Source: Cercospora beticola
Lineage: Eukaryota; Ascomycota; Dothideomycetes; Mycosphaerellales; Mycosphaerellaceae
Reading direction: 5' to 3'
Length of the DNA: 64,000 nucleotides
Assembly: GCF_033473495.1 (NCBI RefSeq)
Contig: NC_088936.1
Span: 496,001-560,000 of the forward strand
Shown: positions 1 through 64,000 of the stretch, in pieces
How the letters are laid out: every line of letters begins with the position of its first letter
How positions within the stretch are numbered: position 1 is the stretch's first letter
Notes under the pieces: generated by a model
What the model was told of the DNA's origin: nothing
What the model saw: the letters and a program-made list of their open reading frames with translations, nothing else
Databases searched by the model: none
Position numbers and translations under genes: made by a program

Positions 1-1195
1 GTTCGAAGACAACTTTGTGCTTATCATGCGTTTGATGTTGTTGGAAAGACGCGGTGGACGCGTTCAGCTTCCAAGAGCGAGGGCTTGGCGTAAGTGATTG
101 CGCTAAACCGCGTCGGGCCGCAGCTTCCAAGTGAAGCTCAGAGCGACACTCCTGATCCCACAGCCCCTCATCCCGTCAAGCCTATGTCCTGCGTGCGCAG
201 AACGGCATATCCAGGCCTCCAGCGTCCGAGAAGAATTTCATCCGATCTTGCTTCGCGAAGCGGCCATCTACCGGAGCCCTCTCGTTGCCATGTCTGCGAT
301 TTTTCCGATCTGCATGTAAATGCGAGAGAGACTTTCCAGAATGGCTGTGCTGGCAAGAGATGTCTGCAGATCTCAAGATGAGGTGGGCAAGAGATGGATA
401 CGAGATGGCATAGCATCGAGCATGATGCGTGGAAGCCTTCGGGCATGGCCACGAGTTCGGCCTCCACAGGCAAGAAAGTGGATTGGGTTCATCTAGTGCA
501 ACGATGGGCATCTCTGACAGATTGCTTCAAAAGATTGTACTCGAGGTTGATATCTGACAGCACCCAGGCGTCCAGCCGTGCGGAGAGGAGTGCGCAGTGG
601 AAGCGCAGAGTCGGCTCACGGTGAGAATTGCAAATTCCATGCACTTCCCTGCCGCGCTCCACCGAGGCTCAGCCATGTTATGGGACACCACAGTCTTTTC
701 TCTCAAAAATTTTCAACTTCAGTTGTAGCAACGCGGGCGCCTGCGAGGGCTCAGAGCTCGCGAAGCGTGCAGAGTCTCATGCAAAGGCTCTTGCCAAGAC
801 CTTCACTTAAGGACCATCTTCGCCCACCACAGGCGCACCACAATAATCACCCCCAGCCTCTCCGACAATCTCAAGAATGCCATTACTGGCGCGTCGTCAC
901 TCTCAATACCCTCCAACATCCTCTATTGCGCGAGAGCTGGCGGGCACGACAATTACTTCGCACAATAGGATCCTCACTTGCACAAGCACAATACGGCTAT
1001 TGTCACATGAAACTTCACATTGTCCTTAAGTTAATCAATAGTGAAGGTTCTTCCTATTGTGAATGAGAACCATAAGAGGGCCAACTTTCTCTTCCATTTC
1101 TTCTCTTCTTTGCTAACATTGACGATCACGTACTGCCCCTTCACACCACTTTTGAGACCTTGCTTCCACTTTCTCACACCCATACCAGCCATCCA
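1..1195. other. Left-edge stretch with no supported gene
   Basis: Nothing convincing is seen. Frame +1 is open from base 1 to a TAA at 91-93 (30 codons), which could be the 3' end of a gene lying mostly outside the window, but a stretch this short is expected by chance. The other open frames overlap each other on both strands and resemble nothing. The last part, about 1040-1195, is pyrimidine-rich and probably holds the promoter and leader of the gene starting at 1196. Confidence 0.4.
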
Positions 1196-2206
1196 ATGGA
1201 GCCCTCCACCAACATCGTCTCCAGCACCACGGCAGAGCAGGCCTCGCCAGCGGAGGTGGTCCGCGACCCCTTCACCATCTACATACAGAGCTACCTGACT
1301 CGCCAAGGTCTCGACGAGACCTTCATTCACGAAAATATCTCCTCCCAGGTCATTCTGGACAGCTTCCGCGACATCCAGGATACCGACGTCCCGCCAGCGC
1401 CATCTGGCCCTCGCAACGCCATGCAGAGACAGTCAGACCATGTGTGTACTGGCCACCTGCAGAGATATCTCATTGACAATGGCTTCAAGCCGAATTTCGC
1501 GCGCCAGGTCACCGGCGTTCACATATACAACAGCGTGATCTCGGCGATGCCAGAAGACCTTCTCCCAAAAACACCTTCCGTCAAAGGCACCAAGAAGCCA
1601 GACACTCCAAACGCTCCGTCGAAAGCTTCACGGAAGGACAGTGTTCTCGCCGAAAAATCCACCTCCGAGAGCGACGACGACAGCGAGGACGACATGCCGC
1701 TCAGCCGCAGGCGCGCAAACCGCAACAAATACATCAACGAGGTCCGTTCTGGCCGCATCAGCAAGCACGTCAAGCCAAAGAAACTCGACTTTTCCAAGAA
1801 ATACCACAAGATCCAGACCGCCTGCCTCGCCGACATCGAGCTTTCCGAAGACAGCACCTTCAACTCCCACATCTCATCCAAGGCCTACGACCAGTTTCTC
1901 GCCACTTCCGCCGCCTTTCTCGCAACTCGCTTCGCCGCTGTCAGCGTCACACTTGCTCATGCAGGCCAGAGCGAGAAGGCAGAAGCTTTTGGTCAGTTCG
2001 GCATGGATCTGGTTGGTCCAGCTTTCTACAATGCGTACGTGGCGTATCATGAGCAATGCGAAGACGAAGACGACGACACGATGCTCTATTCCAGAATGGC
2101 GCTGATTGACTGCCTTGACGAGATTCACAACAGATGGAGCGTTGGCGTGTCTTCTACTTTCAAGCATCTGATCGTCGATCACGACATGTGGTGGAGGCAG
2201 AAGTAG
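1196..2206 (+). CDS. Hypothetical protein with acidic/basic linker
   Basis: A single-exon gene of 336 residues that I do not recognise. The ATG at 1196 (MEPSTNIVSS) is preferred over an in-frame ATG at 1160, which would add only a low-complexity Ser/His leader. Residues of about 25-125 look helical (FTIYIQSYLTRQGLDETF, then HLQRYLIDNGFKPNFARQVTG) and could form a small helical domain. A charged linker follows, with an acidic run SESDDDSEDD immediately before a basic run SRRRANRNK, which would suit a nuclear protein. The C-terminal third is again helical with Trp and acidic residues. No catalytic motif or membrane segment is visible. The even, ordered composition and the lack of introns over 1 kb support real coding. 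Function is unknown. Confidence 0.72.
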   Translation: MEPSTNIVSSTTAEQASPAEVVRDPFTIYIQSYLTRQGLDETFIHENISSQVILDSFRDIQDTDVPPAPSGPRNAMQRQSDHVCTGHLQRYLIDNGFKPNFARQVTGVHIYNSVISAMPEDLLPKTPSVKGTKKPDTPNAPSKASRKDSVLAEKSTSESDDDSEDDMPLSRRRANRNKYINEVRSGRISKHVKPKKLDFSKKYHKIQTACLADIELSEDSTFNSHISSKAYDQFLATSAAFLATRFAAVSVTLAHAGQSEKAEAFGQFGMDLVGPAFYNAYVAYHEQCEDEDDDTMLYSRMALIDCLDEIHNRWSVGVSSTFKHLIVDHDMWWRQK

Positions 2207-2564
2207 ATGGCGCTTTGGTGATGAGAGATACAGACACGACGATATGACATGAGAGGTTTTGACTGAGCGAGGCGTTGTGGTACAGCACCGGGCATTGATT
2301 TTTCGGCATTACAGAAAGTTCTGTGCCAACGAGCACGAGATCGATATCACGACCTTCACATTGAGACATTAACAAGTTGTGCATTGATAGAGCACACCAA
2401 TTCAAAAGCCTTCTTCCTATTCTACTGTGTCTCAGCTCTCCAGAAATCTCACTTGCATCTTCAAATTACGAGGTCTGTCACCTCTCAGCGTCCTGCGCCA
2501 ACGAAACGCTCACAAAATGCTTCATCCCCAAATAAAACATTAAATCCATACCTCCCCATCATTC
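2207..2564. other. Convergent intergenic spacer
   Basis: Lies between two genes that converge, so it should hold both 3' untranslated regions and terminators. AT-rich patches with AATAAA-like strings (for example around 2530) would suit polyadenylation signals. Nothing else is seen. Confidence 0.4.
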
Positions 2565-3401
2565 TCAGACCTTCTCACCTTTCCCCTTCGCAGCCATACA
2601 ACTCCTCTTCCCCACAGACCACCACAACTGCACATCATCCCTCCACTTCATCACAACCGGCCGACTAGCCACAGCAAAAACACTCGCCTGCTCTTCCTTC
2701 AACTTATCCTCATGCCCCGAACAACACATCTGACGATATCCCGCCGCCAACTGCGCTTCCAATTCATTCCCCTCCAACATCGTATCCGCTGCAGCACCCA
2801 AAATCCTACTCAACCCGAGCAAATAAGTGTCAATCACATACGGCTTGAAAGTCCAGGTCTCGCACTGCTGCGTGGTAATGTTCGCTGTTGTATCGGCGTA
2901 AACGCATCGGAAACGAGCATAGTGTGTGCTGGGCATGTCGACGGGAGAAGTCATGGGTACGCCGAGTTCGGCGTTGCGAGATCGGAGGGAGATGGAGATG
3001 GGAAGGCGAGAGAGAAGGTCTTTGTAGGCATTTCGGAAAATTGGAGAGAATTGTTTGAGGTGGAAGAGAGCTTCTATATGGCGTTGAGGGAAAGTCGAGG
3101 TACGATGTTGTTGTTGCTGTCCTTTGCTAGCGGCATCGAATTCTTGTCTGGTTTTGGCGAACGCTGCGGAGAGTTCTTCTTGGATGAATTTGATTTCTTG
3201 GTCGATTTGGTAGAAGATGTCTTCGGGCTCGGAGCGGGGAGGTTGATGTTCTTCTTCCGAGGAAGTACGATATCCGGCTGGGCCTGGGAGAGGTCTTGTC
3301 GAGAGGGTTGGAGCTGGAGCTGGAGGTTGATGAGCGGCTCCGCCAGCTCCCATGTGGGATGCCATGCAGGTGAAGCTGGGGATCGAGACGATAAGGGACA
3401 T
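2565..3401 (-). CDS. Hypothetical protein with coiled coil
   Basis: A single-exon gene of 278 residues on the minus strand, not recognised. The N-terminus (MSLIVSIPSFTC) is hydrophobic. An alternative start at 3365 (MASHMGAGG) would remove it, so the true start is uncertain. Residues of about 20-60 are Pro/Gly/Ala-rich and disordered. A predicted coiled coil follows (EDIFYQIDQEIKFIQEELSA). The region after about residue 105 is a mixed helical domain with several Cys, including MCCSGHEDK near the end. No known domain or active site is apparent. It converges with the gene at 1196-2206. It is probably a Dothideomycete-specific protein of unknown function. Confidence 0.6.
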   Translation of the reverse strand: MSLIVSIPSFTCMASHMGAGGAAHQPPAPAPTLSTRPLPGPAGYRTSSEEEHQPPRSEPEDIFYQIDQEIKFIQEELSAAFAKTRQEFDAASKGQQQQHRTSTFPQRHIEALFHLKQFSPIFRNAYKDLLSRLPISISLRSRNAELGVPMTSPVDMPSTHYARFRCVYADTTANITTQQCETWTFKPYVIDTYLLGLSRILGAAADTMLEGNELEAQLAAGYRQMCCSGHEDKLKEEQASVFAVASRPVVMKWRDDVQLWWSVGKRSCMAAKGKGEKV

Positions 3402-4397
3402 GGAAGAACGAACAGGCGAGAAAGTACACCTACACCTACCTCATCAAGAAGAGCAAGGTTTCGGAAAAGCTGGGTCAGAACAAAAGGTGTCTGCCTTCGG
3501 TGTAACTGAGAGGCTTAGTGGGTGGCAGTGTGCATCCTGCAGCAGTCGTGCGACCTCTTACGAGTGATGCGCAGCATGCTGTTGGAAGGTTCTACCTCCG
3601 TACAGAACCAGCTGCGGTCCTGCGCGAAAGTGTGGACCCGCAGTTCCCAGAGCACCCTGGTCGAAACGCAGGACCGGGTGGTCTAGGCCCATGGACCAAG
3701 CGCTTCGTCCAGCAGTCCGCGGGCTCGTATTCGTTCGTTTCGGTGCAGTGTATACGCAGCCCGACCTTCTGCCTGCATGTTCATGCGTGTGATCCTTCGA
3801 CCGTGAGCTGGGTTCTGCATGAACAGCAGCTTTTTGGGTCCCACAGGTGAGTAGGAAGTAGGTTCTGCAGCAAACATCCAATTGCGCGGACGGATGATTG
3901 CCCGGATCCGCCTATATCTCCTGTATTTACAGCAAACACTAGTCGATTGCGCGAAACGCAGAGGAGTGTGAATTGCACTGTATCACAGCTGCTGATAGGT
4001 GGAGCTGTTGTACCACACTGCTCGTGCGGGTCGCTGGCGATCATTGCTGAAGCTTGACATAAGCTGTGAACACCAAGAGCTCATGACCGATGGGACCACG
4101 TTGGAGCCCATGTCGTGAGGAAAGCAGTCAGGCGATCTAATCATTGACGGGACCTTCAGTGGTGACACCGTGTTGTATATTAAGACGCATGTTCGCAATT
4201 GTTGTCTCTACTAAATCGGGGGTAGCTGAGCCCGAGCTGGTGTATATCATGCTGACATCGACGATTTGGGCTGATTGGGCAGCCTAGCGCGGGTGTCAGT
4301 GAGACCAAAGTCGACCGCTCATGCCGAATGGAGTAAGTCAAAGTAGAAATAAATAGCTTTCAAAAAGCATATCTGCCGAGATACGACGCGCCAGCCC
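3402..4397. other. Intergenic stretch, nothing recognised
   Basis: About 1 kb between the start of a minus-strand gene and the end of another. Open frames here are short, overlapping and without recognisable protein character. The part next to 3401 probably holds the promoter of the 2565-3401 gene. Confidence 0.4.
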
Positions 4398-5363
4398 TTA
4401 TTCCTTGGGCTGATCCTCCCACAATACCACACACCTTATCTCAATACTTTCCCTTGGCGGACCTTGGTCATCTGGCAAATTGAACGCACTATGTGGTGCC
4501 CTTCTCGCGACTCCTTCAAGCTTGCTGTCGAAGCACTTGATCAACAGCGCTTCGTCTGGTTTCATATCAGATGGCCAGTACCATTTGTGCTCTGGGCTCG
4601 CCATGACATGCCAGATCTCGAACTCTCTTTCCTTCTTATCCAAGGAGTCTTCTGCTCGCACCTTCATAGGATAGGGTCGAAGGTCAGCCTCTCGCACAGT
4701 CTTGGCATCGCAAACAGCTAGCGGCTGGCGAGTGACGGTCTTCAATGGCTTCCAAAGGTTGATGACTGCCCATCTGCAAGTTTGTGCCTTGGATCGGAAG
4801 TAATCTGCCCCTTCAAACTTGAGTTCTGGCAGCATGAGGTCGGCGCCTCTATATGATTGATCAACGTGCACGTGCATTGCCGGAGTACCGTTCGACTTCC
4901 AAACCTCATCGTCTGGAACATCAGCTGGTATGTGTTCAGCTGCTGGCGTTGGTTCTCGTCGAATAACGTGATGCAAGGCGTAGACGTTGGAAGCACCTGT
5001 ACTGTCAATTGCTCAGTATCTGCCTGTGGAATTGCCAATGACAAGGGCTTACGTTTTCTTAATCAATTCTTCGGCTTCTTTGAGTATGACTTCCTTGACA
5101 GTGTCTTCGTTCTCGAAGGACTCGTGCTTCTGGCCCACTGGACCGGGGTAGTTCAGAAACTGAAAGCCATGCTCATCAATAGTGAAGTGATTATCGGTGC
5201 TGCGCAAGTCTGTGACCTGAACAACCTGCGGAGTGTTCTTCATGCGCTTCGAGCCGACAGTATTAATATACAGAATCTTTGTCTTTTCTCCTGGTGCCGG
5301 TTCGTAGTGGTAATTCATAACAGTTTCGATCGAGCCCTCCGCAGGGGCGGTAGCGTGAGGCAT
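4398..5363 (-). CDS. CmcJ/NvfI-like (GA4-desaturase family) Fe(II)/2-oxoglutarate oxygenase
   Basis: Two exons, complement(join(4398..5001,5053..5363)), give 304 residues. The 51-nt intron (donor GTAAGC, acceptor CAG) joins ELIKKT to TGASNVYALHHVIRRE in frame. The protein matches the fungal CmcJ/'GA4 desaturase' family. These are non-haem iron, 2-oxoglutarate-dependent oxygenases of secondary metabolism that hydroxylate, desaturate or form endoperoxides. Visible ligands are the HxD pair H149/D151 in MHVHVDQS and a distal histidine, H274, in APHSAFNLP. The family's terminal RESIEIR segment is present and probably contacts 2-oxoglutarate. The start at 5363 (MPHATAPAEG) fits family length, whereas the frame further upstream does not resemble the family. 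No other biosynthetic gene lies beside it, so it is either an orphan tailoring enzyme or part of general catabolism. Substrate unknown. Confidence 0.88.
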
Positions 5364-6998
5364 GACTGCGGTCAAGTGGAGGTCGAAAATTGAGCTGTAT
5401 GTCTTGAACGTGTCAAGTTGTGTCAAGTGACGACTTTTGTATGTTGGTCTGATGCCGTGCGCCCTAAAAGCTAAAACGCTTTGTTCAGTGACCACGTTCC
5501 GATAAAGTTAGAAGCTTGCCATATCCCGGTTGTGAAGCTGGGGTAAGTCCCAGCGATGCGACTTGCTTTGTGTGCGATGTGTCACAACTGATTCGTCCTT
5601 CGACGTTTAGGTCCCCCAAGGTTCAACTTTGTTGTCTAGTTGCACTGCAATGACTAGGTCGCTATCGGCTGCTACCTCTGCCGTCTATGCAGTGGCATCG
5701 TCGTTCGGCTGCTGACACTGCCGCCTACGCTGGCAAACGCGATTCGGTCTTGACGTCCCACCGCACTTTTGAGGTCATAGACTCCCTGTCTCACTTCGTA
5801 TAGCTCTTGTATATACGACAATCCTTGCTGTGTGTGCCCGGATTATTAATCACTATTGTGCTCGCATGCTGGCGGAGCATGTCTTTGTAAGCGCTGGCAG
5901 TGGTAGAATTTGGATGCCAGCAGCATATTGCTAGGTAGGCGCATGGCTCGGCGTCGTCGAGAATTCCAACACGGCCGCGCGACAAGAACGACCTTACAAA
6001 GAAGGCCACAAGTATCCAGGTTCGCGTGGCATGGGGGCACACAAGATGGGTGTCACTCTGGTAGCCATGAGTGAAAACTCATTGTGCTTTCCTTCTGACT
6101 CTCGTTGTTGGATGCCCTTGCGACTGGGCCAGCCTAGCGGTGTGTCTACGCATCGTCCTTGCCGAAATGTCTCTGGTTGTGGGGAGATGACAGGCTCAGC
6201 ATTAGAATGCCAGCCTCTGGTTTTCACGTCGTGCATCTGTACGCTAGACCAGTGTTCCTGTCCCCGATGGTGGAAATGTGTATGCTTTGCACCTACCCGA
6301 TGACATTCACGTTGCTGGTCGCTGTAACCTGGACGAACTCGCCCGTAAGAGTGCACTAGATGACTGGTGATTAGCATCCGGCGGACTCCAAGTGTATGCA
6401 ATGAACGACGATAGCCATCCTAAGAGGAGTGGGCACGGTGCTAAAGGCGAATTTGGTTCACGTGGTATATCCGGCTGCCGCGCTGTCCGTCCTTACTCCG
6501 CAGTCTGGTCACGACACGCGTTCCGCAGTGCTGATCACTTCGTGATACTCGCCATGCCATCGTCAAGGGCTATGGTAAGAGCGTTGAAGCAGCCAAGTTC
6601 AGCGACACTGTGCTGTCTGCAATCAGAAGCCGGAGTACGACTGTACCAGATTCGGGCGCCGTTATTGCCATTGACAATCCGATTCTTCCAGTCAGCGGTC
6701 TCGGGTCGTCGTTCAAAGCATGTCGTTGAACCACTGATATCGCATACCCACGGCATTACACTATCAAATGGCTCCGATAGGTTTAAGCTGATCACCTGCA
6801 CTCCAATCACAAGAAGCAAGCCCGACTGACCGACTTCACGCCCTACAAGTACGTTTCACGTGATTTCGGTTGGTCGGCGTCCAGTTGTCAGGTAGTCCGG
6901 CAGTCCCACTCACCCTGTTCCGCTGCCCGCTCCCAAAACGTACAAGCTCTGATCACGCCTTCTGTCGTTGCGCTGACTGGCCATGAACAACCACGAAA
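5364..6998. other. Intergenic stretch between divergent genes
   Basis: A 1.6-kb gap between the oxygenase (minus strand) and sulfite oxidase (plus strand). The edges must carry both promoters. The open frames inside (up to 145 codons) overlap on both strands and have no recognisable character. Confidence 0.4.
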
Positions 6999-8864
6999 AT
7001 GTCGAAATCAGGCCAAATTCGTCTCAAACAACTCATCGGCATCCCGAAAACACTGCTCCACACCCCGAAACCATGTCAGAACCCGATTGGACGGCCTGCT
7101 GGCCCTAGAACGCTGTCGACGAATCACGTCAAGCAAATTGCGCCCGGAGAGGCTCGAAAGAGTGGGTCGAGATATACATCGTCCTTGCTGGTAAAGAGGC
7201 GGGAGAGGTTTTTGCAGTGGAATGGGGTACGCCAGTCTTCTTACTGGAGAAACGCTTCGCACGCTCGACAGTCTGATGCTGAGGGCGTCCTGGCTGTGTT
7301 GTTTGGAGCTTCTGCGGTAGCTGTATTGGCCGCTCCAGTGGTTTCATGGGTCCAAGACAATATCGTCGAAGTTCCTGAGGACGAGGATACCGATGTGAAG
7401 GTCATTGTTGATGAAGAGGCGGACTCCACAACGTTTCGTTTGTCAGAAGTGGTCAAGCATGATCGATCATCTTCGAGCAAATGGGTCATCCATGGTACGT
7501 CTGTATACGACATTACCTCGTTCGTTGAGGCACATCCAGGCGGAGAGGTCATTCTTCGCGCTTGCGGTGGCTCAATCGATCCTTACTGGAAGCTGTTCAG
7601 CATTCACAACAAGCCAGAAGTGAAGCGGATTCTCGACGACTATTACATTGGTGAGCTGGACCAAAGGGATCTGGACAGTCAAGGCAAGATCAATTGGTCT
7701 GGCACTGAGGGCGCTTGTATCGACGATCCATTCAAGGATGACCCAGAGCGCGATCCAGAGCTGATCGTGCGAACACCCAAACCCTGCAATGCAGAGACTC
7801 CTGGCAGGCTTCTTGGCGACTTCATCACTCCTTTGCGACTCTTCTTTGTGAGGCATCATCTCTGGGTGCCGAAAATCGATGCCAGTGAGCATGAGCTGAA
7901 AATCGAGCTGTCCGACGGCGAAGAGGTGTCGTACACTCTCGATGACCTCAAATCAAAATTCCGAGTGCACACGATTACAGCAACTCTGCAGTGCGCAGGA
8001 AATCGCCGAGCGCACATGAACGAATCTCAGCACGGCAAGACTTCTGGTCTTCAGTGGGACATTGGTGCCATTGGTACTGCAGAATTCACAGGCGTTCGTC
8101 TCCGCGACGTCTTGATCGACGCTGGTTACGATGTGGACAAAGCCTGTGCGACGTGTCCGAATGACCCAGACGCGGACCAGCATATCCACTTTTGCGCACC
8201 CTCTGACACATACGAACAAAGCATACCCCTTCAGACAGCATTAAATCCTGCCTCGGACGTCCTGTTGGCCTGGAAGATGAATGGTGAAGAAATGCCCCGC
8301 GATCATGGGGGGCCTTTGAGAGCAATTGTGCCGGGAAGCGTTGCGACGCGCAGCGTGAAGTGGCTCGGGAAAGTTCGCCTGAGCTGTGAAGAGTCTCAAT
8401 CCAATTGGCATGCTCGAGATTATAAGTGTTTCGGGCCAAACGTGCGAGCTTCTGATCTCAAGGCGGAGGACTGGGAGGCCGCACAAAGCATCCAAGAAAT
8501 GCCCGTTCAGAGTGCAATCACCGACATCATGAGATGTGACGATGGCAACGTGCCACTACGCGTGAACGGCTTTGCTTTCAGTGGCGGCGGAAGAAAGATA
8601 GTCCGTGTTGACGTATCTGCAGACGGTGGTCAAACCTGGAGACAAGCTTGTTTGCGTAAAGACGACGCCAAAGGTACCAGAAGATGGGCTTGGACGCAGT
8701 GGACTATCGATTGGCCAAAGGACAAGCTACCACAAGCGAATCCAGTGTTTGTGGTGAAGGCTGTTGACGAGGGCTACAACACTCAGCCGCAGACCTTTGA
8801 TGCGACGTGGAACTTTCGTGGACTCCTGGGAAATGCCTGGCACAAGGTCCCGGTGGAGTTGTAA
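6999..8864 (+). CDS. Sulfite oxidase with N-terminal cytochrome b5 domain
   Basis: An intronless gene of 621 residues. Sulfite oxidase converts sulfite to sulfate with a molybdenum cofactor and passes electrons through a b5 haem to cytochrome c, in the mitochondrial intermembrane space in animals. Residues 1-75 are rich in Arg/Ser/Lys with few acids, as in a mitochondrial presequence. A hydrophobic segment with small residues (about 100-117, AVLFGASAVAVLAAPVV) follows and could be a membrane anchor or sorting signal. The cytochrome b5 domain spans about 145-228, with haem ligands H179 in AHPGG and H203 in FSIHNKPE. The Moco domain follows. C332 in LQCAGNRR is the expected molybdenum-ligating cysteine. 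The C-terminal dimerisation domain includes VRVDVSADGGQTW. The animal-like b5-Moco order separates it from nitrate reductase, which has b5 after Moco plus an FAD domain. Its function is probably sulfite detoxification and sulfur amino-acid breakdown. Confidence 0.95.
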   Translation: MSKSGQIRLKQLIGIPKTLLHTPKPCQNPIGRPAGPRTLSTNHVKQIAPGEARKSGSRYTSSLLVKRRERFLQWNGVRQSSYWRNASHARQSDAEGVLAVLFGASAVAVLAAPVVSWVQDNIVEVPEDEDTDVKVIVDEEADSTTFRLSEVVKHDRSSSSKWVIHGTSVYDITSFVEAHPGGEVILRACGGSIDPYWKLFSIHNKPEVKRILDDYYIGELDQRDLDSQGKINWSGTEGACIDDPFKDDPERDPELIVRTPKPCNAETPGRLLGDFITPLRLFFVRHHLWVPKIDASEHELKIELSDGEEVSYTLDDLKSKFRVHTITATLQCAGNRRAHMNESQHGKTSGLQWDIGAIGTAEFTGVRLRDVLIDAGYDVDKACATCPNDPDADQHIHFCAPSDTYEQSIPLQTALNPASDVLLAWKMNGEEMPRDHGGPLRAIVPGSVATRSVKWLGKVRLSCEESQSNWHARDYKCFGPNVRASDLKAEDWEAAQSIQEMPVQSAITDIMRCDDGNVPLRVNGFAFSGGGRKIVRVDVSADGGQTWRQACLRKDDAKGTRRWAWTQWTIDWPKDKLPQANPVFVVKAVDEGYNTQPQTFDATWNFRGLLGNAWHKVPVEL

Positions 8865-9042
8865 ATGCAGCTTGTGGAGTGACAGCATAGTCCGTGTAGC
8901 CCTTCTCTACAGATGAGAACCCGGGGCTTTGGAAGCAGCGCTTCCAAAAGGCGCTGAGATAGTTTATGATATGACGATAGCCTTAGTCCAGAATGCTGAT
9001 ATTCTCGTAGTCCATTCGATTCATCAATTTGTACGCCGCATC

Positions 9043-9799
9043 TCAAGACAACCCGAAAGAGCCGTAGAACACACAAAGCGCTTTGCTTGCACCTCTCATG
9101 CAATAGTGGGTGACAGGGAGCTTCTCATTCTCCTTGGCATATTTGGCCAGCTGTTGCACATCCGAAGTCCTGGGTAGGTACAGCACGACCTCGTTCGCAA
9201 TCGAGAAAGCATCCCAGAGAGCTTTCATATTGTAAGGCTCCATGTAAGACAGGTCGAAAACATCCCAGTCCGTATACGAAGGTCCTCCCCATGGAGGGCT
9301 GGCGAAGATCACAGCACTCTTTGCAGACGCTTTCAAACGCGCCTTCAGCACGTCGAAAATGTCGCCATGAATCCACCATATCTTCTTCGCAACTCCGTAG
9401 ATCTCGGCATTGTGCTTTGCGCAGGCGAGTGTCTTCGCATCCCTTTCGACTGCGAAGATCTGGCTCCAGCGTCCGGAGAGGGCAAACGCGATCACATTGC
9501 CACCGACTCCAGCAAACGCGTCGATAAGGACTTTCTTCTCCTTGGGCGCGGTTGCCACATGCTCAGCAATCTTTCTGTACTTTCGTCAGTTGTGGTCTCG
9601 TAGCAAATGAAGAGATGTGCTACTTTGCAATTGGCTCGGGTGTCACACCGAACCAGGCATCATCCGTCAACCAGATGCCTTCGTCGTACTTGGAGAAGAT
9701 CGAATTGCGCTGATGCCAGTATTTCTGCAGTTCTTGGGGTACTTCGTCTGCTGATGTGTATGTTTGTACGCCCTCAGGCGGTTCTGTGGCCGATGACAT
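9043..9799 (-). CDS. TGS1: Trimethylguanosine synthase (RNA cap guanine-N2 methyltransferase)
   Basis: Two exons, complement(join(9043..9574,9624..9799)), give 235 residues. The 49-nt intron joins TPEPIAK to KIAEHVATAP in frame. TGS1 adds two methyl groups to the N2 of the m7G cap of snRNA, snoRNA and telomerase RNA, producing the 2,2,7-trimethylguanosine cap. The Rossmann SAM-binding motif DAFAGVGGNVIAFA and the catalytic motif SPPWGGPSY are both intact. The aromatic stretch near the N-terminus (KYWHQRNSIFSKYDEGIWLT) fits the cap-binding part of the family. The length matches the compact fungal form, without the long N-terminal extension of the human enzyme. The start at 9799 (MSSATEPPEG) is chosen; the open frame upstream is not family-like. 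It converges with sulfite oxidase, with only 178 bases between. Confidence 0.95.
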
Positions 9800-10559
9800 T
9801 GTGCGCCTGATGTTTGCGTGGTGGTGTTTCTGTAGACGCGACTGTGGGAATTTGTCGTCGTCACTTCCGCGCATCGGCGTTTGCGTCCCGCGACTTCCGT
9901 GGGTCTCAGTCAACCTCTATCAACCTCCTTCGTTGCCTGCACAACTTCACAGCTGCTGATTGATCCAACAACATCATTTGCCTGTATTGCAAGTGTCCTG
10001 CTTAGACTGTTGGCAGTCTATGTGTCGGCGCGTCAACCACGAGTGACTGGCTCCAGAGCCTCAAGCATACAAACACCGCAAATCCCGTGATCACGCGAAG
10101 GCGGCAACATCAGCCTCAGTGAGGCTCTTTAGACAACTGGCAGACTATCATCTTCTTACTCCTATCAAAGGGAAACTTGAGTTCGAGACGTCAGAAGGCA
10201 TGTCAAGTAGCAGGCATCGCCGGCGACATGCCTCAGAGAGCGATCCGCTGGCAGCGGATAAGCGGTGCTGGCCGTGGGTCAACCCAAGAACTGGTAACGA
10301 GACTCACTACTATTCCATGCTCTCTCCTGCGGAGCTATCAATACGTCCGAAATGGGAGCCTGTGGTTCAGCGCTCGGCATGGAAGATTGAACAAAATCCA
10401 CATCTGGAGGAGTCTGCACTTCGTTCCCTCCAGCGTCAAGGGTGTAGGACCCCATTGAAACACTACTACCCAGAACACGAATGCGACATTCCAAGACGCC
10501 GCTTGCAGTGCATCCGCGAGATACGCCGCTGGCATCGTGATCGACCACTGGTCCTGATC
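9800..10559. other. Divergent intergenic region / possible 5' extension of next gene
   Basis: Lies between TGS1 and the plus-strand gene starting at 10560. The frame of that gene stays open back to about 10119, with in-frame ATGs at 10200 and 10560. The upstream part reads as Arg/His/Pro-rich without a recognisable fold, so it is treated as leader or promoter sequence rather than coding. Confidence 0.35.
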
Positions 10560-11325
10560 ATGGCCGAGAAGTTGCCAAAGGAGCTCGTGCTGCAGATCCT
10601 GGAATATATGGTTCTCGATACCATGAATCATGTGTATCTTCAGGACGAGGCTTCAATAAATGCTGCCGCGCGCAGGCTACTGGGCGAATCCCCGGCGACC
10701 GATGTGCTGATGCCTTTGTCCGTACAAGCGATACTCGAACAATCTATACTGCACATTGATGTGGAATTTCAGCGCACAGAATGCGGCAGACTAGCTCTAC
10801 CTCCTCCTTTTATGCCCGCGCTACCTCACCCGGTTCGTAAAGTGCTTCTGACCCTGGACTTTGAGATTCCTATCGGCCGACAGAAATATCCATCGGTGAT
10901 CTATACGACCAAAGCGGGGATGCCATCATTACTATCACAGCTTTCGGGTCTGAGGACACTGCACATCCTGCTGAACATCGAATTGACGCGACCACCATGG
11001 GACCATAGAGGCTCCGCACTTGATGTAGAGTGTAGAAAAGGCTTCAGCGGCACGACCACATTTCGATGTGCTATCGAGGAGCTGTTGGATGCTGCTCGCA
11101 TTGAACGATCGGCGCTCGAGATCTTTCTTGAGATCAAGTACATCTACGAAGGCACTTGGCGTGGTTCCTATGAGCCTCCCCCAGAGGTAAGTGTCTCCCA
11201 CAAAATGGACTGCCCGGATACCACGTTGTTCCAGACCACGCGCGGAGCGTCATCAGATCATTCATGAAGCATGCGTGAAGCTCACAGTATTGTACAGACT
11301 TACAATGTTGCGATGGGAGCCATGA
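10560..11325 (+). CDS. F-box-like hypothetical protein
   Basis: Proposed exons join(10560..11186,11257..11325), giving 231 residues. The start MAEKLPKELVLQILEYMVLD resembles the first half of an F-box (LPxEL...IL), a motif that links substrates to SCF ubiquitin ligases and is abundant in fungal orphan proteins. The rest is a mixed helix/strand region (KVLLTLDFEIPIG, LSQLSGLRTLHILLNIEL) of the sort seen after fungal F-boxes. A perfect donor GTAAGT at 11187 paired with the acceptor at 11256 gives EPPPEIIHEACVKLTVLYRL and then a stop, which reads better than the unspliced tail ending at 11267. An in-frame upstream ATG at 10200 would add 120 residues of doubtful character. The F-box call is weak, and no substrate domain is recognised. 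Confidence 0.5.
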
Positions 11326-12231
11326 CCGCTGAAGCAGTCTTGCGAGAAGCCGATACGAAATGGTCTCAATGTCACTTCAGCCAAGGCTAGACCAGATGTA
11401 CTGTCAAGGCCGGCTTACGCCACCTTCCCATCTATTCGCAAGACCTGAACGTGTACAGCAACCATAGCAGAATCGCGGGCGCACGGGCTTTCCATCACAA
11501 CGACAGTCTGAAGCGACTTATCGCTTTCGATACTGGCCCTACCATCCTCCGGAACGCCGCTGCCGAGGAACAAAGCTTTGGTCAAGCTCCCACGAATCCC
11601 CTCAAGCGTTGAGTCGTGAGCACATGGAAGCTTGACTGCGTAGTCTGATGAGCTTATGCTGCAGCACTGCCGATCCTTTGCTTATGCACGCACGCGGCGT
11701 GGTGCACACAGCAGTTTTCATTCCTACTTATCGTTCGTTCAACACAGTGAAGTATGTCGGCGACCACCAGCGACATGGGACTGGCGACGCTCATTCTACA
11801 TCTGCTCGGCTGTCAGAGTATTCACAAGATATTTGCAGATTCTACATGCGGAGCAGAGAAGAAAATTGTGGTTGGCTGAAAGGCAGCCTCTCGCAAACTT
11901 CCATCAGGATGGTGTCAAAATCAGCGCAATCTGTCAAATGATATGCTAGGCAACGATTTGCCATCATGAAGCATAAAGTTCCGCTCTTCATTCAGCTCCT
12001 GCGGCTGATTTTTTACTAACCACAAAGCATCGAATCCTTCTCACAAGGCCTCCCGCTGATTATGTCCAGATTCACGGGAAGGTCTCCTCCGCTCGCTGTG
12101 CTGAGCAACCAGCTGTGCAACAAATACTTCATCAGCCGCGCCCGTCTACACATTCGTTGACCTTGCAGCATCGCGTGATACTGACGAGCATTTGGAACTT
12201 CAACAAGCAACTCCTGCTTGCGCGCTCAAAC
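11326..12231. other. Intergenic stretch, nothing recognised
   Basis: About 900 bases between two plus-strand genes. The two longest open frames overlap each other in different frames and look like chance. The promoter of the methyltransferase gene should lie near its right edge. Confidence 0.4.
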
Positions 12232-13184
12232 ATGGCGATGACATCCAGCAACGACCAGGAGGCCACTAATTCGATAGACGACCGGCAACGACAACCGACC
12301 TACCACCACTACGAGAATGCGCAATACGCATTACCTAATGACTCTGCGGAGCACCAACGCTTGGATAGGCAAGCAGAACATTTATCAGCCATGATGCATG
12401 GGAAGATTCTCTATGCACCTGTCAATGTCGCCGGCAAAGATGTGCGCATCCTCGATGTTGGCTGTGGTACTGGCGTGGTAACAGATCTCATATCGTCCTC
12501 ATATCCAGAAGCTGAGTGCATTGGTCTCGATCTCTCGCAGGTTCCAGCAAGTCGTGTACTCAGAGCGAACACTCGATTCTTCAAGGGCGATTTCTGCTCG
12601 GAACAACCTTCACTGTGGACACCTACTACTGGCGGACGCCATCTATCTCAATCATCGGAGCTCTTCGACTACATCTTCTTGAGGCTGCTCGTCTGTGGTA
12701 TGATCAACTGGCCGGAGTTTATCAAAAAGGAGTTCTCCTTGCTCAAGTCTGGCGGCTGGGCAGAAATTCAGGATCTTAACTTCGTCTGGTATGACGGACA
12801 TGAAAACGTCATCAGTCAAAACTGGAAATGGCATAACAAGCATGAAGAGATTTGTAAACAGAAGGGCATGGATCTTAAATGTGGATCGAAGGTCAAAGAT
12901 TGGATGAACGATGCTGGTTTTGTGGATGTTCAGACGTTCGAATATTCTTGCCCTTCGGTGCACAAGCACAAGCGACGCCGGAGATGCGAGCAATGGCAGA
13001 TTACTCTGCGAGAGAGTTGCCCGATGCTCTGTACCATATGTTAGAAAGGGCGATGGGCGAAGCTGCAGATCCCAACGAGGTTGCACAGCTACAAGCTGAG
13101 CTGAAGCAGATGCTCGTAGTTCAGAAGGGAATGCATAAGAAATTCTATGTGACTATTGGGCGGAAACCTGAGCGAGCAGCTTGA
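12232..13184 (+). pseudogene. LaeA/UMTA-type SAM methyltransferase, frameshifted
   Basis: From ATG 12232 the frame encodes a class I methyltransferase of the fungal UMTA/LaeA-like group. The early segment PTYHHYENAQYALPNDSAEHQ is followed by motif I ILDVGCGTGVVTDL and then CIGLDLSQVP and WAEIQDLNF. The frame goes wrong at about 12945. After VDVQTFEY the reading continues as unrelated basic residues and stops at 13042-13044. The family-like C-terminus is intact in the frame that starts one base earlier: LPFGAQAQATPEMRAMADYS, running to FYVTIGRKPERAA and a stop at 13182-13184. No GT-AG pair nearby could restore the frame. Either one base has been lost in a gene that is now non-functional, or the sequence has a one-base error here. 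Such enzymes methylate secondary metabolites or act as LaeA-type regulators. Substrate unknown. Confidence 0.78.
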
Positions 13185-15439
13185 TGGCAGCCATCGTAGG
13201 ACATGCCACCCGCCTCACCTGTTCAAGCTCAACATGAACTATAATCCTCGCACACGACGAAAGTGTAGTCGTCCGGATTCGCACTCACTTTACCGGCGAG
13301 GATAGCACCACTGCAGATAACTTTCAGGTACTGAGCTCATCGCCAGTCAATATCGACATAATCACGATCTGGGATGACAGTTGTTCTGCTCGCCAAATCT
13401 TGCCACAGCGAGGAACGCATCACCTCTCTGCCCTCTGTGCTTTCTTCTCTTATGCCTTCAAGCAGGGTTTGAAGCCTTGGCTCTGCAGAGATTCGGCGCC
13501 TACATTTACAGCTGCACGACGACCATGTTGACCCTCTGATCCGTGAATAGAAGATTCCACGAAAAGGTAAGACCAACTGCCTGCTTCCTCTTTCGTGCTT
13601 TGCACACCCCAGTCACCGAATCGGATGCATCAAAGTGGCCACGGAGGGAGTGATACGACCGCGTCGAAACCAGAACAGCGGGTGCTGACGAAGTGACCGG
13701 TGACAGAGATAGTGTTTGAAGCCCCAGCAAATGCTTTCGTAACCCGTGTTCTGCGCGGGCTCGGACCTTTCTCAAACGCCTTAACGCCGTAGCCCTTAGT
13801 CACTGCCCTCTCTGCAATCTTCAACTGTTCGTGAAGCTTTCAGATCTTCCTTGCCAACAACGTCTCTGCACAACGCGGCCGCGTTCTCTCAGGTACAGAC
13901 CCCAACACCATTGTCAAGGGACCAGCCATTTGTCAGCTCTACCGTCCAGTACACAGCTACATCTACGTCCCAGCAGAACGGTACCATGGCACGGGATGCA
14001 CTGGACATGGGCGAAAAGACTTTCAACAAGCCCATCACAGTCTGCCGAAAACCGCAACCGATGCAGGGTGCACGTCGTGTTGCAACTTCTTTTGGACGTC
14101 AGCACTCTTAACGGATTGCGGTGACCGGGGAAAACCGAGGACTACGTGTGACAGCTTTGCTTCGCATCACATATCTGCTATGCTGGAACAAGGCCTCGGT
14201 TTACGTGCGAATGTTGACATGCAGCACAAACGAACCGCACTGGCGGTAAAGTAAAGTCTTTCGCAGTGCTTGCCATTGCGGGCACCGAGACAGCTGTGGA
14301 CTCACAGTCGAGACGCTTCTGATAGTGTAATCACAAGAACATCTGCGTACACCTGGCAAGTCAACTTCACGTGTGTATGGAGTCGTTGATCAGCTTGCGT
14401 GCGTAACAGACGGCCGCATCCTCAATGCCCTAAGCTGTCATCAGCCAGCATGTCGACTGGGAAAATTGGTCATCATCGCCGAACTTGACAGGAGCACCTT
14501 GCCCAGCCTCGCTCAGGTCCGAACGAGCGTGGGGAGAGTTGAGGAAAACAGACTCAAAGCTTTCTGCTTGACCAGTGGCGGAGGTTATTCTCGAAGAATG
14601 CCAGTCATGAGTCGCAGGAAACTCAATACCAGGTTTAAGGACCCCTCTGACTTAGGGTCTCTTCGTGATCAGGACGCAAGTAGCAGTGCAGTACGACATG
14701 CGGTTCTCGACCCGGAATTCACGCCTTGAGGACAGCTCAAATCCATGAGCTATCAGTACAACCACCCCTGCGATCTCAGTATCTCGGGCCTGGTGTCCGA
14801 ACTCAAGCTAGCTTCAGTTTGGGTACAGCGCAATGGCCAGGTTCCATCTCAACCGGAGCATCAATCCGGCCGCCACGTTCTCGCGATATCTTCTTCAACA
14901 CGTCGGCAACAAACAAACATCAGGTGTTCGATTTTTAGAAACGCGATCCAAATTCGGAATCTCTCGTGCGCCCCTGCAATGATCTGATCAGATTCGTGAT
15001 CAGTAAATTCGTGATCACACAAGAGCCGAACGACTAGGTTTGGCGTGTTTCGTTCACTAGCGTTCTTCTCCAGATCACAAACTCGCGTCAACACAACCAA
15101 TAACCAGGTTAACCCTTGCTGGGGATTATCATTTGACACCCCCCTCTTACTCGTTTGAGACACGACGTCTCGGCGCTCGTAGAGTCAAGAGGCTCTGCAA
15201 AAGGGCCGCTGCCGCCCGAAATTTCCGCGCAATGAGAAGCAAGCGGGCTGGGAAATGAAGTCTCGCGGGATGCATGGAGGGGGCGGGGAGGATAGTGTGA
15301 TGTTGGGCGCAACGTGCTGTGGGCAACATGGTCGAATGCGCGCGCGCGAGGAATACGAAACGTTCTCCTTGCAGTGACATCGAGCTCAACATACATTCGT
15401 TTTCGGATTTAGAACACGGTCTTTACCGCCACTTGCAGG
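13185..15439. other. Intergenic stretch of 2.25 kb
   Basis: No gene is recognised. Short open frames on both strands overlap and lack protein character. A tract at about 15180-15360 is GC-rich, and the last 100 bases probably hold the promoter of the FAD oxidoreductase. A short direct repeat near 15.0 kb is listed separately. Confidence 0.4.
14992..15017. repeat. 11-bp direct repeat
   Basis: The sequence ATTCGTGATCA occurs at 14992-15002 and again at 15007-15017, a 15-bp period. The core TGATCA is itself palindromic. It is 422 bp upstream of the FAD oxidoreductase start and could be a regulator site, but no function is known. Confidence 0.5.
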
Positions 15440-17060
15440 ATGAGCGACCTGGGGCTAGGGCTCAGTAATGCTATCGACTCGGTCACGGATTCTCTAGGGC
15501 ACGCTGTTGGGGAGGTGCCTGGCATACTCGACAATGTGGGCCAGAGTGTAGGAGGTGTTGTGGGCGATGCTGCTGGCCTGATTCCACCGCAAGGACCCTT
15601 TCAGCAGTGTATTGCGAGCGCTCTGGACAACAACTCGGCGCTGTATGCGTTTCCGCAGGATATCTTGGAGGAGCTCACGAATAATCATCCGTATAATTTG
15701 GATTGGCCTTGGACTCCCGCGGCGATTGCGTATCCCAGGAATGCAATCGATGTGTCGAAGCTGGTCGTTTGTGCGTCGGAATATGGGATTGCGGTGCAGG
15801 GCAAGTCTGGAGGGCATAATTATCTGAATTTTGGTGAGTGAGGATTGTGGTGTAGTTTCTGGTAACGGCAAGCTGATGCCCGTGACAGGCTATGGCGGAC
15901 AGAATGGTGCACTGGCCTTGGATCTACAGCACATGAACGATTTCAGCTATAATCCGGCAGACCAAACTGTCACTTTTGGACCGGGTAACAAACTGGCCGA
16001 CCTGGATGTTCAGCTTGCGGCCATTGACAGGGTCATGGCTTACGGCGTGGTGGGTGACATTGGTACTGGTGGCCATATTGCAATTGGAGGATTGGGCCCT
16101 CTATCACGACTTCTCGGATTGGCATCAGACCAGGTTGTGTCAGTTCAATGCGTTCTCGCCGATGGAAGTATCGTCACCGCATCCGAGTATGAGCATCCAG
16201 ACCTCTTCTTCGCAGTCCGAGGCGCGGCGTGGTCTTTCTGCATCATGACAGAGATCCAAATGCAAACCTCACCGCCACCCAGCGCTGTCACGCAATTTCA
16301 GTACAATATCACTGTTGGCAGAATCGCGGACCTGGCAGATACATTCAAGAAGTGGCAAGTCCTGATCGCCGATCCTGGACTCTCGAGATACTTTGCTGCA
16401 ACGTTGACGCTGCTAGAGGGCGTTATGATCTTCGCGGGAACGTTCTTTGGTGATGATGCTGCTTTCAACCAACTGAATTTGGATCTTATACCCTTTGGCC
16501 AGGAGCATCTTGGCATCACGGTGACCAGCCGTGTCGTGACGGGACTCATACACAGCCTTTCGGATCTGATATACGATATCGGTGGCTCCATCCCTGCGCA
16601 CTTCTACTCGACCGATTTGAAATACACAAGACAGACTTTGCTCTCTGATGCCGCCGTTGATCAGCTATTCCAGTATCTGGAGTCTGCCGACAAGGGAACT
16701 CTGATCTGGTTCATCGTTTGGGATCTCAACGGAGGCCGTATTGAAGAGATCCCACAATCGGCAACAGCATATTGGCACCGCGATGCAATCCATTTCCAAC
16801 AAGGCTATGTTGTCAATCCTCTTGGTCCAGTGAGCCCTGTGTCCCGTCAATTCCTAATCGGTCTCAATCAACTCTGTCGACAGCTGCGGCCTGGTATCGA
16901 CGAGAGTGCCTATCCCGGCTACGTGGATCCCTTTTTGCAGGATCCTCTTACCGCGTATTGGGGAGGCAATGTTCCCAGACTGATCCAGATCAAAGGAATC
17001 TATGATCCTCGAAACACCTTCAGAAACCCTCAGAGTATTCCGCCACCGCCTGGCGTTTAG
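15440..17060 (+). CDS. FAD-linked (berberine bridge enzyme-like) oxidoreductase
   Basis: Exons join(15440..15833,15889..17060), 521 residues. The 55-nt intron (GTGAGT...CAG) joins YLNFG to YGGQNGALALDL. These flavoenzymes oxidise alcohols, sugars or alkaloid-like substrates with O2 and usually carry covalent FAD. The PP-loop region contains SGGHNY with H126, the usual 8-alpha-histidyl FAD attachment site. A second segment, VVGDIGTGGHIAIGGLG, is the usual site of the 6-S-cysteinyl link, but it has no Cys, so a single covalent bond is expected. FAD-binding RGAAWSFCIMTE is close to the family's RGAGxSFGIVTE. The C-terminal BBE segment AYPGYVDPFLQ...AYWGGNVPRLIQIKGIYDPRNTF is intact. The first 55 residues are Gly/Val-rich and amphipathic rather than a classical signal peptide, so secretion is not obvious. 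It stands alone in the region. Confidence 0.9.
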
Positions 17061-18993
17061 CTGTATTGTGCTTCACTTCTGCATTGCATTGCATCATGTG
17101 TTTCGTGGAGATGAGCACAGCCCACTTGAACATTCTTGCCGAAGCGGTCGGAATCTAGATAGTTCCTAATACCACCAGTTGCATTACGCCGATTGCAAGT
17201 ATCATCGCAGATGCACAGCGAATAAAGTTTCGCGTTCACACCGCTCATCGATAATGAAGTGATGAGAAAGATGTTTCACCAACCATGATAGCCCTAGAAT
17301 GGCCATTTCTGTTGATCGGACTTGGTGCGAAATCAGTTGGTTCGCAGAGTATTTGTCGCTGCGCTTGGGCAACTCTGTGGCATAGCCGCGAAAGCGGTAC
17401 CTCGCGATGACGACCTCGAAAAGGCGGTCCCAGGCAATCGTCCACCGGCCGAAAATGAGAGCCCGTCCGGTGTTGATGATCTACTTGAGCAGTTTGAGAA
17501 AGCCTGAGCAGATCTCGTCGGATGTCGGTGGCGCACACAGGCCGAGCAGAGATCGGGATTATCAGGTCTTGTCTCCGGAGATAGGTCTGATGAATGTCCG
17601 TAGTGATCCAATGTCTGTATTCGTCTTGCAACAACGAGGTGGCCTCACTCGGGGCACCACCTCGTGATGATCATGCAATGTATGAGGTCCGCAACTCGTC
17701 CCTGTGCTCTCGACGCGTGTTGGATTGCATTGCCCATTTGATTGCTGCACCCTAGTCTCACGACCGCTGTCTTGGAGTCCAGGTACATGGGTTGTTCATG
17801 GTGACGGCTGTCTTCCACGCGAGAGACCTCGTATTTGGGCTGTCTGATGTTGCGTGCTCGGTGGTTGCAATGCCATGAGGATGACAGGGAACGTGACTTG
17901 GACGTGGTCGTGTTGATGATGTTCGCTCAGCGAGGATAGATTTTCGTGCACCTTCGCGCTAGAGTTATCGACGCCAAGACCATCGTAACGCACCCCTGTA
18001 ACGATGATGATTCATCAATCACTTCACACAGCAATCACGACCCCAACGCTCTTCTCGGAAGCGACACTACCACTTCTCTGCTCCAATTTTCCTGCAAAGA
18101 AATCACTTGTCCATCGCCCCACCACCTTTTCAACCAGTACGATACCTTCCGAATCACATCGACACAAAATCCACTCGCGTTGACCTGCCTCCCTCCACGG
18201 CTGATCGGCAACAAGGTTCTGCAGAGGCACCACTGTCGGCACGGCACGACCGACCACGGCGCACTCCAAATCTTCATAGGGCAAGCCACAGTCCACAGCA
18301 CTATCATACCACTAGCGACGAAGTGGGAGGAAAAGAGGAGCATGCTCATCATACCCCAACCGTGCCATTGGCGACATCGGCAGGAACGCCATGCTGTGAT
18401 TTCTAATAAGCTATCGAAGAAGGAGGTTGGGAGGAGAAAAAACTTCTTTCTCCAATTCGTGAACGATGAATGGCGTCACCTCGCTCATATGGTTACGGGA
18501 GCGGTTACTGATTCAGTAGCCTTCGTTGACTTCCGTCTGCACGGCACCGAAATATTCGTCTGCCGTATCTCTGATCCGCGTATTTCGTGCAGAGGATCAT
18601 GTCTTCACCACACATCATTGACGACGCAACGCAGTGGGTATCTAGCATTCTATTCCTTCGATTGCGATCGAAGCCCCAAAGCAGGCCGGCGATTATTGGC
18701 CGTTGTGGTATGTTGTTCGGGAGCAACCACACGACATCAAGCGAATCAGCACACAGCTGCAGCATACTGCTACTGCGGCAACGTTCCGAACAAGGGCTGC
18801 TCGGCCGACGGCTTTCTTCTGCACACGCTACGCCGTTGCGTGCGCAAAATGCACGATTGCGGCACAGTAGCCAGTTGTCGCGTTGCTTTGCAAAAGCTTG
18901 TCCGCGGAGCGAATGGCTCGCATCGAGATACGTCAGTGGAAGTGGAAAGTCGTGCATGAATCGACTTTCTCTCCAGATGAATCTAATTGTTAG

Positions 18994-19158
18994 CAGGTAC
19001 AGTAGTCTCAATGTCCGGCATGAGAGAATACAGTAGTCGCAATTCGGCACGAGACCAGTATACACTTTGCCGCACAACGCACGTGTCTGATGACAGGAGA
19101 GAGTTTCGAAACAGCATGCTAATGTTCCTGATTAGCAAGTGCGGCATCTGATGACAGG
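18994..19158. repeat. Cluster of short degenerate repeats
   Basis: ACAGTAGTCTCAATGTCCGG (about 19000) and ACAGTAGTCGCAATTCGG (about 19030) are imperfect copies, each followed by CATGAGA or CACGAGA. The 12-mer TCTGATGACAGG occurs at 19086-19097 and 19147-19158, 61 bp apart. The group may be a decayed tandem array or a remnant of a mobile element. No coding or element ends are visible. Confidence 0.4.
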
Positions 19159-19959
19159 TACAGAGTACAACAGTCATTGCAATGCAAGACTAATTCTCAT
19201 CAATGATTTGTCGTGTCCTGCCCGCATCTTCGCACGAATTTTCGGCCGTTGCGATGATGAAGTCGGGACATGATGGTCATGCCACCGACTACGCCCCGCT
19301 TCAAAGGCTCTGCTCGCTGGACGATTACTATGCAAGCTGCTTGGCGCGCTGGGCGCGGCCGCGTAGTTCATGCATAACCGCTCGCGAAACCCGGCATCTC
19401 GGACCTTGTGCAGACCGTACCTCCTAAGGCCGACTTTTTGTGGCACAGTTCATCAGTAGTAGTCCAGCCCGTCTCCAAGTGTTGGAGGCTCTCTACAGCC
19501 GACTTTGCGCCGACACTCATTGTGATGATTATTCCATGACGACGTGGACGTTCGAAAACGCGTTGCGCGGGACGCGTGGAAGATGCGCTGTGCTTGTTGT
19601 TGAGGAAGGCTCGACTCCATCCTTGACGACGACTCGCAAGACTCCTCCAAGACTCTCGCTCCCCATGCCGCGAAGCGCGGAGCCTTACCTGTGTAACGTC
19701 ATCGCATCGCGGTGCAATGCACATATGCAGTCGTGTGGGCCGTTGCCGTTGCTTGCTTGCTTCCCACGTGGTTGGGTGAGATGCTGATCATCAGCACATA
19801 AGCACGAGAGGGGAGGTTTAGTCGGAGTCATCCGGATCGTCAGGTGCCATCTTGTCGGGACTGCCTGAGGACAAGGCGACTCCATTGTGTGTACTGTGAG
19901 GCACGCCGACAAGAGGATTCTGTGAACCGGTCGTGATAATATCCCGCCAAGTAATAACA

Positions 19960-19977
19960 ATATTCGAACCCGAATAT
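19960..19977. repeat. 7-bp inverted repeat with 4-bp spacer
   Basis: ATATTCG, AACC, CGAATAT: perfect arms, resembling a small dyad operator site. It is about 475 bp downstream of the 3' end of the aldose epimerase gene and not near any start codon, so function is doubtful. Confidence 0.4.
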
Positions 19978-20449
19978 CGCATCAGCCAGGCGTATTCGTA
20001 CCTGTGATCCTCATGTCAATTGTATGCCCTAATTCAGACATCTCCTGCCGTGTTGCGCTGTCAAATTCCTGTGCATTGTGAATGTACTTCGCGCTGTAGG
20101 ATGAGTGTTCAGCCCTGACGTGTCGGGCGGGATTCGGATCAAATCCGATTTTCAGTGCAGTGGCTGCCGCTGCCGCGCTGGGCTGGCGACCACTGCAAGC
20201 CTCTTTTGCGCCCAACAAGCCATTTGCGCCATTCTACAGACACGTTTTTCTCTCATGACTCGGTTATGCGCATTTGTGCAAGCCCACGAGAGATTGCACG
20301 ACAAGACATACATCGTAGAAAAGTGGTGAAGGTGCGCTCGCGTTCGCATACCACATGCAGCACGCGCAGTGGCGAAAAGCAGAAGAGTCTTGTTTGCAGG
20401 GCGTATATGCAATGCAGTATGCACCTGGTGATGAGAAGAAACGAAAATC

Positions 20450-21515
20450 TTACTCTACCCATGCTCTGTAGATCGTTCGGCTGCCCCAGAGCTGACCCTT
20501 CTTTAAAACGACTTGCTGGCGCCACTCCTCCTGATTGATGGCGTTGACATATCTGCTCGCTTCGATGCAGAGACCACTTCTAGGCCCACGAGGCGGGAGG
20601 CCTTCCTTCGCAGGAGGAGCTTGAATTTTGCTGCCTGCGTAGAATTGGAACGCGGGCTCGGTGCTGAGTGCTTCAAAGTGGATCTTGGTGTTGGGGTGGC
20701 TGAGCTCGATGAGCTTCTTCATTGGTTCCTTGCGCGTATCAAGTGGTATGCTCGAAGGATCAGGATTCATGATGAAGCAGTGATCTGGGTCGGGCTTTGA
20801 GGCGCCCAAGATGAATTCCTTGTTGGCTTCGAACTCTGGGTATGGTTCGATGGCGCCTGTGGGAATGGAGCCTGCGTCGACAGGGAGGTGCAGGTTGGTT
20901 TGAGTCACTACCCGCGTGCCTTCGTATGTGGGTCCATCTGATATGTTGAAGTAGCTAGACGTTGTGTCAGCATTAAGGATTCGTTTGCAAGCGAGGTATG
21001 ATACAGTACCTGTGATTAGTCAAACTGACAACAGTCTCTTCGACCTCGTCGCCAATCAATTCGACCTCATACTCAATTTCAAGGCTGGTCTTTTCCTTGC
21101 CATCATCCTTCTCAACAGTGGGGTAATACCACATGCGAAGCTCGACTGTGCCTGGGTACCCCTCTTCGCCGTCTTTGCTCACGTACTTCCACTCCAACGC
21201 ATCACGGCCATTGCGTGATACGTTGTGAGGCCCATCGAAGGTCTTTTTGCCCCAACCTTCTTGGCCACCATGTAGAGCATTCACGCCGTCATTTGCAGCC
21301 ACATCATAGCTCTTGCCATTCAAGCTGAACTTTGCGCCCGAGATGCGGTTTGCGACTCGCCCAATGTTCTCGCCGAAGAATTGGCTAGATCGGTGTTTGT
21401 ATGGCTCTGGCGACTCGAAGCCAAGCACGATGTTGCGGCCGCCGACATTGAATTCCTGGATAAGGCCGCCTTGAGACAGGAACTTAAATGCATCTGAAGA
21501 TCGAGATGCGGCCAT
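20450..21515 (-). CDS. Aldose 1-epimerase (galactose mutarotase family)
   Basis: Two exons, complement(join(20450..20954,21010..21515)), give 336 residues. The 55-nt intron splits a serine codon and restores the motif NHSYFN. Mutarotases interconvert the alpha and beta anomers of hexoses in the cytosol, feeding galactose into the Leloir pathway. Family landmarks in order are NIVLGFES, the substrate loop GENIGRVANRISGAKF with its Arg, NALHGG with a catalytic His, NHSYFNISDGPTYEG with the second His, PTGAIEP, and GLCIEASRYV with the catalytic Glu. All expected catalytic residues are present. The length equals that of typical fungal members, and there is no signal peptide. The start at 21515 (MAASRSSDAF) is used because the frame upstream is unrelated. 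Whether galactose or another hexose is its main substrate cannot be told from sequence. Confidence 0.95.
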
Positions 21516-22780
21516 CTTGAGCGGCTGTTCTGTTCTGGTGTTGTGCAGTGAGTGGTATTGATTCAATAGTCGCAAGACCTACCGAGGGCAGGAAAGTGGA
21601 CAATCGTGAGGTTGTCTGCTCTCTTCTACCACATCTCATTCATCCACAAGCTCTGGTGGAGCCGATCAAGAGTGGGCGTGAATTCTCCACGACAGCTGTC
21701 TTTAGCCTGTATTGCGGCTTCAATTGGACAGCTTCTTGGCCTCAAGACAATGTGTCCTTGTCGCAAGAAGTCTGGTTCGCGAGATGCATCTCCAGTGTGA
21801 TCGAGTGTGCGCAGTGATGTCTAAGCGGAGAATTTGACGCGGTCATTGTGCGTAGGTGCGTGCGTAACGCAGAATGCACGGGATGCCAGCAGACTTTGCA
21901 AGCTTGTTCCCCAACACCGCCCGGCTGCTATTGTTGATCACTGCTCGATATATCTCACCAACACGGCCTTCGTCACGCAATCTTGACCTCACCACTGACC
22001 AGGTGCAGAGACCGTTCCAGTTGACAATTTTGGCGAATTCAGCGAGGAGCCAATTTGCAATACGGAAGGTCACTGCCCGGATTTGAAGTTGCAATTGCGA
22101 TCGAAGTCAACATGGCAGGCATCACCAACACCACGGCAGCCGCGGCCGCGGTGGCATTTGCGCCGGCGAGCAACATCTTGGTCCAGTCGTGCGACAGTAG
22201 TGCAACGAAGCCAGGCGCAGCGCACTGTTGCCAAGCCGAGCAGTTTTGAACTCTGGCTCCGAGTCACGACTACCGAAACCTACAGCACATGTGAAGAACG
22301 TGACGACGAGTCGTAAAGCATCAAGTAGTAAGAGGAGATGAATCTCCAATTGTTGCAGTGTATTAGGTAGTTCTCTCCGGCCTGGCCCCAAAGCGATCGT
22401 ATGTACCATGGCTCTATACATAAAGCTGCCTCCCAATTCTATGATCTTCCCACACGCAAACCCACAAATAAACGATGGGTATCAAGTTTTTCGCTTGAAC
22501 GCAAGAGCAAATAAGAAATCAAAGAACCTCCTCTGATGCTGACCTTTCCTCGTCCCATTATACTTCTAGCAAGCTGTGCTGGCAGTGCAACAGCTATCCC
22601 CCCTCCTCGTCCCAGATAAAGCCTCATGCGCGAATTCGGCCTGCGCCTGGGAAGCTCGGTTTCGTGAAACTTATTCGTGCTGCCCTAACGAGGAAGCTCC
22701 AAATCCTGTCTGGTGCTGCAGAAATGTTTGTTTTCGTGTGGATTCGTATTCGTATCCTCAAAGTAGAAATGCCCTCCCTC
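21516..22780. other. Intergenic stretch, nothing recognised
   Basis: Lies between the start of the epimerase and the 3' end of the Zn2Cys6 regulator, both on the minus strand. It should hold the epimerase promoter and the long 3' untranslated region of the regulator. No supported gene. Confidence 0.4.
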
Positions 22781-23956
22781 TCATGTTTGTACTGAGACGA
22801 AATTACCGAAGTCGAGGTCCATGTTGTCCTGGTGGTACATCCCTGTCATATCAGGCCCAGTGTATCTGTTATTTTGGACTGCATTCATGGAAGGATCGAA
22901 GCAGTTTTGCATGGGGTCCTGCATCATGTCGAAGGTGAAGTCTTGTGGCGCGTCCCATTGTTGGAAGGAGGTAGGCAGGCCAGACATGCTCATTTGCTGG
23001 TGCATGCTCGGCGCTTGCATTGAGAAGTCGTTGCGCATCATCTGCTGTGTGGCATATTTGTTGTCGTTGGCAGGAGGGTAATTTTGCCATTCCGGTTGGA
23101 ACATGGTTGGATCTTCTCCGGCCGGCGAGCTTTGTTGGAGAGGTGAGGGGTGTGCTGGCTGTTGGAAGGAATGTCTCTGGCTGCGATGTACCGGGCTTGG
23201 GGCCGGAGGCGATGAGGGCTCACTGTTCACTCCAAACTTGAACTCCTCCTTGAAGATCGGTGCGGGCTGTGATAGCTGAGGTGTGCCGTGTGATTGCGAC
23301 CTGGCGTGGCTGTGTTGGCTGTGTTCGGAGTCTGAGCTGATTGATGACCGACGAGGATGCCCCGCCATGCCAGCACCTCCAGCGATCAACTTCGCTTGCA
23401 ACTTTTCAGTGTCCTCCTCGAATTCAACTGCTGTCCCATCTCTCGTTTCGAGCAAGTCCAGTGCGGCCAGAATGTGGTGTGTGTAGGGCTTGCCATCGTG
23501 TTCCTCGACCTGAGGTCCAGTCCAGGCGTCGGCTTTCACAAGCCTCTCGTACAATTCCACAAGACCGCTCACGAGCTGTCCTTGCTGTTGTTCCAACATC
23601 TCAACGTAGCCCTTGGGGTAGACCTTGTCGTGGGACTTTTTCCGCTCGCTGAGAAGTCGTTAGAATGGTAGAAAGGACAGATTCGCATCGCAATGGGCTT
23701 ACCCGAATACGCAAATGGCATTGTCGGTCTTGCAGCGAGTGCATGGGTTGGAACCATCGCACTTGCTCTTCTTCAATCGACAACGATCGCAAGCTTTGCA
23801 CACCCGCTTCCTGATCCCATCTGCTGTCGAGTCTTGCGAGGCCGTCCGTGATGGGGTCATCTTGTTGACTGGGGAGTGTGAGGAAGGTGTCATGCTGTGT
23901 GAATGATAGGCCACTGGTTGTGAATTCAGGCAGGAAAGCTGCCCGCGATGCGACAT
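22781..23956 (-). CDS. Zn2Cys6 transcription factor, fluffy-like
   Basis: Two exons, complement(join(22781..23648,23703..23956)), 373 residues. The 54-nt intron joins CVFG to ERKKSHDKVYPKGYVEMLEQ. The binuclear zinc cluster is complete: C56-x2-C59-x6-C66-x5-C72-x2-C75-x6-C82. The segment after it (RKKSHDKVYPKGYVEMLEQQ) is a distinctive linker and dimerisation helix that I associate with the fluffy (FL) conidiation regulator of Neurospora and its relatives. That link is from memory and should be checked. There is no fungal middle homology region. The C-terminal half is Gln/Pro/Ser/Met-rich and disordered, ending in acidic-aromatic repeats (DFTFDMMQD, NMDLDFGNF) typical of an activation domain. 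The long gene-free stretch upstream is in keeping with a developmentally controlled regulator. It likely binds CGG-type DNA sites in the nucleus. Confidence 0.85.
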
Positions 23957-26900
23957 GGTGGGCGATGTGCTATGGTTCTTTGAGATATCTTGGTCGAGCA
24001 GATGATTGATCGACGTGTGTGACAGTCAGCCTATTGCATTTGTGCTGACAGATGCGATCGTGATAGAGTATTGCAAGGGGAGTAGTCTAATATGAAGGAC
24101 TAGCAGAAGCTGCGAGCGTGGCAGGAGGAAGTGGTCGATGATATAGCAGCTCGGCGTAGAAGGTGTGTCGCTGGGCAGGCGCATGGCGGAGTCCAAGCTC
24201 AGACCCATGTTGGTAATACAGCGAAGGGCCATCCTGGCACCCAAGGCTAGACAATTGTGCAAGAGATCCCTCTGCGCAACGGAAGCTCTCAGCGTTTGAC
24301 CCGTCGGTGCGTCGACCTCATAGCGGCGAGGGAGCCAGGATCTGGCGCGGCTCTTGGACAGTAGCGCGGCACACTAATGCGGCGTGGAAAGGCCTACTTG
24401 GTGGCATGGGACCAAGTGAACTCTGTTTCTGAACAGGACGCTGGGATGGCGCTATGACTGATCGGTCACTGCTGACAAGTCGCAGAGAGGGTGATGTCAA
24501 GGAGCAGAAGCAACACGAGCCGAGACGACGGAGCTCGGGAGTTGGGCGCTGCGTGAGTTTTGTGAATCGGACGAATCGATATCGCCCGCCCGCGCCCTAC
24601 GCGCGATATCGTCCATATCGGCCAAGTCGCAGCAGCGGCTTCCGATCTGACGCCGTCCAGTCTGCTGTCCTCTCACTGCCGTTTTCGAAACTGCCCTCCC
24701 CATCGTCACCGCGCCCAGACCGCTGCGGTAGATGCCTCGAATGCCCAGAAGCGCAGTCGGTATAGAGCCTTCGCAGGGCGAGTTGCTGACGTTGCGTGCG
24801 GAGGCGCAGATCCTGCCCAAGACTGCCCGCCATGACTCCCTGCCGTGCCATCATCTCCCTCGCAGGCTAGGCACAATCACACCTCCTCTCGTCTTGTCGC
24901 TGCGACTACGAGCACAATCACAAACGACCCAGTCGCGCGGTCGACCAGGAAATCGGAGGACCGCCGTCGCTGTTGCGCGTCGGAACTTGCCATGCTTCGA
25001 CGCACGCGAGTGGTGTGCTAAACTCGTACTCTGCGTCCAGGACGGCAGGCCCCCGGTGCACTTCATTTCCTGGCCTGTTTTCTGTTCGCCCGATCGCAGC
25101 ACCAGCGGCCGCAACGTGTATGAGGCTCTGCCCTACCACGCCCTCGGCCACTACATGCTGCCGTGCTCCCTCATCACGCGCCTTGACTCCCAACTCTGAA
25201 TCATTACCTGATCACCGCAGCCCAGGGCCGTCGTTCGGAATCCCCGAGTACCCTGGCACCGTGTTCTGGAGTACTGCTCCCTGGTCGAAGGACGTTCTTG
25301 GAAACCCGTCTCCCGCCCTATCCTGGGCAGCATGCCTTCCATTGGCCATAGCAGCGACTACGTGCGACTTACAGTACTTCGCCCTACAGATGTTGGCTCG
25401 CCGAGCCACCGACACTGCAGCAACACAAACTAAAATCCCCCGAACGAACCGGGCAATTCCATATCGTCACCGCGACGAGGACAATACACTTTGTTCTCGC
25501 ACTGCCACGACTTCATGCGGACGATACGCACGCATCGGCCGCGGTGTGCGCGGCGCACATGAGGCCACTATCGAGCGGTGCTGATCAGTGCAGAGAGAAA
25601 GAGCAAAACCGCAATGTGATTCGTCAAGCTGCGACAGTCCGCAGTCGTGAAGCTCCACTTCGCACACCGTGGATCGAGCTCAGTCAGCACCCGCAGCCCT
25701 TTGTCATGCCGGTTCAACCACCAGTTCTGATTCTAGACCAGGACCACCAGGCATCCTTCATGACGGCCAATACAATTCTACAGTCTGAGATTGTTTATAT
25801 TGCAATTGGGCTAGGACTCTGACCCACCCACTGATTGATTCAGCTGCTGCGGAAGGGACACGTCTGAGACGTCTAGTGAACCATGCTGCGCGTAGGCCAG
25901 AAACATTGCGGAGGGCTTTGTGGTGCCATGCCGCAGCTAGGCCAATGCACAAGGAATGCCACCATAGGCTGCGCAACCTTGGGAAACCTCATGTGAAGCT
26001 GTTGAGAACATTTGAAGTTTTTGGACTTCATGAAGGAAAGTCACAGTCATCTTCAGGCACGATTGTCCCCCGCTACCAAGAGCTAGCGACGTTACACGAA
26101 GCCTGCATGGCTTACCGCAGCCTTGGATAATTGTTCCGGCGGGGGCTTTCTCCACAGACATTGGTCGTGAACCATTATGCGCCTAGATATGGGGTTCTGC
26201 GATGGCTTTGAGACCACGCACTCCAGAGCCTGGCAAGCACATGCTTATTTATCTGCGTGCACAAGGTCCATATGACGACTTCGCGTCAGCGACAAGCATA
26301 CAGAAACATTCTGGGAGGAGATTCCAAATCAAAACTTGCCAAAGAAGGCTCGTATGAGCGAGGCAACTCTGTTCGCATCATACTTGCTGCGCCGCCTACC
26401 AGACGGACCATCTTCTAGCTCCTTTGCCGCCAGGCCATAGCAACGCGTAGCAATACGCAGTGAGACAAAGGCTTGGCGAATGGCTGTGCAGTTTTCATAA
26501 CTGCAAGTTGTGCATGCATAACTTAGCTGCATGGTCTTGTCTTACCAATTGCTGGGAAAGACACGATCATCGCGAAGCATCAGCGAAGCTTGCCAAAGAG
26601 ACATGGAATCAGTGACTTGGCCCTACACTGTATGTCGCTGGACTTCTGAAAGCGGAGAGCGGTGTGCATATGACGCCGGTTCAAGCGTAATAGTAAGTCA
26701 CCATCTGTTGCAAATGGCGGAGCTATCGCCGTCGGCGAGGTGAGAGCAGCGACGCTCCGTGCCCGTGTCGCTGCGTCCATTCGAAAAAGGGATGAAAGTC
26801 GCGAACGGCGTAGGAAGAGCGCTTGATCCGAAAAGAACGGCGACCTCAACTTCAGAGCACTCACTAGAGCAGACAAGTCTTGGCGCGAGAAATGCCGCTT

Positions 26901-29900
26901 CTAGCCTCAGTATTCTGCACGACCACCATGGAAGCAATCATGCTATACTGATTACTATACCACTATCTGCTCCAACTTCAACTCAATTAACGCCGGATTT
27001 AGCATTGAAATGGAACTCCGACTCCACAGCACTCATCAGTCAGATGCAGGGAGCGCCTCGGATACGATCAATACGAACAGTACCGATGTCAATCTGCTGG
27101 TCTCCTGCTCGGACTTTCAGCGAGATGGTCGCGTTCGCGATATGCTCCAAAATGGTCGCTGTACTCTTTGCAATTCAGGGACCAAGAAATCGCATGTGCG
27201 AAGGATCTACGTTCAGGTCTTCGCTATGTGCCGACCACGTGTGATCAGGGACACTATCAGTCATCAAACATATGACCGCCGGCGTGTGATCAGTTTATTC
27301 TTGGACGTCCTGCTCAGTCAATCAGCCCCTTGAATCGATTGGGATATCTCCAAGACAGCTGTGCCGCAAACGTCGAGAAATTTGATCACCCCTTGGTGAT
27401 ACATTGGCAGCATTCGTTCTCCTTTCTTTGCACCAAGCGTACCAGACACTCGGCGTCCGAAAGCTGGCCTCGGCTCGGAAATACTGCTCGGATGACGACT
27501 TGTACCCATGTGAACGAAAAAATAAGCCAGCGGGTGCTCCGCGCGATGCTTGTCGACACCACCAGCCTGCCCTACCCTGCACTTTCCTGCTCTCTTCACC
27601 ACCGCCACGATCACCTCGATCACTCCACGCTTGTCTCAACATCCTTGGCGCTGTAATCCAGGATCACTCCCCGTCGGCATCTGCCATCGCGTGCCAAACG
27701 ACCGGCCTTCACCTGCCATCCTGGTTGGCTGATTGTGCCAGCCTGGTCGTGGAGATCTTCCACCGCCTGTGCACCAGTCCCAGACCGCACGAGGACAAAT
27801 AGCTGCCTCACCAGGGCGTTACCTGGGAATTGTCAGATCTTAAAATGAACTTCACGACCACGAGCAGGCGATTGACCACGACTCTTCCAGGCACGGGCAC
27901 TAGTACACTCAACGGCGCCAACGTTGAATCGTTGCAGATTAATTGGAGAACTACAATGCTCCATACGCAAAGCCAAACCAGCTCGTTGGCGCCGCTGAAG
28001 TTTACTAGGGCACTGAGCGTGCATCAACCTGGTCTTCGCAAAACTGAAAAGGGCGGCACCTTGTAGTGCTGTAGTGGCCTGATTTGCGCCAAGGTCAAAA
28101 AATGCTCAGTAGCCCAGACTCGAAGGGATCGGAGCACGGCAGTTGACGAATAAGGCTCCAGTCCAACAGTAACATTGTTCTTGACGCCAAGAACCTCACC
28201 TTCACGTTATGTTGGCTGAGGCGCCAAGGCCTTTCTCCCAAGGCCAAGTATCAAATATGCCAAGGGAGGCAGTACAAATGACACCGCCTACGTCTTCGAA
28301 GAGATTGGGTCTCGACCTACTCCACGCCGAGACATACCACTGTCACTGTGACGCGGATTGCATTTGTTGGCATTATACCGCAACATGACTTGGCACTCAC
28401 ACGGACGGAGCGAGCAAAAACTGCGACCTTGGAATCGGCGATGCACAACTATTCGTCCGCGCGGCATAATTCGTTCACCGTCTGTTGCGTGTTTCGGCGA
28501 CCACTTGTGCCCGACGCCCTGATGAGCAAATATTCGTCTCGCGTCTCGCATGGACAATTCTTGACGATGACAACTCGAGCAAATGCACACTAATGTCCGT
28601 CCCGTCTTTTTGTTTGTGACAAAAGGGCTAGGATTTGGCACTTGTTCGAACCTCAGGTGATGCGGGGCTCGATTTCGTTCGAAAAGGTCTCAGTCTCAGT
28701 AGTCTGCCCGCTACTGTTGCTACTTTCTAATCAGTCAAATCATGTCGCCGTATCCGGCCGTAACTGAAACTCATCACACCGACGGCAGCTAAAATAGTTG
28801 ATTAATCATCGTTGTCACTTTGTACGGATGGATGGACCCATGTGTCGTCCAGTCGCAGGTTCTCCTCCTTTTGCGCTACATGCAACAACCCGCGCGCACA
28901 TCATGTGTTTCAACTCGGTACATACATTGTACAAGCTTGCAGCAAAGAACCCTTACTATACCCATCTTGTCATCGCAGAAATGCTCCAGACCAGACACGT
29001 TCTAGCCTCATTCTTCACAAAGCTGTCCTGCGTGTGGCCCTAACCACGATAAACCCTGTCCTCCCAAACACACGTGCAAAACCTGCTTCGAGCGACTTGA
29101 CACGAACAATCATCATCGCGAAGCTGGCCAAATCGGGGATTCACGTTTCAAAAATCAAGCGCTCTCGCTGCCCTTCCCTCGATGAACCCTACTTGCCATT
29201 CAACACTCCTGACACCTTCTGGAAAGCTGTCACTAACAAAATTTGCCGAATGAACCATATTTGGCAGTTACTATAACCAGGCCTGCTCGTACAGTTTAGT
29301 AGCTGGCACCGTTGTTAGAATTGGGACAAGTCGTGACAGGGGATGGGAAAATAGCTAAAAGTCTTTTTATTCTCTGCTCTTCTGATGGTTCTTCTGAACA
29401 TCCGATTGCCGAATTTTCCGATTTTACTGTACAGTCAAACATTCGTGACCTTTGAGAGATGTAGGGCACGCGCTACTTTTGGTTCCGTGATGAAAACAGA
29501 CAGTGGACTCTGCTCTTTTCTGCAGGAACCGATGGATGTTGTCTCGGAACGAAGACTTTCTTTTTCGGAATGAGAGTTCGGGACGGGGGACAACGCGCGT
29601 GATCTCGCTTTCGCTGCGAAGACCTCTTGTGGATTATGCGCTTCACTTCGATGAAGTATATTGATGAGAATATCTCAACTCGAGCCCGCCATCCACCCAC
29701 TTTTCAATGTTGTATCTTGCATGAAAGTCAACTAATGTTTACTCATTGCGCTGCACACCGATCGCTAATCATGCTGCGACTCGCAGGCTGCAAGAATTGC
29801 AGTGAAATCGAATTTACTCATGCGCTGATGACTGACATACACGCTTTGACATCTTTTGACATGTGTTGTCGTTTCGCAATTCTTCAATCTGTGAAACACA

Positions 29901-31150
29901 ATGTTGGCGGCTGCATGTATGACTCAAGTGGCGTCAAACCTCAAACAAGTTCGCTGGCAGAACCGCACCGCGATTGCACGGGACCGATCGCTCGGTGCTG
30001 CGTGAGTACGTGGTGGTAGATCGTGCGAGAGATCTTGACTTTGATCGTTGGGGTTGACGTCCGGAGAAAACGTGTCTCGCACGTTGGCATTCTGTCGATT
30101 CGTCATCGCTGACAACTCGTAGAAATCAAGTCGCCGATACTATATTACTTGGATCGTTTCGAATCATGTTGTACCAAGTCAGTGCGATGATGAAGTCAAA
30201 CATCAGTCGTACTGCGGGTAAAGTGGCTGTATCAATGCAAAAGCACAGATATTTCCTTGGGAGTAAGAAATTGTTCTACAGTCTTTCGTGGCAGATGAAG
30301 GCTGTGCATGACGCGAAACGCTCGTGCGGATGACAACTTCAACTTGCAGGAAATGCACCTCATCGCCATGAGTCGCATTAGTAGTTGCGTCAGATTTTAA
30401 CACGTTATGTCGGAAGCGGGACGTCGGGCAGCCGCTGTGTATGATCAATGTGGGAGAGTGGCAGCAGGTGACTCGGGTGCAAGGCGTGAATACCGAAGCG
30501 TCGTCGAGAGGTGACTGATGCGAGCCCTGTCGTCTCGGAAACGAGGTGACTTTCCTCCGTGGCTCATCTCTTGCAGGCTGTTCAAATCATGAATCACCGT
30601 CATTACCTCTCTACTGACTGAGCTGCTTGTGGTCGGTACTACCAAGCCTGACGGCTCGAAAGTACGGCCAGAAAGCACCCATTTTTTAAGAACATGGATG
30701 TTCTCTAGCTTTCGAGGGGCGGAACGACCAAGAGCATGTTGTAAGGGGCCATTCGGGGGCCGAGAACAAGTGGTAGGAGCCATCACGAGACACCAGCTCT
30801 CCTTCCGAAGAGGTGAATATTTCTCTGTTCCTCAGCTTGGGAGAGCGGCATGGAGCTGGATGAGATATGAGACAACGGAAGCCCCCTTCCAACAAGATCT
30901 GCTGTCATTCGGAACGGCTGGTGCACCGGACTTGTTCAACCGATGGCAGAAGTCTCAAAGGTAGCTGTACGGGCAACATATCTTCCAGGAGCGTATGGCA
31001 GAGAAGTGGGCCTGGAAAGCAATTCCATTGGAAGTCCCGAGATCGCTGGTGGCACATGCCTTTACAATGCAAGCTGGCAGAGTAAAGCCAGATGCTGCTC
31101 ATGGACACAGAGAGGAAAGGCTCCGAGCTCACGCGAAAGTGTCGCCTGCT
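23957..31150. other. Gene-poor stretch of 7.2 kb
   Basis: No gene model is supported. Open frames (up to about 200 codons at 24973-25584) overlap on both strands and are Arg/Ser/Pro/Thr-rich without domains. The part at about 24.5-25.6 kb is GC-richer and the part at about 28.7-29.8 kb AT-richer. No reverse transcriptase, transposase or long terminal repeat is recognised, and the whole is not strongly AT-rich as repeat-induced mutation would produce. It may hold the promoter and a long leader of the regulator at 22781-23956, a non-coding RNA or decayed elements. Confidence 0.4.
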
Positions 31151-32455
31151 TCATCGGCCTAGAGGTCCTATTATGCTGCCGACCATCACAGCTGCTTCTC
31201 TCTCCCAGTTTCCCTTCTCGGCCTGGTTCCTAGCTGCGAATTTGCCTCGATAGCCACGATCAACGCATTCACGTACTGCATCTCGAACATGATTTCTGTT
31301 TGATCGCAAAGTTCTCGCGCTCACCCCGCCGCGCGACAAGATGTCTTGAACGCGTGAGGTAAGTTGCGAGGCCATGCTGCGCCAGAAATACGAAGGCAGA
31401 GAGGTGGTTTCCAAATGTCGCAATAGAGGCTCGAGCAAGTTGCCAGTATTCTCCGTATACCGGAGACCAGGATGTGCAGTGGGAGGCTTGACGGTTTCCA
31501 GCAATGCTTCGAGAGCAATGACATTCTGACATCTTGCGGAGACTTCGACCAGGGTCCGGTCTAGCATGGGCAGAGTGGCTAATGCTCTGCTAAGCGCCGC
31601 CAGGCTTGAGGTCAAGGCCGTGTCCAGATAGCCTTTAAGCGCCTGCGTTAACAAGCTTGGTTCGAAGTCCTCCACGCTCACCTTTGTGCCTGGCTTCACC
31701 GGAGACAGCAGGTACAGAGTTTGCATGCTTGCCTCTGATCTGCGTTTCGTCTCCTTCGCCTGTGCGAAAGTCTTCTCGCCAAGAGATGGGCCACCGAGAC
31801 TGCTCATGGAGAATTCTCTCACCACACTCCTGCACTTTTCCAGTAGTGTACGTTCGAGACTGCTGCCGATGTCTTGCCTCACAGATGCTGCAACGCCTAC
31901 TTTTGCCAGCATAACGCCGTCCGGGCCTTGGAAGCACTCTCGCATCTCCAACACTAATCGTGCGGCAGGCACCATAGATCGATACCCACCTCCTGCTCTC
32001 TCCACCTCATCCATCGAGCTTTGTAATTGTCTTCCAAGATTTACCACTCTCTGCACGCCGCGGCCCAGCCTCAACGTCTTCAACATCCTTTCGCTTGCAA
32101 GGCGAACTTCTTCGGCTGCCTCATATCGCTCCACGACTTCTCTCTGCAACCTGGCATAGCTTTCCTTCAGACCTTCAACTTGCTCTTCAACAGTTTCGAG
32201 TACCCGCTTGGCTGCGTCATGTTGTTGCCCGGTGTGCTGAACAATTGGCAGAGCAGATTGTGTAGTAAGAGTGTCGATGTGCGTGTCTACTTCTTGGACA
32301 TCGAACAGCACGCGAGAGAGTGGAGTGGACAGGTCAAGCGGCGTATCGGAGGCATTGTTGGTGGCTAGGACAAGGGTATTGGCGTAGGCTGTGGGTGAGA
32401 AGTCAGGCGCGTGAAGTTCCGGGGAGAGATAAGAGGAAGTTGTATCAGCGGCCAT
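31151..32455 (-). CDS. COG5: Conserved oligomeric Golgi complex subunit 5
   Basis: An intronless gene of 434 residues. COG is an eight-subunit tether that captures vesicles recycling within the Golgi; Cog5 belongs to lobe B with Cog6-8. The N-terminus (SSYLSPELHAPDFSPTAYANTLV) followed by PLDLSTPLSRVLFDVQEVDTHI and a long helical segment with AAKRVLETVEEQVEGLKESYARLQREV is characteristic of the Cog5 N-terminal domain. Later segments such as VLEMRECFQGPDGVMLAKV and the helical C-terminus fit the fungal subunits. Length is near other filamentous fungal Cog5 proteins and shorter than the human subunit. There is no signal or membrane segment, as expected for a peripheral Golgi protein. It is divergent from the Zn2Cys6 activator gene. 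Confidence 0.9.
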   Translation of the reverse strand: MAADTTSSYLSPELHAPDFSPTAYANTLVLATNNASDTPLDLSTPLSRVLFDVQEVDTHIDTLTTQSALPIVQHTGQQHDAAKRVLETVEEQVEGLKESYARLQREVVERYEAAEEVRLASERMLKTLRLGRGVQRVVNLGRQLQSSMDEVERAGGGYRSMVPAARLVLEMRECFQGPDGVMLAKVGVAASVRQDIGSSLERTLLEKCRSVVREFSMSSLGGPSLGEKTFAQAKETKRRSEASMQTLYLLSPVKPGTKVSVEDFEPSLLTQALKGYLDTALTSSLAALSRALATLPMLDRTLVEVSARCQNVIALEALLETVKPPTAHPGLRYTENTGNLLEPLLRHLETTSLPSYFWRSMASQLTSRVQDILSRGGVSARTLRSNRNHVRDAVRECVDRGYRGKFAARNQAEKGNWEREAAVMVGSIIGPLGR

Positions 32456-32790
32456 GGTAGGATCGGCCTCGAGAAGTCATTTGTCGGGTGAGGTTGTCGA
32501 TATCGATGAACTTCCTCCCAACTCCGAACGGTATGTTGGACCCTTGTCTTCACTTCACGTGATGGCGGCCCGAGGCACGCTAACGACTCCATCTCCGTCC
32601 AGGCGGAGTAGGAGCGGACTTCTTCTACAACTCCGCACTGTCTCTGCGCCTTACCCCATTCCTCACCCTCATCGCCGTCGTCTGCCGGTACTGCCTACAG
32701 CGGGCCACGCATCGAAAGACAAAATATATCTCCGGACCCAGGCACCATCTCCGCTGCTGATTACCCTCTCTATCACAAGGCGCGAAACGG
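32456..32790. promoter_or_regulatory. Divergent promoter, COG5 / Zn2Cys6 activator
   Basis: 335 bases separate the two start codons. A TATA-like AAAATATAT lies at 32721-32729, 62 bp before the activator ATG. CGGAG is present in both orientations near 32592 and 32603 and could allow autoregulation by a zinc-cluster protein. This is inference from motif and position only. Confidence 0.4.
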
Positions 32791-35214
32791 ATGCCTGATG
32801 CAATGCCCAAGAGACGGCAACCAATATCCTGCGAGCCATGTCGGACACGAAAAATCCGCTGTTCTCGAGATAGGCAGCCATGCTCGACATGTACGTAGTG
32901 CATGCGCCGCTGAAATGTGGTTCGCTAGTCGTGTCAGCTTTGATAAGTCATTGGTTCCATGACAGCCAGCGATGCTCCATGGATGAGTTGGAACACTCGC
33001 TTACAACTTCATTATTGTGTTAAGGCGTACGGAGGGGCGTCAGCTGCGTTTGGGTAAATCAACCCGTCTCCGCACCACGACCTCAGGATGCGGAGCTGTC
33101 GCCTGCCTCTTCGTCGACGGGTCCTACAAACACGGCATCGAACAATCATTCCGCAGACTTGGCTGAACGCGTTAGCAGACTAGAAGCTATGCTAAGGCAA
33201 CAAAACACGCACAGCTCTGCTCCTCCCTGGTCGAACGATACCAACCAGATCGTTGAACCAGTATCTCCGCCTTCAAGCTTCGATGATCGAGGGCTTGCAC
33301 GATCGAACCGGGATTTAGACGGCACTCTTCACGTTGACGAGAAAGGCTACGTTCGTTTCATTGCAGGCTCGCCGCAATGGCAGTCGTCACGACTCGCATC
33401 GATCGACGTGTCTGCGGGTGTTAGTGGAAGCATTGCCCACTTCCCGATTCACTCGATCAATACAACGTCTATGGAAGAGCTGGTCAGCGCATTGCCATCC
33501 CGTCTGCACTGTGCGGAATTGGTACAGATTTATTTTCAATCATATGCGTCTCTTTTTCATGTTCGTAAGTACAATACGACAGTTCTTTTCAGTCGCTCCG
33601 CAGCCAGATAGGTCCATAGCTTGTGACTTCTGGCTTGCTCAATGACGGCTCCAGAACGACGCACATGCCTCAGCCATCTGTCGACTGACGTGTTTGCCAG
33701 TACACGACCCCACTTTCCGGCGTCAATATGAAGAATTCGAGCAAACTCCTCACCATATCACACTGTCCTGGCTTGCACTCCTCTACGCCATACTCGGCGC
33801 GGCCGTCAATGCGCTCTCGGCCGATAGTCCACTTCTTGACCTCAGTCACAAGCAGCATCCGCTTGACAAGGTAGAAGAGTTGTCATCGCGATATCGAACT
33901 TTGGCAATGAGATGTCTCGAGGCTGACCACTATCTATGGAGACACAATGTCACGACTCTTCAGTCGTTGATTCTGCTGATATATAGCATCAATCATAGCC
34001 ACGGCCAGAGCTGGAACCTCCTTGGCCTCACTCACCATCTGGCGCTCTCGATTGGCTGTCACGTCGACCCAAGTCGCTTGAGCCTCGGTGCTGTACAATG
34101 CGAAGAACGAAGGCGATGCTGGGCCGCGCTCAAGATGCTCTACACACATCAGAATACAGCCATGGGCCACCCCGGGATAGCTCACGCCTACTTCCCATCC
34201 AACTGCCGTGCACCTGCGGACATTGACGATGATAATCTGCATACGGACACGTCCGACGATGCCCTGGAAAGCCTTTCGACCACTGGCGGCCCGACGCAAA
34301 TGACTTATCTTCTGAAAAAGTTCCGACTGTACGATATCTGCACTGATATTTGCGAACATGTTCTATGCAAGAGTTGCGGTCATCTTGCGCAAATACGTCG
34401 CCTCGATGGCGCCATTCAACGAGAACAACGATCATGGGACACACAGTTCTTCGCTATTGCCCGCACTGAGCAACAATTAGCGCCCCACCACAGAGCACAC
34501 GTAAACATTCTGCGATCTTACGCTCATCATCTCACATTATTGTTGCATCAGCAAATTATCCTCAGAACGAGCGACGCTGCGAACGATGAAGATGTCCTGC
34601 GATGGTCAAGCGTCCGTTGCTTGGACGCTGCAATGAGCATTTTGCATGTTCATGCTTATGTGCAGAACGTCCCGGAACTGCAACCTTACCAATGGTACAA
34701 TCATGGACTGGGCAGTTTTCACGCCTTCCATGCTACGGTGGTGCTGGTCATGATGTGCCAAAAAGGCTTGCATCAGAATCGCAAATATGCGATCGGCCCA
34801 GCATTGCGAGACTGCCACGCTCGATTCGCTGGCATGGGTCATCTGAGTCCATTCTGTGCCAAAGCTGCGCCTTTGCTGCAGATGCTCGTAGCTCAATTCG
34901 AGACTGCAGGTCAAATGATTGATCATGGCTCAGAACCCAACCGGAGACTGCAAGGGAGTCTAAATCTCCACCAGGGCAGCGGCACGAGCGATGCACAGAG
35001 GCATACCGCTTCATCGGAATTTGAAAACAACGCTCGTGAGGATTCTGGTGTGGCCGAGGTGCAAAACCTGCTCAATCACGATCCACCAGTCGTGAATGAT
35101 GAAAACATATTAGACTGGAATGAGCTCCTGGCCGAGATTCAGCCACAGCAATGGGTTAGCCCGGCAGTATTTCCACTGGAGCAATGGTTCAACGTGAGCA
35201 ATAATGAACGATGA
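32791..35214 (+). CDS. Zn2Cys6 transcriptional activator with fungal-specific TF domain
   Basis: Three exons, join(32791..32890,33025..33564,33701..35214), 717 residues. The first exon is only 100 bases and encodes most of the zinc cluster. The 134-nt intron splits a cysteine codon, and joining gives C14-x2-C17-x6-C24-x6-C31-x2-C34-x6-C41 (CEPCRTRKIRC...CSTCVRRGVSC). A leucine-rich dimerisation helix follows (LAERVSRLEAMLRQQ). The 136-nt second intron joins SLFHV to LHDPTFRRQYEEF, entering the middle homology domain (about 200-450), including LILLIYSINHSHGQSWNLLGLTHHLA and EERRRCWAALKML. The C-terminal end is acidic and aromatic (ENILDWNELLAEI), as in activation domains. It lies at the left border of a run of catabolic-type genes and is the obvious candidate local regulator. 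Effector unknown. Confidence 0.9.
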
Positions 35215-35665
35215 ACGGCAACAATTGGATACGTCATTCCAATACTGGCAATGACCCTGTTAGTCCGTGAGACTGGAACATGCGGCGGATGTCCGACACC
35301 AGGTTGAAGCCTCGTTCTGATCCAATTTCTCAGAGCAAGTGCCTACTAAATGCTTGTTGCAAGAATGAAGACGGCCTATCCGACGAATGCCGGCCGTATC
35401 TCAGACGAAGTACGGGCAGCTCACCGATTGCGATGCTGCGTCGAAGCGTTACAGGTACCACGAGCAAGCGTTGGCAAGCCTGCAGTACAAATGGCATGTG
35501 GAAGTAAGTGGGAGTGTGGAGACGCATGATAACAGCTCTTGGAAAGCCCTTGACTCGAAGAGACCTACAGCACACGCACTAAGATGCCGATTGCACGGTG
35601 CAGGGACGGGTGCCCTGGTGGTCTTCCCCGAGATGTGTCTGCCCAATAGTGCGGGACATGCTACT
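35215..35665. other. Convergent intergenic spacer
   Basis: Lies between the 3' ends of the activator and the fusion hydrolase. It should contain both terminators. Open frames here are antisense or chance. Confidence 0.4.
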
Positions 35666-37823
35666 CTACGAGAATGCTTTGAGACTATTGGCAACACCTT
35701 GGACATCTTCGAAAACATGCCAATGGCCAACATTCTGTAAGACAACGACACCCTTGCTGTTCTTCAGCTTCTCGCTGTAGCCCTGGCAAAGTGCCGGAGG
35801 GCTGACCTTATCCTCTGAACCCGTTACAATCAGCGTGTCAGCGGAAATCGCAGATAGATCCAGAGACTCTGTAGCACCAGCCAGCGCATCGCACGCTTTC
35901 GCATATCCCTCAGGATCTTGTGCCAGAAGCGACATGCGCACGGCGCTTATTGCAAGACCATTCTCTGATTGTGTCTTGGCGGAAGTTCCAGCTCCGACAA
36001 CAGCGTCCACGACGCCAGCCATTGTCTTCTGCCGCACGAGCGTAGCACGCGCTTTGTTATTCTTGCTTGCGGCTTCTGGAAGCGGGATCGGCGGAGGCCC
36101 GACGAGGATGAGTTTCTTGACCAGCTGTGGGTTGTCCAAGACGAATCTTATCGCCACGATGCAGCCCATTGAGTGTGCGAAAAGCGTGGCATCGGAGCCG
36201 GGGGCAATCCCAGCATTCTGGAAGACGTTTTTCAGATCGGTTGCGAGTGAGGCTATGGTGATGGTCGATAGCGGCGATGTGGGCGATTGGCCGTGGCCTT
36301 CGAAGTCGAACAGGTGCAGTGCATGGCTTTTGTCTAGGCCGGCGGCTTGAATGAGAGGTGTCCCTGGTCAGAAAAGGTCAAAAGTCAGCTTAGATCTTAC
36401 CAAATTCGAACACGCTGATCGTTGTGCTTACAGTAATCCGCCGTACCGCCAAGGCCATGGACGAAGACAGCTGGTGGACCGTTTTCTGCACCACGGCGTA
36501 GAACATTCAGAGGCTTTCCTCCAATGTCCGTTAGCCCTACTTTCGCATTCAAGCTCTTTCCGGCGTTCGCTACTGGCAGCGCCTTGAGTTGGTTCTGTTG
36601 CACACGCTGCAGAGTTGGGTTGGCGGCAGACTTCGAGGCGATTCTATTAGTGAGGGTGCCCAACCCTTCGATTGAGACTGCAACTTCATCTCCGGGGTTG
36701 AGCTGCAGTTGAGACACAAATGGTTAGCTTACGCCTGGAAGCCGCTGGAACGTCCGTTGCAGCACTGTGGGGTTTCACTCACGTATACCGGTGGGGTTCG
36801 ACCGATGCCAACGCCAGCGGGCTGTGTTCTCAAGTATCAGCAATGGTCTGGATTTTGTTTGGACGTCCGCAAGACTCACTGTGCCTGTGGCCAAGACGTC
36901 TCCTGGCATCAGGGTTTGTCCTTCAGACATCGTCTTGATGAGATAAGGAATGCCTGAGAGACACAGACGTTAGCCACCATCTCAGACAAGCGCTTTACCA
37001 TCTCGTCATTGGTCCGCGGGCTCTAATAGCGTTTTTGTCCTGAATTGCGGCCCCGTCTCTGTCGGCGACACCTACTGAAGATCAGATTATCAGTCGTCGC
37101 ATTTTGCCGCAGGTCACCATTGACTCTGGTCTGTACACGGAGTGCACCCGTGAAGCGATTCGCAGGAATGGCCACCGGACCCTACAACACTTTCACATTA
37201 GCGGAGCCAGTAGTGGACCCCATCGAGTTGCGTCAACCTACCATTGGGCAATAAGTGTCTGGAGACTTCCCGATATAGAATTGCTTATGGTCTCGTTGCC
37301 TTTCTCGGGCTGTCATATCATTGACGATAGTGTAGCCCCAGACATGTTTCATGGCATCCTGTTCCGAGATCTGGAATCCAGGCCTGCCGATTATCACGCC
37401 AAGTTCGCCCTCGAAATCTGCGCTCTGTGTGAAATCTGGATGAGGCAAGATTTCTTCACCGTCTGCAATGATGGATGTGAAACGCTTGGTGAAGATGACT
37501 GGATGGGTGGGTTGGTCCGCTTTGTCCGAGCTGTCGAACCCGGACTTGTTGAACTCGATTGCATGTTCTGCGTAGTTCTTGCCTACGCACAGAATGTCTC
37601 GGCCATTGATGGGAGCAAGGAGCCGGACTGTGTTGCGGGACAGTGGCTCTGAAAATGGAATTATGGTCGACTCGTCCAGGCTGATTACTTCATAAAGGTT
37701 CGAGAGTGGTGTGCCCGAAGGGTAAGCCAGAGGCTGGATCTGATCTCCGTCCAAGCTTCCGATACGCTCGACTCCGAGAGCTGGATCGACGTAGGCGCAG
37801 AACTGGTATTGCTTGGACGACAT
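35666..37823 (-). CDS. Fusion protein: FAH-family hydrolase/isomerase + alpha/beta hydrolase
   Basis: Six exons, complement(join(35666..36363,36432..36702,36783..36821,36880..36953,37076..37181,37242..37823)), all in phase, give 589 residues. Residues 1-290 form a fumarylacetoacetate-hydrolase-type domain (acylpyruvate hydrolases, 2-hydroxyhepta-2,4-dienedioate isomerases, oxaloacetate decarboxylases). It shows GKNYAEHA, metal ligands E138/E140 in DFEGELGV and D169 in VNDMTA, KSPDTYCPMGP, RVNGDLRQ, and the closing PAGVGIGRTPPVY and LNPGDEVAVSIEGLGTLTN. After a linker (about 290-335) comes an alpha/beta hydrolase: oxyanion HGLGG, GHGQSP, nucleophile S422 in AHSMG, D542 in GSEDKVSPP and H571 in VGHWHVFED. 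It is closest in look to 3-oxoadipate enol-lactonases and meta-cleavage hydrolases. The end of the first domain, the linker and the start of the second share one 271-nt exon, so the fusion does not depend on a guessed splice. Likely role: consecutive hydrolytic steps in aromatic or diketo-acid breakdown. Confidence 0.88.
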
Positions 37824-38423
37824 TTTCCAATGCAAGGACTGGGTATTACTTGATGGATTCGATGCTTCACTTGATCCAGCTTGTGATGTGTGGCAATCTC
37901 TTCTGTTTAATGGAAACAGAAAAATTGTTGCAACGCAATAGAGCTGCGGTGATAGCTCTTCCACTAGCGCCATTGCTCATGTGGGCCCGCCATATCGCGG
38001 TTCCCTGCGTTTCCCCTCAGGAACGAGCGGGACAGAAAGCGGACTTGCAGCCCTGCGCGGAGAAATAGCGGAGATCGAGTCGCTCGTTCCATGAGGCTGT
38101 CCACGTGGGCTACGCCAGCCAAACCAGTGAACCCAGGGTAAACCAACACTATTTCGTCAACCACGAAGCATAATTGCTCTCGTGTTCATCATTTCCGAGA
38201 TATGTCAGCCATCTCCGCGCAATGGCGCCCGTCCTTTGGTCCAGCAAGGAGGCTGGTGGAAAGCCAATGCTGGGATCGCAGTCGATGATAAACGAGGTCA
38301 ATAGACATGCCCTCATCGCAAGTCCAGTGTCAATTATTGAGGTCGTCACAACTCTCTGCAGCGTGCACATCAGAATTGCTCTTCCACGACCCCTCAGGTC
38401 TCCGTCACGATTGACCCCTGACG
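37824..38423. promoter_or_regulatory. Divergent promoter, fusion hydrolase / acetate permease
   Basis: 600 bases between the start codons. CGG triplets in the same orientation stand at 38040, 38058 and 38069, the last two as CGGAGA. This is the sort of site zinc-cluster activators bind. A link to the activator at 32791-35214 is inferred only. Confidence 0.4.
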
Positions 38424-39318
38424 ATGTCTTCGAACACATATGACCACGCATCCAAGACAGAGGCGATGTACAGTGAAACAGCGCCCGACAAGTTGGAAAG
38501 ACTGCGCACAGCAGGCGGTCACATCGATGATCGTGATCAACCATCCTTGCCTGTTGTCCATCGCAGCTTCGCCAATCCAGCGCCATTGGGACTACTTTCC
38601 TTCGCGACTGGTCTATTTCTCATCTCCATATACGGTGTGCATGCACGAGCAATCCAGACTCCCAATGTCATGATCGGAGTTCTTATGTTCTTCGGAGGAG
38701 TCTGTCAATTCATTGCTGGAATCATGGTAAGACACCTTCTCCCGAAAACGATCTATGATGGCTACTCTCACTCCAGTCGAGCACTTGAGCTTATACGCGT
38801 TTCTTGTCACAGGAGTTCGTGGCAGGCAATACCTTCGGCGCCACAGTCTTCCCCTCCTACGCCGCTTTCAATTTCAGCTATGCAATGGTCTACATTCCAG
38901 GTACTGGTATCCTCGCTTCGTACACCGACCAAGCGACTGGTCAGATACGTGCAGAGTTCTATGAAGCTCTAGCAATGTACGCATGGGCATGGTTCATTCT
39001 GACAGCTATCTACACCGTTGCCGCAATGCGAAGCTCTTGGGTGTTGTTCGCGACGCTCGCCCTTCTGGACATTGAGCTGTTGTTGCTCGGCGTTGGATAC
39101 ATGATGAACGATGGCGGCATTCTCACAGCGGCGAACTCCATTGGTTTTGTGGTTGCATTTCTGGCTTGTAAGTGATCGATCATCATCAATTTGTCACATT
39201 CAGGCCTTACTGGCTAACACATCCATTACTTGTAGATTGGGCTGGGTGCGCCGGGCTGTTCGCGGGAGGCTTGACTCCGATCAATTTACCAACATTTCCA
39301 ATGTACAAGCAAGATTGA
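38424..39318 (+). CDS. GPR1/FUN34/YaaH-family acetate permease
   Basis: Three exons, join(38424..38726,38813..39167,39236..39318), give 246 residues. Introns of 86 and 68 nt fall at GIM|EFVAGNTF and LA(Y)WAG in phase. The family (yeast Ady2, Aspergillus AcpA) imports acetate and related short monocarboxylates with protons across the plasma membrane. The signature NPAPLGL begins at N51. Six hydrophobic segments follow, with GVLMFFGGVCQFIAGIM, NTFGATVFPSYAAFNFSYA, AWFILTAIYTVAAMRSSW, VLFATLALLDIELLLLGVGY and a final WAGCAGLFAGGL. The N-terminal 50 residues are cytosolic and hydrophilic. The C-terminal tail is short. It is divergently transcribed from the FAH/alpha-beta hydrolase fusion, which suggests joint control and that acetate or a similar acid is part of the pathway. 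Confidence 0.93.
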
Positions 39319-39516
39319 AGGAGATATTATTGAGATAGTGTACAGTGCCTCTGCATGAGATTAAGTGAGAGAAGCGCAGCAAGGCCGTAGTAGCACGATG
39401 TCGGATCAGATGGCTATAGCACTATAGTGTCAGAGTCAACCACATTGTACACCGTGCAGACAATGGATGTGCGCGGTCATGAAGCACATCTACATCTTAC
39501 CACAGTACAGTATTGG

Positions 39517-40026
39517 CTACCACTCGTCCGCAGAGCCAATCATACTTGACCCAATAAACTGTTTGGGCTCTTGGAATCGATTCGTCACTCCCTTCGTCCT
39601 TCCCACCCTCAAAGATTCTCCGAACTCCTTCAGGTGCTCCCTATTATGAAATCGCCAGAATTGCCATGAGCAATCCTCGCCTCGGAAACTCTCAATCACA
39701 TCATTCCCGCCAGGATGCTCGTGCACGAATTCTGTACAGTCGTATACGATATTATCGACAACGATCCAGGTGCGCTGTTGATCTCTGTTGGCGGTCTTTT
39801 GAGCAAGGACAACTGAAGCGGGGATGAAGGGCAAGGAAGCCTCGCGGATGGATTTTGGCTGCAAAGGATATATTTGAGCCGGCGAGAGCTTAGCTGGATC
39901 ACCATGAATGTTGACGATCTCGATTTGTTCGGTGGACTCCTCCTTGATTTTGGCATCGCAAAGGTGAGTACCGCCCTGTGCGGGTCGATCTGCACCAGAA
40001 GAGGTTTTCAATCTGATCCAGCCCAT
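39517..40026 (-). CDS. Cytochrome b5-like haem-binding protein
   Basis: An intronless gene of 169 residues. Cytochrome b5 domains carry one haem between two histidines and shuttle electrons to oxygenases, desaturases or hydroxylases. The domain spans about 68-145. H104 in HEHPGG is the first axial ligand, and H127 or H131 in WRFHNREHL the second. WIVVDNIVYDCTEFVHEHPGG is a clear family core. The N-terminal 65 residues (with PAQIYPLQPKS) are unlike standard b5 and may be a partner-binding extension. No C-terminal membrane anchor is present, so it should be soluble. It converges with the acetate permease (198 bases between) and diverges from the amidohydrolase. A dedicated electron donor in this cluster would suit an oxygenase, but none is encoded nearby. 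Confidence 0.88.
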   Translation of the reverse strand: MGWIRLKTSSGADRPAQGGTHLCDAKIKEESTEQIEIVNIHGDPAKLSPAQIYPLQPKSIREASLPFIPASVVLAQKTANRDQQRTWIVVDNIVYDCTEFVHEHPGGNDVIESFRGEDCSWQFWRFHNREHLKEFGESLRVGRTKGVTNRFQEPKQFIGSSMIGSADEW

Positions 40027-40492
40027 CTTGACGAATTGCTGTGTAAGGCTGCGACTATGCGAGCTCGAATCCTTGTCGTGCGCGAAATCTATGTCCGCGC
40101 CACATCCGATGGAAGGTCAATAATTACGGCCAGATCTTTCAAATACCACGGTGGCTAATGCGGAGAGGGAGCATCCAACGGCTGTCCCCAGAAATTGGTG
40201 GTCTGAGGTTTGGTGGATGCCTGTGCTGTAGGATCCATATTCGAAGCCTTCTCCGCCTTCTCCGCGATCGCCACGCTCCTTCCCAAGTGTCACTCCACGA
40301 ACCGTAACCTTGACCCCGCTTTACGTGGCAAGCAGGTCCGCCAGGTACCATAGGCATTATACAAGTGAGACAAGGCTTCAACATGGACGTGCTTTCATCG
40401 TCACACTTATCATTACACAAGGTCGATCAGACTGATTAGCATCCAAATCAAAATCCATCAAAACCTAACTCCGAAGAGAATCATCAAGAATT
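40027..40492. promoter_or_regulatory. Divergent promoter, cytochrome b5-like / amidohydrolase
   Basis: 466 bases between start codons. CGG triplets occur at 40149 and 40161 (the latter CGGAGA), 9 bases apart, recalling the pattern in the neighbouring divergent promoter at 38.04-38.07 kb. Binding by the local zinc-cluster activator is possible but unproven. Confidence 0.35.
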
Positions 40493-42492
40493 ATGGCTCC
40501 AGCACGAGTGGAAGAGCCTCCCAACTCATGGCCAGCCTGGTCATCGGAGAAAAAGAACGACATGACAGACCAAGAGCCAGTGTACAAAGGACGACCTCGT
40601 AATCTGGAAGCGATTGATCAGATCAAATTTGACCCTTCGCTCCAACCGAAGCAATATGAAATGTTTGGGACGCATCCCGATAGCAAGATACTGTTCACAG
40701 ACGTGTAAGATGCTAGCCAGTAGGGATATCACGTACAGCATCGAATGAAGTCGCTGACGAAATGTCCGCAATAGTAACATCCTCGATTCGTCCGGAGCAG
40801 AGCCATATCGAGGAGATGTCCTGATCGAAGGTATTCATTGAATCGCATGGCAACTTGTTGCCTCTCTAAAGGACAGCCACTGACAGTATCCTTGATATAG
40901 GCGAGAAGATCACCCACGTTGGCCAAGTCCCTGACATCGACAACCTCAAATCATCTCCCAAGGTCCGCCACTTTCATGGCCGGGGACGAACACTTATGTC
41001 GGGCCTTGGAGACGCTCATACACATTTCACGTGGAACGGCGGAGATCTTGATCGACTCGGTGATCTCGGCGTAGAAGAACATACACTCTTGACCATGCGT
41101 AGTGCACAATGCTTCCTCGACTCAGGCTATACAATGTGCTTCGGGGCGGCTTCAGCCAAAGATCGACTAGATGTTGTGATTCGCGATGCGATCAATGCGG
41201 GAGACATCTCGGGTCCGAGGTATCTGGCCAATGCAAAGGAGATTGCCAGGCGAGGAGGGGAGTTGGTGGGAGGTATTACCGCATTCGCTGACGGCCCGGA
41301 GGAGATGAAGGAGACGGTGAAGAGGCATGCAGAAGAAATTGGGGCCGATAATATCAAGTTGAGTATGTCTGGGGAGGAGGTAGGTTCTTCGATGTTTGTA
41401 CCTCTTTCTTCCCTTCCAGTGCGCCTGCGTATAGACTTTTCTTTCGACCTGACATGTTCGCTCGGGTAATCTTACTGACAACGAGGTCGCTGCTATAATA
41501 GATCACAGAAATCCGCTCGGCTCAAGACTGCTACTTCACCGATGAAGAAACCGCCGCATGCGTAGAAGAGGGCCACCGTCTCGGCAAAAGACTTTGTGCT
41601 CACGCACGAGCTCGCGACTCGTTGAAGATGTGCGTCAAGCACGGCGTAGACGTGGTATGTGATACTTTGAGCCCCTTCCTCCTGCCAAAACTGACTCCCG
41701 CCACCAGATCTATCATGCCTCATACATTGACGACGAAGGCATGGAAATGCTCGAAAAATCCAAAACAAAGCATATTGTCGCACCAGGGATCAATTGGCTC
41801 TGGGCAACGCTATACGAAGCCGAAGCGTTCGGATATCCACATACCAAAGCCGAACAAGTCGGCTACCGAAAAGAGCTCGATGTCGCCGTAGCTGGTCTGC
41901 GTGAGATGCATCGTCGGGGAATTGTCGTCTTGCCAGGCGGTGACTATGGTTTCGGTAAGCCTTCTCCATCACGCATCTCGACACTCATTCACCAGCGTCA
42001 TTGAGATGCTAACTTTTCAACCAAGCATGGACTCCCCACGGCACCTACGCCCGCGATCTCGCCCACTTCGTTGACCTCCTGAAGTTCACTCCCCACGAAG
42101 CCATCCTCGCTGCCACACGAGGCGTAGCCGCACTCTTCATGCGCGGCCACGAACTGGGCCAGATCAAGCCGGGCTACTATGCCGATTGCATCCTCGTCGA
42201 TGGAAATCCCCTAGAAGATATCACGATCCTCCAAGATCACGATAAATTGAACGTCATCTGCATCAATGGCCGGGTGCATAAAGCCGGAAGAAAAGAATTT
42301 ATCCCGCCGCCTGTGTCGGGACAGGATGGCAATGCGCATGTGATTGTGCCGGATATGGAAGTGCCTGAGGTGAAGAGGGATATGTAAGTTTCACCGGTCG
42401 TCCCTTTCTTGTCTTGATGTGGTCGTTCGCAGTGATTTTTCAGAGCTCACGCTAACGATAATTGTGATCGCAATAGGCAGAAGAATTATTGA
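40493..42492 (+). CDS. Metal-dependent amidohydrolase (imidazolonepropionase/prolidase-like)
   Basis: Seven exons, join(40493..40704,40775..40830,40901..41379,41502..41654,41708..41954,42026..42383,42477..42492), 506 residues. All junctions keep phase; the last exon has only 16 bases (QKNY and stop). Amidohydrolases use a dinuclear or mononuclear metal site in a TIM barrel to hydrolyse amides, lactones or ring C-N bonds. All ligands are visible: H129 and H131 in GLGDAHTHF, K242 in NIKLSMSGEE (the usual carboxylated lysine), H283 in LCAHARA, H303 in IYHASYID and D379 in GGDYGFAWTPHG. The flanking beta-sandwich is formed by ILDSSGAEPYRGDVLIEGEKITHVG and GYYADCILVDGNPLEDI. It resembles cytosolic members annotated as imidazolonepropionase-like or Xaa-Pro dipeptidase-like hydrolases (the latter including ochratoxin-type amidases). 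Sequence alone does not fix the substrate. Confidence 0.93.
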
Positions 42493-42974
42493 TGAGTCGG
42501 TGACGGCCATGGTCGAGTAGTCGAAAGCCAAAATTGTATATAATAAGTTGTGCCTCTAGGGCGGCGGTTCCGAGAATGGTCATCTTCAATGGTAGACGCG
42601 CTCCGAAGTGTACCGCAGTGGTCGAAGTCCTCGTCAAGACAACGAAATCTAATGTGTTGCCTTTCTTGTGTTTCTGCGCACTTGCACGGGCTCGCAAGGT
42701 GAGGTGATGCTTTGGTAGTTGCTTGGTCGAGATCATTACCGGCTTTTCACCAAGCTCTCGCGACGCAGAATGGGAGTCGGCTATGAACAAGAACATGGTC
42801 GATATGGAGCTACCTAATCTGATTGCAAAGCCTATGCAGCGTCTAAGCAGATTTGAACCTACGCATATACATAACTTCGGCCCTGTCCTGCCGAAAGGTT
42901 TGGAGCATACGAGCGTCGGCGCTGGCTTCCGCTACAAAATGAATGTTGCCCATCAGCTCAGAACATTACTGAGC
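42493..42974. other. Convergent intergenic spacer
   Basis: Lies between the 3' ends of the amidohydrolase and the RING ligase. It contains a chance open frame that runs into the antisense of the RING gene. Nothing else is seen. Confidence 0.4.
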
Positions 42975-45190
42975 TCATGCTCCACGACGAGCACCACCAG
43001 TACTCATCAGAGTGATCTTGTTCTTCTTCTTTCCCTTCTTGCCACCAGCAGGTTTGACTTGCACGTTGAGTCCATCCATGCTCGCGGCAAGTGCTTGCTG
43101 AGCATCATGGTCGAGCAAGTCTCTCTCCCAACCTTGCAACCAGCCGTCTTCCTGTTGCGAGAACTGATTGTCTGTGGGCAGATTCGCTGCATCACCCGAT
43201 GCAGGCAACGCCGCAGTGCCCCACACCGTCCGAGGCATACTAGGAGAAGTGCCAGGCGAGGCTAAGCTACCAAAGCCTGGACGATCCGCTCTGGGACTTG
43301 AGCCGGTAGGGATATCGATCTCGCCCGATAGATTTGGCGGCAAAGCAGGCGCAAAGAATTCGTCATTTCTCGTGATGCTTGATCGTCTTTGCTGTCGAAT
43401 GTGCGCGAGCTCACGCTCCTGCGCCTTCTCGATCCGAATGCGTTCTTTCTCTTCTCGGGTCTCCTTTTCATCATTTCGCTTTCTGCGCCTCTCAAGCATC
43501 GGACGGAACTCCTCAAGCACGGAAGCACTGACGACATCTCGCCAGTCGCATTCCAGGAAGCCGACCTCGCAGCCATATGGCAAGTGTCCGAGATATTTGA
43601 CGCGTTTCCGCAAGTCATCATCGACCACATGTCCACTAGAAACGCGCTCAACTCGTGGGAGTATGCTTGATGGGAACGAGTGATAGGACCCAAAGGCTGT
43701 CTTCAAGATCCTGATGTCGAGAGGCGAGAGGTAGAAGTGCTGCAGACCATGGTAGAAGAGGTACTCGTTCGGTTGTGGTTTCTCCGTTTGCCGCTGGCGC
43801 ATCTCAGTAAGAGTTCGGGGTACGTAGGGCCTGTCTTCGAGCACCTGCTCGAGGCTTGAGCTGGCACCTTCTGCTGGAATCGGAGGTTGTGCTTCGGCGT
43901 GTTTCTGCAGATACATATCTGGCACTCCGTCATCGCTCGCATTGAACTGGATCGGTGGGCGACTTGGCGCTGCCTCCTCAGCCGGATCTGGTTTCCGTGG
44001 CTGAGCAGGAGGGTTCCCGATTCCTCGCACCTTCTCCTTTGCCTCCCGGAGAGCCCGTACAGCTCTGCCCGTCCATTGCGTATCCTCTCCGAACATCAGT
44101 TCATCCTCTTTTTCCAGCTGCTGTACTGCGGCAATGGCTTCATCGAATTGCTGCAGCATGTAATCTTCACTACCCTTCATCACTCTCGCGTAGTCCATTA
44201 CTTCGGTCGCGAAGTACCAAGGAATATCGTCTCCCTTTGCGATAACTTCGCCGCTTTCGCGAGGCATTGCCAAAGTCTGACCAGGTCTTCTCTTCACCAG
44301 CCGCAGTACCATGTCTCCTCCTTCACGCGGAGGGTCGTTCTCTTGCCCATCAAACCACCTCACAGGCCGGGTCTCGGAGATATAGATGCTGTCGTAGCAG
44401 ATTGGACACTTCTTCCACTTCGCCTTCTTTTCCGGAGGAGGATTTGAGGCATCTTCAGAATGCATGTACCGGATCAAACACGGCATGCAGAATATGTGCC
44501 CACACTTCGCCATTCGAGGTGCAGTAGGCTCGCCGAGGCAGATCGGGCAAGACGCGTTCTGTGTCTTACTTGAAGCAATGACCTGCAAGACATTATTCCA
44601 GTCCAGGTGCACGTCAGCGTCCTCGGCTTGAGCGTGGTAATCGCCTCTCGGATCGACAATGAAGCGGTAGTTGGCATGTATGTATCTGCACACCGTCAGC
44701 TTGACTTCTCCGATCCGTATGCCATCTTCACGCCTCCCTGAGCTCACCTCGCCTTATCTACTGCATGATAACCACTTCCTAAGCCCCACGTCGCATTGTG
44801 GCGATTGTTACGCCGCGGGCCGTTGTAACTATGTCTGTGATATCGATCGTGCGTGTTTGGTCGCGGTGGCAAAGCGAACTGCATCAAGTGCGTGATGCTC
44901 TGTTGGCCGCGTCGGCCGTGTGGATTCTGCATGCTGAACTCCTCAGCATCTGCATCCTCATCCAACGACCGAAACTTCTTGCTCTTTCCGTGCTTGGGCT
45001 TTGCAGATTGCTGGTTTCGAGGAGCGGCTGGGGACGATCGCGAAGCAAACGCGCCACCCTTTCTTCCGGCCGGAGAGTCCTGGAAGAATTGCTGTGTTGA
45101 CGAAAGCGCGGGACTGATCTGGTTTTGGGTAGCAAGCGATTGGCTTTTGCTGCTGGACTGTCCTGCTTTGATCGAGGGCGGATTCGACAT
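42975..45190 (-). CDS. MAG2: RING-finger E3 ubiquitin ligase, MAG2/RNF10 family
   Basis: Two exons, complement(join(42975..44685,44748..45190)), 717 residues. The 62-nt intron joins VDKAR to YIHANYRFIV in phase. RNF10 and yeast Mag2 ubiquitinate 40S ribosomal proteins of stalled initiation complexes. The N-terminal 150 residues are disordered and basic, with the conserved MQFALPPRP motif. YIHANYRFIVDPRGDY follows, and then a C3HC4 RING from C194 (CPICLGEP, CGHIFCMPCLIRY, KKCPIC). The long middle includes the family block YLFYHGLQHFYLSPLDIRILKTAFGSYHSFPSSILPRVERV and LPYGCEVGFLECDW. The C-terminus ends in a Lys-rich patch. This is a housekeeping gene interrupting the catabolic-type gene run. 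Confidence 0.93.
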
Positions 45191-45547
45191 AGTCTCCGAC
45201 TGCCACTGAAGGCGTCGGACGGAGCAGGAACAAGGGAGTTTCGTAGTCGGCTGCGGGCGGGGTGCAGCTCGTTGTCGGATGCCTAGCGAGGGGCGGGAAT
45301 CAGATAGGCGATAGCAGTGGTAGCGGTGGCGGTGGTGTCGCTGGAGCCAACCCAGAGGGAGGACTGAATGGACAAGGAGGAACGGACGGCGTTGGTGTCA
45401 TCACATCGCATGGAGAGTCATCGCGGGAACTCCCGGCGGCGGGGTGCTCCCTCTCAACCTCACCACTGACAAAGCTCATTGACGCCACGCTTCTGCTCAG
45501 TTCCGCTCTCCTTCATCTCCCCCAGTCATCACGGGATCACATTCAAA
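45191..45547. promoter_or_regulatory. Divergent promoter, MAG2 / dienelactone hydrolase
   Basis: 357 bases between start codons. It includes a GGTGGC-rich tract near 45315-45345. No clear activator site is seen. Confidence 0.35.
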
Positions 45548-46417
45548 ATGCTCATCACGGAGAGCCACAAAGATGTCGCCACTAAGGCTGGCGGCGACAT
45601 GCGTATGCCTTCTCCCAGCACACATCTCTCAGCCTATGACAAAGGCTGATAGCGAAAGGTAGGCGTCTTCATCTTTCACCCCACCATTCCAAACTACCCC
45701 AAAGCGAAGTTCCCAGGTGTGGTAGTCTTCAGCGAGATCTATCAAGTCACGGGTCCAGTTCAACGCTTCGCACGTCAGATTGCCTCTCACGGCTACATCG
45801 TCGCTGCTCCTTCATCCTACCACGAATTCACCGGACCTGAGCCATTGGCCTACGATGGTCCAGGAACCGACAAGGGTAATGACTGGAAGGTAGCTAAGAA
45901 GGTCTCGGCCTACGACGAAGACGCTACTCTCTCGATCGATATCCTCGTTGGACTGGAAACATGCAATGGACGCATTGGGGCGACTGGCATGTGCCTTGGC
46001 GGGCATCTGGCTTTTCGTGCAGCATTTGATAAGCGTGTGAGAGCTGCTGTGTGCTACTTTGCGACCGATATCCACTCCAAAACGCTTGGCGAAGGCAAGA
46101 ACGACGACTCGCTGGACAGGGTCAAGGACATCAAAGGCGAACTCGTCATGATCTTTGGCAAGCGTGATACGCACGTCCCACCTGCCGGACGGGACCTGAT
46201 CAGAAAGACTCTGCACGATGCTGGTGTTGTGTTCAGCTTCTACGAACCTGCATGGGCACAGCATGCATTCATCAGGGATGAGTTGAGCAAGGGAAGATAC
46301 GACCCAGCGCTTTCGGGCATCTGCTTCCAGATGCTGCTAGAACTCTTCGGTAGGACACTGGATGGCGATCTTGGCCCACTTGTGAGCGAGACCGGAGAAG
46401 TTGAGGATGTTTGCTAG
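45548..46417 (+). CDS. Dienelactone hydrolase family protein
   Basis: Two exons, join(45548..45602,45663..46417), 269 residues. The 60-nt intron (GTATGC...TAG) splits an Arg codon and gives [20 protein letters not shown]. Dienelactone hydrolases open the lactone ring of dienelactones to maleylacetate in catechol degradation; many fungal homologues act on other small esters. The catalytic triad is complete: C129 in GMCLGGH, D187 in FGKRDTHVP and H219 in [32 protein letters not shown] and [10 protein letters not shown] are typical of the fungal subfamily. No signal peptide, so it is cytosolic. It lies 374 bases upstream of a monocarboxylate-type transporter on the same strand, a plausible uptake-and-hydrolysis pair. 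Confidence 0.93.
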
Positions 46418-46791
46418 CGAGTTCGCGGCCACAGTAACGGACAGTCAATAGAACCAGCGTGAACGATCATTCGATGATGCCATCTTCTGCCCACCATCAG
46501 CCAATCCGTCTTCGCCTTCTTGTGGCTTTCTTGCCTCACATATGCCGCAGAGTCTCAAGGGTCGTGCCGATTGACTTCTGAGCCATGATCCTTCACTTAT
46601 CGACCACGAAGTACGTACTTTCCGGAAATGGATGCCGATCTTGCCGATCCCGGCGTTCTTGCCGGATGAACATGCTGTTCCGATTAGACGTGAACTGAGG
46701 TACGGTACATATATTTCTTCGATGTTGCTAGCAAACACAATTCAACTCGACAAAACAACACCCACCAGGAGTCGAGATAACCATCCCAGCA
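46418..46791. other. Promoter region of the MFS transporter
   Basis: A 374-base gap between two plus-strand genes. A TATA-like CATATATTT lies about 80 bases before the transporter ATG. Nothing else is recognised. Confidence 0.4.
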
Positions 46792-48242
46792 ATGGACGCC
46801 TCCCAACGAAGACAACAATTCGAAATGCTCGATGAGCCGGACGAGAACCAGGCCGGCGGACGCCCACAGCAACAGAACATGAACAGCATTAGCAAGAAGC
46901 AAACCTGGCTTGTGCTTGGAGGGTCTGCTATTCTACAACTGCCAATCTGGGGTAAATGTTCTATACCCGCTCTAAGACCAAACCAATTACTCTCCGAAAG
47001 CACATCTCTAACTCCAGGCTCCCAGGCTTCGCAATGACCTTCGGAATCTTCCAAGAAAACTACGCTCACTCTTCAACCCTCCCCTTCCACTCCACCTCCG
47101 CCTCTGGCATAATCGGCATGTTAACCAACGGTGTCATGTACCTCCTCATGCCCTTCCTCTTCACTCTCCTCGACCGAGGCCGCTTCTCACCCTATCGCCG
47201 TCTCGTCGCCACAATCGGAACAATCATTTCAGCCCTCGCTTTCCTCCTATCATCCTTCAGCACAGAACTCTGGCATCTAATCCTCACCCAAGGAATCCTC
47301 GCCGCGCTAGGCAACACATTGGTATACAGCCCAACAACCCTCTACCTCGATGAATTCTTCCCATCTGAAGGACGAGCTACTGCGTATGGAGCTATCCTAT
47401 CAAGCAAGAACATTGCCGGTTCTGGTTGTCCGTTGATGTTCTCCGCTATGCTCACGCACTGGGGATTTCGTTGGACGTTGAGGGCTTGGGCCTTGATCGT
47501 TCTGGTCACTGGTGGGGTCGGCCTGGCCATCATGCCGAAACGGCCTTCTGCTTTCAGGAGAGGGGCACAAGCTCAGCAGAAAGTTCCTTGGACGTTTCTT
47601 CGTCATCGGACATTTTATGTCTATGCTATTGCGAACGCGATATTTTCTTCTGGTTACGGAATTCCGCAAACATACCTTTCTTCGTATGCCAAGGAGATTT
47701 TGGGACTGTCAACGCTGTCGTCCAGCTTGATGATCACGCTTTTCAATGCTCCGGGGATCATCTCCTGCGTGGGCTTCGGACTGCTGTTTGATCGATTGAA
47801 CGTTTCTGCGGGAACGAATACTTTCATCTCAGCTTTTGGATCCGCAAGCTGTGCACTGTTCTTGTGGGGCCTAGCATCCAATCGAATCCCGGCTGTGCTG
47901 ATATGCTTCTCCTTGTTCTATGGTTTCTTCGCCGGAGGCTACAGTTCCACATGGGGAGGCTGGATCAAAGAAATGGAGAGTGAAGCTACAAACAATAACG
48001 AGGCGATCAATACCGGTATGCTGTACGGTCTACTCAATGGTGCGAGAGGTGTGGGGTATGTTGTAAGTGGCGTGGCTGGAGTGGAGTTACTGAAGAGCGG
48101 AGGCGTTACGGATGCTGAGAGATGGGGTTATGGGACGAGATATGGGGGTCTGATCTTGTTCACAGGCCTCAGTTGCGTTATTGGTGGATGGAGTGTGGTC
48201 TGGCGCGGATGGAACTTAGCGACAAAGTCGCTCTCTGCTTGA
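46792..48242 (+). CDS. MFS transporter, monocarboxylate-permease (MCT/MCH-like) type
   Basis: Two exons, join(46792..46951,47026..48242), 458 residues. The 74-nt intron joins ILQLPIWG to FAMTFGIFQ in phase; a nearer AG eight bases upstream would break the frame. It is a plasma-membrane carrier of the major facilitator superfamily, in the fungal group related to monocarboxylate and riboflavin (MCH) permeases. Residues 1-38 are hydrophilic. About 12 hydrophobic spans follow. The sequence FGIFQENYA after TM1 and GILAALGNTLVYSPTTLYLDEFFPSEGRATAYGAILSSKNIAGSG around TM4-TM5 are characteristic. The mid-loop is short and basic (PKRPSAFRRGAQAQQK). It follows the dienelactone hydrolase on the same strand. 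The substrate is presumably a small carboxylate. Confidence 0.9.
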
Positions 48243-51116
48243 TGATATGGGCTGCATCCGTGCTTGTCCTTGCTCACAGTACCTGGAATATATCTCTTTC
48301 GTCAGAGAGGTCAACACCGGACCTTTGTTTCTCTGCAGCAATACAGGACTCGACTGAATGGCAGTTTGCCCCTCGAGCACCTGCGTGATATTTTTGCAAG
48401 CGGAGACAGTAGTGCGTTTGATGATTCCCTCAAGCTTCAGGTCCGGCTTTCTTACATATGCTCTCTACACAGAGCACATAGCAACCTCAATTTGGCTCGG
48501 AGGAACAGCTCCTTCTCGTTGCCTCTCGACTGTAAGTCATAGCTACAATGTCTGTGAACTCTCCTGACACAGGCTTACTTACGCGGTTGCTCCCAGAGAA
48601 ACGACTTCGTTCATCTGTCTCGATTAAAGAGCGTGAGCGCTCTCCCTGCTTGATCTGCATCGGTCCCCTGCGTTCCATAGCCGTGTCTCGAAGCACGACT
48701 CCTCTGTATCCTCCTTCGTTCAGCATGTCCAGGTACCACCGTCGTCTTCCCACCAGAAGCCTACCGTAAGTGACTGAACTTGGATCTTGACTGTCTTTCC
48801 AGCTTTCACGATCTGGAACATGCAAACATAACATGGCTCTGATCCTTTCGGGCTCGGAATAAAAAGAATGCTTTCTTTACATCTCATCTCTAGGAGAGGA
48901 CAGGACATGTCTGTACCTTACGGATTTTCCACCAGGACAGCTGTCACACATTCACCCCTCGAGAGAACGGGTCGTATGATCTCGAGGTTATCGATAGCTA
49001 TATCCATATTCTACGACTATTTGCACATTAGACGCCTACTTTTTGCAGCTGAGTTCAGTAAAGCAGCTCTTACTTCCTCACTTTTGACTACGATGTGTGA
49101 AAACGCCTGACCTGTACATTTTCGTTCAACAGTCATACCCCGTGCTTTACTTGGAAGCAAAACCTCGGAGCACCTTTCTCCAGCAGTTGGATACAGAGAA
49201 GCGGCGCCTATGCACTTGTTCTCCACCGTAATGTATGAGCTCGTGTCATCTTTGTTTGTCCATTGATTGTCCGGATTTCGCGTTCAGTGTCTCAGAGTCA
49301 GTACGTACTCGATCCTTTTCGTGTAGAAGGTCACCGGGAATGCTCCCCACTCCTGTCAGCTCTAGCATGGAATCATGCTTTGAGAAACCACTATTCGCAT
49401 GTGTTTCGAGCAAGGGGAAGAAGGACAATTATCGGTGTTTGCAGATAAAGGAGCTATGGAGCATCCATTCTCCTGGAGAGATATTTGTCATATGTTCTGA
49501 TTCGAAGACCAGGCACCAGAAATATCCTGCCCGGTGTCCGAGAGACTGCCTTGACATCGAGAGTATGCTGGAGACACGACGTCTACATTCGCAGTCGTCA
49601 AACTGTCGATCAAGACTCTCGATGCAGACCACCGATCTCACATGGTGCTCCTGCGCCGCATGGTCATTTTCAAAGGCAGGACTCCGAATGCGCGATCATG
49701 AATGGTTTCACGAGTTCGCGAAGGGCCCTGCATATACTGTCCTTGCCGTTCTCGCACACATTTGGGCTTATGCTTGGGGACACGGTTGTTATTGATCCTG
49801 TTGCAGTTCCGCTCAGAGCAAAGCTCTCGTCGTCAAACGAGCGATTTGTCCCTGGAGCTCGCAATCAAGCTCTAGCTCTTTGAGCGTTTCCTCCACAATG
49901 GGCGGGACAAAGGAGATGAGAACAAAACATCATACAAGTTGCAAAAGGAGCTGGTCTTCTCGTTGCCGACGATGCGGCTAGCTGGGCTGCGAAGATCTGA
50001 TGAAGGTTGTCATGTTGCTGTTGATGATTTGTGTGGCGCCGATGGTTGTGCCTCGCGTCACTGCCAAGCCTCGAGCTTCCGGCTGATTCCCGACTTCACC
50101 TCTCACGGCACTTCACTTTCGACAACGTTCTAAACTCAGTGCAAGCGCGTGACGCGCCACTTACCTTGAAGTCGACGCGAGAACAGGACTGAAGAGCGCG
50201 CGTCAGTCGATGTCTTCGGTTTTGTCGCAGGCTTGACATCACGCGCGCCGGCTACCGTGAAGATGACACAGGCTGCGACCAAGGAGTCGAGGTTGGACAT
50301 GAGCAAGCTAAGATGATGGTCTCCAGCATCCGGCACAAGTATTGCCAAATGTCTGATGACCTAGAAAGAAGCGTCAGCGTCCGCGAGGCCGAATGCCTCG
50401 CACACATAATACGGTCAAGTGCCAAACCACAAGCCATCATCAACCTGGCGCCCAGTAGTCGCTCAGCCAACTCGCAATCATCATTCAGCTCATGTACCGG
50501 TTCCTGCGTTGCTCCGCACAGCAGACCTGCCAGGCGGTACAGTACAACACCTCTGGGCACAGCCAGCAATGTACCTCCGACCCCTGGTTGTGGCAGGCTG
50601 GTAATCCGCGGCGCAGTTCAGTAACACGCATCCCGATGAAGGCGAAATTGACACGCGCGACACGTGCAATGAGTGCCCATGGACCAGACAGCAACGTCTA
50701 CGAGCATGACGGCGCTGGCGCGAAACCCGGCCCCGTCCACGCAGACGTGCTGACTCGAAGATGAGCCTCAAAGCGGCTACTGGCGCGCCATGTCAATCCT
50801 GCTGTGCCTGACGTGATAGTCACCTGCGGCGAGCCACTCGAATGTCGAGTGCTCGCTGATGTCGCGGTCGCTGGTGCCGTTGATGCCGAGGTGTGGGCGC
50901 TGGTGTTATGGATGCTGATGCCGAGGGCGGCGATGTTAGGAAAGAAAGTTGAGTTGCAGAGCGAACTTCGAATTTCTTATAGCTCAGGATGACGCTAGTG
51001 CCGGCTCACTTTGGCGGACTCAGGCAGCTTTCCGCTGTTCACTCATGACGCATTGCTGTTGGCAAGCTCTTAGTCCTTTGCACCCCACCAACTCGACCAT
51101 CCACTTCACTGCCGAC
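48243..51116. other. Intergenic stretch of 2.9 kb
   Basis: No supported gene. Many open frames under 190 codons overlap on both strands; the longest (49235-49795) is Ser/Cys/Arg-rich without a domain. No element ends, tRNA or repeat is recognised. Confidence 0.4.
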
Positions 51117-52044
51117 ATGCATCGCGGCGCTTCGAAGATGCGCCTCAGCAACAGCAGGATGGCTCGCGACGACCTCATCCAAGCTCCACACGAGCACCAT
51201 GTCACCGACTGCACGTAAGTCAATGAATTCCAGATCAGGGCCAATTGCCTTTGATCTTTGCGCGCCGCTTTCAACGACACGCTGACCACTAATAAATTAC
51301 AGTACTACCGTCGAGTCTTACAAGAGTGGAGAGGAGCGCCAGCGACGCGCCGATGCTGCAAGCGCCTTGTTGGATCTGTACAGCGGTCGCAATGTGCCGC
51401 GCACGGCTGCTCCGCTGTATACAGTCACAGCCGCTGGCCCATTCGCGCTTCCGCCGCTCGATCTGCTAGGCACGCAGAAGCATCCGATCGATTTGAGTGA
51501 AGACGAAGAGACAGAGAGTGTTGCGCCAGCGATGCCTGTATCCAAGCTTCCTGCCGGCCAAGATCTGGCTTCTTGGGACAACGAGTTCTTAATGGAGAAG
51601 CACTCAATGGCCGAGCTCTTCGACGTCGACCACATACATCCAGACGACCTAGGCGGCAAACTGTTTGCAATCCTGAAGCGCAACCCTCACACCATGCCAG
51701 ACGACGAGATCTACCAGGAGACTCTTCGGTGCTACACCCGCCGCAATTTGCGATACCCAAAGAAAGGTGGCATACGCAAACGCGCTAAACTCGCCAAGAA
51801 GTTCTGGGATGGTGAAGACGCTCCAAAAGCTACATCCAGCACCGCGCTCGACGTTCCACCACCATACAATCCGCCACAGTATCAGACCCACGCTGCTCCA
51901 CAGCTCATGGCGCCGCCACCGACCTATTCACAGCTTGTAGAAGAGAACAAGAAATTGACGGCTGAGCTACAGGCCGCCAAGGCACAGCTTGTAGAGGCGC
52001 AGGAGGAGTTGGGCAAATGGCGCGGCAGTTTCAGAGCTTTTTGA
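51117..52044 (+). CDS. Hypothetical protein with C-terminal coiled coil
   Basis: Two exons, join(51117..51214,51303..52044), give 279 residues. The 88-nt intron (GTAAGT...CAG) joins VTDCT to TTVESYKSGEERQRR in phase. Not recognised. After a basic N-terminus comes an Arg/Glu helix (ERQRRADAASALLDLYSG), then a Pro/Leu-rich part with an acidic LSEDEETESV. A compact segment of about 125-185 is rich in helix-forming and basic residues (MEKHSMAELFDVDHIHPDDLGGKLFAILKRNP, RKRAKLAKKFWDG). A Pro-rich linker with PPPYNPP and PPPTYSQ (PPxY-like) follows, ending in a coiled coil (QLVEENKKLTAELQAAKAQLVEAQEEL). In-frame ATGs at 51138 and 51159 are alternative starts. The PPxY-like motifs could recruit WW-domain proteins. 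Function unknown; probably nuclear or cytosolic. Confidence 0.7.
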
Positions 52045-53438
52045 TGTACTTTGATGTGCGAATTGGCGTGTTTACCTGAGCGAAATTGCATATGGAAGGC
52101 GTTCTACAAGCAAGCGGGCCTAAATGTTGGTTACTCCTGTAGCTGAGAAACTATGGACATGCGCCGTTTCTCTAATCCTACGAAGCCCGTTGTTTCACTT
52201 TTGCACTATACCTCATCGCTGAATAGTTTTCCTTCGCCTCCAGTTTCGCGTCTATTACGCCCACGGCACTCTGCAGACTCTCACTACTTCCTCTTATATT
52301 TCGCTCCTACTTACTTACTCGACCGCCCTTAACCTTTAACATCAAGATTCCAAAACTCCAAAGCTCAGTCGCCCGTACGACACATCGTATCGAATCCCAG
52401 TGAAGAGTATACGAGTCTCCTCCTGTCTCTCGCCTCCCGCATCGACTTCAATTTCCATGTTACATGTTCTTTGTCGTGCGTAGAGTTGCACAAAGCAATC
52501 AGAGGACCGGGCTTGATTGCACCCTTCAAAGAATCGCTACTCGCTCCACTCTGGACCAGAGCGCTACTCTGAGCGAGATGGAATTCCGAGAGCATGCTAT
52601 AAGCTAGTCGTGCAGAGACACAGCCCATGCCTGATGGCTACGAAAGCGCGCATAAGAAGTGTTTGTCCACAGATCATCATAAATCGAACGTGCCCAGTGA
52701 GAGCATGATCCTGCTTAGGCTTGATCAGAACGTTTCCGATAGCTGGACCTTTCGATGCCACCACGACACATCCAGATGAGACAGGCGGCAAGCTATTCGT
52801 GAATTTGGAAGCGACTCATGATTCCATGTTTATGGAGTCAAGGCCGTCTGGGGAGGTGGAGTGAAGCTACATCGAGCAACATGCACCCATTGAGCATGGC
52901 CCCCATCTCAGTGCGATGTCAGCGCCCCCGTCGCACCACAGCTACTGTGCCATCGGCGGCTTGTTTCGATTGTGCCTCAGAGCTAGCGAGGTCGGCGGCT
53001 AAGCTGCAGGGAGTGAAAACACCATGGGCATCTTAGGAAGCTAGATGAGATCCTGATAACGCCTGTATGTGAAAGTGTCAACTGGACTGTCCTCTTCAGT
53101 TATTGTTACTCACTGGAGGTGCTCCCTAAGTTAAGAAGTGGGGTTTTGCTCAATGGCTTCTTCTTGAGAAGCGTGGAACCGAGGTGCCGTATAGTAAAAC
53201 AAGAACAGGTGTTGCTCGTGCCTGAGAAATCGAAAGTGCTCGAATCATCGCCGTTCCGACGCCTACCATGTGACCAGCTGCTCCAACTGAGTTGAGATGA
53301 CCTGCGTTGAGATCATTGTTCGATTCTTCTTCCTGTTGCGCTCTTGCGAACCCGAGACCATAGTGCTCAATTCTGAGAAGCCCAGTATTTTGATTTTTCA
53401 CGAGCTCATATTACTGCATTGCTGTACTTCTCTTCTTT
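52045..53438. other. Intergenic stretch of 1.4 kb
   Basis: The 3' flank of the coiled-coil gene and the 3' flank of the minus-strand PNPOx-like gene. No supported gene. The tract at about 52.2-52.35 kb is CT-rich. Confidence 0.4.
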
Positions 53439-54240
53439 TCACGTCCCATTTACACCCACTGCACTTTGGACGCTCTCACCGCTCCCTCTCAAAGCCCAGT
53501 CGCTCACGTTGCCCTTCCAGTCACTTATTCGACCGCCCTTGATCTTCACGACCACAACTCTCACATTTTCTCCTTCGATATACGCTCCTTTCCCACTGTC
53601 TCCTGTGCCGTCCACACTGCCCCTCCCCAACCCCGTAGAGTCTCCATCCTCGAACGTATTATTTGCAACATGCTGCTGCTTGCACCACTTCTCCTCTTCA
53701 CTCCCGGCCTCCAGAACCACAGCTTCGCCATTCATCGTAATGCTGTTTGAGCTCACTGCCGTCGAGTTCATCTGCATCAGCATCGCGGCAAGTGATGAGC
53801 GAGGCCCTCCTGTGGGACTGCGTTCACGATCGTTGCCGGACATGGAGTTCGGCGGTCGTGAGGAAACCCAATCGTGGACGAGGATTGACACATTCGGGTT
53901 TTGGAGAAGGTTAAGCGTTTTCTTCGATGAGGGGTTCGAGGTCATGATAATGGTGGGGCCAGAGGGGAGTTGCGTGGTCGTGGACTGCGGAAATGGGTGG
54001 GATGGAAGGTAGGTGTAGTTCATGAGTGACACATGTGGCACGTTGTTTGTACATGTTGCGAGATGGAGCTGGAGCATCAATTGTCAGTCGCAATTCGGCT
54101 TGAGGTCCGACCATTTGATGTATACTCACGAATCGAGCGTTGGTGAGGCATGTGACGACTTCATTGGGTAGGTGGTCGGCCACAGTAGGGTGACAGGCGT
54201 CGGCGCTCTGTTCCCATCCTAGCGTAGCTGTCGATGGCAT
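53439..54240 (-). CDS. Pyridoxamine 5'-phosphate oxidase-fold (FMN-binding split barrel) protein
   Basis: Two exons, complement(join(53439..54068,54130..54240)), 246 residues. The 61-nt intron is phase 0 and joins VVTCLTNARF to LHLATCTNNVPHVSLMNYTY. These proteins bind flavin or related cofactors in a split barrel; the yeast relatives YLR456W and YPR172W are uncharacterised. LPNEVVTCLTNARFLHLAT, HVSLMNYTYL, PTIIMTSNPSSKKTLNLLQNPNVSILVHDW is the conserved strand order. A Ser/Gly/Met-rich insertion of about 40 residues (around 105-145) separates the first barrel half from a terminal strand VRVVVVKIKGGRISDWKG. True pyridoxamine oxidase residues are not obvious, so vitamin B6 activity should not be assumed. 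It is divergent from the RhoGAP gene with 283 bases between. Confidence 0.85.
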
Positions 54241-54523
54241 GTTGACTATGTTGTGTGCAGGAGCTTCGTGCGAAATGTCGATGTTCACTTGAGACGATCA
54301 ATGTTGTTCGGGCGGCAGTGACGTCTAGTGGATCTTCGGCACCTGCAGAACGACTTTCGGCCCGTGCACTCTCTCACGCGTCGCATTGTGGCTGAGGAGA
54401 GCTTCGAAAGCCGGTTTCCTCGCCGCAACGACACATCTATCACCAACTATCACTGCCGGTCCGGATCGTTTCTCGGATCCTCACTTTCACCTGGATACTT
54501 CTCCTGGCCGGACAGCACACAGC
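54241..54523. promoter_or_regulatory. Short divergent promoter, PNPOx-like / RGD1
   Basis: Only 283 bases separate the two start codons, so the genes share a promoter region. No element is identified with confidence. Confidence 0.4.
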
Positions 54524-56728
54524 ATGTCCACCGAGATCGACCGCGACACGAACGGGCACGCGGCCGTTGAGCCCGCCGCTCCCAATGGATCACTTCCCAG
54601 CAGTCCGACCAACGATAGCGCGCGACCTGGTACCAGCGGCGACGCGTCGCATGGCGGGGGCGGCGTGTATGATAAGCGAGTGGAGGATGTCATGTACTCT
54701 GATATTGGCGTCAACACACTCTTGAACCGACTCAAACAGAGCATCGCCTCGGCGCGCGACTTTGCCCAGTTCTTGAAGAAACGATCTACACTAGAAGAAG
54801 ACCAGGCGAAAGGACTGAAGCGATTGACCCAGACCCAGCTGGATAATGTTCGAAGAGCCGATGTTCGAAGTGGGACATATGCCCAACAGCTCACCGAAGT
54901 CCTGCGCATCCATGACCGCATGGCAGATAATGGAATGCAGTTCGCCTTGTCGCTGCACCAGATGCATGAGGACCTAGATGTGCTGAGCGCAAACATGGAG
55001 CGCGGGAGAAAGCAAGGCAAGCATGAAGGTCTCGCTGCCGAGAAAAATGTCAGCGACCTGGAGGCCGCCATGCAGAAAGCCAAAGCCAAGTATGAGAGTT
55101 TCGCGGAAGATTACGACAAGGCGCGGACGGGAGACACCAGAGCAGGCCGTAGACTGGGTATCAAGGGACCCAAGAGCGCAGAGCAGCACGAGCAAGACCT
55201 GCTACGAAAGACGCAGGCTGCCGAGGCCGAGTACCGCGCCAAAGTGGACGAGGCGAGAACTGCGAGGGAAGATCTGATCAGGAATCAACGTCCAAAATTT
55301 GTGAAGGAGCTGGAGAAATACATCAAAGAGTGCGATAGCGCCTTGACACTGCAGCTGCAAAAGTTCGCCACATTCAACGAGAAGCTCCTGCTTGGGAATG
55401 GTCTTCTGGTACAGCCACTCTCCGATGCTTCCAACATGCAGCGCAGCTTGCGCGATCTGGTCCTGGACATCGACAACGAACGCGACTTCAACTCCAACAT
55501 TGGCGCCGAGCATCATAAGATACCTGCTCGCACGCATGAGCTGGTATTCGAGAAGAGTCGAGTTTTGGAGCCTAAGTCGCAACCGTTGCAGAAACCCACT
55601 TTGGCGCCACAGACTCCTGCATCTTCACAGCCTTCGCTGAGTGTCAATACAGGCACGTCCCAACCTGGTTCGAGCACAAGTCGTCTGGGTGGCGCTCCGC
55701 AACAATCCTCCTTCGCCGGTCCAACATCATCCTTCGCTGGGCCCGCTTCTGCTGGTCCTCACAATCAATCCCCTGCTCCCATGTCTGGCAGTATGCCTTC
55801 ATCGGATCCATTCCGCGCAGCTTCACCTCCATTCTCCGGAAACAACAATTCTTCACCATACAATCCATCGACAGCACCACTTCGCGACACATACAACAGT
55901 ACACCGCCGTATCCTACACATCCCAATGAAAGAGCTCCACCTGGTTACAGTGGCAACACACCGATCCAGTCTACAGGGGTCATTTCCAATTCACCCCATG
56001 TCGCTCCCGCACCACAGTTCCAGCCTTCGCCGACAGCACTCAGTGCAGGTGGTCGCGGCAGAGTATTTGGTGTGTCTCTGGAAGACCTCTTCGCTCGTGA
56101 TCAGTCTGCTGTCCCCATCATCGTCTTTCAATGCATACAAGCCGTCGACCTGTTCGGTCTCGACGTGGAAGGCATCTATCGACAAAACGGAAACATTGGC
56201 CAAGTCAATCGCCTCAGACATATGTTCGATACACTTCAGCCTAACGATCCCCAACTGGATTTCCGCAACCCCTCGAACTTTGGTCACGATGTGACAGCTG
56301 TCACCAGTCTGCTCAAAGGCTTCTTCAGAGAGCTTCCTGACCCTCTCTTCCCCAAGGATGGGTACACCAACTTTATTGAATCCGCTCAGGTTGATGGAGA
56401 TGATGCGAGACGAGATGCGCTGCATCAATGTATCAACGATTTGCCTGATGCGAACTACGCCACTATGAGAGCGCTAGTGCTGCATTTGCATCGTGTCATG
56501 CAGAATGAGGCCCGCACGAGAATGACTGCGGCGAATCTGGCTGTGTGCTTGGCGTAAGTTCTCCCTCCTGTTCTCCCTTCGTCGCTCTTGGGCTTTCATG
56601 CTGACATATTTCATAGTCCTACTCTCATGGGTGCCCATCAAGGTCCACACATCCAAGACGCTTCATGGCAACATACTGTATTGGAAACGATTTTGAGCAA
56701 TGCTACGGCGATCTTCGATGAGGATTAG
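54524..56728 (+). CDS. RGD1: F-BAR and RhoGAP domain protein, Rgd1-like
   Basis: Two exons, join(54524..56553,56617..56728), 713 residues. The 63-nt intron joins LAVCLA to PTLMGAHQGPHI. Rgd1 is a GTPase-activating protein for Rho3/Rho4 that binds phosphoinositide membranes through its F-BAR domain and controls polarised growth and the actin cytoskeleton. The F-BAR region (about 45-330) contains IGVNTLLNRLKQSIASARDFAQFLKKRS and several long helices. A Pro/Ser-rich, disordered linker (about 345-505) follows. The RhoGAP domain (about 515-700) has the arginine finger R553 in VEGIYRQNGN and the conserved ELPDPLFP and MTAANLAVCLAPTLMG. Start ATG 54524 (MSTEIDRDTN) is used; the frame is open upstream to 54386 but the extra sequence is not family-like. 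Confidence 0.93.
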
Positions 56729-57809
56729 CTCAGCTTTCTTGCTGGACGCATTGACGACGATGATGAGTGAAGACCGTTTCCATCCACAACAATACCGCTC
56801 AGGAAAGATCGAGCTGATGGCCCGCAAATTTCAGCTGGGAGATGCCGCCTCAAGGTTGAGAAGTGCACACAGCAGTGAATGATGGCCTGTGGTATAACTG
56901 GCGCACGGCATGGGCACTCGGCGGGCATGGCTGACAGTACCTGCCGGGCTGTTGCGAAATCGGCCGCGAGAATGACAAGAGTGATCCAGCGAATCGAGGT
57001 GGAGCGTCCGAATCGGTTACGGGGACAGCGCGAAAAGTGGTGTATGGCACGAATAGGGTGGATGTGATGAATTTGCATTATTTCTGTTGCTGCTGCAGTT
57101 TCACTTCTTGCATGTAGATATCTAATGCGGACAAGAGATTTATGCTTTGGTCCTCTCCGTGGATATCGACGACCATTCTATGTGGATGCCGCACTGCGGG
57201 TTTGGTATGTAACCCTTGTGGGTGTCTCTAGCAGCTGTTTACTTTCGATGGCAAGCAATTGACATTTGTGGCAGCTGAAAACACAAGACCTCGCAATGAG
57301 CCTGAAGCCATCTGTACCTATGTTTCACCAAATGCTTTGCAGGACGATGGGGCTCTGCTTGGGCTTAGAAGCTGAGAACGCTGCTCCCTTTCTGGAAACT
57401 GCTCGTTTCTGGCGAGTGCTTCCACACATCGGAGCTATATCTCCAGAACATTGCGAAGGCATGATTCGTTTCAGCGCGAAGCCACTGGGCTGGACCGCTC
57501 TTTTCGATTCTGCTTCCTGGCGAATGCTGGAGAATTCCGTCTTCACCCTGTTTTCCAGGCGTCAACTTGTCTCAGCTTGGATGTGCATATCCCAGGTATC
57601 CGAGCTGGATAACAATAGGGCACCACGCCACTAGGTACAGAGGAAAGCTATAGTGAGACATGTTTGCGCAAACACGTCGGAATCTGAGATTGCCTGAAAT
57701 GTTTTGCAGGGCACAGACCTTCAGAACATGTGGGAACAAAGATTGTGCGCAACAACGAGTCTCGAGATGTCTTAAGCAACGGCATGCCAAGTGACAGTCG
57801 CTTTGGTAT
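56729..57809. other. Intergenic stretch of 1.1 kb
   Basis: Holds the 3' flank of RGD1 and the upstream region of the next plus-strand gene. Short open frames only, with no recognised gene. Confidence 0.4.
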
Positions 57810-59975
57810 ATGACCATCGCGGACCCAGCAGCAAGAAGAATCTCCACAGCAAATCGCATCGAAGCAGAACCCCAGATCAGCTACAGTCACAAGCATCAAC
57901 CGTCGGAGAACATGGTCAAACGCGCAGCTTCTCCGACGCCATGGGACAAGAAATTCAAAGCAAAAGTACAGCGAGCAGCTCGTAAAGCACCACCTTACCT
58001 TTTCGAATTCGGTCTACTCCACGATCGTACACACAGTGCAGTCTTCTCGCGCGGTCTTGTCAAGCCCCAAGCTTTCGACACTGGAGCCGTGCCCGACAAT
58101 ATCTTTGAGATGCCACTCCAGCGAATCAAAGATCTCAACCGTGTCAGCTTCACCCGCAAGCCACCAGACCGCGTTCGTTCCGGTCTGTGGTCTATCTGGG
58201 AACCTTCTCTGCAGTCCGTTGTCTGGCAAGCTATTAGCTATTGCAAGGAGAACAGGCATCCGTCCGACGAAATCTTCGTTGCTGTACTCGACACAAGTTG
58301 CATCAGGCAAGGCAATATTGTCCTTCACGAGAATGACTTTCATCTCATGCAGCATGGCGCTGACGTCTTCGAGCCGAGAGACGACTGGTATTATGTTTAC
58401 GGCTGTCTTTCAGATGACGACTTTGCACTCGTTACTCTGAATCAAATTTGTACGCCACTGCCCCTGTCAAAGCTTTCCGGCAAATACTTCGAACGAAACC
58501 ATGTCTCCCAGGTTGCACCAGCGGACATCTTTAATGACGAGGACTTTGCCGGGACCGACTATTTCGCAGATGAAATTATCCTGGCGAGAGCGTTTGGCGC
58601 CCTATTCGGCCAGGACTTCGAGCTCCCGGTGGCATGTATGGCCATTGCTTCGCTCTGTCGCCACGTTGATAGTCACATCAAATGGCTCGAAGATGATTGC
58701 TCACTCAAATCAGCAGTCGTGGCAGAATTTCAAGATTTCGATATCTCGGAGGATTTGTTCAAGACCGTTCCGAAAATCAAGGAAACCAAGTCGTCACTGC
58801 TTCGCGTTCCCGACGCTCGACGCGGCATGAACTTGCTCATTGCTGTTGTGAAACGCAAGCGTCAACTGCTCGACAGCAATCGAGAAGCAGGTGTCCTCGA
58901 TATTCAAACAGGCCTTGCTCAATTCGCCGTGGGAAATGGACAGCCGGACTATGAGACCGACAGCGATGATGCGAGCTTTCAATCGTCAGACACAGACCCC
59001 GATATATCGGATGACGATGCCTCGTTCAACGACTCTGTTCATGATCATCACGCCGCGCTGCCGCCTGGGAAGATGGACGACGACACCAAGCGCGTACTGA
59101 TTGAAGCTCAGAGACGCACACCTCGATATCTATTCAGAGCCTGGCATGTCAACTCCGGTGGGTCCCGAGGGCTCAACACAACGAGAGGCATTACACCGCT
59201 AGCATTTTCCACCAATGTGGTTGATGCGTCAAGGACGATCTACGACATGACGAAGGCTGAGCTACGTGAAAACTGCGACCGTCAGCTTACCGGGTACAGG
59301 ATCCCGCCTTTCCGTACCCAGTTCAGCTCATGGGCTGCTGACATCAACACTGCTTTCAACTTTGCAAACAGTCACATGGCGCACAAATACTTCATCGGTA
59401 TCATCGACACGACAGAACTGTCCCATGCCAATTTCATTGTCCACGTACCGTCTCTGGAACCGATACTTGGCCATCGGGCGTATGCGCACGAGTATCTTGC
59501 ATACGGCGTCATCACAGGACCCGCATACAAAGCAGTTTCATTCCAAGACTTTTGCAATATCGGCGTTGGAAATACTCCTATTTTATCTGAATGGCGCCTC
59601 TACAGATCAGCGCAGTGGGCACGTTTCCGCAACGACATGACACAGCAGCAGATCGACGACGCCAAAACTGTGGCGTTAAGGTATGGCTCCAAATTCGCGG
59701 CAGCTGTCATGATCGCCATTCTTTGCATCGAACAACGCGATGGCACATTTTGGAGGAATGGTCTCAAAGGACACGCCGTACTGCTCAACAACAATATGCT
59801 GGACCTTCCTATCCCTTCTCAGCTTTGCGGAGATGAAGGAATTCTGACGGATATAGTGTACACAACTGGCTTTCGCGGACTGGAACAGATGATTCGCATG
59901 CTGAGAGCAATCGTGAACTTGCGACATGGGAAAGGGGCTCGGTCGAGACAACTTGTGGCGCCTTGGGCATCTTGA
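57810..59975 (+). CDS. Tandem ADP-ribosyltransferase-like (DUF7587-type) protein
   Basis: An intronless gene of 721 residues with two copies of one module. Copy 1 runs about 60-290 and copy 2 about 436-645, joined by an acidic low-complexity linker (about 380-415, SDDASFQSSDTDPDISDDDAS). The shared pattern is xP-YLF, then an N-terminal loop ending ...P.AF.T, IxxM, a [FW]S.W segment, [IV]xx[VI][IL]DT, a YG strand and AVSF/ALVTL..IC. Each copy ends in a hydrophobic helix. It matches fungal DUF7587-type proteins, which I read as ADP-ribosyltransferase-like with an R-S-E arrangement. Copy 2 keeps R443 (LFRAWH), S506/S507 (FSSW) and E561 (HEYLAYG). Copy 1 has E66 in place of Arg and Y194 in place of Glu, so it is probably a pseudo-enzyme. 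No signal peptide is seen. The target and role (defence, incompatibility or regulation) are unknown. The fold assignment is inference. Confidence 0.75.
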   Translation: MTIADPAARRISTANRIEAEPQISYSHKHQPSENMVKRAASPTPWDKKFKAKVQRAARKAPPYLFEFGLLHDRTHSAVFSRGLVKPQAFDTGAVPDNIFEMPLQRIKDLNRVSFTRKPPDRVRSGLWSIWEPSLQSVVWQAISYCKENRHPSDEIFVAVLDTSCIRQGNIVLHENDFHLMQHGADVFEPRDDWYYVYGCLSDDDFALVTLNQICTPLPLSKLSGKYFERNHVSQVAPADIFNDEDFAGTDYFADEIILARAFGALFGQDFELPVACMAIASLCRHVDSHIKWLEDDCSLKSAVVAEFQDFDISEDLFKTVPKIKETKSSLLRVPDARRGMNLLIAVVKRKRQLLDSNREAGVLDIQTGLAQFAVGNGQPDYETDSDDASFQSSDTDPDISDDDASFNDSVHDHHAALPPGKMDDDTKRVLIEAQRRTPRYLFRAWHVNSGGSRGLNTTRGITPLAFSTNVVDASRTIYDMTKAELRENCDRQLTGYRIPPFRTQFSSWAADINTAFNFANSHMAHKYFIGIIDTTELSHANFIVHVPSLEPILGHRAYAHEYLAYGVITGPAYKAVSFQDFCNIGVGNTPILSEWRLYRSAQWARFRNDMTQQQIDDAKTVALRYGSKFAAAVMIAILCIEQRDGTFWRNGLKGHAVLLNNNMLDLPIPSQLCGDEGILTDIVYTTGFRGLEQMIRMLRAIVNLRHGKGARSRQLVAPWAS

Positions 59976-60049
59976 GGATGGAGGGGCCATGAGTTGAGCT
60001 CGGTAAAGAAGTTCAGAGCTATTGTAAGATATTGTAACCAGGACGACTC

Positions 60050-60997
60050 TCACATCAGCGATCTGCCTCCGTCAACAGGAAGCTCGATACCCGTAATGAG
60101 GCTTGCCTCGTCACTGGCGAGAAACGCCGCCGCATTTCCGATATCTGCTGGAGTGGCCACACGACCCATCGGAATGCCCCTCAGGATTAATGCTCGCCCA
60201 TCTTCGGTATCTACACCACCCTGAACTGGAGCCAGCATGCCTGTGTCGGCTGCAACAGGCAAAATGGCATTACATCGAATGCCGTCTTTCGCAAATTCGG
60301 CGGCAAGTCCTATGATGTAACATAATTAGCAAACTTCCGCAAGATTTCCATTCTCGGCTACTGTTACCTTTCGTTACAGCGCTCACCGCACCCTTTGATC
60401 CCGCATACCAGACGAGATTTGGTCTTGGTCGAGGAGCAGATATTGAGCTGATATTGACAAACACGCCACTCTTCTGTTGTTGGAAGTACGGGGCGATCAC
60501 GGTGGCGCTCTGATACAGTGGCGAAACATTGATGTCCATGATGCGATCGTACTCGGACTTGGGGACAGTGGGCGAAGGCTGTAGAGTCATAAGCATTCAC
60601 TCTGTGTTCGTTCCAGTAGGTCGCGCAGACTTACAGCAGCAACATGAACCACGCCTGCATTATTCACCTAGCATTTCTCATCAGCATCCATTGTTTCCAT
60701 TACGTCTACTTCCACATGATATCATGAACTCACCACAATATCCAACTTCCCCGTCCACTCCAACACCGTCTCCAAAGCCTTCTTCCAATCTTCTTCTTTC
60801 GTCACACTACCCTGCAAAAAGACGACCTGGCCCTCCGGATGACTGCTTGCCACCTTTGTCCCGAGCTCGGAATTGATATCCAGTACTAGAACTTTAGCAC
60901 CTTCTTCAACGAATTTACGAACAATGCCTTCACCAATTCCCATCGACCCGCCGGTCACGATGGCGGTTTTTGCTGCGAGGCGGCCTTGAGAAGTCAT
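60050..60997 (-). CDS. Short-chain dehydrogenase/reductase (SDR), FabG-like
   Basis: Four exons, complement(join(60050..60309,60368..60578,60635..60667,60734..60997)), 255 residues. Exon 2 is only 33 bases and encodes VNNAGVVHVAA. Classical SDRs reduce or oxidise keto/hydroxy groups with NAD(P)H. The Rossmann motif TGGSMGIG (TGxxxGxG), NNAG, the catalytic Ser in NISSIS, and YxxxK in WYAGSKG are all present. D40 in the LVLDINSE segment, just after beta-2, points to NAD(H) rather than NADP(H). The C-terminal GMLAPVQGG...GIPMGRVATPADIGNAAAFLASDEASLITGIELPVDGG is the standard ending. Cytosolic; no targeting signal. It converges with the DUF7587-type gene (74 bases between). The substrate cannot be told from sequence. 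Confidence 0.93.
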
Positions 60998-61433
60998 GTT
61001 TGCTGAGAATTACAGAGTAGAAAGACGAAAGAAATGGGGCTTTTGGTTCGTGTTGATACGGAAATAGTTTTCCGAAAATGATGAAGTGAAGTCGAAAGAG
61101 AGCTGCGAGCTTCACAGGCTTACCAAGGTTAAATGCGTACTTACTCCGCAGGAGTCATACATTCTCATGCAGGGCTGTAGATCACGGACTCGCGGTGTTC
61201 AATGTCGGACATGTCGTTCACGGAGTTCGTCTTCTCGCTCGTGCGGGAGGCCTGCCATGAAGCAAGCTCGCAGCGATCAGCTTTCCCCGCTTCTTCACAA
61301 GATCCAACCCCACCATGATTTGCAGGTAGTTTGGCATAGCTCTAGTCGATCTATTGAGTCTATTGTGATGGTATTACTATTACTGAGAGTGCTGTGCTAT
61401 TTGCACATTTCGCAAAGAAGAGAGATTCATACT
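60998..61433. other. Intergenic spacer between two minus-strand genes
   Basis: 436 bases, including the probable promoter of the SDR gene and the 3' end of the upstream gene. No gene seen. Confidence 0.4.
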
Positions 61434-62812
61434 TCACCACCACATTCCCACCTCCTCCTTCATCTCATCCGGACTCTGACAAATCACAAACTTCGCTCCC
61501 TCCGCTTTCGAGTTTGTCCTCCACATTTCCAATTTCTGCATTCCGTCCTCTCCATCATCACCAACATTAGTAGCACCCGCACTCGCCTTCTTCGGGCCCG
61601 AAGACTTCTTCTTCGCGAATTTCTCAAAATCTGCAGCTTTCGCATGCTTCGAATTGAGAGCTTCCAGATCGATGGAGCCAGTGCTGTAATGCGTCATGTC
61701 TCCACCGACTGTGCGAGACATTCGGGCAGAGTCGCGAGGTCTTTGGCGCGGGATTAGGTTACTGGAGGAGCTTTCTGAGGCAATGGAGTAGCCGGATCGG
61801 CTGCCGGAGGCGGCGGAGAGGACGGAGGAGATGGACTGGGACGTTGAGTTGTCAGCGCACGATGATGATGAAATGAATAGAGGAAAGAACGTACGTTTGC
61901 ATCACTCTCAAGTTCATCATCATCCTCGACCTCAGGCACCGCAGCCGGCAAACCAGCAGGCACAATCCTAGTCGTCGAAATGCCATTGATACTCGTAACA
62001 ACAGGCGGCAAAGCCATCTTACTTTCTTTCTCCTTCCGCGACAAAGTATCTGGGAACGCCGATGACTTATAAGCACGTTCTCCAGCAGGTCCAATCGGTT
62101 CCTCAACAGCAGGTTGTTTTCGCTCCTCCGCAGCAGACCAGTGATATTTGGAGAGGTTCGAGTTGACTTTTGCACTGAGCTTCTTCTTCTGCTGCAAAGA
62201 CATTTCAGCCCAAGTATCATGACCGGGGTTGATCACCGGCAGTGCCTTCTGGGTGACGGGTATCTCGGCAGCTGGTCTGGTGAGTTTCCTGTCTCCATTC
62301 TTTCTGCACACTCGCCCATCCACGTCTTTAATGTAGTCACAAGCTCTCCCTTTGCCTTTGTCCGGCTTGGACGAAAGAGCAGAACGCCAGTAGGCCAGAG
62401 ATCCGTCTTGAGTGGATGCTGGTGCTGAAGCGGTCTTAATGAGACCATTGCCTTCGGTGGGTCGCTCGAGACCTGACCCAGGTGGTACTTCTTCGCTGTG
62501 GACACGGACCGATTCAGCAGGAGTACCATCTGATATTCTTGGGGCGTATGGCGACGACATCAGGTCCGTAGATGAGCCAGTTGAGAATCGCTCATCTTCA
62601 GCCGAAGAAGTATCAGGAATGATACCAGGTCTCGGCACAAACCGCTCAGCAGTAGTCTTCTCCGGCGTGGTAACATTCGTCCAGCTTTCACTATTGCGGT
62701 CGCTGTTGGAAGGAGAGCCCAATCGTGATGCCCAGTCGATGCTGACAGACTGTCCAGTACTGGTAGACAAAGCGCTGCGGTCACCACGATAGCCGCTAGC
62801 ACTTGATCGCAT
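61434..62812 (-). CDS. Ser/Pro-rich fungal protein of unknown function, 5' end unresolved
   Basis: Exons complement(join(61434..61835,61895..62812)), 439 residues from the ATG at 62812. The 59-nt intron (GTACGT...CAG) is phase 0 and joins DELESDAN to SISSVLSAASGSRSGYSIAS. It unites what would otherwise be two separate open frames. The protein is mostly disordered, Ser/Pro/Lys-rich, with a conserved-looking C-terminal block: MSRTVGGDMTHYSTGSIDLEA, SKHAKAADFEKFAKKK and EGAKFVICQSPDEMKEEVG. The same frame stays open upstream of 62812 to about 63097 and reads as coding (basic PKLITRFSRPKIGERSKTDD), so the real N-terminus is probably further 5', perhaps beyond an intron. No domain is recognised. 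Function unknown. Confidence 0.72.
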
Positions 62813-63097
62813 TCGATTTGGTGCCTTGCTCGGGCCAGCCTGACAATCTGCATCAATGGCCCTGCAGTCATGCGCGCCAGCAGAGACCGCTTGTCGAATT
62901 ACTTCTGGTTTTCCATGGTCTTTCCTGATTACGACATCATCTGTCTTGCTGCGCTCACCAATCTTAGGGCGCGAGAACCGAGTGATCAGCTTTGGGAGAC
63001 TTCTTTTGAGCCTGCCCAGTCGACTTGACTCATTGCTACTTTTGCGAGGCGATGCAGTCGCACTGCACAGATCAGCATCAGCAATCTTTCTGCTATT

Positions 63098-63660
63098 TCA
63101 TCTGCAGGACGCACCTTTGGCTATCTCCAGCCATATTTGGCTATGAAGGTATATGAACACCCGTGCGACGCGCTGCTGTGAATATAATTGTGAGAGTGTT
63201 GTGAGATCATGCCAGGCTTAGTGTTTGAAGACAGTGGGAGAACATGGAGGGAAAGAGAGAGAAGAAATCCCAGCAATGCCACAACTCCGCCATGCAAGCT
63301 GAAACGACCATTGAGCGCAGGGAGGCATTGGCACAGCCAGGTCTGGAATCGATGATAGCAGCAGAACTTCTTCCGAGCTCTCCGATCTCATGATTGAGGA
63401 AATCGAAGGCAGTAAATGTCGCAGGTCCCGATGGTTGAACAGGCAAATGCAATTATGCTGTTCCTGATTCGTTGCGTTATGCGTAGTCTACTGTATCCTT
63501 GGCGCTTCACCCCACGTATGACAGAACTCGACCAGATTTCGCAGTGTGCTCGAGCGCAAGCTGCAACTTGGACAGAGAAGGGTCTGGACTCAGTGTCCGT
63601 TTGCAGATAGCAAAACACCAGCTGCGGCACGTTTGGTGCTCCGAAAAAAGTCCGTCGTGA
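63098..63660. other. Intergenic / putative 5' leader
   Basis: Lies between the unresolved 5' end of the serine-rich gene and the 3' end of the aldolase gene. A CT-rich tract on the minus strand (about 63241-63270) looks like fungal 5' leader sequence. Confidence 0.4.
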
Positions 63661-64000
63661 TCAGTACTCAGAAGTTGAGCCCGTCGGAGCTGAAGTGCTG
63701 CTTGTGCCCGCCGCACGTTCTTTTGCCTGCTGAGCAATCAATACACCACCGCTGGTGCCAAGTCGACTGGCTCCAGCTTCGAGCATCTTGATCGCATCGT
63801 CATAAGATCGGATGCCACCAGAAGCCTTGACAAGCATCTGATTTGGCGTTGCAGTATTAGGTACTGGATTACGGGCAAGATATTCACAAGCAGCCTTCAT
63901 GAGTCGCACATGAGGCACTGCAAGATGTTAGCTTATGATGTGCAAGACTGCTGTGCGATTGTGAAGAAGAACTTACGTGTTGCCCCATGTCCATGAAATC
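63661..64000 (-). CDS. deoC: Deoxyribose-phosphate aldolase, 3' part
   Basis: Partial gene running off the right edge. Exons within the window are complement(join(63661..63917,63977..>64000)). The 59-nt intron joins FHGHGAT to LPHVRLMKAACEYLA. DeoC cleaves 2-deoxyribose-5-phosphate to glyceraldehyde-3-phosphate and acetaldehyde in deoxynucleoside catabolism. The conserved VKASGGIRSYDDAIKMLEAGASRLGTSGGV is present, with the lysine that relays protons in the DeoC mechanism. The Schiff-base lysine motif (KTSTGF) would lie just upstream, outside the window. The C-terminal tail after GVLIAQQAK is Ser/Thr/Gly-rich, a common low-complexity ending in fungi. Confidence 0.9.

What the first reader, a model, noticed from the sequence alone, without database searches (positions are those of the whole stretch)
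35666..37823. FAH-type domain fused to an enol-lactonase-like alpha/beta hydrolase
One six-exon gene encodes two complete enzymes that normally act as separate steps in aromatic degradation. Metal ligands (E138, E140, D169) and the Ser-Asp-His triad (S422, D542, H571) are all intact. The end of the first domain, the linker and the start of the second share one exon. I do not recall a characterised protein with this order; a two-step channelled activity (C-C or enol-lactone hydrolysis followed by keto-acid cleavage) is plausible.
Basis: partly seen in the sequence, partly recalled or inferred. Interest (0 to 1): 0.75.

Follow-up and report, generated by a model that had tools for sequence, protein, structure and literature searches.

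The report
Fused hydrolase in cross-kingdom gene cluster
A sugar-beet leaf-spot fungus carries one gene that joins two different hydrolase enzymes, and the same two enzymes travel together with a third one in many fungi and soil bacteria, which points to a shared breakdown pathway whose starting compound is still unknown.

Summary
One six-exon gene (37823-35666, minus strand) encodes a 589-aa protein with a complete FAH domain (77-288) and a complete alpha/beta-hydrolase (ABH) domain (about 323-589); all named active-site residues are present. It is not unique: many fungi have full-length fusions, and 50 aligned ones keep both active sites, apart from one gapped gene model. The new part is the context. 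In sampled bacterial loci the two domains are mostly adjacent separate genes followed by an amidohydrolase: 65 of 80 loci, plus 2 with an extra ABH. In 8 of the 65, all actinobacterial, FAH and ABH are already one open frame. The fungal counterpart of that amidohydrolase starts at 40493 in this window, 2.7 kb from the fusion, with an acetate-transporter-family gene between. Contig matching supports the trio in other fungi. The locus is most likely a small catabolic cluster of actinobacterial descent, and the fusion couples two of its steps. Substrate and step order are inferred. No functional study showed up in ten searches of an open-licence library.

The parts
35666..37823 (-). FAH-ABH fusion gene, six exons (37823-37242, 37181-37076, 36953-36880, 36821-36783, 36702-36432, 36363-35666), 589 aa
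36783..37823 (-). exons 1-4 with their introns: FAH domain up to residue 267; pair H87/E90, metal ligands E138/E140/D169, K186
36432..36702 (-). exon 5: end of FAH domain, linker, start of ABH domain in one frame
35666..36363 (-). exon 6: most of the ABH domain; S422, D542, H571, W572
38424..39318 (+). Gpr1/Fun34/YaaH (acetate-transporter family, ATO) gene, exons 38424-38726, 38813-39167, 39236-39318, 246 aa; its relatives share contigs with the fusion or the amidohydrolase in other fungi
40493..42387 (+). amidohydrolase gene (AMH), third enzyme of the bacterial operon; modelled exons 40661-40704 (N-terminal part maps from 40493), 40775-40830, 40901-41379, 41502-41654, 41708-41954, 42026-42387. 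The database protein P0126 ends RDMQKNY, so one short further exon lies beyond about 42384 (inferred from P0126)
32803..35214 (+). probable Zn(II)2Cys6 transcription factor (cysteine-rich motif at 32803, Fungal_trans domain in 33646-35211); exon joins not worked out; candidate regulator, link to the cluster not tested

Best explanation
The gene is a genuine, conserved bifunctional hydrolase. It belongs to a compact catabolic cluster of fungi, ATO transporter - FAH-ABH fusion - amidohydrolase, that is the counterpart of a bacterial operon of FAH, ABH and amidohydrolase genes, often with a GntR/FCD regulator and a transporter of varying type. Most likely the cluster reached fungi from actinobacteria, with FAH and ABH probably already fused. 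Mechanism (inferred): a small acid or a lactone or amide is taken up, or a product exported, by the transporter; the amidohydrolase opens an amide or lactone bond; the serine hydrolase domain hydrolyses an ester, enol-lactone or C-C bond to give a 2,4-dioxo acid; and the metal-dependent FAH domain cleaves or decarboxylates that acid to a 2-oxo acid plus a small carboxylate. Fusing the last two gives equal amounts of both enzymes and may shorten the path of a reactive intermediate. Shown: gene structure, intact sites, cluster conservation in bacteria. Supported indirectly: the cluster in other fungi. Moderately supported: actinobacterial descent, shared fusion. Inferred: step order and chemistry. 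Unknown: the substrate.
Against: No substrate, activity or mutant is known, and the order of steps is a guess from chemistry. The two domains could act on unrelated compounds. Fungal neighbourhood outside this window rests on contig lengths and locus numbers, not on read sequence. 8 of 80 bacterial loci lack the FAH-ABH pair although not cut by a contig end, so the amidohydrolase can work without it. Redox enzymes are not wholly absent nearby: by eye an aldo/keto-reductase-like and an SDR-like family each recur in 6 of 80 loci, and several plasmid regions have SDR, aldo/keto reductase or oxidase genes within a few kb. In the A. nidulans table the three genes are just over the logFC threshold of 2 (2.0, 2.0, 2.2), and I judged their identity from annotation. 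The shared-fusion tree is 94/96, below the tool's star; fungi with the Corynebacterium/Arthrobacter group is not rejected (AU p 0.109), and the amidohydrolase tree prefers that group (SH-aLRT 97).
Confidence: 0.6

Rival explanations
1. The FAH domain is a general YisK/FAHD1-like oxaloacetate decarboxylase and the ABH domain a general esterase; the fusion and the cluster carry no shared pathway.
For: Best solved relatives are YisK (E 4.3e-70, 42% identity) and a thermophilic esterase. FAHD1 is described as an oxaloacetate tautomerase and decarboxylase whose K123 acts on the substrate (PMC12176266, passages); K186 would match it by motif (recalled, not aligned here).
Against: Adjacency with the amidohydrolase in 65 of 80 bacterial loci and on shared fungal contigs is hard to explain for housekeeping activities.
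Confidence: 0.15
2. The protein serves an aromatic meta-cleavage route: the ABH as C-C hydrolase (BphD/MhpC type) and the FAH as hydratase or isomerase.
For: The ABH has the His-Trp pair H571-W572 in all 61 rows examined, which I recall from C-C hydrolases; weak matches to HsaD and BphD models.
Against: Those matches are far below cut-off (39.5 of 400 and 20.8 of 462.15 bits); PcaD-type models score higher; no ring-cleavage oxygenase recognised among the 14 families recurring beside the bacterial genes.
Confidence: 0.1
3. The fusions of fungi and of Nocardiaceae-type actinobacteria arose independently from the adjacent gene pair.
For: The pair is adjacent in most sampled loci, so fusion is easy; the amidohydrolase tree places fungi with the unfused Corynebacterium/Arthrobacter group; the AU test does not reject that for FAH-ABH (p 0.109); the fungal linker looks longer by eye.
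Against: FAH-ABH tree joins fungal and bacterial fusions at 94/96; by eye the one bacterial fusion printed in full (L066) shares a DKVSP and a GHWH stretch with the fungal ABH.
Confidence: 0.35
4. Two separate genes or transcripts joined by a wrong gene model.
For: Only DNA was read here; no RNA evidence.
Against: The FAH end and ABH start share one exon without a stop; the same architecture is predicted in many fungi and as single open frames in 8 bacterial loci.
Confidence: 0.03

Closest known systems
YisK (Bacillus subtilis, PDB 8sky/8sut/8suu) and FAHD1
   Same: FAH fold; conserved acidic metal ligands, His/Glu pair and Lys of the kind known in this group (roles partly recalled)
   Different: single-domain proteins, not fused to a serine hydrolase
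PcaD 3-oxoadipate enol-lactonase (PDB 2xua; TIGR02427)
   Different: 96.2 bits against a cut-off of 255.85 for the window protein and 173.6 for the Azospirillum relative: not PcaD; no 3-oxoadipate-pathway gene recognised among the 20 window ORFs scanned, though one is a dienelactone-hydrolase family ORF
Bifunctional PcaCD / PcaDC fusions
   Same: fusion of an enol-lactonase-like domain to a neighbouring pathway enzyme; the ABH domain matches the PcaD part
   Different: partner is carboxymuconolactone decarboxylase, not FAH; far below cut-offs (102.7 of 430 and 113.3 of 390 bits)
HpaG/HpcE bifunctional isomerase/decarboxylase of 4-hydroxyphenylacetate degradation
   Same: FAH-superfamily bifunctional enzyme; several fungal entries are named after it
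   Different: N- and C-terminal FAH-type units, no ABH; 127.6 of 811 bits, so the database name is misleading
AN2777-AN2779 of Aspergillus nidulans (PMC5371717)
   Same: AN2777 listed with FAA hydrolase plus alpha/beta fold, AN2779 with amidohydrolase family, both down in napA-deletion conidia
   Different: identity judged from annotation only; function not studied in the passages seen

Membership tests
FAH superfamily (PF01557) | profile match over the curated cut-off | tested here: met
   221.6 bits against 23.9, residues 77-288
FAH superfamily (PF01557) | three acidic metal ligands and catalytic His/Glu and Lys (motif roles partly recalled) | tested here: met
   E138, E140, H87, E90 in 50 of 50, D169 and K186 in 49 of 50 fungal rows; 46 of 46 bacterial rows for all
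alpha/beta hydrolase family (PF00561/PF12697) | profile match and Ser-Asp-His triad with oxyanion HG motif | tested here: met
   77.4 and 71.4 bits over cut-offs 25.8 and 26.3; S422, D542, H571, H349, G350 in 50 of 50
PcaD 3-oxoadipate enol-lactonase (TIGR02427) | equivalog cut-off | tested here: not met
   96.2 bits, cut-off 255.85
C-C hydrolases BphD/HsaD (TIGR03343, NF045632) | equivalog cut-off | tested here: not met
   20.8 of 462.15 and 39.5 of 400 bits
HpaG bifunctional isomerase/decarboxylase | equivalog cut-off | tested here: not met
   NF011750 127.6 of 811 bits; one PF01557 stretch in the protein
2,4-didehydro-3-deoxy-L-rhamnonate hydrolase (NF053535) | equivalog cut-off | tested here: not met
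   150.5 of 500 bits
FAH-ABH-amidohydrolase gene cluster (defined here) | FAH and ABH with the amidohydrolase close by | tested here: met
   window 35666-37823 and from 40493
FAH-ABH-amidohydrolase gene cluster (defined here) | shared substrate or regulation in Cercospora | not testable with these tools
   no RNA or metabolite data
Xaa-Pro dipeptidase NF051886 (for the amidohydrolase) | equivalog cut-off | tested here: not met
   207.7 of 500 bits for the Corynebacterium relative P0122; the fungal protein was not scanned

The most novel reading that the evidence does not exclude
An undescribed catabolic pathway with a three-hydrolase core, encoded by a FAH-ABH-amidohydrolase operon in several bacterial phyla, moved as a unit from actinobacteria into an ancestor of filamentous ascomycetes with FAH and ABH already fused, and was kept there as a gene cluster with a fungal transporter.
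Probability: 0.45. Interest if true: 0.72.

Novelty: new variant of a known kind. Interest (0 to 1): 0.55.

Why it matters
A domain fusion in fungi, read together with a bacterial operon, names three hydrolases that probably share one pathway and points to a model organism for it (A. nidulans AN2777-AN2779, by annotation). The compound is unknown, so the route may explain how soil bacteria and plant-associated fungi use a common natural product. It also questions names in databases ('bifunctional 4-hydroxyphenylacetate degradation enzyme', 'isoaspartyl dipeptidase-like') and is a candidate case of an operon crossing to eukaryotes as a working unit.

Tried and rejected
Artefact of a wrong gene model: rejected. 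Loss of one active site: rejected for the window protein and 50 aligned fungal fusions, with one gapped model. Tight aromatic-degradation cluster in the window: not supported. A dienelactone-hydrolase ORF and an MFS ORF lie further right, but their link was not tested. Only 20 chosen ORFs of the 157 stop-to-stop frames of 110 aa or more were scanned with Pfam. Peroxisomal location: the window protein ends KAFS and P0126 ends QKNY, neither of which looks like a PTS1 signal (by eye).

Literature: ten searches were answered; searches found no paper, and one search listed only 20 of 213. I read 'find' passages of five papers, PMC10512309, PMC13343957, PMC7842363, PMC5371717 and PMC12176266, none in full; the other listed papers were judged by title and start of abstract. 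The BOA-induced FAH FVEG_03394 of Fusarium verticillioides (PMC10512309) was considered, but I could not show that it is this fusion; the neighbouring rows that I saw (FVEG_03389 to FVEG_03399) list no amidohydrolase. The library holds open-licence papers only, so 'not in print' is not shown.

My first ORF caller on GC-rich loci was poor and was replaced by tblastn. The count of neighbours rests on a simple GC3 rule and is approximate; of its 14 families in 5 or more loci, three were named by eye only. Two first gene models of the amidohydrolase were out of frame and were corrected. Thoughts about a substrate (pyrones, tetramic acids, small amides) led nowhere firm and are not claimed.

Tree rows dropped: one locus with a short match (L093), 27 loci that I took out as near-copies plus all loci without FAH-ABH directly before the amidohydrolase; L077 and the L020 plasmid row as long branches. 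A family-wide count of bacterial fusions was not possible.

Full report

Not unique. A search with residues 270-589 gave 590 proteins at E 0.001 or better among 7996 scored; the 120 listed include many full-length fusions of about 590 aa from named Dothideomycetes, Sordariomycetes, Eurotiomycetes and others (classes recalled from the names). I aligned 50 of the 120. H87, E90, E138, E140, S422, D542, H571 and W572 are identical in 50 of 50, D169 and K186 in 49 of 50; the miss is P0060, whose model lacks that stretch. This suggests that both active sites are under selection.

The bacterial counterpart. A tblastn of a fungal fusion (P0032) against plasmids matched 1396 records, of which 17 cover at least 80% of the query in one place. 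I opened 12 of these 17; one had no annotation. In the other 11 an FAH gene precedes an ABH gene on the same strand, and an 'amidohydrolase family protein' follows. In two there is one more gene within the set: a regulator on the other strand between FAH and ABH in Alicyclobacillus, and a DUF1636 gene before the amidohydrolase in Azospirillum argentinense. A GntR/FCD-type regulator is annotated beside the genes in 10 of 11; Variovorax is the exception, and this collection's gene table is incomplete. A Priestia plasmid found by the ABH alone has the FAH gene in the opposite direction.

The third enzyme is in the window. Searching the fungus's own genome with the Corynebacterium amidohydrolase hit window 40897-42312. 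The spliced protein is 60% identical to the Corynebacterium one and 39-47% to four others. The database protein P0126 shows that the gene starts at 40493, 2.7 kb from the fusion's start, and ends a little beyond my model. Between the two genes lies a Gpr1/Fun34/YaaH transporter gene, 38424-39318. A probable Zn2Cys6 regulator lies on the other side. A COG5 gene (31154-32476) and a RING-finger gene (42978-44753) bound the set among the ORFs scanned.

Conservation counts. A scan of bacterial and archaeal genomes with the amidohydrolase alignment kept the best 80 of 541 confirmed loci. Of these 80, 65 have FAH, ABH and amidohydrolase in a row on one strand, 2 have FAH-ABH-ABH-amidohydrolase, 5 are cut by a contig end, and 8 do not have the pair (L080, L083, L085, L090, L091, L093, L102, L107; L091 has FAH only and L107 ABH only directly before it). 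In 8 of the 65 the FAH and ABH are one open frame: Streptomyces hygroscopicus L063, Rhodococcus L066, Nocardia L069 and L071, Williamsia L072, L074, L076 and L088 (L076's record is marked as unverified contamination). In the genome of that Rhodococcus, one of 48 matches to the fused protein covers both domains. By a rough gene caller, 14 families recur in 5 or more loci. Beside the three enzymes they are: a GntR-FCD regulator in 48 loci, parts of a branched-chain-amino-acid-type ABC transporter in 7 to 18, PEP_hydrolase-like and flotillin-like genes in 13 each, DUF1636 in 12, a Polyketide_cyc2 gene in 10, aldo/keto-reductase-like and SDR-like genes in 6 each (by eye) and an acyl-CoA ligase-like gene in 5. 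No ring-cleavage oxygenase was recognised among them.

Fungal co-location. Fungal genomes could not be read, so I matched the 'longest contig' lengths in the three capped lists of 120. Above 5 kb there were 103, 107 and 91 values. Fusion and amidohydrolase share 15, fusion and transporter 14, amidohydrolase and transporter 24, and all three share 5. Locus numbers agree: Fusarium nematophilum has transporter 003633, fusion 003634 and amidohydrolase 003635; Coniosporium apollinis has 02970 (fusion), 02971 (transporter) and 02973 (amidohydrolase). Pycnora is looser (007581 and 007569). Species in two lists with different longest contigs, such as Aureobasidium melanogenum or Bipolaris maydis, are mostly clusters of several strains and decide nothing.

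Descent. In the amidohydrolase tree 20 fungal proteins form one clade (SH-aLRT 100), sister to Corynebacterium/Arthrobacter (97); four of the 20 come from genera that I recall as Basidiomycota (Neolentinus, Gloeophyllum) or early-branching Pezizomycetes (Pyronema, Rhizina). In the joint FAH-ABH tree of 59 rows the fungi form one clade (100/100), sister to the bacterial fusions (94/96), while fungi with Corynebacterium/Arthrobacter is not rejected (AU p 0.109). The separate FAH tree also joins fungi to the bacterial fusions (85), and the ABH tree leaves them unresolved beside the fusions and Corynebacterium/Arthrobacter (81). The roots are midpoint roots. Actinobacterial descent fits these trees; a single fusion event is likely but not shown.

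How it may work. The bacterial core is three hydrolases, and no redox enzyme recurs in more than 6 of 80 loci among the families seen, so the compound probably arrives already oxidised; some single loci do have reductases or oxidases nearby. The Azospirillum amidohydrolase is nearest in the PDB to an Xaa-Pro dipeptidase and matches ochratoxinase more weakly. Metal-type residues H129, H131, K242, H283, H303 and D379 (P0126 numbering; roles recalled) are kept in at least 95% of 104 rows. I propose amide or lactone opening, then ester, enol-lactone or C-C hydrolysis by the ABH, then acylpyruvate-type cleavage or decarboxylation by FAH. The order is inference. The fungal transporter family is known to me from acetate and succinate uptake (recalled), which suits a small carboxylate.

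Literature. AN2777, AN2778 and AN2779 of A. nidulans appear in the table of 201 transcripts down-regulated in napA-deletion conidia (logFC 2.0, 2.0 and 2.2); AN2777 is listed with the domains FAA hydrolase family and alpha/beta hydrolase fold (PMC5371717, passages). AN2777 occurs in no other paper of the library. None of the ten searches showed a functional study of the fusion or of the three-gene set among the papers listed.

Verdict. The wider finding is a conserved FAH-ABH-amidohydrolase unit shared by bacteria and fungi with no assigned substrate.

Noticed in passing
window 45653-46414 and 46956-48239 (+): A dienelactone-hydrolase-family ORF (PF01738) followed by an MFS transporter ORF (PF07690) lies beyond the RING gene; could be another small catabolic set or an outlying part of this one.
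   Followed up: no
L104 8335-9932 and L108 6460-8058: Two Noviherbaspirillum loci carry two ABH genes in tandem between FAH and amidohydrolase, perhaps a duplication of the second enzyme.
   Followed up: no
L073 11321-11674, L115 7637-8032: A DUF1636 protein recurs in 12 of 80 genome loci, at the median just after the amidohydrolase, and lies inside the operon of an Azospirillum plasmid; its role is unknown.
   Followed up: partly
L097 15735-16571: A PEP_hydrolase-like gene (PF09370) and a flotillin-like gene recur downstream in the same 13 of 80 loci, which are alpha-, beta- and gammaproteobacteria.
   Followed up: partly
P0211 (640 aa, metagenome): One predicted protein joins the amidohydrolase to the start of the FAH domain, which suggests that the two genes are neighbours in that organism; likely a gene-caller join.
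   Followed up: partly
L080, L083, L085, L090: Closely related gammaproteobacterial bins keep the amidohydrolase without the FAH-ABH pair before it (L085 has a weak FAH match on the other strand), so it may have a separate use there.
   Followed up: no
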